From: Desulfotignum sp. | GTDB lineage: Bacteria > Desulfobacterota > Desulfobacteria > Desulfobacterales > Desulfobacteraceae | DNA: 43,377 bases | Reading direction: 5' to 3' | Assembly (NCBI GenBank): GCA_018399285.1 | Contig: JAGYOW010000026.1 | Location: 1-43,377 of the forward strand | Shown: piece by piece, positions 1 through 43,377 of the stretch | Layout: each line of letters begins with the position of its first letter | Numbering within the stretch: position 1 is the stretch's first letter | Notes under the pieces: generated by a model | The model's input: the letters and a program-made list of their open reading frames with translations, nothing else | What the model was told of the DNA's origin: nothing | The model's database searches: none | Position numbers and translations under genes: made by a program

Positions 1-259
1 TTAACATGCCGGATATTCCCAGCATGTGCGGGATATCCGGACCATGCAGATCCACATCCAGCAATCCCACCTGATGGCCCATACCGGCCAGGGCAATGGC
101 CAGGTTGACAGACACGCTGGTTTTTCCCACCCCGCCTTTGCCGCTCATAATAATAAATTTTTGTTTGATTCTTGTCAAAGACTGTCTGGCTTGTTCATCC
201 GGGTCCGGACCCGGCATCTGGCCGGCAATTTGACCCTTGTTTTTAGTAGGTGTTGCCAT
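1..259 (-). CDS. Mrp/NBP35-type P-loop ATPase, N-terminal part
   Basis: Start of a minus-strand gene cut by the window edge; 86 residues are visible. Residues 41-47 are KGGVGKT, the deviant Walker A of the MinD/Mrp/ParA group, followed by [15 protein letters not shown] at 67-80, the Walker A' stretch typical of the Mrp/NBP35 (ApbC) branch rather than MinD or ParA. Proteins of this branch act in the cytoplasm as iron-sulfur cluster carriers. The ATG at 259 is preceded by a good AAGGAAA ribosome site. The N-terminal 35 residues are polar and Pro/Gly-rich. Divergent from ssb. Family call is firm; the exact role cannot be seen from this part. Confidence 0.85.
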
Positions 260-508
260 GTTGGGTTTCCTTTTGGTTGAGCGATATTTGATATGTCATG
301 ACCTTTTTAAAGTCGGTTCAGTTATTACTAAAGACTGAAAAGCAAGGTTCGTACCATCTGGCATAAAAAAGAAAATCAGCTGAAATCCGGATTTTTCGGG
401 GCACCGACGGATACGGGCACACGGGGCCCGGCACAGGCAGGTTGCATTGCTGCGATATTTTTGTATAAAGTCGCATTATTGCCTCAAGGCGTGATTCCGA
501 ACTAAGAA

Positions 509-538
509 TTGACAATCCAGCCATGTTGTGTGCATATT
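509..538 (+). promoter_or_regulatory. Sigma-70-type promoter of ssb
   Basis: TTGACA at 509-514, an 18-base spacer, then CATATT at 533-538, about 38 bases before the ssb start codon. The -35 box is a perfect consensus and the -10 box a fair one. The rest of 260-508 shows nothing else I can support apart from the divergent upstream region of the ATPase gene. Confidence 0.55.
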
Positions 539-575
539 AGCAGATCAAAATTAACGCTGAAAAAAGGAGTCAACA

Positions 576-1073
576 ATGGCGGGTTTGAACAAAGTGATGC
601 TCATCGGAAACCTGGGGCGGGACCCGGAAATCCGGTATTCCCAGCAGGGGTTGGCAGTGGTGAATTTTTCAATTGCCACCAGCGAACAATGGACGGATAA
701 AAATACCGGAGAAAAACAGGAAAAAACCGAGTGGCACCGGGTGGTGGCGTTTGGCAAACCAGCTGAAATTCTGGAGAAGTATCTGTCCAAAGGCAGCCAG
801 GTGTACATTGAGGGCCGGCTTCAGACCCGGAATTATGAAAAAGACGGCCAGACTCACTATATCACGGAAGTGGTGACCAGCAATTTTCAGTTTCTGGGGG
901 GCCGGTCCGACAATCAGGGCAATGATCAGTCTTCGGGCGGATATCAAAAAGAGCCGTCCCGTGGTGGATACCCGCAGCAGGGGGGGGCAGCACCCAGCCA
1001 GCAGAACTTTCAGGGGTCGACCCGTCCGGGTGGAGGCCAGCCGCCGATGCAGGATGAGGACATTCCATTTTAA
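576..1073 (+). CDS. ssb: Single-stranded DNA-binding protein
   Basis: 165 residues. It binds single-stranded DNA during replication, recombination and repair. The N-terminal ~110 residues form the OB fold: it opens [18 protein letters not shown], and contains [12 protein letters not shown] and [12 protein letters not shown], all standard for bacterial SSB. A Gly/Gln/Ser-rich flexible linker follows, and the protein ends in DEDIPF, the acidic tip that docks partner proteins. An AGGAG ribosome site sits 6 bases before the ATG. Length is normal. It is transcribed alone; the next gene is convergent with only 6 bases between the stop codons. Confidence 0.97.
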
Positions 1074-1079
1074 GACCGC

Positions 1080-1709
1080 TCAGTTTCTGGGGTTTTCCTT
1101 TCGCCACTGCCGGGGACTTTTATACTGGCTGCCCTGGACCCACATGCCGATCCGGCGTTTTCTGGCCTGATCCTGGGCTGCCAGATAAGGGGCGGCATCA
1201 AATGTTTTGGGCATACTTCCCTGATACACTTCTGCCAGCCCCGTTTTCACCATTTCCAGATTCATGTTGATGTCATTGATGAACACCTCCGCCAGAATCC
1301 GGTTATAACCGCCCAGACCATAGGTTTTCAACGTTACAGACCGGTCATGGATCTGGCGGCTCAGGTACTGGTGTGCTTTTCTGCTGTATGGCTGGCCCGG
1401 TTTTCTGCTGCCTCCGGTTTCCGGTGCGTCAATGCCCACCATGCGGATTTTAAGAGTCAGATCCAGACCCCTGACCAGCAAAGAATCCCCATCATACACC
1501 TTGATCACCTTGAACTGCCGCTCGGATGAGACCTGGCTCCGGATTTCTTTTACAAGCACCTTTGCATTGTCGGCACTCCCCGGCGGGGAAACATTGGAAA
1601 AATGCCGGACCCCGTCTGAATCGATCCAGGTGAACACATCCCCTGCTACCGGCATGACAAGGCCCAACAGCGCCAGAACAAGGATCAGATATTTAAGCAA
1701 TCGACTCAT
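1080..1709 (-). CDS. Secreted thermonuclease-like protein with DUF4124 domain
   Basis: 209 residues from the ATG at 1709; a TTG further upstream would overlap the preceding gene and is less likely. Residues 1-23 look like a signal peptide or membrane anchor. Residues 24-40 (DVFTWIDSDGVRHFSNV) match DUF4124, often found at the start of envelope proteins. From about residue 66 it is a staphylococcal-nuclease-like (SNase) domain with the three expected catalytic residues: Arg89 and Glu97 in LKIRMVGIDAPET and Arg137 in YNRILAEV. It probably cleaves nucleic acid outside the cytoplasm. It starts 7 bases after the methyltransferase stop codon, as last gene of the long rpmH operon. Confidence 0.85.
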   Translation of the reverse strand: MSRLLKYLILVLALLGLVMPVAGDVFTWIDSDGVRHFSNVSPPGSADNAKVLVKEIRSQVSSERQFKVIKVYDGDSLLVRGLDLTLKIRMVGIDAPETGGSRKPGQPYSRKAHQYLSRQIHDRSVTLKTYGLGGYNRILAEVFINDINMNLEMVKTGLAEVYQGSMPKTFDAAPYLAAQDQARKRRIGMWVQGSQYKSPRQWRKENPRN

Positions 1710-1716
1710 AAAGGTC

Positions 1717-2529
1717 TCATTGATCGGCAAAAATCAGCCCAACCCAGTTTTTATCCGTTTTTTCCCAGACAGGGGTCAACCCGTATTTTGTGAAACAGGC
1801 CTTCAACGCGTCCGCTTCCCATGTCCGGATGCCGGAAAAAATGAGAAACCCGCCGGGGTTCAGACGCTTCCGGAAAAGCGGTGCCAGGGTTTCCAGCGTC
1901 GGGGTTCTCAGATTGGCGCAGACAATTCCCAGCCCGGGACCGGTTTCCGGCATGGGATGTTTTAATACGGGTATTCTGCCATAAAGATCGTTCAGGTCAA
2001 TATTTTTTTTGGCTTCACTCACGGCATTGGGGTCAATATCATAGGCCAGACATCCGGATACTCCGGCCAGGCACAGGGCAATGGCCAGAACCCCGGAACC
2101 CGTGCCGATATCCGCACTCGAGGCCTGAAAAATGGATGCATGGGGCCGGAAGTGAAAAAAAAGATGGTCCATGGCAGCCAGACACAGCCGGGTGGTGGGG
2201 TGATGGCCGGACCCGAAAGAGATGCCCGGTTCCAGACGGATCACATGCAGATCCTGACGGCCTGACCGGTACGAAATGTCCGGCGGTGTCAGCACAAAAT
2301 GGTCCGTTACTTGGACGGGTTTCTGAAAATTTCTAATGACACTGGTGGTGCCGAAAATTTCCTGATAAGTGACATCCTGATGGTTGATCAGGGTTTTGAG
2401 AACGGTTTTGGCTTCTGACACAGGGATGTGCATGGCAGCGGCGATGTCATGCACATAGGCCCGGGCCGTCAACCGGGTGTCGGCATGGTCCAGGATGGCC
2501 AGAACAGCCTCCCGGTCAAAGAGGATCAT
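1717..2529 (-). CDS. prmA: PrmA-like ribosomal protein L11 methyltransferase
   Basis: 270 residues using the ATG at 2529, which overlaps the end of the previous gene by 14 bases; the ribosome site is poorly spaced, so the start is uncertain. SAM-dependent methyltransferase: FGSGHHPTT at 105-113 is the PrmA signature, DIGTGSG at 140-146 is motif I, and CANLRTPTLETLAP followed by NPGGFLIFSGI is the PrmA-type motif IV region. The first ~70 residues do not look like the usual PrmA ferredoxin-like substrate domain; they resemble a small helical, perhaps winged-helix, module. L11 is therefore the likely but not certain substrate. Confidence 0.75.
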   Translation of the reverse strand: MILFDREAVLAILDHADTRLTARAYVHDIAAAMHIPVSEAKTVLKTLINHQDVTYQEIFGTTSVIRNFQKPVQVTDHFVLTPPDISYRSGRQDLHVIRLEPGISFGSGHHPTTRLCLAAMDHLFFHFRPHASIFQASSADIGTGSGVLAIALCLAGVSGCLAYDIDPNAVSEAKKNIDLNDLYGRIPVLKHPMPETGPGLGIVCANLRTPTLETLAPLFRKRLNPGGFLIFSGIRTWEADALKACFTKYGLTPVWEKTDKNWVGLIFADQ

Positions 2530-2869
2530 GTCCTTCTGTTTTGAGCAGGTTTTTGTACCAGCAGGCAAACTCGAACATGCCCCGGATTTTTTCCTCTTCA
2601 TTGATGATGCCCAGACACATTTCCAGGGCCCCCTGGGCAAAGGAGTTGGTGTAGGTGTCCGGGTCGGCCTGGGACAGAAATTCCCGGATCAGCATCTGGG
2701 AGGTCCGCTTGGTCTTGTCTTTCCGGATATCGATGGGATCTTTGGGTTCCTGGAACGGGTCCCATTTGTCATACCCTTTTTTCAGGATCTGACGCTGGCC
2801 TCGTTTGCCCATGGCATCGAAAATGGCTTTTTTCTTTTCCTCAATCTGCTCTCTGGTGAAATTATCCAT
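2516..2869 (-). CDS. Conserved hypothetical protein, 117 aa
   Basis: I do not recognise a named family. It is soluble, highly charged and mostly helical, starting MDNFTREQIEEKKKAIFDAM and with a KGYDKWDPFQEPKDPIDIR stretch. It has no signal peptide or membrane segment. It overlaps the YkgJ-type gene upstream by 8 bases and the methyltransferase downstream by 14, so it is translated as part of the same operon and is very likely a real gene. Two cysteine-containing stretches (MCLGII, FACWYKN) show no metal-binding spacing. Confidence 0.7.
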   Translation of the reverse strand: MDNFTREQIEEKKKAIFDAMGKRGQRQILKKGYDKWDPFQEPKDPIDIRKDKTKRTSQMLIREFLSQADPDTYTNSFAQGALEMCLGIINEEEKIRGMFEFACWYKNLLKTEGHDPL

Positions 2870-3518
2870 TCTGGGGCACCCCTAAATAGTCTTCGTTGAA
2901 ATCCGTGATCAGGGCCATGGAAACGGGTATCAGCATTTCATGCATTTTGATGTTCCGGGAATGGATGTCTTTGATGAGGTGTGCGGAAATCAGTTGGAGC
3001 TGGGTATAGATCTTGTCCATATTCAGCGTGGGATAGGCGTTTCCCTGGATAAAATTGGTCCGTCCGCAGATATGGCTTTTACCGGCCGTGGACGTGGGAA
3101 TGCCGTAGATGCGGCAGGTAATGGGCCGAAATTCATACAGGAGGCACAAATTGTCGGATCCCAGCAGGGGGCAGCGCACCCGTTCCTGGGACATGCGGCC
3201 CACAATTTCCAGCTGATCCGCGCCTTTTTGCACTTTCTTATAGGCATCCCGTTTGAGTTTGACCAGGGCCCGGTCGGTTTTGTCGGCAATTTCCAGCAGA
3301 TCGTTTTTTTCTTTGCCTGAAAATTTTTCCAGAAATTTGGATTTCAGGTAAAGGGCTTCGATCAGGGGCATATCAAAAATGGCGTAACAGCAGTCGCTGC
3401 ATTTTTCCCGGCAGAACACTTCTTTGGGAAATTCCTGTTTCACCCGGTCAAATATCCCGTCCACCACCTGAACCAGGGCTTCATATTGTGTAAAATGTTT
3501 TTTCAGATCCAGTGTCAT
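2862..3518 (-). CDS. YkgJ-family cysteine-cluster protein
   Basis: 218 residues. The YkgJ (UPF0153) pattern is clear: C36, C40, C43 and C44 in CREKCSDCC near the N-terminus, then a second group around CPLLGSDNLC, FRPITCRIYGIP and HICGR. These cysteines are thought to bind a metal or Fe-S cluster; no enzymatic function is established for the family. Between the two groups lies a Lys-rich helical stretch. It follows mnmE by 12 bases in the operon. Confidence 0.85.
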   Translation of the reverse strand: MTLDLKKHFTQYEALVQVVDGIFDRVKQEFPKEVFCREKCSDCCYAIFDMPLIEALYLKSKFLEKFSGKEKNDLLEIADKTDRALVKLKRDAYKKVQKGADQLEIVGRMSQERVRCPLLGSDNLCLLYEFRPITCRIYGIPTSTAGKSHICGRTNFIQGNAYPTLNMDKIYTQLQLISAHLIKDIHSRNIKMHEMLIPVSMALITDFNEDYLGVPQNG

Positions 3519-3530
3519 GGGTGTAATCCT

Positions 3531-4931
3531 TTATTTTCCGATACAGAAATTGTTAAAAATCGTATCCAGTATATCAATTGATGCAGTTTCACCGGTAATG
3601 CTGCCCAGCAGGTCAATGCTGTTTTTTAAATCAATGGCCAGGGTCTCTTCCGGCTGCCCGGTCAACAGACCCTGTTTTGCGGATTCAAGAAAAGACAGCG
3701 CTTTTGTTAACGCGGTTTTGTGCCGGAGGTTGGGAATCACGGCCGAACCGTCCATGGTCAGATCACCGATGCAAAGCTGCATGATTTTGTCTTTGAGTGG
3801 TTGAATCCCCTGGTTGTGAAGCGCGGAAATATGAATCCTGGGGATCTGATCGCAGATTTCCGGCAGTTCAGGCAGCCCGGGTCCACCGGGTTTGGCCTGC
3901 CCGTTCGTGTCCCGGGTCAGATCGATTTTGTTGACCACCACAAGCATGCGTTTATCCAGGGGCACCATTTTTTTAAATTCCATTTCAGACAGGGCCGTTC
4001 CGGGTTCCACCATAAACAATACCAGATCCGCTCCCCGGATATGATCTTTGGCCCGTTCAATGCCGATGATTTCCACCAGGTCGTCCGTGTCATGAATGCC
4101 GGCCGTGTCTGTGACCACAAACGGGATCCCGTTCATGGTCATGGCTTCCTGGATGGGGTCCCGGGTGGTGCCGGGAAGGGCCGTGACAATGGATTTTTCC
4201 CGGGACAGCAGCCGGTTCATGAGACTGGATTTTCCCACATTGGGTTTGCCGCAGATGGCCAGACAAATCCCTTCTTTCAGAAAACAGGCTTCTTCATGCT
4301 GCCGGATGAATTCCCGGCACCGGTCCATGACAAAATCAATGTCCGTAGTTCTTTGGGACGTGTCAGTTTCCTGGGGCGCATCATCGGGGAAATCAATGCT
4401 CACTTCCACCTGGGACAGCACCTGGATCAGCTGGTTTCGCATTTCCTGAATCTGCTGTTTCAATACCCCTGTGTTCTGGGCCGCAGCAAATTTCAGGGCT
4501 GCGGTGGACCGGGCGTTGATGATGTCTGCCACGGCTTCCGCCTGGGTCAGATCAATGCGCTGATTTAAAAAAGCACGCCGGGTGAACTCGCCGGGATCTG
4601 CCAGGCGGGCCCCGGCGGAAAGCAGATATTCCAGAATTTGTTTAAGAACCACGGTGCCTGAATGGGCCTGGATTTCCACCACATCCTCGGCTGTATAGGA
4701 CTTAGGTCCGAGCATGGGAATGAGCAGCACCTCATCAATAACTTCTCCGTTGTCCAGGAAATATCCGTGATAGACCTGATGGGTTTTCAGATTTCCGGTA
4801 AAAGGGGGACCCGTCCGGGTTCTGGAAAAAAATTGTGCCGCAATGGCCACGGCATCAGGACCCGACATCCGTATAACGCCGATACCACCGCTGCCAAAAG
4901 GCGTTGCAATTGCGGCAATGGTGTCATTCAT
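3531..4931 (-). CDS. mnmE: tRNA modification GTPase MnmE
   Basis: 466 residues, normal length. With MnmG it makes the (carboxymethyl)aminomethyl group on wobble uridine 34 of several tRNAs. The N-terminal folate-binding domain begins NDTIAAIATPFGSGGIGVIRMSG. The G domain shows GKPNVGKSS (G1), DTAGIHDTDD (G3) and NKID (G4). The C-terminus is CIGK, carrying the family's essential cysteine (CIGK box). It lies between jag and the YkgJ-type gene. The yidC-jag-mnmE order is a widespread conserved arrangement. Confidence 0.97.
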   Translation of the reverse strand: MNDTIAAIATPFGSGGIGVIRMSGPDAVAIAAQFFSRTRTGPPFTGNLKTHQVYHGYFLDNGEVIDEVLLIPMLGPKSYTAEDVVEIQAHSGTVVLKQILEYLLSAGARLADPGEFTRRAFLNQRIDLTQAEAVADIINARSTAALKFAAAQNTGVLKQQIQEMRNQLIQVLSQVEVSIDFPDDAPQETDTSQRTTDIDFVMDRCREFIRQHEEACFLKEGICLAICGKPNVGKSSLMNRLLSREKSIVTALPGTTRDPIQEAMTMNGIPFVVTDTAGIHDTDDLVEIIGIERAKDHIRGADLVLFMVEPGTALSEMEFKKMVPLDKRMLVVVNKIDLTRDTNGQAKPGGPGLPELPEICDQIPRIHISALHNQGIQPLKDKIMQLCIGDLTMDGSAVIPNLRHKTALTKALSFLESAKQGLLTGQPEETLAIDLKNSIDLLGSITGETASIDILDTIFNNFCIGK

Positions 4932-4937
4932 GGATAC

Positions 4938-5957
4938 CTATCTTTTGAATCTTTTTTTGCCGGCAAAAGAATTCTTTTTTTTGGGAAAAATTACCAGCCG
5001 CCGGTAATAGCCGTCTCCCATGCTCTGGGTGCGGACCCGGTTGTCATCTTTGAGCGTCAGATGAACGATTCTGCGGTCCTGGGCGCTCATCTGATTGATG
5101 GTGGCCGGTTTGCCGGTTTTTTTGGCTTTTTCCGCCATTTTTAAGGCCAGATGCCGCAGGTTGGATTTCCGGGTTTCAATATACCCTTCCACATCCACTT
5201 TGACCCGGACCCGGGCCTCGCTTTTCCGGTTGATGATTTTGTCGGTGAGAAACTGCATGGCATCCAGGGTCTGGCCTTTTCTGCCGATCAGAATACCGGC
5301 GTTGCCCCCGGTTATTTTCAACGTGAGATGATCCCGTTGGGTCTGGGCTTCCACATTGGCATCGTCCGTGATCAGATCCGCCATTTTTTGCAGGGTTTCT
5401 ATGCCCAGATCAATGGATTCCTGGGTGACATCCACCGCAGGCGGCGGTTCCGGCGATACGGTTTCCTTTTCAGGTGCCGGTTCAGGTGTCTGAGAAGCGG
5501 GTGCCGAAGCCGAAGCCGCCGGTTCTTCTGAAGCGGGTGCCGGATGATCGTTTGAATTCTCGGGTTTTGATTCAAGCGGTTGGGGATCCTCCTGTTTTTT
5601 CGGGACAGATACCGGCTTGTTCCGGGCCGGCGGGGGTGTGCGTTTCACCGGAGAATCACTGCCGGCAGCACTTGATTTTTCCCTGGAAGGCGGGGGGCTG
5701 ACCCGGGTTTCCTGCCCAAAGGCTTCATCCACCATGGAGCGGATACCTTCCAGTTCTTTTTCAGAGGATTCTGCGCGGTTTGGGGGGAGAACCACTTTGA
5801 TCACGGCATCTTTTCGCCCCACAATTCCGAATATGCCGGATGCACCCGTGGAAATGACATCATATTTAAGCTCTTTTTTGGAAATGGAAAGGGTGTCGCA
5901 GGCGGTTTTGACGGCGGTATCGACGTCTTTCCCGCTGAATTCCTGAGTTTTTTTCAT
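4938..5957 (-). CDS. jag: RNA-binding protein Jag/KhpB (Jag-N, KH, R3H)
   Basis: 339 residues. Residues 1-50 are a Jag-N domain (VDTAVKTACDTL, GASGIFGIVGRKDAVIKV). Residues ~65-180 are a long Pro/Glu/Ala/Ser-rich, probably disordered linker, longer than usual. The KH domain holds GILIGRKGQTLDAMQFLTD with the GxxG-type loop, and the R3H domain covers about the last 65 residues. The protein binds RNA in the cytoplasm and is linked to membrane biogenesis through its fixed position behind yidC. It starts 16 bases after the yidC stop. Confidence 0.93.
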   Translation of the reverse strand: MKKTQEFSGKDVDTAVKTACDTLSISKKELKYDVISTGASGIFGIVGRKDAVIKVVLPPNRAESSEKELEGIRSMVDEAFGQETRVSPPPSREKSSAAGSDSPVKRTPPPARNKPVSVPKKQEDPQPLESKPENSNDHPAPASEEPAASASAPASQTPEPAPEKETVSPEPPPAVDVTQESIDLGIETLQKMADLITDDANVEAQTQRDHLTLKITGGNAGILIGRKGQTLDAMQFLTDKIINRKSEARVRVKVDVEGYIETRKSNLRHLALKMAEKAKKTGKPATINQMSAQDRRIVHLTLKDDNRVRTQSMGDGYYRRLVIFPKKKNSFAGKKRFKR

Positions 5958-5973
5958 GAATGACCTCCTGCTA

Positions 5974-7653
5974 TTAGGAAAATTTCTTTTGGGTGTAATA
6001 CTGTTGACCCATGGAGATGATGTTGTTCACCAGCATGTACAGGACCAGTCCGGATGGAAAATTGATAAACAGCACGGTCATGAAAACAGGCATGAGCATC
6101 ATCATCTTTGCCTGCATGGGATCACCTGCCGTGGGTGTCATTTTCTGCTGGAGCAGAAAGGAAGCACCCATGATCAATGTGAGAACGGGAATACCGTAAG
6201 GCGCTTCCATCAGTGGAATGGCAAAATCAAAATGAAACAGCCGGTCCGGCCCGGACAGGTCCTGAATCCATCCCACAAATGGGGCGTGACGCAGTTCAAT
6301 GGCCTGGTAGAGCATGCGGTACAACGCAAAGAAAATCGGCATCTGAACCAGCAGGGGCAGGCATCCCGAGGCGGGATTGACTTTGTATGTCTTATACAGC
6401 GCCATGACTTCCTGGTTCATCCGCTGTTTGTCATTTTTGTATTTCTCCCGGATTTTCATCATCAGGGGCTGGACTTTTTTCATCTCATTCATTGATTTGT
6501 AGCTTTTGGTGCCCAAAGGCCAGAAAATGAGCTTGATCAGCACGGTCAACAGGATGATGGCCACCCCGTAGTTGGGAATGATTTCATGAATAAAATTCAT
6601 GGTGATGAGCAGGGGTTTGGCAAGAATATCGAAAAATCCGAAATTAATCGCTTTTTTCAATGTATTGTCATATTGGCTCAGCACCTTGTGGCTTTTGGGC
6701 CCCAGATAATAAGTGAACGGATATTCCCCCTGCTGGCCCGGATCGATCCGGTCCATCTGCCAGATCAGCCGGCTCTGGGCCAGATCATTGTCATAAAACA
6801 GCTTGAGATGGCCCTCCCCTTCGGCCCGGGGCAGGACCGCGGTCAGAAAATACCGGTCCGTATATCCGGTCCAGTGGATATCGCCGTTGAATGTATCCTG
6901 TTCTTCGATTTTCTTGGGTTTGATGGTCAGATATTCATCGTTGATATAGGCCACCGGGCCTTCAAAAGCGAACCGGGAACGTTTTTTGGTTTCGTCATCA
7001 AAAATGCCCGGGGTAGTGATCTCCAGAAGATCGGTCACGGGCATGTCCGACCCGTTCTGAATCACGACATCACAGTCGATCAGATAGGAATCCGCTCGAA
7101 ATGTGTAGATTTTTTGAACACGGATGCCCCTGGGACTGGTCCATGAAAATGTCAGGGTCTGGCTTCCCTGGGTCAGGTTCAGGGCCGACATATCCGTGTC
7201 AGCGGTGAAAACCGCATTTTCAAACCCTTCTATGATGCCGCTCCGGGTGCCGGTGATCAGGGTTCCGTGGGGCAGCCGGGGATCCACCATCTGCTTCTGG
7301 TCGGAAGAGGACCCGTTACTGGCTTTATAATGTTTAAGCAGCTGACTGGTGACTGCGGCCAGATGTTCGGATATGACCATGTCATATAAAGGGGTGGACA
7401 CGGTGATGTTTCTGAACTCCATCGGCTCAGTCCGGTCGGAAAAAGCCGAAGATTTCCGTTCCACGGGTGTATAATCGGTCACGGTGGAATGGGAGTCATC
7501 GGATGACGGGTCCGTTGACGGGACGGATTCCCGGGATTCCCGGGTCGTCTGGGGAAGATTGGGGTCAGGCGGGGTGACAAAAAAGAACTGATAGCCCACA
7601 AGGACTACCACAGACAGTAACACCGCTAACAACAATCGTTTTTGTTCATCCAT
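5974..7653 (-). CDS. yidC: Membrane protein insertase YidC
   Basis: 559 residues, the long Gram-negative form. An N-terminal membrane segment (LLLAVLLSVVVLVGYQFFF) is followed by a Ser/Thr/Asp-rich spacer, then a large periplasmic domain, then the conserved five-helix insertase core beginning near FGFFDILAKPLLITMNFIHE with NYGVAIILLTVLIKLIFWPL. The cytoplasmic loop has KMQP-like text KVQPLMMKIREKYKND. It inserts and folds inner-membrane proteins alone or with Sec. It ends in a short basic tail, TQKKFS. Confidence 0.97.
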   Translation of the reverse strand: MDEQKRLLLAVLLSVVVLVGYQFFFVTPPDPNLPQTTRESRESVPSTDPSSDDSHSTVTDYTPVERKSSAFSDRTEPMEFRNITVSTPLYDMVISEHLAAVTSQLLKHYKASNGSSSDQKQMVDPRLPHGTLITGTRSGIIEGFENAVFTADTDMSALNLTQGSQTLTFSWTSPRGIRVQKIYTFRADSYLIDCDVVIQNGSDMPVTDLLEITTPGIFDDETKKRSRFAFEGPVAYINDEYLTIKPKKIEEQDTFNGDIHWTGYTDRYFLTAVLPRAEGEGHLKLFYDNDLAQSRLIWQMDRIDPGQQGEYPFTYYLGPKSHKVLSQYDNTLKKAINFGFFDILAKPLLITMNFIHEIIPNYGVAIILLTVLIKLIFWPLGTKSYKSMNEMKKVQPLMMKIREKYKNDKQRMNQEVMALYKTYKVNPASGCLPLLVQMPIFFALYRMLYQAIELRHAPFVGWIQDLSGPDRLFHFDFAIPLMEAPYGIPVLTLIMGASFLLQQKMTPTAGDPMQAKMMMLMPVFMTVLFINFPSGLVLYMLVNNIISMGQQYYTQKKFS

Positions 7654-7729
7654 TTTCTCTCCTCAGTTTGAAATTATTTTTCAAACAAATGTCTACAAGG
7701 AAGAGGAAGCAGTCGGGCGCATGGATCAA

Positions 7730-7942
7730 TTATGGAACCGGATCAAATCCCCCTGCATGAAATGGATGACAACGCAATATCCGTTTTACCGCCAGCCAGC
7801 CGCCCTTGAGGGAGCCGTATTTCTGAACCGCCTCGACCGCATAGGCCGAACAGGTCGGATAAAATCGGCAGTTTGCTCCTGTCAGCGGTGATATAAAAAA
7901 TTGATAAAATTTAATCAATATTAACAATAGCTGTTTAATCAT
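7730..7942 (-). CDS. yidD: Membrane protein insertion factor YidD
   Basis: 70 residues, the normal size. The family core is present: [27 protein letters not shown] with the three conserved cysteines, then [14 protein letters not shown] and a GGFDPVP end. A small amphipathic membrane-associated helper of YidC. Its ATG directly follows the rnpA stop codon (TAAATG), so translation is coupled. Confidence 0.96.
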
Positions 7943-8293
7943 TTATTTTGCCAGTGCTATTTTTGTAAAAAGTTTATCAAGGTTCTCAATTATCTGCCTG
8001 TTGGATAGCGAAGTCAGACCCTTTCTTGCAATGATATTAATATCCCTGGTTCCCGGGATCGAATGTTTCCTGTGTCTGAAATATTCTCTGATAAGTCTTT
8101 TGATCCTGTTGCGCGCTACTGCATTCCCCACTTTTTTTGATACGGTAATGCCGATTCGGTTGTGCTGGTTCGACCGGTCACAGACAATGGCTAAAAAATA
8201 ATCCGAGTATATCGGTTTCCCTTGTTTCGAAAGCGTCACATATTCGGCCCGTTTTCTGAGCCGAAACTCTTTGGGTAACGAAAAATCTTTCAA
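7943..8293 (-). CDS. rnpA: Ribonuclease P protein component
   Basis: 116 residues, starting at a TTG at 8293. The same frame is closed upstream by the rpmH stop, and no ATG lies nearby, so the TTG is the natural start. It contains the RnpA hallmark KKVGNAVARNRIKRLIREYFR and the N-terminal FRLRKRAEYV. It assists the RNase P RNA in trimming tRNA 5' leaders. It begins 12 bases after rpmH, the classic arrangement. Confidence 0.95.
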   Translation of the reverse strand: MKDFSLPKEFRLRKRAEYVTLSKQGKPIYSDYFLAIVCDRSNQHNRIGITVSKKVGNAVARNRIKRLIREYFRHRKHSIPGTRDINIIARKGLTSLSNRQIIENLDKLFTKIALAK

Positions 8294-8305
8294 TCCGTCA
8301 CGTTT

Positions 8306-8440
8306 TTACAGTGCCAGTCTTTTTCTGCCTTTGGCCCGTCTGGCCCGGATCACCCGTTTGCCGCCCGGGGTGGACATTCTTTTGAGAAATCCATGCTTTC
8401 TGGTTCTTTTCCGGTTACTTGGCTGAAATGTACGTTTCAT
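8306..8440 (-). CDS. rpmH: 50S ribosomal protein L34
   Basis: 44 residues: begins [18 protein letters not shown] and ends [10 protein letters not shown], the invariant pattern of bacterial L34, very basic throughout. It is the first gene of the operon that runs to position 1080. Its promoter is at 8509-8537. Confidence 0.97.
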
Positions 8441-8508
8441 AAAATTTACATCCTTAACTGAATTTGATTATCGTCTGGAGTTTTTCAACTAATCATCATA
8501 AACACAAT

Positions 8509-8537
8509 ATAATATTTTTTTTAGGTCAAAAAGTCAA
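8509..8537 (-). promoter_or_regulatory. Promoter of the rpmH operon
   Basis: On the minus strand TTGACT (8537-8532), a 17-base A-rich spacer, then TATTAT (8514-8509), about 70 bases before the rpmH start codon. Spacing is ideal and both boxes are close to consensus. It lies in the 108-base gap after the RNase G gene. I see no dnaA and no run of DnaA boxes here, although rpmH often sits beside dnaA. Confidence 0.65.
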
Positions 8538-8548
8538 CTATGGAATCA

Positions 8549-10108
8549 TTATTTCACCAGGGATTCAAAAATATGATATTCCTCCAGGTGATAGTGGGGT
8601 TCCGGATAAATGGCAATGGGTTTGGAGAACTGGGTTTCCAGGGCAGCGATCAAATGTTTTTCCCGGCCGTGAAGCAGCTGGGCAATGTCCGGATGGACCT
8701 TGACCGTGAACCGGTTGCCCATGATATCCCCGGCTTCAGACACCAGATCCCGGTAAATTTTGTGGCAGATCGATTTTTTTGACAGCAGATGCCCCGTGCC
8801 GTTGCAATAAAAACAGGGCTCGCACAGGGTCCGGGTCAGGTTGCGCCGGGTTCTTTTGCGGGTCATCTGAACCAGTCCCAGCTCGGTCAAAGGCAGAATA
8901 TTGGTCTGGCTTTTGTCTTTTTTCATGGCCTCGTTGAGCAGGGTCATCACTTTTTCTTTATGGGACTCTTTTTTCATGTCAATGAAATCAATGATGATGA
9001 TCCCACCGATGTTGCGCAGCCGGGTCTGATAGGCAATCTCTTTGACCGCTTCCAGATTGGTTTTTAAAATGGTTTCATCAAAGTTGTGTTTGCCCACGTA
9101 TCGTCCGGTATTGACATCAATGGCCACCAGGGCTTCGGTCTGCTCGATGACAATATATCCGCCGGATTTGAGCCACACCTTTTTTTTTAAGGCCCGGGCC
9201 ACGTCCCCTTCAATGTTGTAGGCTTCAAAAATCGGTTCCCGGCCCTGGTAAAGCACCACACTCAGGTTCACATCCGGCATCAGTTTCCGGAGAAACTGCT
9301 GGACCCGTTCATACTCCACGGGAGAGTCGATGACCAGCTTGTCCGCCTCGTTGGCCAGAAGATCCCGAACCGCCCTGAACGTAACGGTCAGGTCTTTGTA
9401 AACCAGGGAAGGGGCCGAGGTGATTTGGTTTTTGTTCTGAATTTCTTCCCAGGTTTTGGTGAGAAATTCCATTTCTTTTTTGATGGTATCCGCGGTCACA
9501 CCCAGCGACTGGGTTCGTAAGATATAGCCGAAACTGTTTTTCCGGATGGAGAGCAGAAGCTCCCGCAACCGGGTTCTTTCCGCCTCGGTTTCAATGCGTT
9601 TGGAAATACCGATATGATCCACGGTGGGCATGAGTACCATATACCGGCCGGCCAGAGAGATATGGGTCGTGACCCGGGGGCCTTTGGAACCGATGGCGGA
9701 CTTGGACACCTGAACCAGGATTTCCTGGCCTTCAAAAAGCAGGTCTTCGATGATATTGTCGGAACTGGGGGCGGGTTTCCAGGTCTGCTTGTCCATGGAC
9801 AGCCCGTCTTCATCCTCTGTGTCCGTGTCCGTCTCCAGATCCTGGTCCTGCTCGAATTTGGTGAACATTCTGTGGCTTTCCGTGTCCAGCACATCATCCA
9901 CATAAATAAAGGCGGCCTGTTCAAAGCCGATATCCACAAACGCGGCCTGCATACCGGGCAACACCCGCTGCACCCGGCCTTTGTAGATATTTCCGGCAAT
10001 GCTGGTCTCATCTTCTCGTTCAATAAACACTTCCACAATGGTGCCGTTTTCCAGCAGTGCCACCCGGGTTTCATGGGGGGCACAGTTTACGACCAGTTCT
10101 TTAAGCAT
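8549..10108 (-). CDS. rng: Ribonuclease E/G family protein
   Basis: 519 residues, RNase G size. An S1 RNA-binding domain lies in the first ~130 residues (IYKGRVQRVLPGMQAAFVDIGF), with an acidic insert rich in Asp/Glu/Thr at ~95-105. The catalytic DNase I-like part includes ALVAIDVNTGRYVG and GGIIIIDFIDM, whose aspartates bind the catalytic Mg2+. The Zn-link region near the C-terminus reads CEPCFYCNGTG. It cuts RNA 5' ends in rRNA maturation and mRNA decay. It starts 3 bases after the radical SAM gene's stop codon, a pairing often seen with this radical SAM family. Confidence 0.93.
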   Translation of the reverse strand: MLKELVVNCAPHETRVALLENGTIVEVFIEREDETSIAGNIYKGRVQRVLPGMQAAFVDIGFEQAAFIYVDDVLDTESHRMFTKFEQDQDLETDTDTEDEDGLSMDKQTWKPAPSSDNIIEDLLFEGQEILVQVSKSAIGSKGPRVTTHISLAGRYMVLMPTVDHIGISKRIETEAERTRLRELLLSIRKNSFGYILRTQSLGVTADTIKKEMEFLTKTWEEIQNKNQITSAPSLVYKDLTVTFRAVRDLLANEADKLVIDSPVEYERVQQFLRKLMPDVNLSVVLYQGREPIFEAYNIEGDVARALKKKVWLKSGGYIVIEQTEALVAIDVNTGRYVGKHNFDETILKTNLEAVKEIAYQTRLRNIGGIIIIDFIDMKKESHKEKVMTLLNEAMKKDKSQTNILPLTELGLVQMTRKRTRRNLTRTLCEPCFYCNGTGHLLSKKSICHKIYRDLVSEAGDIMGNRFTVKVHPDIAQLLHGREKHLIAALETQFSKPIAIYPEPHYHLEEYHIFESLVK

Positions 10109-10111
10109 GCA

Positions 10112-12622
10112 TTATCCTTGTCTGAGTTTTTTGATCCGTGTACGACCGATGACCGGGTCTGACAAACCAAAGCATTGTTTCAAAACAGCGGTCGGCCGCA
10201 AATGTCTTCCGTCAAAGGGCCGCAGAGTCATTTCAAGGATATCAGATCCCTGCCAGGCGATGTCTGCCACAGCCTGCCGCAAATCGGTTTTTCGGATTTT
10301 GCCTTTTTTGGTGAGATCTTCAATCATGAATGTGTCTTGTGCCAGAAATTCGTCCACAAAGCTTTTTTCCAGGGTTTCGGCCGGCAGTTGTACCTGATAG
10401 ACACAGATACCGGGCGGATCCGGCTGTTTTTTACCGGCAAGGTGACAGTCGATGACCGTGAGACCGGCGGGCAGTTGTTGATTCAATTTTTTTTGAATGG
10501 ACATGGCAGACAGGGTCCGGTCCAGAAAAATGGTAAAAAATTCTTCTTCACTTTCCATGCCCACGGGCAGTGCATTGTCAAACGCCATTCGCATGGCCGG
10601 GTTGAATCCCTTGGAATATTTAACGGTCAGTCCGGCTCTTTTCACGGCCCGCTGAACAATGGTCGCCAGTTCCAGGTGTCCGAAAAACCGGGCTTGTTCC
10701 AGTTTTGAAAACCGGATCCGGTACCGGACAAAATCGCTGTCCGGCAAAGCGGACGGGGCTGATGTCTCAGCGCTGGACAGGGAAGGGCTGTCTGGGGTTT
10801 GATGGAGGATGGGCCGGATCTGCTTGAAGTCACAGACCCCGCATCCCGTGCAGTCGTGATCCCGGCAGTCCGGAGTGGTGGCCTGGTTGACCGCGTTTTT
10901 CCATTCCTTTTCCAGGAACTGTTTTGATATGCCTGTATCAATGTGATCCCAGGGCAGGGGTTCTGTCAGTGTCCTGGCCCGGGAGGTGTAAAAATCCGGA
11001 TCGATCCCGGTCTGATCAAAGGCTTTCTGCCATTTGTCAAAATCAAAATAATCGTTCCATCCGTCCAGGCGGCATCCGTTTTCAAACGCGGCCGTCAGCA
11101 GGCCGGACAGCCGCCGGTCCCCCCGGGAAAACACCCCTTCCACCAGGCTCATTAAAGGATCCTGCCATTTGAGATTGGTTTTTGGGTGGGACATGTTTTT
11201 TTTCAGATATCCCAGCCGTTCCCGGGTGGCTTCCAAAGTAAGCTGGGGGTGCCGCTGGAACGGGGTGTGGGGTTTGGGAATAAAGGGGGTGACATTGACA
11301 TTGATCGCCTGTTTCCCTTTGGCACAGGTGGCTGCCAGGTGCCGGGACAGATCACAGATACCCTGGATGTCGGCAGGTTCTTCAAAAGGCAGACCCATCA
11401 TGAAATACAGCTTGATATGTTTCCACCCCAGGTCAAACGCGTTTTTTACCGTGTCGGTGATGTTTGTTTGGGTGAGATTTTTGTTGATAATATCTCTGAG
11501 CCGCTGGGTACCGGCTTCCGGAGCAATGGTGAATCCGGTTTTGCGTACGGTTTTGATCAGATTCATCAGTTCCGGGGTGAGGCGTTCCGCCCGGATGGAG
11601 GGCAAAGAGATGGCATTGCACTGGTTGTGGCTGATGGCCATCAGCCGGGCCATGAGTTCAGCCAGAGAGGAATAATCTCCCGTGCTCAAAGACAACAGCG
11701 AGATATCGGAATATCCCGTGGCGGCCAAAGACGCGTGGGTGATTTCAACCAGATCATTTAAAGACCGTTCCCGGACCGGGCGGTAAATCATACCGGCCTG
11801 ACAGAACCGGCACCCCCGGGTACAGCCACGGGCAATCTCCAGGCGCAGCCGGTCATGCACGGGTTTGCCAAACGGAACAATGGGTGCGGCGGGAAAATTA
11901 TCCATGGTCAGTTCCGGCAGAAACGCCCGTTTGACAACAGTGTAATCATCATAAACGGCGGAAACTGTCTGGCAGCCGTTTTCATCAAAGGATGCATTGA
12001 AAAACTGCGGCACATACACCCCGGAAACGGCAGACAGTTCTTTGAGCAGAGTGGCTTTTTTGCCGTCCCCCTGTTTTTTGAACCGGATCACGATTCTGGA
12101 GATTTCCAGGACGGCCTCTTCCCCGTCTCCGATCACAAACGCATCAAAAAAATCAGCCAGGGGTTCCGGATTAAACGCACAGGGCCCGCCGCCGATGATC
12201 AGCGGAAACGCGTCCTCTCTTTCTTGGGCCGCAAACGGGATTTCGGACAGGGAAAACAGGGTCAGGATGTTGGTGAAATTGAGCTCGTACAGCAGGCTGA
12301 CACCGATGATATCGAATTCAGACAATGGGGTTCGGGATTCCATGGACAGGCAGGGAATATTTTTCTGCCGCATCAACGCTTCCATGTCCGGGGCCGGTGC
12401 AAAAAACCGTTCTGCGGCAATGTCGGGTTCCCGGTTTAAAATGGAGTACAGAATCTGAAGTCCGAAATGGGAGGTGCCGATTTCATACAGATCCGGAAAC
12501 ACCAGGGCAAACGTCAGATCCACCTGGCGATGATCTTTTTTGATCGAGTTGATCTCATTGCCGGCATATCGGGTCGGTGTCTGGACTAAGCCAAGGATGT
12601 CTTGATAATTTTGTTTATGCAT
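10112..12622 (-). CDS. TIGR03960-type B12-binding/radical SAM protein fused to DUF2344
   Basis: 836 residues. The N-terminal ~250 residues resemble the cobalamin-binding-like domain of such proteins (VFPDLYEIGTSHFGLQIL, IIGGGPCAFNPEPLADFFD). The radical SAM 4Fe-4S motif is C267, C271, C274 in ARGCTRGCRFCQAG. The last ~220 residues are a DUF2344 (TIGR03936) domain starting near FVRYRIRFSKLEQARFFGH. A four-cysteine CRDHDCTGCGVC stretch lies just before it. The reaction is not established; the fixed neighbourhood with RNase G suggests an RNA- or ribosome-related job. The gene diverges from asnS. Confidence 0.85.
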   Translation of the reverse strand: MHKQNYQDILGLVQTPTRYAGNEINSIKKDHRQVDLTFALVFPDLYEIGTSHFGLQILYSILNREPDIAAERFFAPAPDMEALMRQKNIPCLSMESRTPLSEFDIIGVSLLYELNFTNILTLFSLSEIPFAAQEREDAFPLIIGGGPCAFNPEPLADFFDAFVIGDGEEAVLEISRIVIRFKKQGDGKKATLLKELSAVSGVYVPQFFNASFDENGCQTVSAVYDDYTVVKRAFLPELTMDNFPAAPIVPFGKPVHDRLRLEIARGCTRGCRFCQAGMIYRPVRERSLNDLVEITHASLAATGYSDISLLSLSTGDYSSLAELMARLMAISHNQCNAISLPSIRAERLTPELMNLIKTVRKTGFTIAPEAGTQRLRDIINKNLTQTNITDTVKNAFDLGWKHIKLYFMMGLPFEEPADIQGICDLSRHLAATCAKGKQAINVNVTPFIPKPHTPFQRHPQLTLEATRERLGYLKKNMSHPKTNLKWQDPLMSLVEGVFSRGDRRLSGLLTAAFENGCRLDGWNDYFDFDKWQKAFDQTGIDPDFYTSRARTLTEPLPWDHIDTGISKQFLEKEWKNAVNQATTPDCRDHDCTGCGVCDFKQIRPILHQTPDSPSLSSAETSAPSALPDSDFVRYRIRFSKLEQARFFGHLELATIVQRAVKRAGLTVKYSKGFNPAMRMAFDNALPVGMESEEEFFTIFLDRTLSAMSIQKKLNQQLPAGLTVIDCHLAGKKQPDPPGICVYQVQLPAETLEKSFVDEFLAQDTFMIEDLTKKGKIRKTDLRQAVADIAWQGSDILEMTLRPFDGRHLRPTAVLKQCFGLSDPVIGRTRIKKLRQG

Positions 12623-12709
12623 GATACTGGAATTAAAACCAATCGGCTTTCTTTGTTTAAGATAAATTATTCAAATTTTTTAATATATTATTTTTTCCAG
12701 GATAAGGCA

Positions 12710-14089
12710 ATGAAAAGAATAAAAATCAACCGGTTGACAGAATATGACACCTCTCCGGGACAGGTACTGATCAAAGGATGGGTGAGAACCCGCCGGGATG
12801 CCAAGGGGTTTTCCTTCATGGAAATCAATGACGGGTCCTGTCTTGAAAACATTCAGGTGGTGGCAGACAGTCAATTGAGCAATTACACCGATATTCAGGG
12901 GATCACCACGGGGTCGGCCGTGGCCGTGACAGGGGAGCTGGTGCCGTCTCCGGGCAAGGGGCAGAAATGGGAAATCCAGGCAGCCGGAGTCGAGATCATC
13001 AGCCTGGCACCGGAAACCTATCCTTTGCAGAAAAAGCGGCATACAGATGAATTTTTGCGCACCATCGCCCATCTGCGGCCCAGAACCAACAAATACGGGG
13101 CTGCGTTTCGGATCCGGTCTGAAATGGTCCAGGCAATTCACCGGTTTTACCGGGAAAAAGGGTTTTATTACCTGACCTCGCCCGTGATCACGGGATCGGA
13201 CTGTGAAGGGGCCGGTGAGATGTTCCGGGTCACCAGCCTGGATCCGGCACAGGTGGCAAAACAGGGAAAACTGGATTTTTCAAAGGACTTTTTCGGGCAG
13301 GAATCCAATCTGACCGTGTCCGGACAGTTGTCCGCGGAAATGTTTGCCCTGGCCCTGGGAGATGTGTATACGTTCGGGCCCACGTTCCGGGCGGAAAATT
13401 CCAATACCAGCCGGCATGTGGCCGAGTTCTGGATGCTGGAGCCGGAAATGGCGTTCTGCGACCTGTCCGGCAACATGGATCATGGGGAGGAACTGGTGAA
13501 ATATCTGGTGACCCATGCCCTGGATGCCTGCGATCAGGATCTGAGCCTGTTTTTCAAGTTTGTGGACAAGGGTCTGCCCAAACAGCTGGAAATCCTTACC
13601 AGCAAGACCTTTGAGCGCATGTCCTACACCGAGGCCATCAGGATTCTTGAAAAATCGAGTAAAAAATTTGAATATCCCGTTGAATTCGGTATTGATCTCC
13701 AGTCCGAGCATGAGCGGTTCCTGGCGGAAGAATATGTAAAAAAACCGGTGTTTCTGTACGACTATCCCAAAACCATCAAGCCGTTTTATATGCGGATCAA
13801 CGATGACAACACCACGGTGGCGGCCGTGGATCTGCTGGTTCCCGGCATCGGGGAGCTCATCGGCGGCAGCCAGAGAGAAGAACGCCTGGATGTCCTGGAA
13901 TCCCGCATGGAAGAGATGGGTATGGACAAGGAACCCTATTGGTGGTACCTGGATTCCAGACGGTATGGATCCGTGCCCCACGCCGGGTTCGGCTTAGGGT
14001 TCGAGCGGTTTCTGATGATGATCACAGGCATTAAGAATATCCGGGATGTGATTCCGTTTCCCAGAACCCCGGGCAGCATTGACTTTTAG
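12710..14089 (+). CDS. asnS: Asparaginyl-tRNA synthetase
   Basis: 459 residues from the ATG at 12710, preceded by AAGG; an in-frame ATG far upstream would add a 36-residue hydrophobic leader and is rejected. The N-terminal OB anticodon-binding domain contains IKGWVRTRRDAKGFSFMEINDGS. The class II core shows motif 2 text (TFGPTFRAENSNTSRH) and motif 3 (GFGLGFERFLMMI). The AsnS-specific end is IPFPRTPGSIDF. Charges tRNA-Asn with asparagine. Followed by hisHF after 16 bases. Confidence 0.96.
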   Translation: MKRIKINRLTEYDTSPGQVLIKGWVRTRRDAKGFSFMEINDGSCLENIQVVADSQLSNYTDIQGITTGSAVAVTGELVPSPGKGQKWEIQAAGVEIISLAPETYPLQKKRHTDEFLRTIAHLRPRTNKYGAAFRIRSEMVQAIHRFYREKGFYYLTSPVITGSDCEGAGEMFRVTSLDPAQVAKQGKLDFSKDFFGQESNLTVSGQLSAEMFALALGDVYTFGPTFRAENSNTSRHVAEFWMLEPEMAFCDLSGNMDHGEELVKYLVTHALDACDQDLSLFFKFVDKGLPKQLEILTSKTFERMSYTEAIRILEKSSKKFEYPVEFGIDLQSEHERFLAEEYVKKPVFLYDYPKTIKPFYMRINDDNTTVAAVDLLVPGIGELIGGSQREERLDVLESRMEEMGMDKEPYWWYLDSRRYGSVPHAGFGLGFERFLMMITGIKNIRDVIPFPRTPGSIDF

Positions 14090-14105
14090 ATAGGCAGAAC
14101 AAACA

Positions 14106-15699
14106 ATGATAACCTTACTGGATTATGGGGCCGGCAATGTGCGTGTGAGAAATGCCGTGGAAAAACTGGGGGTACCTGACCACGGTGACGTCCCCTGAAG
14201 ATATTTTATCTGCGGAAAAGATCATTTTTCCCGGAGTCGGCAATTATGAAAACATGATCGAGGGTGCTCAACCGCAGGGTTATATGGCACCCCTGCCCGG
14301 GAATACCGGCCTCCAACCGGCCGTTTTTCGGCATCTGTCTGGGTATGCAGGCATTGTTTCAAGGCAGTGAAGAAGATCTTTCCAACAATGAATCCATCGG
14401 GGTTTTCTCAGGCCGGGTGGAACGGTTTAAAACCAGACTGTCCGTGCCCCACATGGGGTGGAACGGGATCCATCTTAAACAGGATTCCCCGCTGATGGAC
14501 GGGATCGGTCGGATGCCCGGTTTTATTTTGTGCATTCCTTTCACCTGGTGCCCCATGACCCGTCCGTGGTGTTGACCACCACCACCTATGATTATGAATT
14601 TGCCAGTGCCATCCAGCAGGGCAATATCATCAGGACCCAGTTTCATCCGGAAAAAAGCGGAAAACACGGGATGCAGATCCTGGAAAATTTCATCAGACTG
14701 ACGGACTTCACGCCGGCCGGCGGGTGGATATTTTGGGCAAAGGCCTGGCAAAACGGATCATTGCGTGCCTGGATGTGCGGTCCAATGACCAGGGGACCTG
14801 GTGGTGACCAAGGAGACCAGTAATGATGTCAGGGAAAAAGCCGGATCTGCGGACAAAGAAATGTCCGGAATTTAGGCAAGCCTGTGGATCTGGCAAGGCG
14901 GTATTATGAGGAAGGGGCGGACGAGATCACTTTTTTGAACATTACCGGATTCCGGGATTTTCCCTGGCGGATCTGCCCATGATCACGGTGCTGGAACAGA
15001 CCTCCCGAAAAACGTGTTTGTGCCCTTGACCATCGGCGGCGGGATCAAGGATTATACCGATGCTAGGGCCGGTCCTACACAGCCCTGGAAGTGGCGGACC
15101 GGTATTTCAGATCCGGGGCCGACAAGATCTCCATCGGCAGTGATGCCGTGCACATTGCCAAAGTCTTTGTGGATACCGGCAAAAAAACCGGGAGAAGTGC
15201 GATCGAGCAGATTTCCCGGGTGTATGGGGCCCAGGCCGTGGTGATTTCCATCGACCCCAGGCGGGTATATGTGGCAGCACGGCAAGAAGCGGCCGGGCAT
15301 CATGTGATTGAAACCGGGATCCCCGGTCCTGAAGGGGAACGGTTCTGCTGGTACCAGTGCACGGTCCAGGGGGGACGAACGGCTGTGGACCTGGATGCCG
15401 TGACCCTGGCAAAAGCCTGTGAAGCCCTGGGGGCCGGCGAGATTCTGCTCAACTGTATCGACCGGGACGGCACAAAATCAGGATTTGATCTGGAATTGAT
15501 CCGGGCTGTGAAACAGGCCGTGACCATTCCGGTGATCGCTTCTTCCGGGGCCGGCAGCCCGGCGCATTTTTCTCAAGTGTTCACAGAAACCGGGGCAGAT
15601 GCGGCCCTGGCCGCCGGGATTTTTCATAGAAAAGAAGTGCCCATCCCTGAGGTAAAGGTGCATCTGGCAGAGCATGGGATTCCGGTGCGCCGATCCTAA
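14106..15699 (+). pseudogene. hisHF: Fused imidazole glycerol phosphate synthase HisH-HisF, frame-disrupted
   Basis: One continuous stretch encodes a HisH glutaminase followed by a HisF cyclase, which together make imidazole glycerol phosphate and AICAR in histidine synthesis. HisH: starts MITLLDYGAGNVR, has IIFPGVGNYENMI, the nucleophile Cys in FFGICLGMQALF and the His-Glu pair in TQFHPEKSG. His[42 protein letters not shown] and [17 protein letters not shown]. The HisF half, with its insertions around GDLVVTK and CWYQC, resembles the eukaryotic HIS7 fusion more than ordinary bacterial HisF. Several single-base shifts occur from ~14170 to ~15080; from 15091 on the frame is clean. The peptide pieces are well conserved, so sequencing error is likelier than decay. 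Confidence 0.85.
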
Positions 15700-15725
15700 A
15701 GACCTTGAAACCCAAGGGTGCCAGG

Positions 15726-16571
15726 TTATTGTTTTAATTCAAAGGTGATCGGAATTTTCACCCACATGCCCGTGGGAACCCCGTTGGATGTTCCCGGTTC
15801 AAACCGCCAGGCAGCCACGGCTTTTTCAGCGGCGCGATCCAGGGTGTCATATCCGCTGGATTCAAAAATACGCAGTTTTTCCGCTTCACCGGTCTTGCTG
15901 ACAAACACCATGAGCATGACCGTGCCGGTATGCCCCCGGCGCCGGGCGATGCCGGGGTACCGGGGCCGGGGGTTTTCCCTGTAAAGCGGCACCGCTTCTT
16001 TCCGGACTTCCGGTGCAGTGGACTCTCTGGAAACCGATGCGGGTTTCTCCTGAAAAGGTTCTGACGCATCCATGAAATCGGAAAGATTTTGATCCGGCAT
16101 TTTCTGAGCGGTTTGACCGGTGTTTTCCACCGGTGGCACATCAGGTTCCGGTTCCTGAGTCACGGATGGGGTGACATCCGGCTCAGGTGCCGGAAGTTTT
16201 GGTTTCGGGGGGGATAGTGTTAAATCGTCTTTTTTGGGCAAAAGGTCTTTTCGGGGTATGATTTCAGTTGGCGCCGGCTCTTTGGGAGGATCCGGCAGCG
16301 GCGGGTTTTTTTTTATGTCAGGAACAGGTAAGAGGTCTTTTTCAGGCTCGGGCGTCTGTTTTTTTTCAGGCTGGGGTGCGGGGGGTGTTTCAGGTTTTGG
16401 CGCCGGGGCTGTTTTTTTTTCAGGAGCCGGTAAAACATGGGTGATCTGAATGGCAATCCCGGTGTCTTTATGAGAAATCGGGGCATAAGGCGCGGAGAAA
16501 AACGCAAAAAAAACAAGCACGGCCCCATGAATCAACACCGCCGCCAGCGCTGAAATCAAGATCCGCCGCAT
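15726..16571 (-). CDS. tonB: TonB family energy transducer
   Basis: 281 residues. N-terminal membrane anchor (ISALAAVLIHGAVLVFFAFF), a long Pro/Lys/Glu-rich periplasmic spacer (about residues 45-150), and a C-terminal TonB domain: YPGIARRRGHTGTVMLMVFV, SSGYDTLDRAAEKAVAAWRF. It transmits the proton-motive force from ExbBD to the outer-membrane receptor. The ATG directly follows the exbD stop codon. Last gene of the cobalamin operon; its stop is 26 bases from the convergent hisHF stop. Confidence 0.93.
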   Translation of the reverse strand: MRRILISALAAVLIHGAVLVFFAFFSAPYAPISHKDTGIAIQITHVLPAPEKKTAPAPKPETPPAPQPEKKQTPEPEKDLLPVPDIKKNPPLPDPPKEPAPTEIIPRKDLLPKKDDLTLSPPKPKLPAPEPDVTPSVTQEPEPDVPPVENTGQTAQKMPDQNLSDFMDASEPFQEKPASVSRESTAPEVRKEAVPLYRENPRPRYPGIARRRGHTGTVMLMVFVSKTGEAEKLRIFESSGYDTLDRAAEKAVAAWRFEPGTSNGVPTGMWVKIPITFELKQ

Positions 16572-16976
16572 CTATTTTTTCAGTTTCGCCTGAAGGGATA
16601 TATCATGAATCCCGGCCAGGGTGATCTGATCGAGAACAGTGAACAGGGTCTGGTATGACACGGATTCTTCGGCAAAAAGAAGCACCCCCGGGGCGGCCTG
16701 GCCGGTTGACTCCGATGCCAGCTTGTGGGACAGATCTGCCAGAGAAACCTGCACATCATCCACATAAAGTTCGTTTTCTCCTTTGACTGTCACGGAAACC
16801 GGGGTTTGTTTTTCTATATCAGCCACAGATGATTCCGGCAACATGACGGACAGGCCCCGGTGAACGGACATGGACAGCATGGAATAGATAAACACCACCA
16901 GCAGAAGAAACACGATGTCAATCAAAGGCAGCATTTCAATTCTGGGTTTGCCGGGTGCGGGCAGGTTAATTTTCAT
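16572..16976 (-). CDS. exbD: ExbD/TolR family biopolymer transport protein
   Basis: 134 residues from the ATG at 16976, which overlaps the exbB end by 11 bases; a TTG upstream is the alternative. One membrane segment near the N-terminus (MLPLIDIVFLLLVVFIYSML) carries the Asp needed for proton flow. The rest is a small periplasmic domain. Partner of ExbB and TonB in this operon. Confidence 0.92.
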   Translation of the reverse strand: MKINLPAPGKPRIEMLPLIDIVFLLLVVFIYSMLSMSVHRGLSVMLPESSVADIEKQTPVSVTVKGENELYVDDVQVSLADLSHKLASESTGQAAPGVLLFAEESVSYQTLFTVLDQITLAGIHDISLQAKLKK

Positions 16977-17604
16977 GGGTGTCTTCCCGGCAGGGGTCAA
17001 ATTGGGTCATTCGCCGTTCATGCATGATCTCAAAACTGGTGGCATATTTTTCAATGATCTGGGCGGCCCGTTCGATCCGGGCATTGAAAAAATTGTAGGG
17101 AAACACGGTGACAATGGCAATGGTCAGGCCGGATGCCGTGGTGATCAGGGCCTTGGCAATTCCGCCGGTCACGGCCATGGGATCTTCGATCCCAGAAGAC
17201 CCCAGCATGTCAAAGGATTCGATGATGCCCACCACGGTCCCCAATATGCCCAGCAACGGTGCAATGGTGATGATGGTGTCCAAAGCGCCCATGAAACGGC
17301 GCATTTTATAGATTTCATCTGCGGCTGCTGATTCCATGGCTTTGACCGGGGAATAGTCCCGGTGAAGAATTCCGCTGATCAAAACCCGGACCACACTGTT
17401 TTTCGATCCCTGGGTGGCCTTTCGGATTTCCTCCCAGTTTTCTTCAGCAGACAGTACCAGCACCCGGTCCATCAGAGGCCTGTCCCGGTCAATGCCGGAC
17501 GCGGCCCAGAAAATAGACCGTTCAATGATTAATGTCAGTGCGATGACAGAGCATAAAAGCAGCGGATACATCAAAAATCCGCCATGGGTGAACAAAAGAA
17601 TCAT
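16966..17604 (-). CDS. exbB: ExbB/TolQ/MotA family proton channel protein
   Basis: 212 residues, three membrane segments: the first at residues 7-30 and two near 105-165 (TIITIAPLLGILGTVVGII; GGIAKALITTASGLTIAIV), with the family's Thr-rich pore lining. The DIIxxAPLLGLLGTVxGMI hallmark is clear. Forms the motor complex with ExbD that drives TonB. It overlaps the ABC ATPase gene by 4 bases (ATGA). Confidence 0.93.
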   Translation of the reverse strand: MILLFTHGGFLMYPLLLCSVIALTLIIERSIFWAASGIDRDRPLMDRVLVLSAEENWEEIRKATQGSKNSVVRVLISGILHRDYSPVKAMESAAADEIYKMRRFMGALDTIITIAPLLGILGTVVGIIESFDMLGSSGIEDPMAVTGGIAKALITTASGLTIAIVTVFPYNFFNARIERAAQIIEKYATSFEIMHERRMTQFDPCREDTHEN

Positions 17605-18413
17605 GTGGATATGCTTTCCTGTGAATCGGTTTTAATGAAAATGCCCGGCCGCCCGGAATGGGGATTGGGCGCCACCACCACATCCGTGTGGTATACGGCC
17701 CGGATATTGTCTCGGGTGATAACGGTTTCAGGGGTGCCGTATTTAAAAACAGTGCTGGTGTTTTTGTCCAGCAGCAGCACCTGATCGGAATATTCCGACG
17801 CCAGGTTCAAATCATGCTGCACCATGACAACGGTCAGGCCGTGCCGGTCTTTCATGGTTTTGACCCGGTTCAGGATCTGGGCCTGGTGGGAGATGTCCAG
17901 GTGAGAGGTGGGTTCATCCATGAGCAAAAGGACGGGTTCCTGTACCAGGGCTTTGGCGATCCCGGCCAGCTGGCGTTCACCGCTGCTGATACAGTTCAAC
18001 GGGGACCGCCTTAAGTGATCGATGTGGGTGAATGCCATAAAAGACCGGGCAAGATCTCGGTCTGCCTCGTTTTCAAGAAACTGCCAGGAGGAAAAATGGG
18101 GCAGCCGGCCTAAGAGCACATATTCTTCCACGGTCATGTGGATGCTTTCCAGGGTCTGCATGACCATGGCAATGGTTCTGGCCCGCAAGTCTCTGGGCAT
18201 CTTTTTCATGTCCTGCCCCTGCATGTTCACCCGGCCGCCCAAAGCGGGAATCAGACCGGGCAATGTCTTTAACAGCGTGGTTTTTCCGCACCCGTTGGGC
18301 CCGATAATGGTCACGATATCCCCTTTTTGAACGGGAAACGAGATCTCCTTGAGCACCACCTGGCTGCCATACCCGCAGGATAACCGGGCAATGTCCAGAA
18401 AGGGGGGTGTCAT
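17601..18413 (-). CDS. btuD: Cobalamin-type ABC transporter ATP-binding protein (FecE/BtuD family)
   Basis: 270 residues. Walker A GPNGCGKTT, signature ISSGERQLAGIAKAL, Walker B LLLMDEPTSHLD and the switch His in VMVQHDLNLA are all present, so it is an intact ATPase. It energises import through the BtuC-type permease. Cobalamin, rather than an iron siderophore, is inferred from the riboswitch, BtuB receptor and CbiZ domain in the same operon. 4-base overlaps join it to the permease upstream and exbB downstream. Confidence 0.9.
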   Translation of the reverse strand: MTPPFLDIARLSCGYGSQVVLKEISFPVQKGDIVTIIGPNGCGKTTLLKTLPGLIPALGGRVNMQGQDMKKMPRDLRARTIAMVMQTLESIHMTVEEYVLLGRLPHFSSWQFLENEADRDLARSFMAFTHIDHLRRSPLNCISSGERQLAGIAKALVQEPVLLLMDEPTSHLDISHQAQILNRVKTMKDRHGLTVVMVQHDLNLASEYSDQVLLLDKNTSTVFKYGTPETVITRDNIRAVYHTDVVVAPNPHSGRPGIFIKTDSQESIST

Positions 18414-19412
18414 AACGCCACCTTTTTTTTGCCCAAAACATAGATGAAGACCACGCCGCCGATAATGCCGGTGATCACCCCCACGGGCAGCTCCAGCGGG
18501 GCGATCACCATCCGGGCCACAATATCACAGAACGTGAGAAAACTGGCCCCGCCCAGAAAGGAACTGATAATCAGAATGCGGTGGTCTGATCCGGCCACCA
18601 TGCGCATGAAATGAGGGACGATGAGTCCTACGAACATGATGATGCCGCCGGCGGATACGCTCAACCCTGTCAGCAGAGAGGCCGTGACAAACAGAATTTT
18701 ACGGGTCCGGGCCGTGTGGATCCCCAGCAGGGCCGCTTCATCATCGCCTAAAACCATGGCGTTGAGGGCCGGGCTGTGATACAGGGCAATGACAAGGCCG
18801 GCAATGGAACCGGCCAGTACCAGCCGGATCAGGACCGGGCTGGGTTCATCCAGAGACCCCATGATCCAGAAAACAATATTTGCTTAAATCATCCTGTTCC
18901 GACACGGCCATGAGCAGCATCACCAGAGACGAGGACACAAAGCTGATCATCACGCCGATGAGCAGCATGGTGTTGGGCTGGAGCCGGCCCGTGCGCAGCC
19001 CCAGTCCATATACCAGAACAATGACGATCCCGGCCCCGGCAAATCCGGCCAAGGGATATGCGGTCACCCCGAGCAGGGCCGGAAGGCCCGTGAGAATGGC
19101 GATACACACGCCCAGAGATGCGCCGCCGGAGATCCCCAGGGTATAGGGTTCCACCAGCGGATTTCTGAACAGGCCCTGAGCAGGGTCCCGGCCACACTCA
19201 ACGCCCCGCCCACGGCAATGGCCAGAATCACCCGGGAGCCGGATGCCCAGGATAATGCTTGCGGTCACACTGTCTTGATCATGGAACAGGGCATCAAAAA
19301 TCTGGGCCGAAGACAACCGGGTGGATCCCAGGCGTAATGCTGTCAGGCACATGCCGTCAGCAGCATGGACAGGCTGCCGATGATCAGTGCCCAGCGTTTT
19401 GTCCCGTGTCAT
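18410..19412 (-). pseudogene. btuC: BtuC/FecCD-type permease, frame-disrupted
   Basis: Membrane permease of the vitamin B12 importer. Two main pieces in different frames cover the family: LVEPYTLGISGGASLGVCIAIL and LQPNTMLLIGVMISFVSSSLVML in 19230-18880, then LVIALYHSPALNAMVLGDDEA, LSVSAGGIIMFVGLIVPHFMRM and LPVGVITGIIGGVVFIYVLG in 18862-18410. The shift near 18860 falls at the W..GSL motif. A further shift lies close to the start, where the alternative frame gives a better membrane helix, and another near 19240. Both ends keep 4-base overlaps with neighbours, which argues that the true gene is intact and these are read errors. Confidence 0.85.
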
Positions 19413-20293
19413 TCATGAAATATTTCCATGGATATCAGGTCTTGTGCGACTTTGGGATGGATGTGAGAGAAAAACAGCATCAAGGTTTTGGCAAAGGTCC
19501 GTGGTGTGGGGCTGAACACACTGTCGTCGGCCAGTACATGCACCTCATTGTTTTTGACTGCGTTCAACGCGGTAAATTTCATCCAGGCGTTTTTCTGGGC
19601 AATGCCCGCTTTGGTGGCCGTACCCATGGTGGCCACGAAAATCACATCCGGGTTTCTTTAAGCACATGTTCCCGGCTGAAGATACCGGATCCGGTATGGC
19701 CGGCAATGTTGGTGCCGCCGGCCAGCTCGATATAATTGTTGATAAAGGTGCCCTGTTCCGCTGTTTTCAATGGTTTGATTCCGATCTGGATAAACACTTT
19801 TCTTTTTTCAGGGTTTTTGCCGTGTGCCGGACAAGGTCCACTTTGGCGGCAGCGGTTTCAACAATATCCATAGCCGCCTGTTTTGCCCAGTAAAGTGCCT
19901 AACTCCAGAAGCATGTCACAAAGCGTATCAAAATCCGGTGGATTGTCAAACTGAATCACCCGAAGCCCTTGATTCCTGAGCGCCTGCATCTGTTTGACCC
20001 GGGTCAGGGTGCTGGCAAACACGGCATCCGGCCGAAGCCGGACAATTTCTTCCACATTGATCTGGATCACCGTGCCGATGACCGGCTTGTTTTCTTTGCC
20101 TTCAGGAATGGTGCAGTAGCTGGTCACGCCCACCAGGTGCGAATCCGCACCCAGCTGATAGATCATGTCCGTGATCAACGGGCCTGAAGACACCACCCGG
20201 TTCAACGGTGTCTGTTTTGGCAGCATGGCCTGTCAAAACCCAGGGGCCGGCCAACAGACAGATCAGTACCAGTGCCAGACCGGTTCTTTTCAT
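19409..20293 (-). pseudogene. btuF: BtuF-type periplasmic cobalamin-binding protein, frame-disrupted
   Basis: Starts MKRTGLALVLICLLAGPWVL, a signal peptide ending at GHA. The body continues in another frame with NRVVSSGPLITDMIYQLGAD, HLVGVTSYC and VEEIVRLRPDAVFAST, typical of BtuF/FepB clamshell binding proteins, and ends in a third frame with KNNEVHVLADDSVFSPTPRT. Breaks lie near 20220, 19860 and 19650. It binds cobalamin in the periplasm for BtuCD. It overlaps both neighbours by 4 bases. This is the second binding protein of the operon. Confidence 0.8.
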
Positions 20294-22305
20294 AACGGAC
20301 CTCCCTGTCCGACCGCCCCGTTGAACAGGGCATCCAGGGCCATGGCAATCACCGGGGCACTTTTGGACGGGTGACAAAAATCTGCCAGGTCTCCAGGGGT
20401 TTTCCCGCGATCATTTCAGCTGTTTCCCGGCAGGTTTGCTCAAAGGCACCCAGATCCTTTATCAGGCCTTTGTCATACGCATCGCTGAGTCAGGGCCGTG
20501 GCCATGAATCCCCGGTAAAACGGATCCAGCAGAAGGGTCTCCACTTTCTGAATCAGCATATTTTCCGAAATATGACACTGGCAGGGAAGGTCTTCGGACA
20601 AAAAGCTCATGCAGGAAATCCCCCTTTTTTCCAGGCGCCGGAAAATATTGAGGTCGGACGTGATGCCGTTTTGCTTTTTGACGGCCTCTGTCACGGCCCG
20701 GTGAACCGCTTTGCCGATCAGTTCCCCCAGCGGGTGTGCCCGCCGGCATTGTCCAGGACAGCCGGGCCGTGGCCCTCCACCACCAGGATGTTGTCTGTGC
20801 CCGTGCCCGTGGCCCGGTACCGGCCCTGTGCATAACTGGACCGGATATCCAAGTCCAGCAGGGCTGCGGTTTTTCCTTCCGTGGCAGTGATCATGGCCCG
20901 GGCCATGGCCGGGGGTCAGGCGGTGACTGGTCATGATGATCACATTGATGGTGCCGGGTTCATAGAACTCCCCGGAATCCCGGGAGGTCCGCATGGCATT
21001 GCCGTCCACCCCGGCCGTGGCAAACACCGTGACCGCGATCTCTTTGAACCGTTCCTGTGCCGCACTCAAATGATCCATGTCTGCGCCGGTGAACAGAAAA
21101 GCCGTGGTGTCCGGCGCCAGACCCAGCACATCAAACACCTGGGTTTTCAAAACTTCCAGCCCCTGGTCATGGACCAGAAGCCAGGTTTCCGGAGGGATAT
21201 AATGATTTCCGATGGCGGTAACCCCGTGCTTGAATCCCTCCAGCGTGGAAAGAACCGACATGGGGCGGTCCAGCTGGATCACCAGAGATTTGTTGATAAA
21301 ATCAAGGATCCGGCTCTGCTTGACCGCCGCCGCCTGCACATAGGAAATATCTGTTTGCATGGGATTGCTTTGCGTCACCTGATTTTTTTGAAGCAGGGTG
21401 GGCTCATCTGCCAGGGAACTGCCGTGGATGGTGGCAAAAAGCCGTTTGACAAACTGTCCGGAATGGATGGATGCCCGGCAGGTCAAATCACAGGGGAAAT
21501 AATAGATTTGGTTGTTTTTCACCGCATCCACATCCTTCCATCCGGGAAGGGAAAAAAACCGGTCCGCTGCTTCCCGGTCGCTGCCGCATCCATAAATCAC
21601 CTGGGGATTGAAATCAGTCCACTGATCTTTGGATACCGGCACCACCGCACCGGTGCCAAAGTCCGGGGGAATGCCCCCGGCCAGGGAGATCATATGATTC
21701 TGGAATGAATCCCTGCCCGGGGTCATGATCTGTTCTCTTCCCATGAGCCGGATCACCCGTTTGGGGGAGAGATCCGCTTTTCTCATTTTGGCGGTGACCC
21801 AGTCCAGGTCCGCTTTGATTTCAGCCACAAGGTGCCGGGCGTTTTCCTGTTTTTCCACCAGGTCTCCCAGCCGCAGCACCGTGTCCAGACTGTCCTGAAG
21901 GGTCTGTGTTCCGGCATGCACCAGAGGAATATCCCGGGGCAAAAAAGAGGACAATGCCTGTAATTGAAACGGGTCATAAAAGACCAGGTCCGGTTCCAGG
22001 GCTTCAATGGCGGCCGGGGATGGAAAGGAAAATCCGCCCACCAGGGTTTTCCGGGCTGCATACCAGGGCCGGGTGGTATGATAGGTAATGCCCTGGACCG
22101 AATCCTGTGCGCCCAGTGCAAACAGCATTTCCGTGATTGACGGCACCAGGCTCACAATGCACTCCGGTTTTTTGGTGAACTGAACCTCATTGCCGGTGCC
22201 GTCGGTAAACCGCAATTCATTGCAGAACCCGGGGGCAGATCCGAATATCCATGCGCTGATCAGGATTCCCAGCAGCGCGGTGAGGCAGACATGACAAGAT
22301 CTCAT
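20290..22305 (-). pseudogene. BtuF-like binding protein fused to CbiZ adenosylcobinamide amidohydrolase, frame-disrupted
   Basis: About 670 residues. Start chosen at the ATG at 22305, which overlaps the btuB stop as ATGA and opens a signal peptide (MRSCHVCLTALLGILISA). Residues ~30-310 are a BtuF-type binding domain (CIVSLVPSITEMLFALGA, VFYDPFQLQALSSF). The C-terminal half is CbiZ: KHGVTAIGNHYIPPETWLL, FATAGVDGNAMRTSRDSGE, and TGTGTDNILVVEGHGPAVLD. CbiZ removes the lower-ligand arm of adenosyl-pseudocobalamins so that the corrinoid can be rebuilt. A signal peptide would put CbiZ in the periplasm, which is unusual. Shifts lie near 20910, 20730 and 20490; the last frame ends SAPVIAMALDALFNG and overlaps the next gene as ATGA. 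Confidence 0.82.
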
Positions 22306-24272
22306 AACAATCGCCATTTCAGACCGATATATCCGGAAAGGCCCGGGGTGGCATAACTGAAGGCATCTTCGTAATATTCGTCAAACAGGTTGTCCACCCG
22401 GGCAAAGATCTGGAACCGGTCCGTGATGTCACAGGATCCGGACAGGTTCACCACGGTATAGTCATCCAGGGTGTTTGCCGGAAGGCCGTCCTTGTCCATG
22501 GCATAAGGAGAGGCATCCCGTTCGCCCACCCACCGGGCATCCATGCCCACCTGCCATTTTTCCAGAAACCGGTAGGACGCCGTCAAACCCACCTGGTTTT
22601 CAGGACGCCGGACCAGGCGGTTGCCTTCGGGGTCTTTTGTATGGGTATAGGTATAATTGAGGTTGAAAAACAGATCCTTGACCGGTGTCCAGGCAGCCGA
22701 CACTTCCACCCCCCGGGTTTCGGTGTCCCCTTCAAGCTGATTGTATTTTGAGATGAGCATGTCATAATCGATGCGGTTTTCAAAATCCATTTCCCAGTAG
22801 CTCACGCCCAAAGTCAGGTGATCATCCAGAAACCCCTGTTCCACCCCCAGGTCCCAGCCCCGGCTTTTTTCAGGTTCAAGATCCGGGTTTCCATATTCGG
22901 AATAAAGTTCATACAGGGACGGGGATCTGAAACCGGTGCCGAAACTGGCTTTGAGACGGGTATCGGTGGACGGAATCTCATAGGCGGGTGCGATTCGGAA
23001 CGTGGTCTTTCTACCAAAAGACTGGTGATCATCCAGCCGGGCTCCGGCGATTAACACCAGGTTGTCTCCCAGAAAGAGCTGATCCTGAAGCCAGTAGCTC
23101 AGGGTGTGGGTGTCAATATCAGACACCCCGCTGCTCAGGCTTTCCATGGCTTCGTTGTAATATCCGGCGCCCAGAGACAGCACATGGGTGTCAAAATTCA
23201 TGTTTCCCTGCCAGGAAAATTCGTCGGAGTCTCCTTTGTAGTCATACCAGGGCAGGTTGTCGTTGTCGTATGCCTGACGGTCATTTCTGGTAAATTCATA
23301 GGAAAAAATAGATTGAAAGAAGCCTTTGGCAAGCCAGTTGTTGATTTTGAATTGTCCGATCAGTTGTTCTGATTCAGACCGTTTATGCGTGGGGCCGTCC
23401 GGATTCGGAATCGGATCCTTCCACCATTCATCAGTGGGGATGAAGTTGTCTCCAGTATATCCCCCTGCAGAATCATCCAGATCCACCTGTGCATCCACAT
23501 ATCTCAAGCTGGATGACAGGGTGAAATCGTCATTGAATTCGAATCCTAAGTTGCCGGAAAGCGTGAGGTTCTCGTACCCGTCTTTTTCATCGGTGTTGCC
23601 GTCCTGGGGGATGCGGGGGTTGTCTTTGTCGGCAATGGAAAACCCGTCCCGGGACAGATAGGAGCCGGATACGGCATATGTGAGCTTGTCTGTGGCACCC
23701 GAGGCATGGCCGCCGGTTTTCCAGGTGCCGTAGGAGCCGCCTTCCACGGAAGCAATGATCTCAGGGGCTTTGCCGCCTTTTTGGGTGATGATGTTGACCA
23801 CGCCGGCCGTGGCGTTGCTGCCGTACATCACACTCATGGCACCTCTGACCACTTCGATGCGTTCCACCTGATCCAGGTTGATATCGGAAAGATCAGCAGA
23901 CCGGTTGGCACTGGACGGATCATTGAGAACAACGCCGTCCAGCATCACCAGTGTATTTTTTGAGTCCGCTCCCCGGATGAACACGGATGCGGAAGTTCCC
24001 ATACCGCCGGTGGATGTCACAAATACACCGGGCACAGTTTTGAGAAGTTCCAGCACGGTATGGGGGTTTTTTTCTTCAATCTCTTTGGCCGTGATCACGG
24101 TGACGCTGTTGCCGCCGATTTTTGCTGAAGTGGTTTCGGTCTGGGTTACTGAAACCACGACCTGATCCATGGTGGTCACCGCTTCATCTTCTGCCTGGCC
24201 GGCGGAAACGCCGGTGATTGCCGTCATCCAGAAAACAGCGATGATCACCAGGTACATCCCTTTTTTTTTCAT
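22302..24272 (-). CDS. btuB: TonB-dependent outer-membrane cobalamin receptor
   Basis: 656 residues. Signal peptide MKKKGMYLVIIAVFWMTAITG...SAGQA. A TonB box-like stretch (MDQVVVSVTQTET) follows, then the plug domain with ADSKNTLVMLDGVVLNDP and IERIEVVRGAMSVMYGS-like text, then a 22-strand barrel with DPEKSRGWDLGVEQGF-type receptor sequence (here LEPEKSRGWDLGVEQ). It ends in a C-terminal barrel strand, GYIGLKWRLL. The cobalamin substrate is inferred from the riboswitch in its leader and the Btu/CbiZ genes behind it. First gene of the operon. Confidence 0.93.
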   Translation of the reverse strand: MKKKGMYLVIIAVFWMTAITGVSAGQAEDEAVTTMDQVVVSVTQTETTSAKIGGNSVTVITAKEIEEKNPHTVLELLKTVPGVFVTSTGGMGTSASVFIRGADSKNTLVMLDGVVLNDPSSANRSADLSDINLDQVERIEVVRGAMSVMYGSNATAGVVNIITQKGGKAPEIIASVEGGSYGTWKTGGHASGATDKLTYAVSGSYLSRDGFSIADKDNPRIPQDGNTDEKDGYENLTLSGNLGFEFNDDFTLSSSLRYVDAQVDLDDSAGGYTGDNFIPTDEWWKDPIPNPDGPTHKRSESEQLIGQFKINNWLAKGFFQSIFSYEFTRNDRQAYDNDNLPWYDYKGDSDEFSWQGNMNFDTHVLSLGAGYYNEAMESLSSGVSDIDTHTLSYWLQDQLFLGDNLVLIAGARLDDHQSFGRKTTFRIAPAYEIPSTDTRLKASFGTGFRSPSLYELYSEYGNPDLEPEKSRGWDLGVEQGFLDDHLTLGVSYWEMDFENRIDYDMLISKYNQLEGDTETRGVEVSAAWTPVKDLFFNLNYTYTHTKDPEGNRLVRRPENQVGLTASYRFLEKWQVGMDARWVGERDASPYAMDKDGLPANTLDDYTVVNLSGSCDITDRFQIFARVDNLFDEYYEDAFSYATPGLSGYIGLKWRLL

Positions 24273-24313
24273 TTGATTCTCCTGTGTGCATTAACCAATT
24301 GCCGGTCCGGAGA

Positions 24314-24351
24314 AACCAAAAACCCCGGACCGAGTAAATCGATCCAGGGTT
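24314..24351 (-). terminator. Intrinsic terminator in the btuB leader
   Basis: On the minus strand a 13-bp stem (arms at 24351-24339 and 24333-24321, with two G-U pairs) closes a 5-base loop and is followed by TTTTT. It lies between the riboswitch and btuB. This is the expected expression platform: cobalamin binding would favour termination before btuB. Confidence 0.75.
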
Positions 24352-24414
24352 TCCCTTTTTAACACAAGATCTTGAACAGATTTTTTCTTGTCCGCGGAAA
24401 AAATCTTCAATCAC

Positions 24415-24577
24415 CCAGGCAGGTCTTCTGACTCACGGATCATCCTACTGGCCGCGTCTTCCCATACCATCATGGCACAGTGACATTATTGCGGCGGTGG
24501 TCCCCGTTTACAGCGGCGGGCCCGTCCCTGACTTTCACAGGGTTCCCTTTCAAGCTCAAAATGAGCACCTTGATGCT
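24415..24577 (-). promoter_or_regulatory. Cobalamin riboswitch controlling btuB operon
   Basis: Read on the minus strand it has the family blocks in order: GAAAGGGAACCC, then a GTGAAAGTC stretch, CCCGCCGCTGTAA, GTCACTG, a TATGGGAAGACG stretch, and the closing GAGTCAGAAGACCTGCC near 24420. It is in the leader of btuB on the same strand, 140 bases before its start codon. It senses adenosylcobalamin or a related corrinoid and turns the operon off when the vitamin is plentiful. Confidence 0.93.
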
Positions 24578-24584
24578 GGATGAT

Positions 24585-24613
24585 TATCTATTGTGTCATG
24601 TTTTTTTTGTCAA
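24585..24613 (-). promoter_or_regulatory. Promoter of the btuB operon
   Basis: TTGACA (24613-24608), a 17-base spacer, then TAGATA (24590-24585) on the minus strand. Transcription would start around 24577, right at the beginning of the riboswitch. Confidence 0.65.
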
Positions 24614-24726
24614 GCGTTTTTTTGCCCGGTTTGCAGCAGGCCTTGACCTGGGTGGAAACGGATTTTTATTGCATGATACCCAAGGCACAAACCAGGATGT
24701 TGTCAAGAAAAAAAAGTGTTTGAGGG

Positions 24727-24773
24727 TTGACACCGGCAGCCAGACATGTCATCGTTAAATGCCGATTAACGAT
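24727..24773 (+). promoter_or_regulatory. Probable promoter and ArsR operator ahead of arsR-hgcAB
   Basis: A perfect TTGACA lies at 24727-24732. Behind it, where the -10 box should be, is a perfect 8-bp inverted repeat: ATCGTTAA at 24751-24758 and TTAACGAT at 24766-24773 with a 7-base centre. ArsR-type repressors bind such palindromes over their own promoters. The -10 box itself is weak. 24614-24726 shows nothing else I can support. Confidence 0.6.
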
Positions 24774-24789
24774 TAAAAGGTTTTTGCCA

Positions 24790-25056
24790 ATGGAATCAGC
24801 ACAGCTTGCCAAAATTTTCAAAGCCCTGGGCCATCCCACCCGGATCAGAATCGTCCAGCATTTAATTGAGATTGACACCTGCATCTGCGGAGAGATCGTA
24901 GGTATTTTCCCCTATTCCCAGTCCACCATCAGCCAGCATTTGAAGATACTCAAGGAATCGGGCATTGTCTGCGGCGAGGTGGAGGGGCCTAAAACCTATT
25001 TTTGTGTGGATAAGGCCGTGTTGAAGCGGCTCAAACAATTTGTAAACGCGTTATAA
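24790..25056 (+). CDS. ArsR-family transcriptional regulator
   Basis: 88 residues from the ATG at 24790. A compact winged helix: LAKIFKALGHPTRIRIVQHL, then the recognition helix YSQSTISQHLKILKESG. Cys31 and Cys33 in DTCICGE sit where metal- or metalloid-sensing members bind their ligand; Cys61 and Cys72 may contribute. It probably represses its own transcript and hgcAB until a thiol-binding metal or metalloid is present; the inducer (arsenite, mercury or other) cannot be read from sequence. 17 bases before hgcA, and ArsR-like genes are known neighbours of hgcAB in several methylators. Confidence 0.88.
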   Translation: MESAQLAKIFKALGHPTRIRIVQHLIEIDTCICGEIVGIFPYSQSTISQHLKILKESGIVCGEVEGPKTYFCVDKAVLKRLKQFVNAL

Positions 25057-25073
25057 ACAACCCGGGAACCGTT

Positions 25074-26282
25074 ATGAAAATACTCCCAATGAACACCCTG
25101 TCAGCCAATCCAACCCGAGATCCTTTTCAAAAAAAAGGCACCGGCCTGTCAACCAACAATGTGCAGCTCATGCCGTCAATAGATATGCCGGGCCTGTCGT
25201 GTGAATCGGAACAAACCCGCCCGATGGCGGCCTATGACAGACCCGGATATGAATTGTGCCGTTATGTGGACCATTTCATGGAAACCGATGCCGGTCCGGT
25301 GCCGGTGATCCGGCCGGATCTGGATAAAAAAGACCGGCTGTCCACCCTGGCCGTCCGATGCGGCATCCGGCGGGACAAGTATCTGGTGAGCCCCGGCATT
25401 TACGGCATCGGATCACCGGATCCGGATTCAGACGTGCTGGTGACCGCTAACTATAAGCTGACTTTTGATCATCTGCGATCTGCGTTAAGGGGCATCAGCG
25501 CCTGGATTCTGGTGCTGGATACCCGCGGGGTGAATGTCTGGTGCGCAGCAGGGAAAAAAATTTTTTCCACTCAAGAACTGGTCAACAGCATCCAGGCGGT
25601 TCATCTTGAAAAAGTGGTGGCCCATAAACGGGTGATCGTGCCCCAGCTGGGTGCCACCGGGGTATCTGCCAGACAGGTGAAGGCCCAGTCCGGTTTCCGG
25701 GTGGTGTATGGGCCGGTGCGGGCCTGTGATATTCCGGAATTTCTGAACAAGGGGAAAAAAGCGGACAAACCCATGCGCCAGGTCACGTTCACTTTGTTTG
25801 AACGGTTTGTGCTGACCCCGGTGGAACTGCACGGGGCTTTGAAGATATCCGGTATTGCCTCCCTGGTGCTGTTTGTGCTTTCAGGTATCGGCCCGGGGAT
25901 ATTTTCGTTTCACGGGGCCTGGGAAAGAGGACTTATGTCCCTGTCCGCCCTGGTCACTGGACTGATTTCCGGTGCGGTGTTGACCCCGCTGCTGCTGCCG
26001 TTTATCCCGTCAAAAAAATTTGCTTTCAAAGGCATTCTCATGGGAAGTGTGTGCGGCCTGTTGCTGCTGCCTTTGATTTGGGATCATATCGGCAGCATGG
26101 CCGGTGCCGCAGCCCTGGTTATCTTCAGTGTGATGGTCAGTTCCCATCTGGCCATGAATTTTACCGGTGCCACTCCGTTCACCTCCCCGTCCGGGGTGGA
26201 AAAAGAGATGAAACAATATATTCCCGTGCAGGTGACCGGCATACTGGTGTCTGCCGGGTTTTGGATTTACAGTGCATTCTGA
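25074..26282 (+). CDS. hgcA: Mercury methylation corrinoid protein HgcA
   Basis: 402 residues. The diagnostic cap-helix motif NVWCAAGK is at 154-161; Cys157 is the residue that would coordinate cobalt from below and give methyl transfer to Hg(II). The soluble corrinoid domain covers ~55-235 (RPGYELCRYVDHFMETDAGP, SPDPDSDVLVTANYKLTFD). Five membrane helices follow at about 257-280, 287-311, 319-338, 342-362 and 384-401. It carries an unusually long, polar N-terminal extension of ~50 residues; the ATG at residue 51 is an alternative start. It acts at the inner membrane with HgcB. Intact frame. Confidence 0.97.
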   Translation: MKILPMNTLSANPTRDPFQKKGTGLSTNNVQLMPSIDMPGLSCESEQTRPMAAYDRPGYELCRYVDHFMETDAGPVPVIRPDLDKKDRLSTLAVRCGIRRDKYLVSPGIYGIGSPDPDSDVLVTANYKLTFDHLRSALRGISAWILVLDTRGVNVWCAAGKKIFSTQELVNSIQAVHLEKVVAHKRVIVPQLGATGVSARQVKAQSGFRVVYGPVRACDIPEFLNKGKKADKPMRQVTFTLFERFVLTPVELHGALKISGIASLVLFVLSGIGPGIFSFHGAWERGLMSLSALVTGLISGAVLTPLLLPFIPSKKFAFKGILMGSVCGLLLLPLIWDHIGSMAGAAALVIFSVMVSSHLAMNFTGATPFTSPSGVEKEMKQYIPVQVTGILVSAGFWIYSAF

Positions 26283-26315
26283 TGATTCGGAATGAAGCTG
26301 AGAAAGGAGAAAAAG

Positions 26316-26603
26316 ATGCAGGATTTCAGATATCTGGAAGATGTGGCCACCCTGGTGCTGGATGAACAAAAATGTATCGGCTGCGGGTTGTGCACCGAAG
26401 TTTGTCCCCATGCCGTGTTTGAGATACAGGAAAAAAAAGCGCGGATTGTTGACTTCAATGCCTGTATGGAATGCGGGGCCTGTGTCAGCAACTGCCCGGC
26501 AGATGCCATATCGGTCAGTCCCGGGGTGGGGTGAGCCACCTATATTATCCAGGTCTGGATAAAAGGTAAGGAAAACGCCTCCTGCGGGGACGGCTGCTGC
26601 TGA
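26316..26603 (+). CDS. hgcB: HgcB ferredoxin-like protein with in-frame TGA (probable selenocysteine) at codon 73
   Basis: Partner of HgcA in mercury methylation. Start ATG at 26316 behind AAGGAG. Two 4Fe-4S motifs: CIGCGLCTEVCPHAV (20-34) and the HgcB-type CMECGACVSNCP (50-61). Codon 73 (26532-26534) is TGA. The frame then runs on as ATYIIQVWIKGKENASCGDGCC and stops at 26601. This restores 95 residues ending in the vicinal Cys94-Cys95 pair of the family. The TGA falls exactly where known HgcB proteins have the conserved Cys73 in a PGVGC context. A SECIS-like hairpin follows directly. I read codon 73 as selenocysteine. A Cys-to-stop mutation or base error is the alternative, giving a truncated 72-residue protein. 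Confidence 0.85.
26532..26571 (+). promoter_or_regulatory. SECIS-like hairpin behind the hgcB TGA codon
   Basis: Following TGA at 26532-26534, positions 26545-26551 pair with 26556-26562 (7 bp) around the tetraloop GGTC (26552-26555), and 26538-26541 pair with 26564-26567 below a small internal loop. The first loop G lies 18 bases after the TGA. In E. coli fdhF the same GGUC loop within AGGUCU sits at 19 bases. No bulged U like that of fdhF is visible in the stem. Part of the stem also follows from coding Ile-Gln-x-Trp-Ile, so the match is strong but not proof. Confidence 0.7.
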
Positions 26604-26706
26604 AAACAGTTGACAAGGCAGATTATTTGTGAGAAAAGGCTTTTATTGTTATATTGAGCTAACTATTTCATTTACAGATTAAAAATGACAAAAAAAGGAG
26701 AAAGCC

Positions 26707-26874
26707 ATGCTGGAAACAATTATTGTCGGTGTCATGGTTGCCGGTGCCGATATTACCTGTACCGTCAATTCAGACGAACCGCCTCTGCGGATGGGATGTC
26801 GCAGTTGGGGGATGTGACGGTTGCTCCTGCGGCTCAAAACGGATGCGAATCCTTTGTACCCAAAAAAGTGTTGA
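26707..26874 (+). pseudogene. FeoB-associated Cys-rich membrane protein, frame-disrupted
   Basis: An excellent AAAAGGAG ribosome site precedes ATG 26707. The pieces MLETIIVGVMVAGA, YYLYRQFRRTASADGMSQ and GGCDGCSCGS, then KTDANPLYPKKC, lie in successive frames and join to a ~57-residue protein: one membrane helix followed by a basic stretch and a cysteine-rich tail. This is the pattern of the small proteins usually encoded behind feoB. Three apparent single-base losses, near 26747, 26808 and 26836, break the frame. It is over 11 kb from feoAB here. Confidence 0.75.
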
Positions 26875-26977
26875 AATAAGACCGGCCAAAGCAATTGAAT
26901 TCCAGGAATTGCCTGTCAAATGCTTTTTTGAATTTTTAAGATAATTGATAAACCGTGTTTAAAACCATGCGGTTTTT

Positions 26978-27030
26978 CAGGTTCCACTGTTGTGGATGAA
27001 AAGGGAACCCGGTGCAAATCCGGCGCGGTG
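26978..27030 (+). promoter_or_regulatory. Orphan 5' half of a cobalamin riboswitch
   Basis: CAGGTTCC at 26979 and GATGAAAAGGGAACCC ending at 27010, then GGTGCAAATCCGG, match the P2/P3 blocks of cobalamin riboswitches on the plus strand. After ~27030 the expected CCCCGCAACTGTAA block, the kissing-loop part and the closing AGACCTGCC are all missing. No plus-strand gene follows; the next gene, a Fic-type protein, points the other way. It looks like a remnant cut by a rearrangement. Confidence 0.65.
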
Positions 27031-27068
27031 GAAGGATATCCGGAAGATGAAAGCATTTGGTAACTGCG

Positions 27069-27758
27069 CTATTCTTTCATGATTTTTATGACCCTTTCAT
27101 CTAAGCAGGAGCGTAGAAAGGTATTCATTGGTTTTTGATTACCTGTTTGATAAAAATCGAGCATCAATTGATTAAACTCCAATTGTCTTTTCGCAGGAAG
27201 ATTGATCGCAGGGTATCCGCAACTCAACAAGAGTCCATTCATGATAAAACGCCCCATACGCTTATTGACATCATAAAAAAATTGGCATCTTGCCATGGTA
27301 AGAAAAAAATGGATCGCACGATCGTAAATATCGGGCATGCTGTGTGAGTCATCCACCATTTTTTCAAACAAATCCGGTAGCGAATCCGCCTGGGGGGGCA
27401 TATAGTCTGTCCCTGCTATGGTAACCCCGCCAGATCTAAATTTTCCCCAATCCAATGCCTCGTCCTTACCCGCGATGCGATGGAGTGCACAGACTTTTTC
27501 ACAGGTGATTTCAAACTGATTTTTATCAATCCACCCAAATAACGTGCGCCATGTATCGGCTTGGTTCAATGCTATTTGCTGGTCAGATAATTTATGTCCT
27601 CCAACGGTAATGCCATCAAGTAATGTCTGGATTTCCGGAAAGGTTAAATGAATCCCTTCCAAATTAACTGCGTCACATACAAACTCAGTTAGTTGGCGCT
27701 TCGCAAGCATTATTGCTTTTGCTTTATTTGGTTTCATGTCCCATTTCGTTTCATTCAT
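27069..27758 (-). CDS. Fic-family protein with altered active-site motif
   Basis: 229 residues from the ATG at 27758; a longer reading adds 64 residues without Fic similarity. The Fic core motif HxFx(D/E)GN(G/K)RxxGR appears at 159-170 as QFFYDVNKRMGR: Asn, Lys-Arg and Gly-Arg are kept, but the catalytic His is Gln and the Gly is Val. An N-terminal NLEGIHLT segment (32-39) resembles the inhibitory-helix region. Fic proteins usually transfer AMP to target proteins; this one may be inactive or use another chemistry. The gene is visibly richer in A+T than its neighbours and is flanked by a riboswitch remnant, which suggests acquisition. Confidence 0.75.
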   Translation of the reverse strand: MNETKWDMKPNKAKAIMLAKRQLTEFVCDAVNLEGIHLTFPEIQTLLDGITVGGHKLSDQQIALNQADTWRTLFGWIDKNQFEITCEKVCALHRIAGKDEALDWGKFRSGGVTIAGTDYMPPQADSLPDLFEKMVDDSHSMPDIYDRAIHFFLTMARCQFFYDVNKRMGRFIMNGLLLSCGYPAINLPAKRQLEFNQLMLDFYQTGNQKPMNTFLRSCLDERVIKIMKE

Positions 27759-28059
27759 TTCACACACCGACGTAATTATGGAGTATAGGTTTCGAACGGC
27801 TGAGGTCAGCCGCGATATCCGGATGCAACCGGATTGTTCCCGCCCAGCATAGGCAGCTGCCTCGCCTCGTAGGGGCTGCTGACCCGGGCTGTTCCCGCCG
27901 CATTGCTGCGGAAGTAATGAAGTATACAATTTTTTTCTGAATAACTCCACCTGATAAATGAAAACCTGAAGATGAGGCCCTCAGGGTCGGTGGTCACGAT
28001 GGAAGTAAAGCTGTTTTTCTCTGAGCAGCGCAACCGAAGCAGCTGAAGTTCCGTTTTTT
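27759..28059 (-). other. 301-base stretch without a supported gene
   Basis: Between the Fic-type gene and the RND pump. Several short inverted repeats (for example around AGGTCAGCCGCGATATCC and GGGCTGCTGACCCGGG) are visible near 27800-27900. An open frame from a GTG at 28066 overlaps the RND stop but has no recognisable content. I see no promoter I would defend. Confidence 0.5.
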
Positions 28060-31000
28060 TTAACACTCATTTGCAATATTTTTCGGCATGGATGCAGTCG
28101 GGTTTTCCCCCGGTTTTTTTTCCTCCCGGCGGTATATCAGCCCTGAGAAATCATCCAGCACCATGAACAGGGAGGGAACCAGGGCCAGGATGATGAGTGT
28201 GGAAAAGAGTACCCCGAAGCCAAGGGATATGGCCATGGGGATCATCATTCTGGCCTGAAAGGAAGTTTCCATGATCATGGGCATAAGACCGCCGAAGGTG
28301 GTCATCGTGGTCAGCAGGACAGGCCGGAATCGCTGAATGCCTGCGGCATGGATGGCCTCCAGGGGGGATGCCCCTTCCCGGGCCCGGCGGTTGGCAAAGT
28401 CGATAAGGACCAAGGAGTCGTTGACCACCACTCCGGACAGGGCCACGATCCCGAAGATGGAGTTGACGGACAGGGAATATCCCATGATAATATGGCCCAG
28501 CACCGCCCCGATGATGCCAAAGGGGATGCTGACCATGATGATCAGAGGCTGGGTATAGCTTTTGAACGGAACCGCCAGCAGGGTATAGATGCCGAAAAGA
28601 GCCAGAAGGGAGCCGGTGACCAGGGCGTTCAGGCTTTTCTGCATCTCGGCCTGGTGGCCTTCAAAGCTGTAGGTCATCCCCGGGTAGGTTCCGGCCAGGT
28701 CCGGCAGGACAGATGCGGCCAGTTCCCCCTTGATGTTCTCGGCCCGGGCAGGAGGATTGACATTGGCCGTGACGGTAATATTCCGGCGGCCATTGGTCCG
28801 TTCGATCGTGGTATAGGACCGTCCGGCGGTCATCTTGACGGCATCCCGCAGATAGACTTCCCCGGTATCGGACCGGAGGACCAGATTTTCCAGGGTGGTT
28901 TCGACCGTACGTTCGGATTCAGGCAGGCTGACCCGCACCGTGACCTCGTTCCGGCCCCGCTGCTGTTTAAGAGCCTGGATCCCCTGGAAAGCGTATCGCA
29001 GCTGCCGGGCCACGGACTCTGAGGTCAGGCCCATTCGTTCGCCCAGGGGCAGCAGCTGGATATCGAATTGCCGCTTGCCCCGGGCAGACCCGTCATCGAT
29101 ATCGTGGACAATGGCATACTGTGACAGAGACCCGGCCAGGTCTTCTCCGGCTTTTTCCAGAGTCTGGGTGTCGGCGTGGCTGAGCATTACGGTGAGATTC
29201 TTTCCGGATCCCGGGCCGCCCATGTTGGATTCGAACCGGATATTTTCCAGGCCGGCCATGGATCCCACCCGGCTGCGCCATAATTCAGTGATTTGTGAGG
29301 TGGACAGGGGACGCTTGTCTTCATCTGCCAGGAAGATTCTGACAGTGACCACATTCTGGGAGACATTGCTGAGCACCCCCTTGGACAGGAGGTCTTTGCC
29401 GTTTTCAGCCACCACCTCCCCGGCTGCGGCCACCAGGCGGTTTTCCACGGACTTGAGCCGGGATTCCGCAGACCCGTAAGGCAGTGTAGCGGAACAATAG
29501 GCAAAGTCGGACTCACTCCTGGGAAACATTTCCAGGCCCATCCGGCCTGAACTCACATACCCTCCCAGGGCCAGCATCATGGCAAAGCCAAAGGCAATAA
29601 CCCCGTACCGATAACTGATCATCAGGCGCAGCAAGGCCCCGTACCGGATCCGGACAAACTGTTCAAAAGCCTGGCTGAATTTCCCCTGCCACCGTTCCAG
29701 ATGGTTCAGGGGCCAGACGGCCCGGGTTCTGTTGCGGCGGCTCAGATGAGCAGGCAGGATGAAAAGGCTTTCGATGAGGGAGACCAGGAATACCGCGCCT
29801 ACCACCAGGGGAATGACCCTGAAGATCTTGCCCATGAACCCCGGCACGAACATCAGGGGCATGAAGGAAACCAGGTTGGTCAGGACGGAAAAGACGACGG
29901 GCAGGGCCACCTCCTTTGTCCCGGCCACAGCGGCCTGGAGAAAAGACAGGCCCCGGGACCGCCAGTGATAAATATTCTCTCCCACCACCACGGCATCGTC
30001 CACCACAATTCCCAGGGTCACAATAAAGGCAAACATGGAAATTACATTAATGGAAAAATTTCCTGCTGACAGAAAGAGGAAAGAGCCCAGAAATGAGATC
30101 GGTATGCCTAAACTTACCCAGAAGGCCAGCCGGGTTTCCAGAAAAACGGCCAGGAGGATAAAGACCAGAATCAGGCCCTGGAAGGCGTTTTTCATCAGGA
30201 GCTGGGCCCGTTGCTCAAACACGGAAGACCGGTCCTGGAGGATGGTCAGATGAAGTCCTTCGGGCAGGGTCTGGTTCAGCTCCGCTACCACGGTCTTGCC
30301 TGCGGTCGTCACCTGGGTGGGGGTCTGGTCCCCGACCCGGAAAATTTCGATCATCACGGCAGCATGCCCGTCAAACCGGGCCCAGGTGTTACTGTCCTCA
30401 AAGCCGTCTTTGATCTCTCCCACATCCTCCAGCAGGATCCGGGAACCGTCCGCTCCGGTGAACAGGGGCAATCCAGCATATTCCCGGGCATATTCCCGCC
30501 GGTCCTTGACCCGGACCAGGATATCCCCGCTCTCGGTTTTCAGGCTGCCTCCCCCCAGTTCCACCGACGCTTTGGCAATGGCCTGGGCAGCATCCTCCAG
30601 GGTCATGCCGTATCTCCGCAGGATATTCTGGGGGATCTCCACCTGGACCTCGTAATCCCGGACCCCGGTTAGGTCCACCTGGGTGATATGGCTGTTGCGC
30701 AGCAGGGTATCCCGGATACTGTCTGCCACCGACCTCAGGGTCAGTTCATCCACAGCACCGTGCAGGACCAGGGCGAGTACCCCCCGCTTGTGGCTTCCCA
30801 TAGAGACCAGGGGCTCTTCCGCTTCGTCCGGAAAGGTGGAGATGCTGTTGACCTCGCTTTTGATCTCCTGCCACAGTTTGACCACATCCTCCCCTTCCAT
30901 AAGTTCCACAGTTACCGAGGCACTGCCTTCCGATGCTGAGGCGGTCACTTTTTCGATTCCCTCGATATCTTCGATAGTCTCCTCCAGGGCCAGGACAATA

Positions 31001-31221
31001 CCGTTTTCCACCTCTTCCGGGCTGGCTCCGGGATAGGCCACTGTAATGGAAACACTGTCAACGGTGAAATCCGGGAAGACCTCCTTCTTGACGTTCCAGG
31101 CCGTGATCAGCCCGCCCACCAGGAAAACGAGCATGAGCAGATTGGCGATGACCGAGTTCCCCGCCATCCAGGCCATGGCACCCCGGGGTTGTGAGTCGCT
31201 GTGTTTCATGGGGATGTTCAT
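28060..31221 (-). CDS. RND efflux pump permease (AcrB/HAE-1 type)
   Basis: 1053 residues, full length. Inner-membrane proton-driven pump with 12 membrane helices and two large periplasmic loops. The N-terminal helix NSVIANLLMLVFLVGGLITA is followed by VFPDFTVDSVSITVAYPGASPEEVE. The proton-relay pair is in TM4, VTLGIVVDDAVVVGENIYHW. The second half repeats the pattern (GIVALSGVVVNDSLVLIDFANR). Substrate cannot be told. Its ATG overlaps the membrane-fusion gene stop by 4 bases. It is the last gene of a set with its own sigma/anti-sigma genes. Confidence 0.95.
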   Translation of the reverse strand: MNIPMKHSDSQPRGAMAWMAGNSVIANLLMLVFLVGGLITAWNVKKEVFPDFTVDSVSITVAYPGASPEEVENGIVLALEETIEDIEGIEKVTASASEGSASVTVELMEGEDVVKLWQEIKSEVNSISTFPDEAEEPLVSMGSHKRGVLALVLHGAVDELTLRSVADSIRDTLLRNSHITQVDLTGVRDYEVQVEIPQNILRRYGMTLEDAAQAIAKASVELGGGSLKTESGDILVRVKDRREYAREYAGLPLFTGADGSRILLEDVGEIKDGFEDSNTWARFDGHAAVMIEIFRVGDQTPTQVTTAGKTVVAELNQTLPEGLHLTILQDRSSVFEQRAQLLMKNAFQGLILVFILLAVFLETRLAFWVSLGIPISFLGSFLFLSAGNFSINVISMFAFIVTLGIVVDDAVVVGENIYHWRSRGLSFLQAAVAGTKEVALPVVFSVLTNLVSFMPLMFVPGFMGKIFRVIPLVVGAVFLVSLIESLFILPAHLSRRNRTRAVWPLNHLERWQGKFSQAFEQFVRIRYGALLRLMISYRYGVIAFGFAMMLALGGYVSSGRMGLEMFPRSESDFAYCSATLPYGSAESRLKSVENRLVAAAGEVVAENGKDLLSKGVLSNVSQNVVTVRIFLADEDKRPLSTSQITELWRSRVGSMAGLENIRFESNMGGPGSGKNLTVMLSHADTQTLEKAGEDLAGSLSQYAIVHDIDDGSARGKRQFDIQLLPLGERMGLTSESVARQLRYAFQGIQALKQQRGRNEVTVRVSLPESERTVETTLENLVLRSDTGEVYLRDAVKMTAGRSYTTIERTNGRRNITVTANVNPPARAENIKGELAASVLPDLAGTYPGMTYSFEGHQAEMQKSLNALVTGSLLALFGIYTLLAVPFKSYTQPLIIMVSIPFGIIGAVLGHIIMGYSLSVNSIFGIVALSGVVVNDSLVLIDFANRRAREGASPLEAIHAAGIQRFRPVLLTTMTTFGGLMPMIMETSFQARMMIPMAISLGFGVLFSTLIILALVPSLFMVLDDFSGLIYRREEKKPGENPTASMPKNIANEC

Positions 31222-32457
31222 TTCGGGTCTCCGTCGGGTTCAGGCCTTTTTTCAGGGGTCTCAGGTATTGCAGGTTGATCATTTCCGGTTTTCAGGGGCA
31301 TGCCCTGCACCGGGGCGGCCAGGCCCGAGGTGATCACCTGCTCTCCCGGGGACACCCCCGAGGCGATATAAACCGTTTCCCTGTCCTTCCAGGCCAGGGA
31401 AACCCTGCGGATATCCAGGGCATTGTCCTGGTTGATCCACAGGGTATCATTGTCCTGAAGGGCTGCTCTGGGCAGGGCCACCACCCCGGACAGGGCCCGC
31501 CCGGTAATGGTGACCCGGACGTAGTCATCCAGCATCAGGGCGCGGCCCCAGGGTGGACCGATGTGTCCAGGGGCGCTTTCACCGCCACGATCACTGTGGC
31601 CACACGTCCGGAATCATTCACCTTGCCGGCCACCTGAATCACCCGTCCCTCCCGGGATCCTGCACCGGTCTGGGAAAAGATGGTGACTGGGCATCCGCCG
31701 GGATACGCTCTGTCGATATAGGAAGTTTCGGTCCAGGGGCACCATGGCTCCTCCACCCAGAATTCGTCCGTCCCCACCAGGGGTCACCAGGCTTTCCTGG
31801 GTTCCCACATAAGCGCCTTCATTGGACGCCCGTCTTAATGATCATCATGGCGTTGAAAGGGGCAACGACAGTGGTTCTGTTCAGCTGAGCAGGGGCCTGG
31901 TCCAGGTCCGTTGGCCGAAGCTTTCACCTTGCCCGGGCCCGCCAGCTGGTTTGCGCAGGGCCAGATCGGTCTCGTCCACCCCGTCCGTTGAAACTTCTGT
32001 AAGCAGCCGCAGCTCTTCCTGAAAGTAATGGTCTGGCTGCCCTGTTCAATGGCCAGTGCAGCCGTGTCGTCAGTCAGGGCGGATCTGGCTTTCTGGACAC
32101 TGATCTTGTAATCGGCCGGATCCAGGCGCACCAGGATCTCCCCTTGTACCCAGGGCTGCCGGGCAGGAAATGCTCTGAAACTGCCTGGACCACGCCGGAG
32201 ACCTGTGCCTTGAGCGTCACCTCCCTGGCTTTCGCTGTCACTGTACCCATGGCCGTCACCCGGGTCCGGGGTATCGGCAGCGCTGCGGTCATGGTCTCCA
32301 CCATGGTGATCTTCCGCTGGGGCAGGTTTTTTTGAATGACCGGGCTGTGGCCTTAGTAGTGACCAGAGGCTCCGCCGACCAGTATCAGCAGCAGGGGCAA
32401 CAGCGCCCGGAACACTTTGCCGGAAAAAGTGAGTTCTCGTTGGATATTGTCAGGCAT
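31218..32457 (-). pseudogene. RND membrane-fusion protein (HlyD/AcrA type), frame-disrupted
   Basis: Starts MPDNIQRELTFSGKVFRALL, a basic N-terminus followed by a membrane anchor (LLPLLLILVGG). Pieces in changing frames include RVTAMGTVTAKAREVTLKAQVSG (the lipoyl-type hairpin start), SRVATVIVAVKAPLD-like barrel text, and a clean C-terminal part: YVRVTITGRALSGVVALPRAAL and ETVYIASGVSPGEQVITSGLA. It joins the pump to the outer-membrane factor in the periplasm. Indels fall throughout 31540-32350; from 31535 to the end the frame is intact. Confidence 0.8.
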
Positions 32458-32463
32458 GTCGGT

Positions 32464-33900
32464 TTACTCCGTGTGAGATATGAGGTTCCGGGTCCAGTCG
32501 CCGCCCAGGGTCCGGTAAAGGTTAATCCGGTTCTTGATCTGGGTGGCCTGTTCTTCCCACCAGTTGACGTTCCAGGCTCTGGGCACTGGTCCAGGCAGTG
32601 AGGTAGGACAGGTAGTTGTCCTGCCCGTTCATGCAATTGAATCCGGGCAGCCTTCACGGTCAGGCGGAGGCTCCCTGCCGCTCTGGTGAGCAGAAGGAGA
32701 TATTCGCCTGACGTTTTTCCGATATGAGGCTGTCCTCCACTTCCCTGCACAGCCTCGGCAACGGTCCGCATAGGCGGTCAGGACCTGGTCAGCTTCGGCC
32801 TGGGCTCATCCACCTCCGTTCTCCCGGCGCTCCCCTCACAAACAGGGGACCGGTGACTGCGGCGGCAAGTGGGTGGCAACCCAGTTGGAAAAGAGCAGAT
32901 CCAGGAACTGTTGAAACGGCGGCCTCTGCCGACAGGGTCAGGAGGGCAGGCGGTTCGCCCGCCGCGCTCACCTGCCAGTCCACCGCCTTGAGGCGAAGGC
33001 TGGCCGCCCGCACATCGACGGGTTAGCCAGAAGATCGGCCGGCAGCCCGGCTTTTGGGCAGAGGGATCAGTTTCCGGCAGAGTGGCCTGGGAAATGTAAG
33101 GTTGCCGGCCCCGGCCCGGCTCCAGCAGAACGGCCAGGGCATTGGGTGTTGTTGTTCCTCGGCCTGTTGCAGGGGTTTTGTTGGTGACAGCCCGCCTGGC
33201 CAGGGCCTCCGCCGCTGGGGGACACGGCCAGGGTATCGGCCTGGCTGCTGAGAAAACCGCAGTTCCTGGAGTTTGAGCATCTGCCGGTCTATCCGGATTC
33301 GATTTTCCAGGATCGCAATCTGCCGACGCAAAGACAACACCGCCACCCAGACGTGACCACATCCGCAGCCACAGTGACGGCCGCAGCCTCCAGGTCTTCC
33401 CGGGTGGCGTCGTATTCCAGGATTTTGTGAGGTAAGTGCAGTGCCTGAAGCCGTCCCCACAGGTCCAGTTCATATCCGGCAGAGAGGTTGGCGCTGAATG
33501 TCCCGGACTGGTCACTGGCACTTCCGGCAGCATCGGTCTCTTTTGTCTTTTCGCCGTTTTTTCCGCACCACCGCTGTAGTCCAGAGACGGCGAAAGACCT
33601 CGCTCCGGCCTTCCGGGCGGTAGTTTCTGCCTGCCGACCTTGGGCTGTAGTGCCACCTGATATCAAAGTTGCCGGATTGTGGCACGGCCCACCAGGGTGT
33701 TCAGTTCTTCGTTGCCAAAGTTTCGCCACCACTTTCCCGGCCCCGGGTCAGCTTTGGGGTGTACAGGGGCTGGTGAAAAGTTCGGCAGAGCTAGCGGGGT
33801 CCCGCCGGGTCTCTGGTTCAAACAGGCTGCATCCGGTGAAAAGCACGCTGGCCGCCATGGCAATGGCACAATAAGGATTTAAATGGTGAGAGTAATGCAT
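32464..33900 (-). pseudogene. Outer-membrane efflux lipoprotein (TolC/NodT type), frame-disrupted
   Basis: From ATG 33900 the reading gives a lipoprotein signal with lipobox LFTGC (MAASVLFTGCSLFEPETRRD). Recognisable pieces follow in mixed frames: PGKWWRNFGNEELNTLVGRA, GTFSANLSAGYELDLWGRLQA, EYDATREDLEAAAVTVAADV, and the end KNRINLYRTLGGDW. These are the signatures of NodT/OprM outer-membrane factors. More than ten indels are needed to join them. The stop at 32464 is 6 bases before the membrane-fusion start. Confidence 0.8.
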
Positions 33901-33999
33901 TCAATTGATTTTCCAGATTCACATAATTGTTTCTGCCACGTTTTTCATGGCTTGCTTCCCTTAACGGACAGGATGGCAAAAACCTGCGGAAAAAAAAAA

Positions 34000-34561
34000 A
34001 AAAGCGTTTTGTTTTTTAGAAAAATTCTGGGACAGGCCAGGCGCAGGGTTTTTCGGGCACGGACCAGAGGATTCCACTGCGCCTGGGACAGGTCCATGAC
34101 CTCGCAGATTTCTTTATAGGTCATCTTTTCGGTGCCGCAACAGCAGGGCGGTACGCTGGTTCACAGGCAGTTTTGCCACAGCGGCCTCCAATGCTTTCAG
34201 CAACGGCCCCTTCCAGCAGGTCCAGGGGGTGTCCGGTTCACAGGGCTCGGGCAGTCCGGTCATGGGTTCGTTTTTCTTTTGCGGTAAAATCAATACAGAG
34301 GCTCTTCATGATTTTCAAAAGATAGGTGCGCAGAGATGCCCAGGCCCGGTACCGTCCCGCAGCCTTGAAAGTGTTCTTTAAGAAAGTCTCCTGGGCGGCA
34401 TCTTCCGCTTCCTGGGGATGGTGAAGCATCCGAAGGCCAAACCCGTATACTGCGTCTCCAGTGGCGCTTTCCAGGATTTCGGCAAAGGCTTTTTTATTGC
34501 CCCGGGCCGTGAGCCCGCCAGCTCCTCATCATTGAGGCGGGAAAACTTAGGAAACCAACAT
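34000..34561 (-). pseudogene. ECF-type RNA polymerase sigma factor, frame-disrupted
   Basis: Pieces join to an ~180-residue sigma factor: FSRLNDEELAG, KKAFAEILESATGDAVYGFGLRM, HPQEAEDAAQETFLK (region 2), WASLRTYLLKIMKSLCIDF, then LPVNQRTALLLR and MTYKEICEVMDLSQAQ (region 4 helix-turn-helix). The ATG at 34561 and the 3' end near 34000, beside a 14-base A run, are approximate. It probably directs transcription of the RND set behind it. Confidence 0.7.
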
Positions 34562-34658
34562 TATCTATGGGATGTTTTTTTCTGCGTTGCCGCGGATATG
34601 CTCCTCTGACACGGCTGAAAAATTCAGCGCCCTTTTCGTTGCCGAGTTCCCCGCATGA

Positions 34659-35033
34659 TCAGGGGACATGAGATTCGAACAGTTCCTGCTTTTTCTGAAA
34701 CATCTGCGTCGAGACCTGCATGCATTCATGCATATGATCCGGTCCAGGGGCTCCGCCAGGTCAGGCAATCATGGGCTTCCATGTAGCGGTCTTGTCGGCC
34801 TCTGTCCAGGGAGTTCATCTCTTTCCGGAAATCGGCCATGATTTCGATAATCCGCTCTGATTCGGCTTCGGTCAGGTTCAACTCCCGGACAATGGTTGTC
34901 AGCTCCTCCCACCGGCGCTCATCTCGGGTCATGGCCCGATCAAACGCGCGAAAAGGGCCATGACCATAACCAAATCCGATGTTCAGGGCCACAGAAAAAA
35001 AAGATCAGGGTCCGTTTTGTAAACCAGTTTCAT
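34659..35033 (-). pseudogene. Spy/CpxP-like periplasmic metal-sensor protein, frame-disrupted
   Basis: Start MKLVYKT at 35033 followed, one frame over, by a hydrophobic signal stretch ending FLWALNIGFGYGHGP. The body is helical: RWEELTTIVRELNLTEAESERI, EIMADFRKEMNSLDR, and the end MHECMQVSTQMFQKKQELF with stop at 34659. This matches the all-helical Spy/CpxP/heavy-metal-resistance family, often encoded with ECF sigma factors and efflux pumps. Two or three indels break it. Confidence 0.65.
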
Positions 35034-35430
35034 GGCAAAGCCTCCCGCTGTCATACAGGATTTGGTGTAAGGGGTGGACGGGAGACCCCATCCAGACGGC
35101 AGCCGTGTGCGTGCCCATGACTGCCCGCAGACTAGGCTCGCTGTGGTGGCTCCGCAGACGGCGCCCGCCAGGCCAGTGGGTGAGGTGACGCCACCACTGG
35201 GCCAGGCGGGTCTGGTCAGGGCATGAAGGGCCTCGCCGGATCTGCCCGGAGAGTTTTCGGGGGTGCGGTCAGGCTTGGCTCGTCCAGATTCGGGCCAGTG
35301 CTCAGAGACTGTGCTTCTTTCTGCATGCCGGCACTGGTTAAGGTGCTCTTCCAATTCCTGAAGCCCTTCAATGGGAAGCTCCAGGTCCACCCAGGCATCC
35401 AGCCGTTTTAAAATATTATTGCATCTTCAT
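35030..35430 (-). pseudogene. Zinc-finger anti-sigma factor, frame-disrupted
   Basis: A GAGAGGAA ribosome site precedes ATG 35430. One frame over, RLDAWVDLELPIEGLQELEEHLNQC with a following Cys gives the HxxxC-type zf-HC2 domain of anti-sigma factors. The rest is scattered over frames and cannot be rebuilt with confidence; the probable stop overlaps the Spy-like start as ATGA. It would hold the sigma factor inactive until a signal arrives. Confidence 0.6.
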
Positions 35431-35840
35431 GGATTCCTCTCCGGCAGACAGCCACGCTGGAGATCGCCTGTGTTCTCAAAAATTCTCTGTTACTCTTTTA
35501 ACGGAACAACCTTCTTTTTTCCTGCGTATTTTCTTCTGCCGGAGCTTTCAGTTGTCTGTTACTTGATGACGTGATGAAACGATGCCGGACTTAAGGGTAT
35601 TGTTTACACTCCGAACTGAAGATGAAAGTCCATCTCCATCAAGGCCAACGCAAGTAACCATTCTGAACCATATGACTAGAAGACATGGACATTTGCCCCA
35701 GATCGCTATCGGGCTGGCCGTCACCAGTGGGAAGGTATCCTTGTTCGGTGTGATGAAACCGGGACCTCGAGTCCTGAAGGGGGTGAATTCCCGGGATGGC
35801 AGAAACCCCGGAATCCAGGAGTGACAGGATGCAGCAGACG
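35431..35840. other. 410-base stretch without a supported protein gene
   Basis: Upstream of the anti-sigma gene and behind the porin stop. The plus strand from ~35580 (GAACTGAAGATGAAAGTCC, then GGTATCCTTGTTCGGTGTG and a short frame opening MAETPESRSDRMQQ at 35796) looks like structured RNA and reminds me of group II intron leader text, but this is from memory and no reverse transcriptase follows. No promoter is clear. Confidence 0.3.
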
Positions 35841-36975
35841 CTAGAATTCAATGGCCAGCCGTATGGTAATGTGGTCTGGTCTCTACAGTGGGTCATCATC
35901 GAATTCCGCTCTCAGATATTCCAGGGCCAGGTTGGCTCTGTCGAAAATGCCCCAGTTGGCCACGGCCCCATACTGTGTTTCAGGTAGAAAATCCGCTCCG
36001 CCGTCATCGGATCCGCCATAACCGATGGCCAGTTCCAGATTTTCCAGCACGGAAACCCCCAGCTCCATGTTCCAGACAGCCGGTTTCCGTTCCCGGGTGT
36101 CGGCGGACTCATAGATCTCTCCGGCTTTGAAATGATCCATGGCTGCGGCATATTCAGCGATAAAGGTAAACCGTTCCAGAAAAGATGTCGTGATGAATGC
36201 ACTCCATCCCCCACCATGTCCGTCACAGTGCCGGTGCCGGTGACGACAGCGCGTCGGAAAATCCGTCCGAGGAGATCAGGTTCGAGGTGTATGACACGCT
36301 ATCATGACCGATTCAAACGGTTGGAAGGATACGGCTGCCACCACGCTGTCAACCATGTCATCCTCACCGGTTTCATCAACAGCTCCGTTGAACAGGCCGG
36401 CCGAGACTTCCACCGTGTCGCCGGCAAAGCTGGATCCAACCACCACGGCCCCGTCATTGGTCTCCCCAGAACCAGGGTCAGAGGATCGGTCACAAAATGA
36501 GAGTCAAAGTTGCCAAAAGGCAGATACTGCCGGCCGGCCGTCAGAAAGATCGAAACCTTTCCTTTTCCTGACAGGGTGATGAATCCCTTCATCCACGAAC
36601 AGATCATCCCTCTTCGTATTTGAACAGGACATGGCCGTCCACAGATCGGAGATGCCGGCATCCATGGCCACCTTCCAATGTGGCCAGGTCGATATCGCTT
36701 TCATCTTCATCCGCCTGGGCCGGGTCGGAAAAATCAATACTCTGGTGCATGGCCTCAATCTCGATCAGACCAGAGATCTCAATCCGGTCAAACCACCGGT
36801 TGCTTTCGTCTCCTGAGCCGATGGCCTGTTCCAGGTGCCTGACCCGGTCTTCCATGCTTTTGACACCACCCACCGTCCGCGTGGATGCGGCATCCTGGGC
36901 CATGGCAGGGGAAACAAGAAAGGTGAAAAGCATCAGGCATAATGTCGTGCGCAGTATTGCAGAATTTTTTTTCAT
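35841..36975 (-). pseudogene. LbtU-like outer-membrane porin, frame-disrupted
   Basis: Starts MKKNSAILRTTLCLMLFTFL with a signal peptide ending AMA, then a short coiled-coil (VGGVKSMEDRVRHLEQAIG) and the barrel start NRWFDRIEISGLIEIEAMH, the layout of LbtU-type siderophore porins. Later strands appear in several frames (TAGRQYLPFGNFDSHF, NMELGVSVLENLELAIGYGG). The last part is in frame but for a TAG at 35883, after which PDHITIRLAIEF and a stop follow; a terminal Phe is typical of barrel proteins. A role in iron uptake is inferred from its place behind feoAB. Confidence 0.7.
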
Positions 36976-37107
36976 TTTTTTCCTTTTCCTTTTTTCTTCG
37001 AATGCTTTTTTTCCAATGAGCGGGGCCTGACCCCCTCATTTTCCATGAATCATCAGGAAAATGAAAAGCGGCCCCTTGTCGCGTTTTTTCACGTTAGATG
37101 AGACCGC

Positions 37108-37917
37108 TCACATGTCCACAGCCTTGATCCAGATCACCGCGTCTTTGGAGCAGGGCTTGCCTTTATGGGTGGCATCTTCATCCAGTCCCAGGGCTGCGAA
37201 CCCCCACCATCCGGCTTTGGGAATGCCGAAAGTGAAGATGCCGTTGTCATCGGCAAATATGGTCTGCAGTTCAAACGAACTCTGGGGTGCTTTGACCGCC
37301 GGTTTTCTGGCAAAGGCATTGCGGTCGATCAGGGGTTCGTGGTTCAGGTATTCGATTTCAATTTCAGCGCCGGGCACCGGCTGGCCATTGTAAAGCACCT
37401 TTCCCTGGAACACGTTGCCGGTCCACCGGTCATAGGGTTTGCTCAAAGGCACGATCTCCGCAGGCAGGCCCGCAGGTTCCATCCAGGCCCCGGGGATGCC
37501 CCCCACATTGATGATCATCTTGGTCATCTGCTGGATATAGGAGTCCTCTTCCGCTTCAAAATAGGGATCCGGCACCAGGCAGAAGATATGGTCCCCGCCC
37601 CGGGCCGTGTAATCGGTTTTGAAGGCCTTGCCCGAATTGGTCAGGCTCTGCCAGGAAACCGGCACCAGGGTGTCCAGCAGATCCATTTTTTTGACCGGGT
37701 TTTCCCCCCGGGTCTGCAGCACGAAGAACTGTTCCGGGGTCCCCATGTCCATGGTGTGTCCCGCATCAAACGGATGGGTGAATACCAGGGCAAGAGGAAT
37801 CTTCCCTCCGTTTTCCAGGGCCGCATCCGGGGTATAGATCAGCTGAAAATGGGCAAAAGCCTGGGCTGACAAAATGAGTGATATCAAACTTACAAGCACA
37901 GCAATCCGTTTTTTCAT
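37108..37917 (-). CDS. DUF4198 periplasmic protein
   Basis: 269 residues. Signal peptide ending QAFA, then mature HFQLIYTPDAALENGG. DUF4198 family: an N-terminal beta domain plus a carboxypeptidase-regulatory-like repeat near residues 165-210 (NVFQGKVLYNGQPVPGAEIEIEYLN) and the closing FTFGIPKAGWWGFAAL with CSKDAVIWIKAVDM. Such proteins accompany metal transport genes; the position behind feoB suggests periplasmic handling of iron or another divalent metal, but no function is proven. Confidence 0.85.
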   Translation of the reverse strand: MKKRIAVLVSLISLILSAQAFAHFQLIYTPDAALENGGKIPLALVFTHPFDAGHTMDMGTPEQFFVLQTRGENPVKKMDLLDTLVPVSWQSLTNSGKAFKTDYTARGGDHIFCLVPDPYFEAEEDSYIQQMTKMIINVGGIPGAWMEPAGLPAEIVPLSKPYDRWTGNVFQGKVLYNGQPVPGAEIEIEYLNHEPLIDRNAFARKPAVKAPQSSFELQTIFADDNGIFTFGIPKAGWWGFAALGLDEDATHKGKPCSKDAVIWIKAVDM

Positions 37918-37955
37918 TGTTTTTCTCCTTGAAGTTAATTTGAATCGGGATGAAA

Positions 37956-37988
37956 GATGATGTTCAACAACAAGGGTTGAACATCATC
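37956..37988 (-). terminator. Perfect 12-bp hairpin between two periplasmic protein genes
   Basis: Arms 37956-37967 and 37977-37988 are perfectly complementary around a 9-base loop. On the minus strand only TTT follows, so it may be a weak terminator or an RNA-processing and stability element that sets different levels for the two genes. Confidence 0.45.
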
Positions 37989-38010
37989 TGGTCTGACAGA
38001 CACAATTGAA

Positions 38011-38328
38011 TCAGAAGATTTCCCTGCCGGGAACCTTGATTTGATGCCCCTCGCCGGCATCAAATATGACCGTAAACTCCTGAGAAGGCTTTTTCACGGT
38101 GTATTCGCTGAATTCATCCAGCTTGTCCTCCATCAGTACTTTGCCGTCCTTGTCCACCACCCGGACCGCGACACCGGCGGCGGAAGATCCATCGGAAAAT
38201 CCGCCTTCGCAGGTGATGGAACCGTCTCCGTTGTCAAAGCAGGAAAACAGCGGGGTGTGGGCCTGGCAGATGCCGGTGAATAACAGCCCGAGGGCAAGAA
38301 CAGCCAGCAGGGTTTTAAAATTAGTCAT
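38011..38328 (-). CDS. Small secreted protein of the feo cluster
   Basis: 105 residues. Signal peptide MTNFKTLLAVLALGLLFTG ending QAH, then a small beta-sandwich-like domain: FSCFDNGDGSITCEGGFSDG and VAVRVVDKDGKVLMEDKLDE. Two cysteines probably form a disulfide in the periplasm. I do not recognise a named family; the text resembles a transthyretin-like fold as in the DUF4198 neighbour. Probably part of the feoAB transcript. Confidence 0.7.
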   Translation of the reverse strand: MTNFKTLLAVLALGLLFTGICQAHTPLFSCFDNGDGSITCEGGFSDGSSAAGVAVRVVDKDGKVLMEDKLDEFSEYTVKKPSQEFTVIFDAGEGHQIKVPGREIF

Positions 38329-38385
38329 GGGTTTTTTCCTTTCATCAAAAATGGGGTTTAAAAATAAATGGGTTAATGGTTGAAT

Positions 38386-38412
38386 CTGCCGGGCCGTTCA
38401 TCGGCCCGGCAG
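38386..38412 (-). terminator. GC-rich 10-bp hairpin behind feoB
   Basis: Arms CTGCCGGGCC (38386-38395) and GGCCCGGCAG (38403-38412) pair perfectly over a 7-base loop, starting 4 bases after the feoB stop codon. No immediate T run follows on the minus strand, so it could act as partial terminator or as protection of the feoAB mRNA 3' end. Confidence 0.5.
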
Positions 38413-38416
38413 TGGG

Positions 38417-40888
38417 TCATGTGGCGCCTGATCTGGCCGGCGTGATGAACCCGGCCGCAATGGTGATGGCCAGCGCCAGCAGGTAAAAGGCGGCCATGGC
38501 CTGGAGCCCGGAAAGACCCAGGAGACTGCCGCCGGTGAATATCAGGCTGGCCACCACCAGCCCCAGCAGCATGGGATAGCCCATGGCAAAAAGCATCCAT
38601 TTGACGGAACCGGACTGGAGTTTCACCGCAATGGCGGTGGCCAGACACGGGGGATACAGCACCATGAACATCATCAATGCCAGGGCATGGAGCGGGGTGA
38701 AATCCTGTTCTCCCCGGGCCATGCGGCTTTCCAGGGATTCACTGGCATCCCCTTGTTCATACAGAGCCCCCAGTGTGGCCACGGCGCTTTCCTTGGCGGC
38801 AAAGGCCCCCAGCAGGGCCACGTTCACCCGCCAGTTGAATCCGGCCCACTGGGTCAGAGGCACCAGGGCCTTGCCCGCATAACCCAGAAAACTGTTGTTG
38901 ATCCGTTCGGCCCGCATTTCCTGGAGCAGCTGGCTCCGCTCCCGGATCAGGGTTTTCAGGGCACGGTTCACCTGTTTGGCTTCCCGGTCCCTGCCGGGCT
39001 TTACCAGGGAGAAAAACCGGGCATTGGCCGCCTCGAATTCCATGTCGATGGCCTGGGCTTCTTCCGGACTTTTGACACGCATCTTTTTGTTCCGAAAGTT
39101 TTCCCAGAAATGGATCATGGCCATGAGGCGGTTGTCAGCCAGGTCCGCTTCATACCCGGTGCCGGTGATCTCTTCATAAAAAGAGCGGACGGCGGCATGT
39201 TTGCGTGTTTCATACTGGGCCATGCGATCCGGGCCGATGCCGGGAAACTGGAGCAGTACGAAAATCACCACGGCCAGGGCCACCACAATGGTGGTGATTT
39301 TCCGGATGAACAGCCACACCCGTTCCAAAGCCCGTCCCAGCACCCCCCGGACGGTGGGCAGGTGATAGGGCGGCATCTCCATGACGAACGGGGCGGTCTC
39401 CTTGTCCTTGAGCACGGTCAGGGTGAGCAGCTTGGACACCGGCAGCACCATCAGCATGCTGATGGTGGAGATGAAGAACATGGCCCATCCCTTGTGCGGG
39501 GCAAAGTAGATATTGATGAGCAGGACATACAGGGGCACCTTGGCCAGGCAGTTGAGCATGGGGATGATCAGGATCGTGGCCAGACGGGACCGTTCGTCCG
39601 GGATACCTTTGCAGGACATTACCCCGGGGACGGCACAGCCGCCCACATATATCCCTCCCAGCACCATGGGCAGGGTGGACTGGCCGTGCAGCCCGTACCG
39701 GCTGAAGAGCCGGTCCATGATGAACGCCATTCTGGGCATGTATCCGCTGTCTTCCAGAAAGGCGATGCAGGCGAACAGGATGAAAAAGATGGGGATATAG
39801 TTGAGCAGGGCGTTCACCGAATCCACCAGCCACAGGAAAAAGGCCCGGGTCAGGGGGACATCGATGAACCCGGATACCGGAAGGATGTCCGACACCAGGT
39901 TCCGGAACCCTGCCAGCAAAGGCCAGGTATAGTTGGTGATCTGGTAACCCTGCACAATGGACAGATAGTACAGGGTCCACAACACTCCCACCATGAACAC
40001 CGGCCCGGCCAGCTTGTGGCAGACCAGGGCATCGATGCGGTCGGACAGAGTTTTTCGTGCCCGTTCGGACTGGGTGACACAGGGCCGGGCGATCCCTTCG
40101 GCAGCCCGGTACCGGCAGGTGGCCACATGCATGTCCGGGACCGTATCCATGGCCGCCTTGAACTGTTGCCTGAATTTGTCCACCTCCAGCAGCAGCTGGG
40201 CGTATTGGTCGGTTTTTTCCCGGATCAGCTCCCGCACCGCCTCATCCCCTTCCATGAGCTTGATGGCCAGCCACCGCACCGGATACCGGTCCCCCAGGTC
40301 GGTGAGGGCGGTCACCCGCTCCTGGACAGAAGAGATGTAAGGTGTCATTTCCCGGTAATCCACCCGGGCCGGTACGCTGGAAAGCCCCTGTCCGGCGATT
40401 TCCAGAATCGCTGCCTGGAGATCGGTTTTGCCTTTGCCCCTGGTGATGGCGGTGGGTACCACAGGAACTCCCAGGCTTCGGGACAGGGCCGTGGTATCGA
40501 TGGTCATGCCCCGGTTTTGGGCCATATCCATCATGTTCAGGTTCAGGATCACCGGGATCTCCATTTCCATCAGCTGAAAGGTGAGGTACAGGCAGCGCTT
40601 GAGGTTGGATGCGTCCATGGTATTGACCACCACGGACGGGGCCTGGTGCAGGATAAAATCCCGGGTCACCCGCTCTTCCGGGGAATAGGAGGTCAGGCTG
40701 TAGGTGCCGGGCAGGTCCACCACCGTCACCCGGACGTCCCCGTACCGGTACCATCCGGTCATCTTTTCCACGGTGACCCCGGGATAGTTGGCCACATGCT
40801 GGCGGGCCCCGGTCAGGGCGTTGAACACCGTGGACTTGCCGCAGTTGGGCTGGCCCGCCAGGGCCACGATGAGCTTATCAGTCCCCAT
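38417..40888 (-). CDS. feoB: Ferrous iron transport protein B
   Basis: 823 residues from ATG 40888, which overlaps feoA by 11 bases; a start further up lacks support. The N-terminal G domain has GQPNCGKST (G1), DLPGTYSL (G3) and NMMD (G4). The membrane part has two gate motifs, including GGCAVPGVMSCKGIPDERSR, and the core segment FFILFACIAFLEDSGYMPR. A helical insert of ~110 residues (about 570-680) lies between membrane helices. It imports Fe(II) across the inner membrane. Confidence 0.96.
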   Translation of the reverse strand: MGTDKLIVALAGQPNCGKSTVFNALTGARQHVANYPGVTVEKMTGWYRYGDVRVTVVDLPGTYSLTSYSPEERVTRDFILHQAPSVVVNTMDASNLKRCLYLTFQLMEMEIPVILNLNMMDMAQNRGMTIDTTALSRSLGVPVVPTAITRGKGKTDLQAAILEIAGQGLSSVPARVDYREMTPYISSVQERVTALTDLGDRYPVRWLAIKLMEGDEAVRELIREKTDQYAQLLLEVDKFRQQFKAAMDTVPDMHVATCRYRAAEGIARPCVTQSERARKTLSDRIDALVCHKLAGPVFMVGVLWTLYYLSIVQGYQITNYTWPLLAGFRNLVSDILPVSGFIDVPLTRAFFLWLVDSVNALLNYIPIFFILFACIAFLEDSGYMPRMAFIMDRLFSRYGLHGQSTLPMVLGGIYVGGCAVPGVMSCKGIPDERSRLATILIIPMLNCLAKVPLYVLLINIYFAPHKGWAMFFISTISMLMVLPVSKLLTLTVLKDKETAPFVMEMPPYHLPTVRGVLGRALERVWLFIRKITTIVVALAVVIFVLLQFPGIGPDRMAQYETRKHAAVRSFYEEITGTGYEADLADNRLMAMIHFWENFRNKKMRVKSPEEAQAIDMEFEAANARFFSLVKPGRDREAKQVNRALKTLIRERSQLLQEMRAERINNSFLGYAGKALVPLTQWAGFNWRVNVALLGAFAAKESAVATLGALYEQGDASESLESRMARGEQDFTPLHALALMMFMVLYPPCLATAIAVKLQSGSVKWMLFAMGYPMLLGLVVASLIFTGGSLLGLSGLQAMAAFYLLALAITIAAGFITPARSGAT

Positions 40889-41120
40889 CCGCCTCAACCT
40901 CCACGAACCGGGCCTCTTCATGGCGCAGGCTGATGGAATATCCCTCGATCTCCACCTGCATGGGATCTTCGAGAGGGGCGTTGCGGATCACCCGCAACGT
41001 CAGGCCCGGAAAAATTCCCATGTCCAGAAGGCGCTGCCCCAGCATGTTGGCTGCAGACAGCCCGGTGATGGTGCAGCAGGTGCCGGGTGTGAGCTGATCA
41101 AGTGTGATTTGAATTGTCAT
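40878..41120 (-). CDS. feoA: Ferrous iron transport protein A
   Basis: 80 residues, SH3-like fold. LTPGTCCTITGLSAAN and LLDMGIFPGLTLRVIRNAP are standard FeoA text, with IEGYSISLRHEEARFVEV near the end. It is a cytoplasmic partner of FeoB. First gene of the feo operon, overlapping feoB by 11 bases. Confidence 0.94.
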   Translation of the reverse strand: MTIQITLDQLTPGTCCTITGLSAANMLGQRLLDMGIFPGLTLRVIRNAPLEDPMQVEIEGYSISLRHEEARFVEVEADGD

Positions 41121-41209
41121 AGTATTTTAGTCTTAGCATTTAAATTGAGTCTATAATTAAATAGTTTGGGTAATAAGATTAAGTTAGTCAGGACTTAGAA
41201 TTGAAGCCA

Positions 41210-41238
41210 TATATTTCACAGGGTTGTTCCTTTGTCAA
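41210..41238 (-). promoter_or_regulatory. Promoter of feoAB
   Basis: TTGACA (41238-41233), 17-base spacer, TATATT-type box read as AATATA (41215-41210) on the minus strand, ~90 bases before feoA. A GATAATGAAA stretch at 41241-41250 just upstream hints at half a Fur box, but no full Fur palindrome is visible. Confidence 0.5.
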
Positions 41239-41267
41239 GGGGATAATGAAATTTTTTTATGTCTCTG

Positions 41268-41303
41268 AAAAAAAGAAAACTGGGGTCAGTTTAAAGTAAC
41301 CCC
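41268..41303 (-). terminator. Intrinsic terminator of the coiled-coil gene
   Basis: On the minus strand a 7-bp stem (41303-41297 with 41288-41282, one G-U pair) over an 8-base loop is followed by AGTTTTCTTTTTTT. It overlaps the last codons and stop of the gene. Confidence 0.6.
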
Positions 41304-42143
41304 TTCATCCGGTTGAAACAGGGCCTGGGTCACGGCGGAAAGACTGGAGCTGCTCAGAATTTTCAGGGGTTTGTTGCAGTGGACCCGGGCGCAGTGATCG
41401 CAGGAACAGCTGCCCGGGTCGCAGGAGGATTTGGTGCAAATGGTCTCGGAGCAGGCGGCACCAGAGAGGGCAGAACCTGTGGCATTTTCAGCCGGATGGG
41501 GACAGGGTGGGGTGCCGGAGGGCCGGAGAGCAGATATCAGGGACTGGAACTCTTTTTTGATCAGTTCCAGCTCATTTTGATGGCTGAACAGCTCAATCTG
41601 AAGGGCTTTGTGCTTTTGCATCAGCGCCTGGTGCGCGGTTTGTTCCAGGGCAAGGTCCGCAGTCAGGGTCTGGATGGTTTCCTCGAATTGTTTTTTTTCA
41701 TCATTGTTTTTGGCCTGGGTGGCAGTATCCGGTCGCAGCGTCTGCACCTGGGCAGCCAACTCCCGGTTCCGGGCTTCCAGGTGCCCGATGGTTGCGGCAT
41801 CCGCCTTACGCGTTTTGCACATCTCCTTAAGTGCCCGGTTTTTTTCGTTCAGTTTTCTCTTTTCCCGGTCAAGCCGTTCCGTCGTGCCGGCCACCCTGGC
41901 CATCTGTCCGGCGGACTGGGTCCGGATGAAGTTATTCACCTTTTGGGAGACATTGTTCTCATCCCCCAGCTTGAGCATGATTTTCTGGTGGTATTCATAA
42001 GGCTTCATGGACTTGACATCATAGCCGCATTTTTTCAGGATGGACCGGTGTTTTTCCACAGTGAGCATGGCCCCCGCCACCGGGCATTTCAAATGATCCG
42101 GAATTTCCCAGATGGGTAAAAACCGGTGCAAGGTGTCTGACAT
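41286..42143 (-). CDS. Coiled-coil protein with cysteine-rich tail, unknown function
   Basis: 285 residues from ATG 42143, which has a GGAGG site 8 bases upstream; a longer start is not supported. The first ~85 residues are globular (HRFLPIWEIPDHLKCPVAGA, EKHRSILKKCGYDVKSMKPY). Residues ~105-215 are a long charged coiled coil. The C-terminal ~70 residues hold eight or more cysteines, with CSETICTKSSCDPGSCSCDH at the core, a likely metal or cluster site. No signal peptide. It resembles the N-terminal half of coiled-coil proteins that carry DUF2325, but that domain is absent. Function unknown. Confidence 0.75.
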   Translation of the reverse strand: MSDTLHRFLPIWEIPDHLKCPVAGAMLTVEKHRSILKKCGYDVKSMKPYEYHQKIMLKLGDENNVSQKVNNFIRTQSAGQMARVAGTTERLDREKRKLNEKNRALKEMCKTRKADAATIGHLEARNRELAAQVQTLRPDTATQAKNNDEKKQFEETIQTLTADLALEQTAHQALMQKHKALQIELFSHQNELELIKKEFQSLISALRPSGTPPCPHPAENATGSALSGAACSETICTKSSCDPGSCSCDHCARVHCNKPLKILSSSSLSAVTQALFQPDEGVTLN

Positions 42144-42249
42144 GATGGTTACCTCCATGGTTGGATTGCGATAAATTTCACGGAAACATATTATAACAAA
42201 CACTGGCTTGTCAATAAAAAATGTTAGCTTTAACTAAATTTATTCATTA

Positions 42250-42277
42250 TTGACAAACCGTTATTGCATCATACTTT
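42250..42277 (+). promoter_or_regulatory. Promoter of wrbA
   Basis: TTGACA at 42250-42255, 16-base spacer, TACTTT at 42272-42277, about 38 bases before the wrbA start. A GAGGAGGA ribosome site follows at 42300-42307. A divergent TTGACA at 42214-42209 (minus strand) may serve the coiled-coil gene. Confidence 0.5.
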
Positions 42278-42315
42278 TAGTATTAATTCTTATCATCTGA
42301 GAGGAGGATCTTGTC

Positions 42316-42927
42316 ATGAAAATTCTGGTTGTGTTTTATTCCACGTATGGTCATGTGTATGAAATGGCCCAGGCGGTTGTCGAGGGCGCAAAAAAGGTAC
42401 CGGGGGCTGACGTGGATATCCGGCAGGTGCCGGAAACATTATCTGATGAGGTGCTGGAAAAAATGGGCGCCATAGAGGCAAAAAAAGTGTTTTCCCATGT
42501 GCCGGTGTGTACGGTGGAAGAGCTGGAAAAAGCAGATGCCGTCATTTTCGGCACCCCCACCCGGTTCGGGAACATGTGCGGGCAGATGCGCCAGTTTCTG
42601 GATGCGACCGGTCAGCTGTGGGCCAATGGGTCTCTCATCGGCAAGGTGGGCAGTGTGTTTGTGAGTTCCGCCACCCAGCACGGGGGCCAGGAATCCACCA
42701 TTCTTTCCTTTCATATTACTCTGCTGCATCACGGATTTGTCGTTGTGGGTCTGCCGTATTCATTTCAGGGACAGATGCGCATCGATGAGATCACGGGAGG
42801 GTCCCCCTATGGCGCATCCACCATTGCCGGTGGAGACGGGGCAAGGCAGCCTTCTGAAACGGAGCTGGAAGGGGCCCGGTTTCAGGGCAGGCATGTGGCG
42901 CAAATCACTGCCAAACTGGTTGGCTGA
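42316..42927 (+). CDS. wrbA: NAD(P)H:quinone oxidoreductase, WrbA type
   Basis: 203 residues, typical length. Flavodoxin-like fold binding FMN: phosphate loop [11 protein letters not shown] near the N-terminus, [18 protein letters not shown] and [12 protein letters not shown] are WrbA family hallmarks, and [20 protein letters not shown] closes the quinone site. It reduces quinones by two electrons, protecting against redox cycling. Transcribed from its own promoter; the ZnuA-like gene follows after 39 bases. Confidence 0.95.
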
Positions 42928-42966
42928 TCATCATTTGGGCGGATCCACCAAAATCAGGGAAGAGTT

Positions 42967-43377
42967 ATGCATCTAAAATCAGTGATCCTGGCTGTGTTTA
43001 TCACGCTTTTGCCGGGTTTCGGCCTCGAGGCTCAGGAAACGTTGAACATTCATGTCAGTGTGCTGCCTCAAAAATTTTTTGTTGAACAGATCGTGCAGGA
43101 GCTGGCTGACGTGGATGTGCTGGTGGCGCCCGGCAAAAGCCCGACCACCTATTCCCCTACCCCGGACCAGATCCGGCGGCTGGCCCGGGCAGATGTGTAT
43201 TTCAGAATCGGTGTGCCTTTTGAGAATGGATTTTTGCACAAACTGGCATCCATGGCCCCGGACATCCAGGTGGTGGATACCCGAAAAGGGATCCAACTCA
43301 GGGACATGCAAGCCCATATTCATGAAAAAGAGGATCCGGACAAGACAGATACCCATGCGCACCTTCATGAGCCGGAT
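42967..43377 (+). CDS. ZnuA-like metal ABC transporter binding protein, N-terminal part
   Basis: 137 residues visible, cut by the window edge. Signal peptide MHLKSVILAVFITLLPGFGLEA, then NIHVSVLPQKFFVEQIV, the cluster A-I metal-binding protein start. SPTTYSPTPDQIRRLARADVYF follows; the usual metal-ligand His of the DPHxWEP/DPHSYEP-type site is Thr-Tyr here, as in some branches. A His-rich loop (HIHEKEDPDKTDTHAHLHE) begins at the end. Zinc or manganese is the likely substrate; this cannot be decided from the fragment. Confidence 0.88.
   Translation, partial: MHLKSVILAVFITLLPGFGLEAQETLNIHVSVLPQKFFVEQIVQELADVDVLVAPGKSPTTYSPTPDQIRRLARADVYFRIGVPFENGFLHKLASMAPDIQVVDTRKGIQLRDMQAHIHEKEDPDKTDTHAHLHEPD

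What the first reader, a model, noticed from the sequence alone, without database searches (positions are those of the whole stretch)
26316..26603. HgcB with probable selenocysteine in place of conserved Cys73
Seen: the hgcB frame has one TGA, at codon 73, followed by 22 more sense codons with conserved HgcB-like content, ending in Cys94-Cys95 at residue 95. Known: HgcB proteins carry a conserved cysteine after the second ferredoxin motif (Cys73 in strain ND132 numbering) and a vicinal Cys pair at the C-terminus, and mutagenesis in ND132 pointed to these cysteines as important for methylation. Inference: UGA is read as selenocysteine. A selenolate binds Hg(II) far more strongly than a thiolate, so Sec at this site would bear directly on how mercury is captured and passed to HgcA. 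Automatic annotation would report a truncated HgcB here. The frame around it is clean, and the disruptions that can be traced base by base in this window are single-base losses, not substitutions.
Basis: partly seen in the sequence, partly recalled or inferred. Interest (0 to 1): 0.96.

Follow-up and report, generated by a model that had tools for sequence, protein, structure and literature searches.

The report
Selenocysteine form of mercury-methylation protein HgcB
This bacterium's gene for HgcB, a ferredoxin needed to make methylmercury, carries an in-frame UGA that is very likely read as selenocysteine at a position where other HgcB proteins have a key cysteine; dozens of relatives carry the same UGA, and a selenocysteine form of HgcB has already been predicted in print.

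Summary
hgcB (26316-26603) has one in-frame TGA, codon 73, and the frame goes on to a terminal Cys-Cys; read through, it matches the whole HgcB profile. In 73 hgcB loci (window plus 72 relatives) 52 have TGA at this codon and 21 TGC/TGT. A bacterial-SECIS-like hairpin (7-bp stem, GGUC loop, 17 nt after UGA) follows; it is predicted at the same place in 55 of 55 distinct Sec-type genes, with three isoleucine codons frozen while neighbouring third positions drift. The genome has tRNA-Sec, selA, selB and a selD that itself has an in-frame TGA. Error, pseudogene and true stop are strongly disfavoured; there is no protein evidence.

It is not new as a kind: a 2026 review lists HgcB with Sec motif GVGU, citing Haft and Gwadz 2023. 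Added here: 50 Sec rows form one HgcA clade without a Cys row; all 8 HgcB-bearing genomes sampled in the window's family have it, and 7 in six other families of the order; only 1 of 115 HgcB-bearing genomes in a phylum-wide sample does. One Sec hgcB sits beside a Cys-type hgcA, suggesting a second gain or transfer. Tighter mercury binding by Sec73 is inference.

The parts
26316..26603 (+). hgcB, 95 residues with likely Sec at 73; ends Cys94-Cys95; ordinary TGA stop at 26601-26603
   Evidence: NF040864 128.1 bits over its 99-bit cut-off, model 1-93/93
26532..26534 (+). in-frame TGA, codon 73, in the place of conserved Cys73 (motif GVGU)
   Evidence: same codon TGA in 52 of 73 loci, TGC in 15, TGT in 6
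26538..26567 (+). predicted bacterial SECIS hairpin: lower stem 26538-26541/26564-26567, upper 7-bp stem 26545-26551/26556-26562, apical loop GGUC 26552-26555, 17 nt after UGA
   Evidence: RNA fold; fits the published bSECIS limits visible in PMC13188914; same hairpin place predicted in 55 of 55 distinct Sec-type genes
25074..26282 (+). hgcA, 402 aa corrinoid protein with NVWCAAG motif; its cysteine codon is TGC, not TGA
   Evidence: NF040863 417.5 bits; motif codon
24790..25056 (+). ArsR/SmtB-type regulator upstream of hgcA, possibly same operon
   Evidence: NF033788 69.6 bits, cut-off 55; a relative of it lies upstream of hgcB on the same strand in 33 of 72 relatives' loci by my count

Best explanation
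The UGA at codon 73 of hgcB is very likely decoded as selenocysteine, by SelB and tRNA-Sec acting on the predicted SECIS hairpin that follows it, to give a 95-residue HgcB with Sec where most HgcB proteins have Cys73. Shown by sequence: the in-frame TGA, its recurrence at the same codon in relatives, the coding-type evolution after it, the frozen hairpin sequence, and the genes for Sec insertion in this genome. Inferred: that Sec is made in the cell. Inferred from published work on the Cys form: residue 73 is essential for mercury methylation and was modelled as the acceptor of methylmercury handed over by the C-terminal Cys pair (PMC7305189, passages). A selenolate there would be expected to bind Hg(II) or methylmercury more tightly and exchange faster than a thiolate. 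That last step is untested, and a redox role toward the nearby [4Fe-4S] cluster is also possible.
For: Codon: 52 TGA, 15 TGC, 6 TGT in 73 loci. Downstream selection: in 55 distinct Sec-type genes codon 84 is Gly 55/55 with GGA 30, GGC 15, GGT 8, GGG 2; codon 83 Lys 55/55 with AAA 34, AAG 21; codon 74 Ala 55/55 with four codons. Hairpin: Ile77 ATT 55/55, Ile78 ATC 55/55, Ile82 ATA 55/55, although hgcA frames of the Sec loci use ATT 628, ATC 557, ATA 350; in 43 Cys-type genes the same codons vary. Residue 80 is Val 55/55, which supplies the GGU of the loop; in Cys types the commonest codons there are Thr ACC 8, Thr ACA 6 and Val GTC 6 of 43. For the window 0 of 200 synonymous recodings folded as stably; the mean over the 55 genes was 0.059. 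Loop GGUC is the same as that predicted for the SECIS of E. coli fdhF, whose sequence was confirmed in E. coli records. Machinery: tRNA-Sec 76.9 bits (cut-off 47; ARAGORN agrees), selB 345.6, selA 598.7, selD 373.5 bits with its own in-frame TGA. All 15 genomes with TGA73 in the order sample have selA over the cut-off. Published: HgcB listed with Sec motif GVGU.
Against: No protein, ribosome or selenium data. Against dinucleotide shuffles the hairpin is only modestly stable (z -1.05 to -1.53 by stretch folded), the stem is too invariant to show covariation, and about half of synonymous recodings keep some qualifying hairpin (0.538), as do 10 of 43 Cys-type genes, so hairpin presence alone is weak evidence. 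selA does not discriminate: 61 of 65 searched genomes without TGA73 also have it over the cut-off. The mercury chemistry is not tested by anything here.
Confidence: 0.96

Rival explanations
1. The TGA is a sequencing error or a fresh nonsense mutation; the gene is broken or the true codon is TGC/TGT.
For: The genome is a 199-contig assembly, 86.5% complete, and a small frame just downstream of hgcB is broken.
Against: The same codon is TGA in 52 of 73 loci, from many separate assemblies and including cultured isolates, with conserved sequence after it.
Confidence: 0.01
2. UGA is a real stop: a shortened 72-residue HgcB is the product, and the sequence after it is a relic or is kept only as RNA structure.
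For: UGA is a normal stop elsewhere in the operon (hgcA and hgcB both end in TGA). The strongest conservation after codon 73 lies in the hairpin.
Against: Codons 84-86, beyond the frozen upper stem, keep Gly 55/55, Lys 54/55 and Glu 54/55 with free third positions, and a Cys-containing tail is seen in nearly all Sec-type loci listed. Cys73 and at least one tail cysteine are reported to be needed in ND132 (PMC7305189 passages).
Confidence: 0.02
3. UGA is read through by another residue (Trp, Cys or Arg) through a suppressor tRNA or near-cognate reading, not Sec.
For: Nothing direct.
Against: A dedicated tRNA-Sec with anticodon TCA, SelA, SelB and SelD genes are present; the hairpin has a GGU loop at the right distance; homologues have Cys, the usual counterpart of Sec, at this column.
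Confidence: 0.01

Closest known systems
Sec-containing HgcB (NF040864, motif GVGU) of Haft and Gwadz 2023, as listed in review PMC13188914
   Same: Same protein family and same motif GVGU, hence the same residue. Only the review's table row and passages were seen; the 2023 paper is not held.
   Different: Nothing that bears on kind. This is one more gene; whether it is the listed WP_250697400.1 was not checked.
Cys-type HgcB of Pseudodesulfovibrio mercurii ND132
   Same: Two CxxCxxCxxxCP motifs, residue 73 about 12 residues after the second, C-terminal Cys pair, partner HgcA (passages for ND132; here).
   Different: A TGA codon and a SECIS-type hairpin stand where ND132 has Cys73; residues 77-82 are IIQVWI in 55 of 55 Sec types. 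ND132's own DNA was not fetched.
E. coli fdhF, formate dehydrogenase H selenoprotein gene
   Same: In-frame UGA followed by a hairpin with a predicted GGUC apical loop.
   Different: Unrelated protein; stem sequence and length differ.

Membership tests
HgcB (NF040864) | profile score over the curated cut-off across the full model | tested here: met
   128.1 bits against 99, model 1-93/93, with TGA read as a residue
HgcB (NF040864) | two CxxCxxCxxxCP cluster motifs | tested here: met
   CIGCGLCTEVCP and CMECGACVSNCP in the translation
HgcB (NF040864) | strictly conserved Cys about 12 residues after the second motif | tested here: inconclusive
   column present and aligned, but the codon is TGA; Sec is the proposed substitute
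HgcB (NF040864) | one or more C-terminal cysteines and an hgcA neighbour | tested here: met
   Cys94-Cys95; hgcA directly upstream
bacterial selenoprotein | in-frame UGA opposite Cys in homologues | tested here: met
   52 TGA, 21 Cys codons in 73 loci
[quoted passage not shown] a further condition in that legend was cut off in the passage and not seen) | tested here: met
   loop 4 nt GGUC, stem 7 bp, 17 nt; a prediction, and only for the conditions seen
bacterial selenoprotein | selA, selB, selC, selD in the genome | tested here: met
   all four over their cut-offs
bacterial selenoprotein | selenium or Sec found in the protein | not testable with these tools
   needs 75Se label or mass spectrometry

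The most novel reading that the evidence does not exclude
Sec73 is a selected, heritable upgrade of the methylmercury-acceptor site, gained more than once: kept without a seen reversal in one hgcA clade, and gained again, or transferred as hgcB alone, into a Cys-type hgcA lineage (L073). If so, the selenium status of sediment would directly modulate methylation in these bacteria, a new link between the selenium and mercury cycles.
Probability: 0.3. Interest if true: 0.65.

Novelty: already known. Interest (0 to 1): 0.4.

Why it matters
HgcAB makes the neurotoxicant methylmercury, and Cys73 is the HgcB cysteine outside the clusters whose single loss abolished activity in ND132 (PMC7305189 passages). 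A natural Sec at that site would be a built-in probe of its chemistry and would tie mercury methylation to selenium supply in a group of Desulfobacteraceae-type bacteria. Gene callers that stop at UGA would shorten these hgcB genes. The kind is already published, so the added value here is the distribution, the frozen hairpin and the mismatch in L073.

Tried and rejected
Phylum-wide spread: besides the window's genome, five genomes in the phylum sample had a TGA inside an over-cut-off HgcB match (G226, G039, G213, G277, G265). I fetched all five; codon 73 is TGC or TGT in each, and the TGA is the ordinary stop or lies in the tail. A claim of Sec-HgcB in many families across the phylum was therefore dropped: 1 of 115 HgcB-bearing genomes. 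For the other 109 I rely on the tool's count of stops inside the match. A 39-base pattern search over the same number of genomes found it in G000 alone, 1 of 395, and none for the reversed control pattern in G000.

selA as a discriminator was rejected: 76 of 80 genomes have it over the cut-off. Covariation was not counted, because the upper stem hardly varies.

HgcA with Sec: in the 69 of 73 loci where the script found the NVWCAA motif, its Cys codon is TGC or TGT; in 4 (L023, L028, L043, L089) it was not found, though tblastn finds an HgcA in L028 and L043.

Recombination inside L073's hgcB: the first 72 codons do not decide whether it belongs with Sec or Cys types (AU p 0.52 for one clade with L073); mean DNA identity of that part is 61.1% to Sec and 60.8% to Cys types, while codons 74-88 are 85.2% to Sec and 58.5% to Cys types. 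The latter is expected from the hairpin constraint alone. Transfer of a short 3' piece, transfer of the whole gene and independent gain all remain open.

No structure prediction was run; the published HgcAB model was used instead.

Rows set aside: of 80 loci, 72 were used; L091 (degenerate), L094 (partial, also TGA) and L092, L093, L095-L098 (other ferredoxin-like frames without the motif) were not counted. L143, L144, L155, L156 gave no motif match. There, five loci lacked a usable HgcA and 14 were duplicates, leaving 93 rows of 116 loci. Four long-branch rows were dropped. selA was searched in 80 of the 97 HgcB-bearing order genomes.

Papers: PMC13188914, PMC11588087, PMC7305189, PMC10778597 and PMC12013277 were seen as passages only; PMC12013277 does not mention HgcB. 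PMC4195725 was seen in listings only.

Full report
1. The observation. The frame at 26316-26603 reads 72 sense codons, TGA, 22 sense codons ending Cys-Cys, then TGA. Read through, it matches the curated HgcB model over positions 1-93 of 93 (128.1 bits, cut-off 99), and the gene before it is hgcA (417.5 bits, cut-off 275). Upstream of hgcA is an ArsR/SmtB-type regulator.

2. Recurrence. A scan of species genomes found 134 relatives and kept the best 80. In 72 of these plus the window, the codon after the GVG (once GGG) motif is TGA in 52, TGC in 15 and TGT in 6. The query was a Sec type, so these proportions lean toward Sec. Two less biased samples follow. In 395 genomes drawn across the phylum, 115 have HgcB over the cut-off; 6 of the 115 have a TGA inside the match, and only the window's own genome has it at codon 73 (pattern search agrees). 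In 242 genomes of the order, 97 have HgcB over the cut-off; 18 of these have a TGA inside the match, and 15 of the 18 have it at codon 73. Of 10 genomes of the window's own family in that sample, 8 have HgcB over the cut-off and all 8 are TGA73; the other 7 TGA73 genomes lie in six other families of the order.

3. Coding after the TGA. Among 55 distinct Sec-type genes, codons 74, 76, 83 and 84 keep one amino acid in 55 of 55 while using two to four codons each; codons 85 and 86 keep theirs in 54 of 55. This is how translated sequence evolves.

4. The hairpin. Directly after the TGA the RNA is predicted to fold into a 7-bp stem with loop GGUC, 17 nt from the UGA. The bSECIS conditions visible in PMC13188914 (legend passage) are a 3-9 nt loop, a 4-16 bp upper stem, a G in the first two loop positions and 16-37 nt spacing; these are met. 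A further condition was cut off in the passage. In 55 of 55 Sec-type genes the predicted loop lies at the same place; the loop is GGUN in 54 and AGUU in one. The isoleucine codons that form the stem are ATT, ATC and ATA in 55 of 55 each, although hgcA frames of the Sec loci use all three freely (628, 557, 350). The third base of codon 80, unpaired in the loop, varies (GTC 46, GTT 7, GTG 1, GTA 1). Cys-type genes vary at all these codons. For the window 0 of 200 synonymous recodings folded as stably, and on average 0.059 over the 55 genes. Limits: shuffled-sequence z is -1.05 to -1.53, 10 of 43 Cys types also meet the loose hairpin rule, and on average 0.538 of synonymous recodings do. The freeze of codons, not the presence of a hairpin, carries the argument. 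The Sec rows are related, so the 55 are not independent; but other third positions in the same genes have diverged. E. coli fdhF is predicted to have the same GGUC loop.

5. The machinery. The window's genome has tRNA-Sec (76.9 bits, cut-off 47; ARAGORN anticodon TCA), selB (345.6), selA (598.7) and selD (373.5), all over their cut-offs, and selD itself has an in-frame TGA. selA is over its cut-off in 15 of 15 TGA73 genomes but also in 61 of 65 others searched.

6. History. On an HgcA tree of 93 rows (51 Sec, 42 Cys by their hgcB), 50 Sec rows form one supported set (SH-aLRT 99, quick tree) with no Cys row inside; one Sec row, L073, lies among Cys types. Holding all Sec rows together is rejected (AU p 0.002, 89 rows, four long branches dropped). 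The first 72 residues of HgcB cannot decide L073's place, nor do they reject one Sec clade. The simplest reading is that Sec-HgcB was gained, or moved without its hgcA, at least twice. L073 comes from a metagenome assembly, and a chimeric contig cannot be excluded. If real, it suggests that Sec-HgcB needs no special HgcA.

7. Mechanism. Published work on the Cys form, seen as passages: Cys73 to Ala abolished methylation in vivo; single changes of Cys94 or Cys95 had no effect and the double change cut it by 95%; Cys73 was modelled about 13 A from the nearest iron of cluster B and proposed to receive methylmercury from the tail pair. A selenolate in that role would be expected to bind more tightly and exchange faster (general chemistry, recalled). 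This is the likely meaning, but nothing here tests it.

8. Novelty. PMC13188914 lists 'Mercury methylation ferredoxin HgcB, NF040864, GVGU' with reference 63, which is Haft and Gwadz 2023, and PMC11588087 says that some hgcA and hgcB homologues may be selenoproteins, citing the same paper. The 2023 paper was not available. Four library searches pairing HgcA, HgcB or HgcAB with selenoprotein or selenocysteine terms listed 1, 3, 3 and 0 papers, none of which is by title or abstract start a protein-level study of Sec in HgcB. The finding is therefore a correct rediscovery.

Noticed in passing
24401-24587 (-), 22302-24272 (-), 20473-22317 (-): A cobalamin riboswitch (116.2 bits) lies ahead of a divergent pair: a TonB-dependent receptor and a fused periplasmic-binding/CbiZ protein, suggesting corrinoid salvage beside the corrinoid protein HgcA; a relative of the receptor lies near hgcB in 6 of 72 relatives' loci, all Desulfotignum.
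   Followed up: partly
26709-26880 (+): Small Cys-containing frame after hgcB, disrupted across frames, with no Pfam match; it resembles (recalled) FeoB-associated Cys-rich proteins.
   Followed up: partly
27069-27950 (-): Fic/DOC-family protein (41.3 bits) downstream of hgcB; no match in the fetched flanks of the 72 relatives, many of which are short.
   Followed up: partly
L023:4700-5330: Sec-type hgcB in a Desulfotignum assembly with no hgcA or arsR match in the fetched locus; the upstream DNA looks (by eye) like the end of a group II intron, so insertion or misassembly.
   Followed up: partly
L049:5001-5288: hgcB with a second in-frame TGA in the tail (NASC-TGA-DSGCC) besides codon 73; either a second Sec or an error.
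   Followed up: no
L133 (G265): Cys73-type hgcB whose tail has an in-frame TGA followed by a Cys-ending stretch; a possible Sec in the tail, or a plain stop.
   Followed up: no
L144 (G558): Cys73-type hgcB with TGA at a cluster-ligand position of the first motif; error or unusual cluster ligand.
   Followed up: no
L091:677-937: Degenerate second hgcB-like copy in the Desulfotignum assembly that also gives L019.
   Followed up: no
L016 (G000:C167:38527-39453): The window genome's selD has an in-frame TGA (GAG-U-AAK), so it looks like a selenoprotein gene itself.
   Followed up: partly
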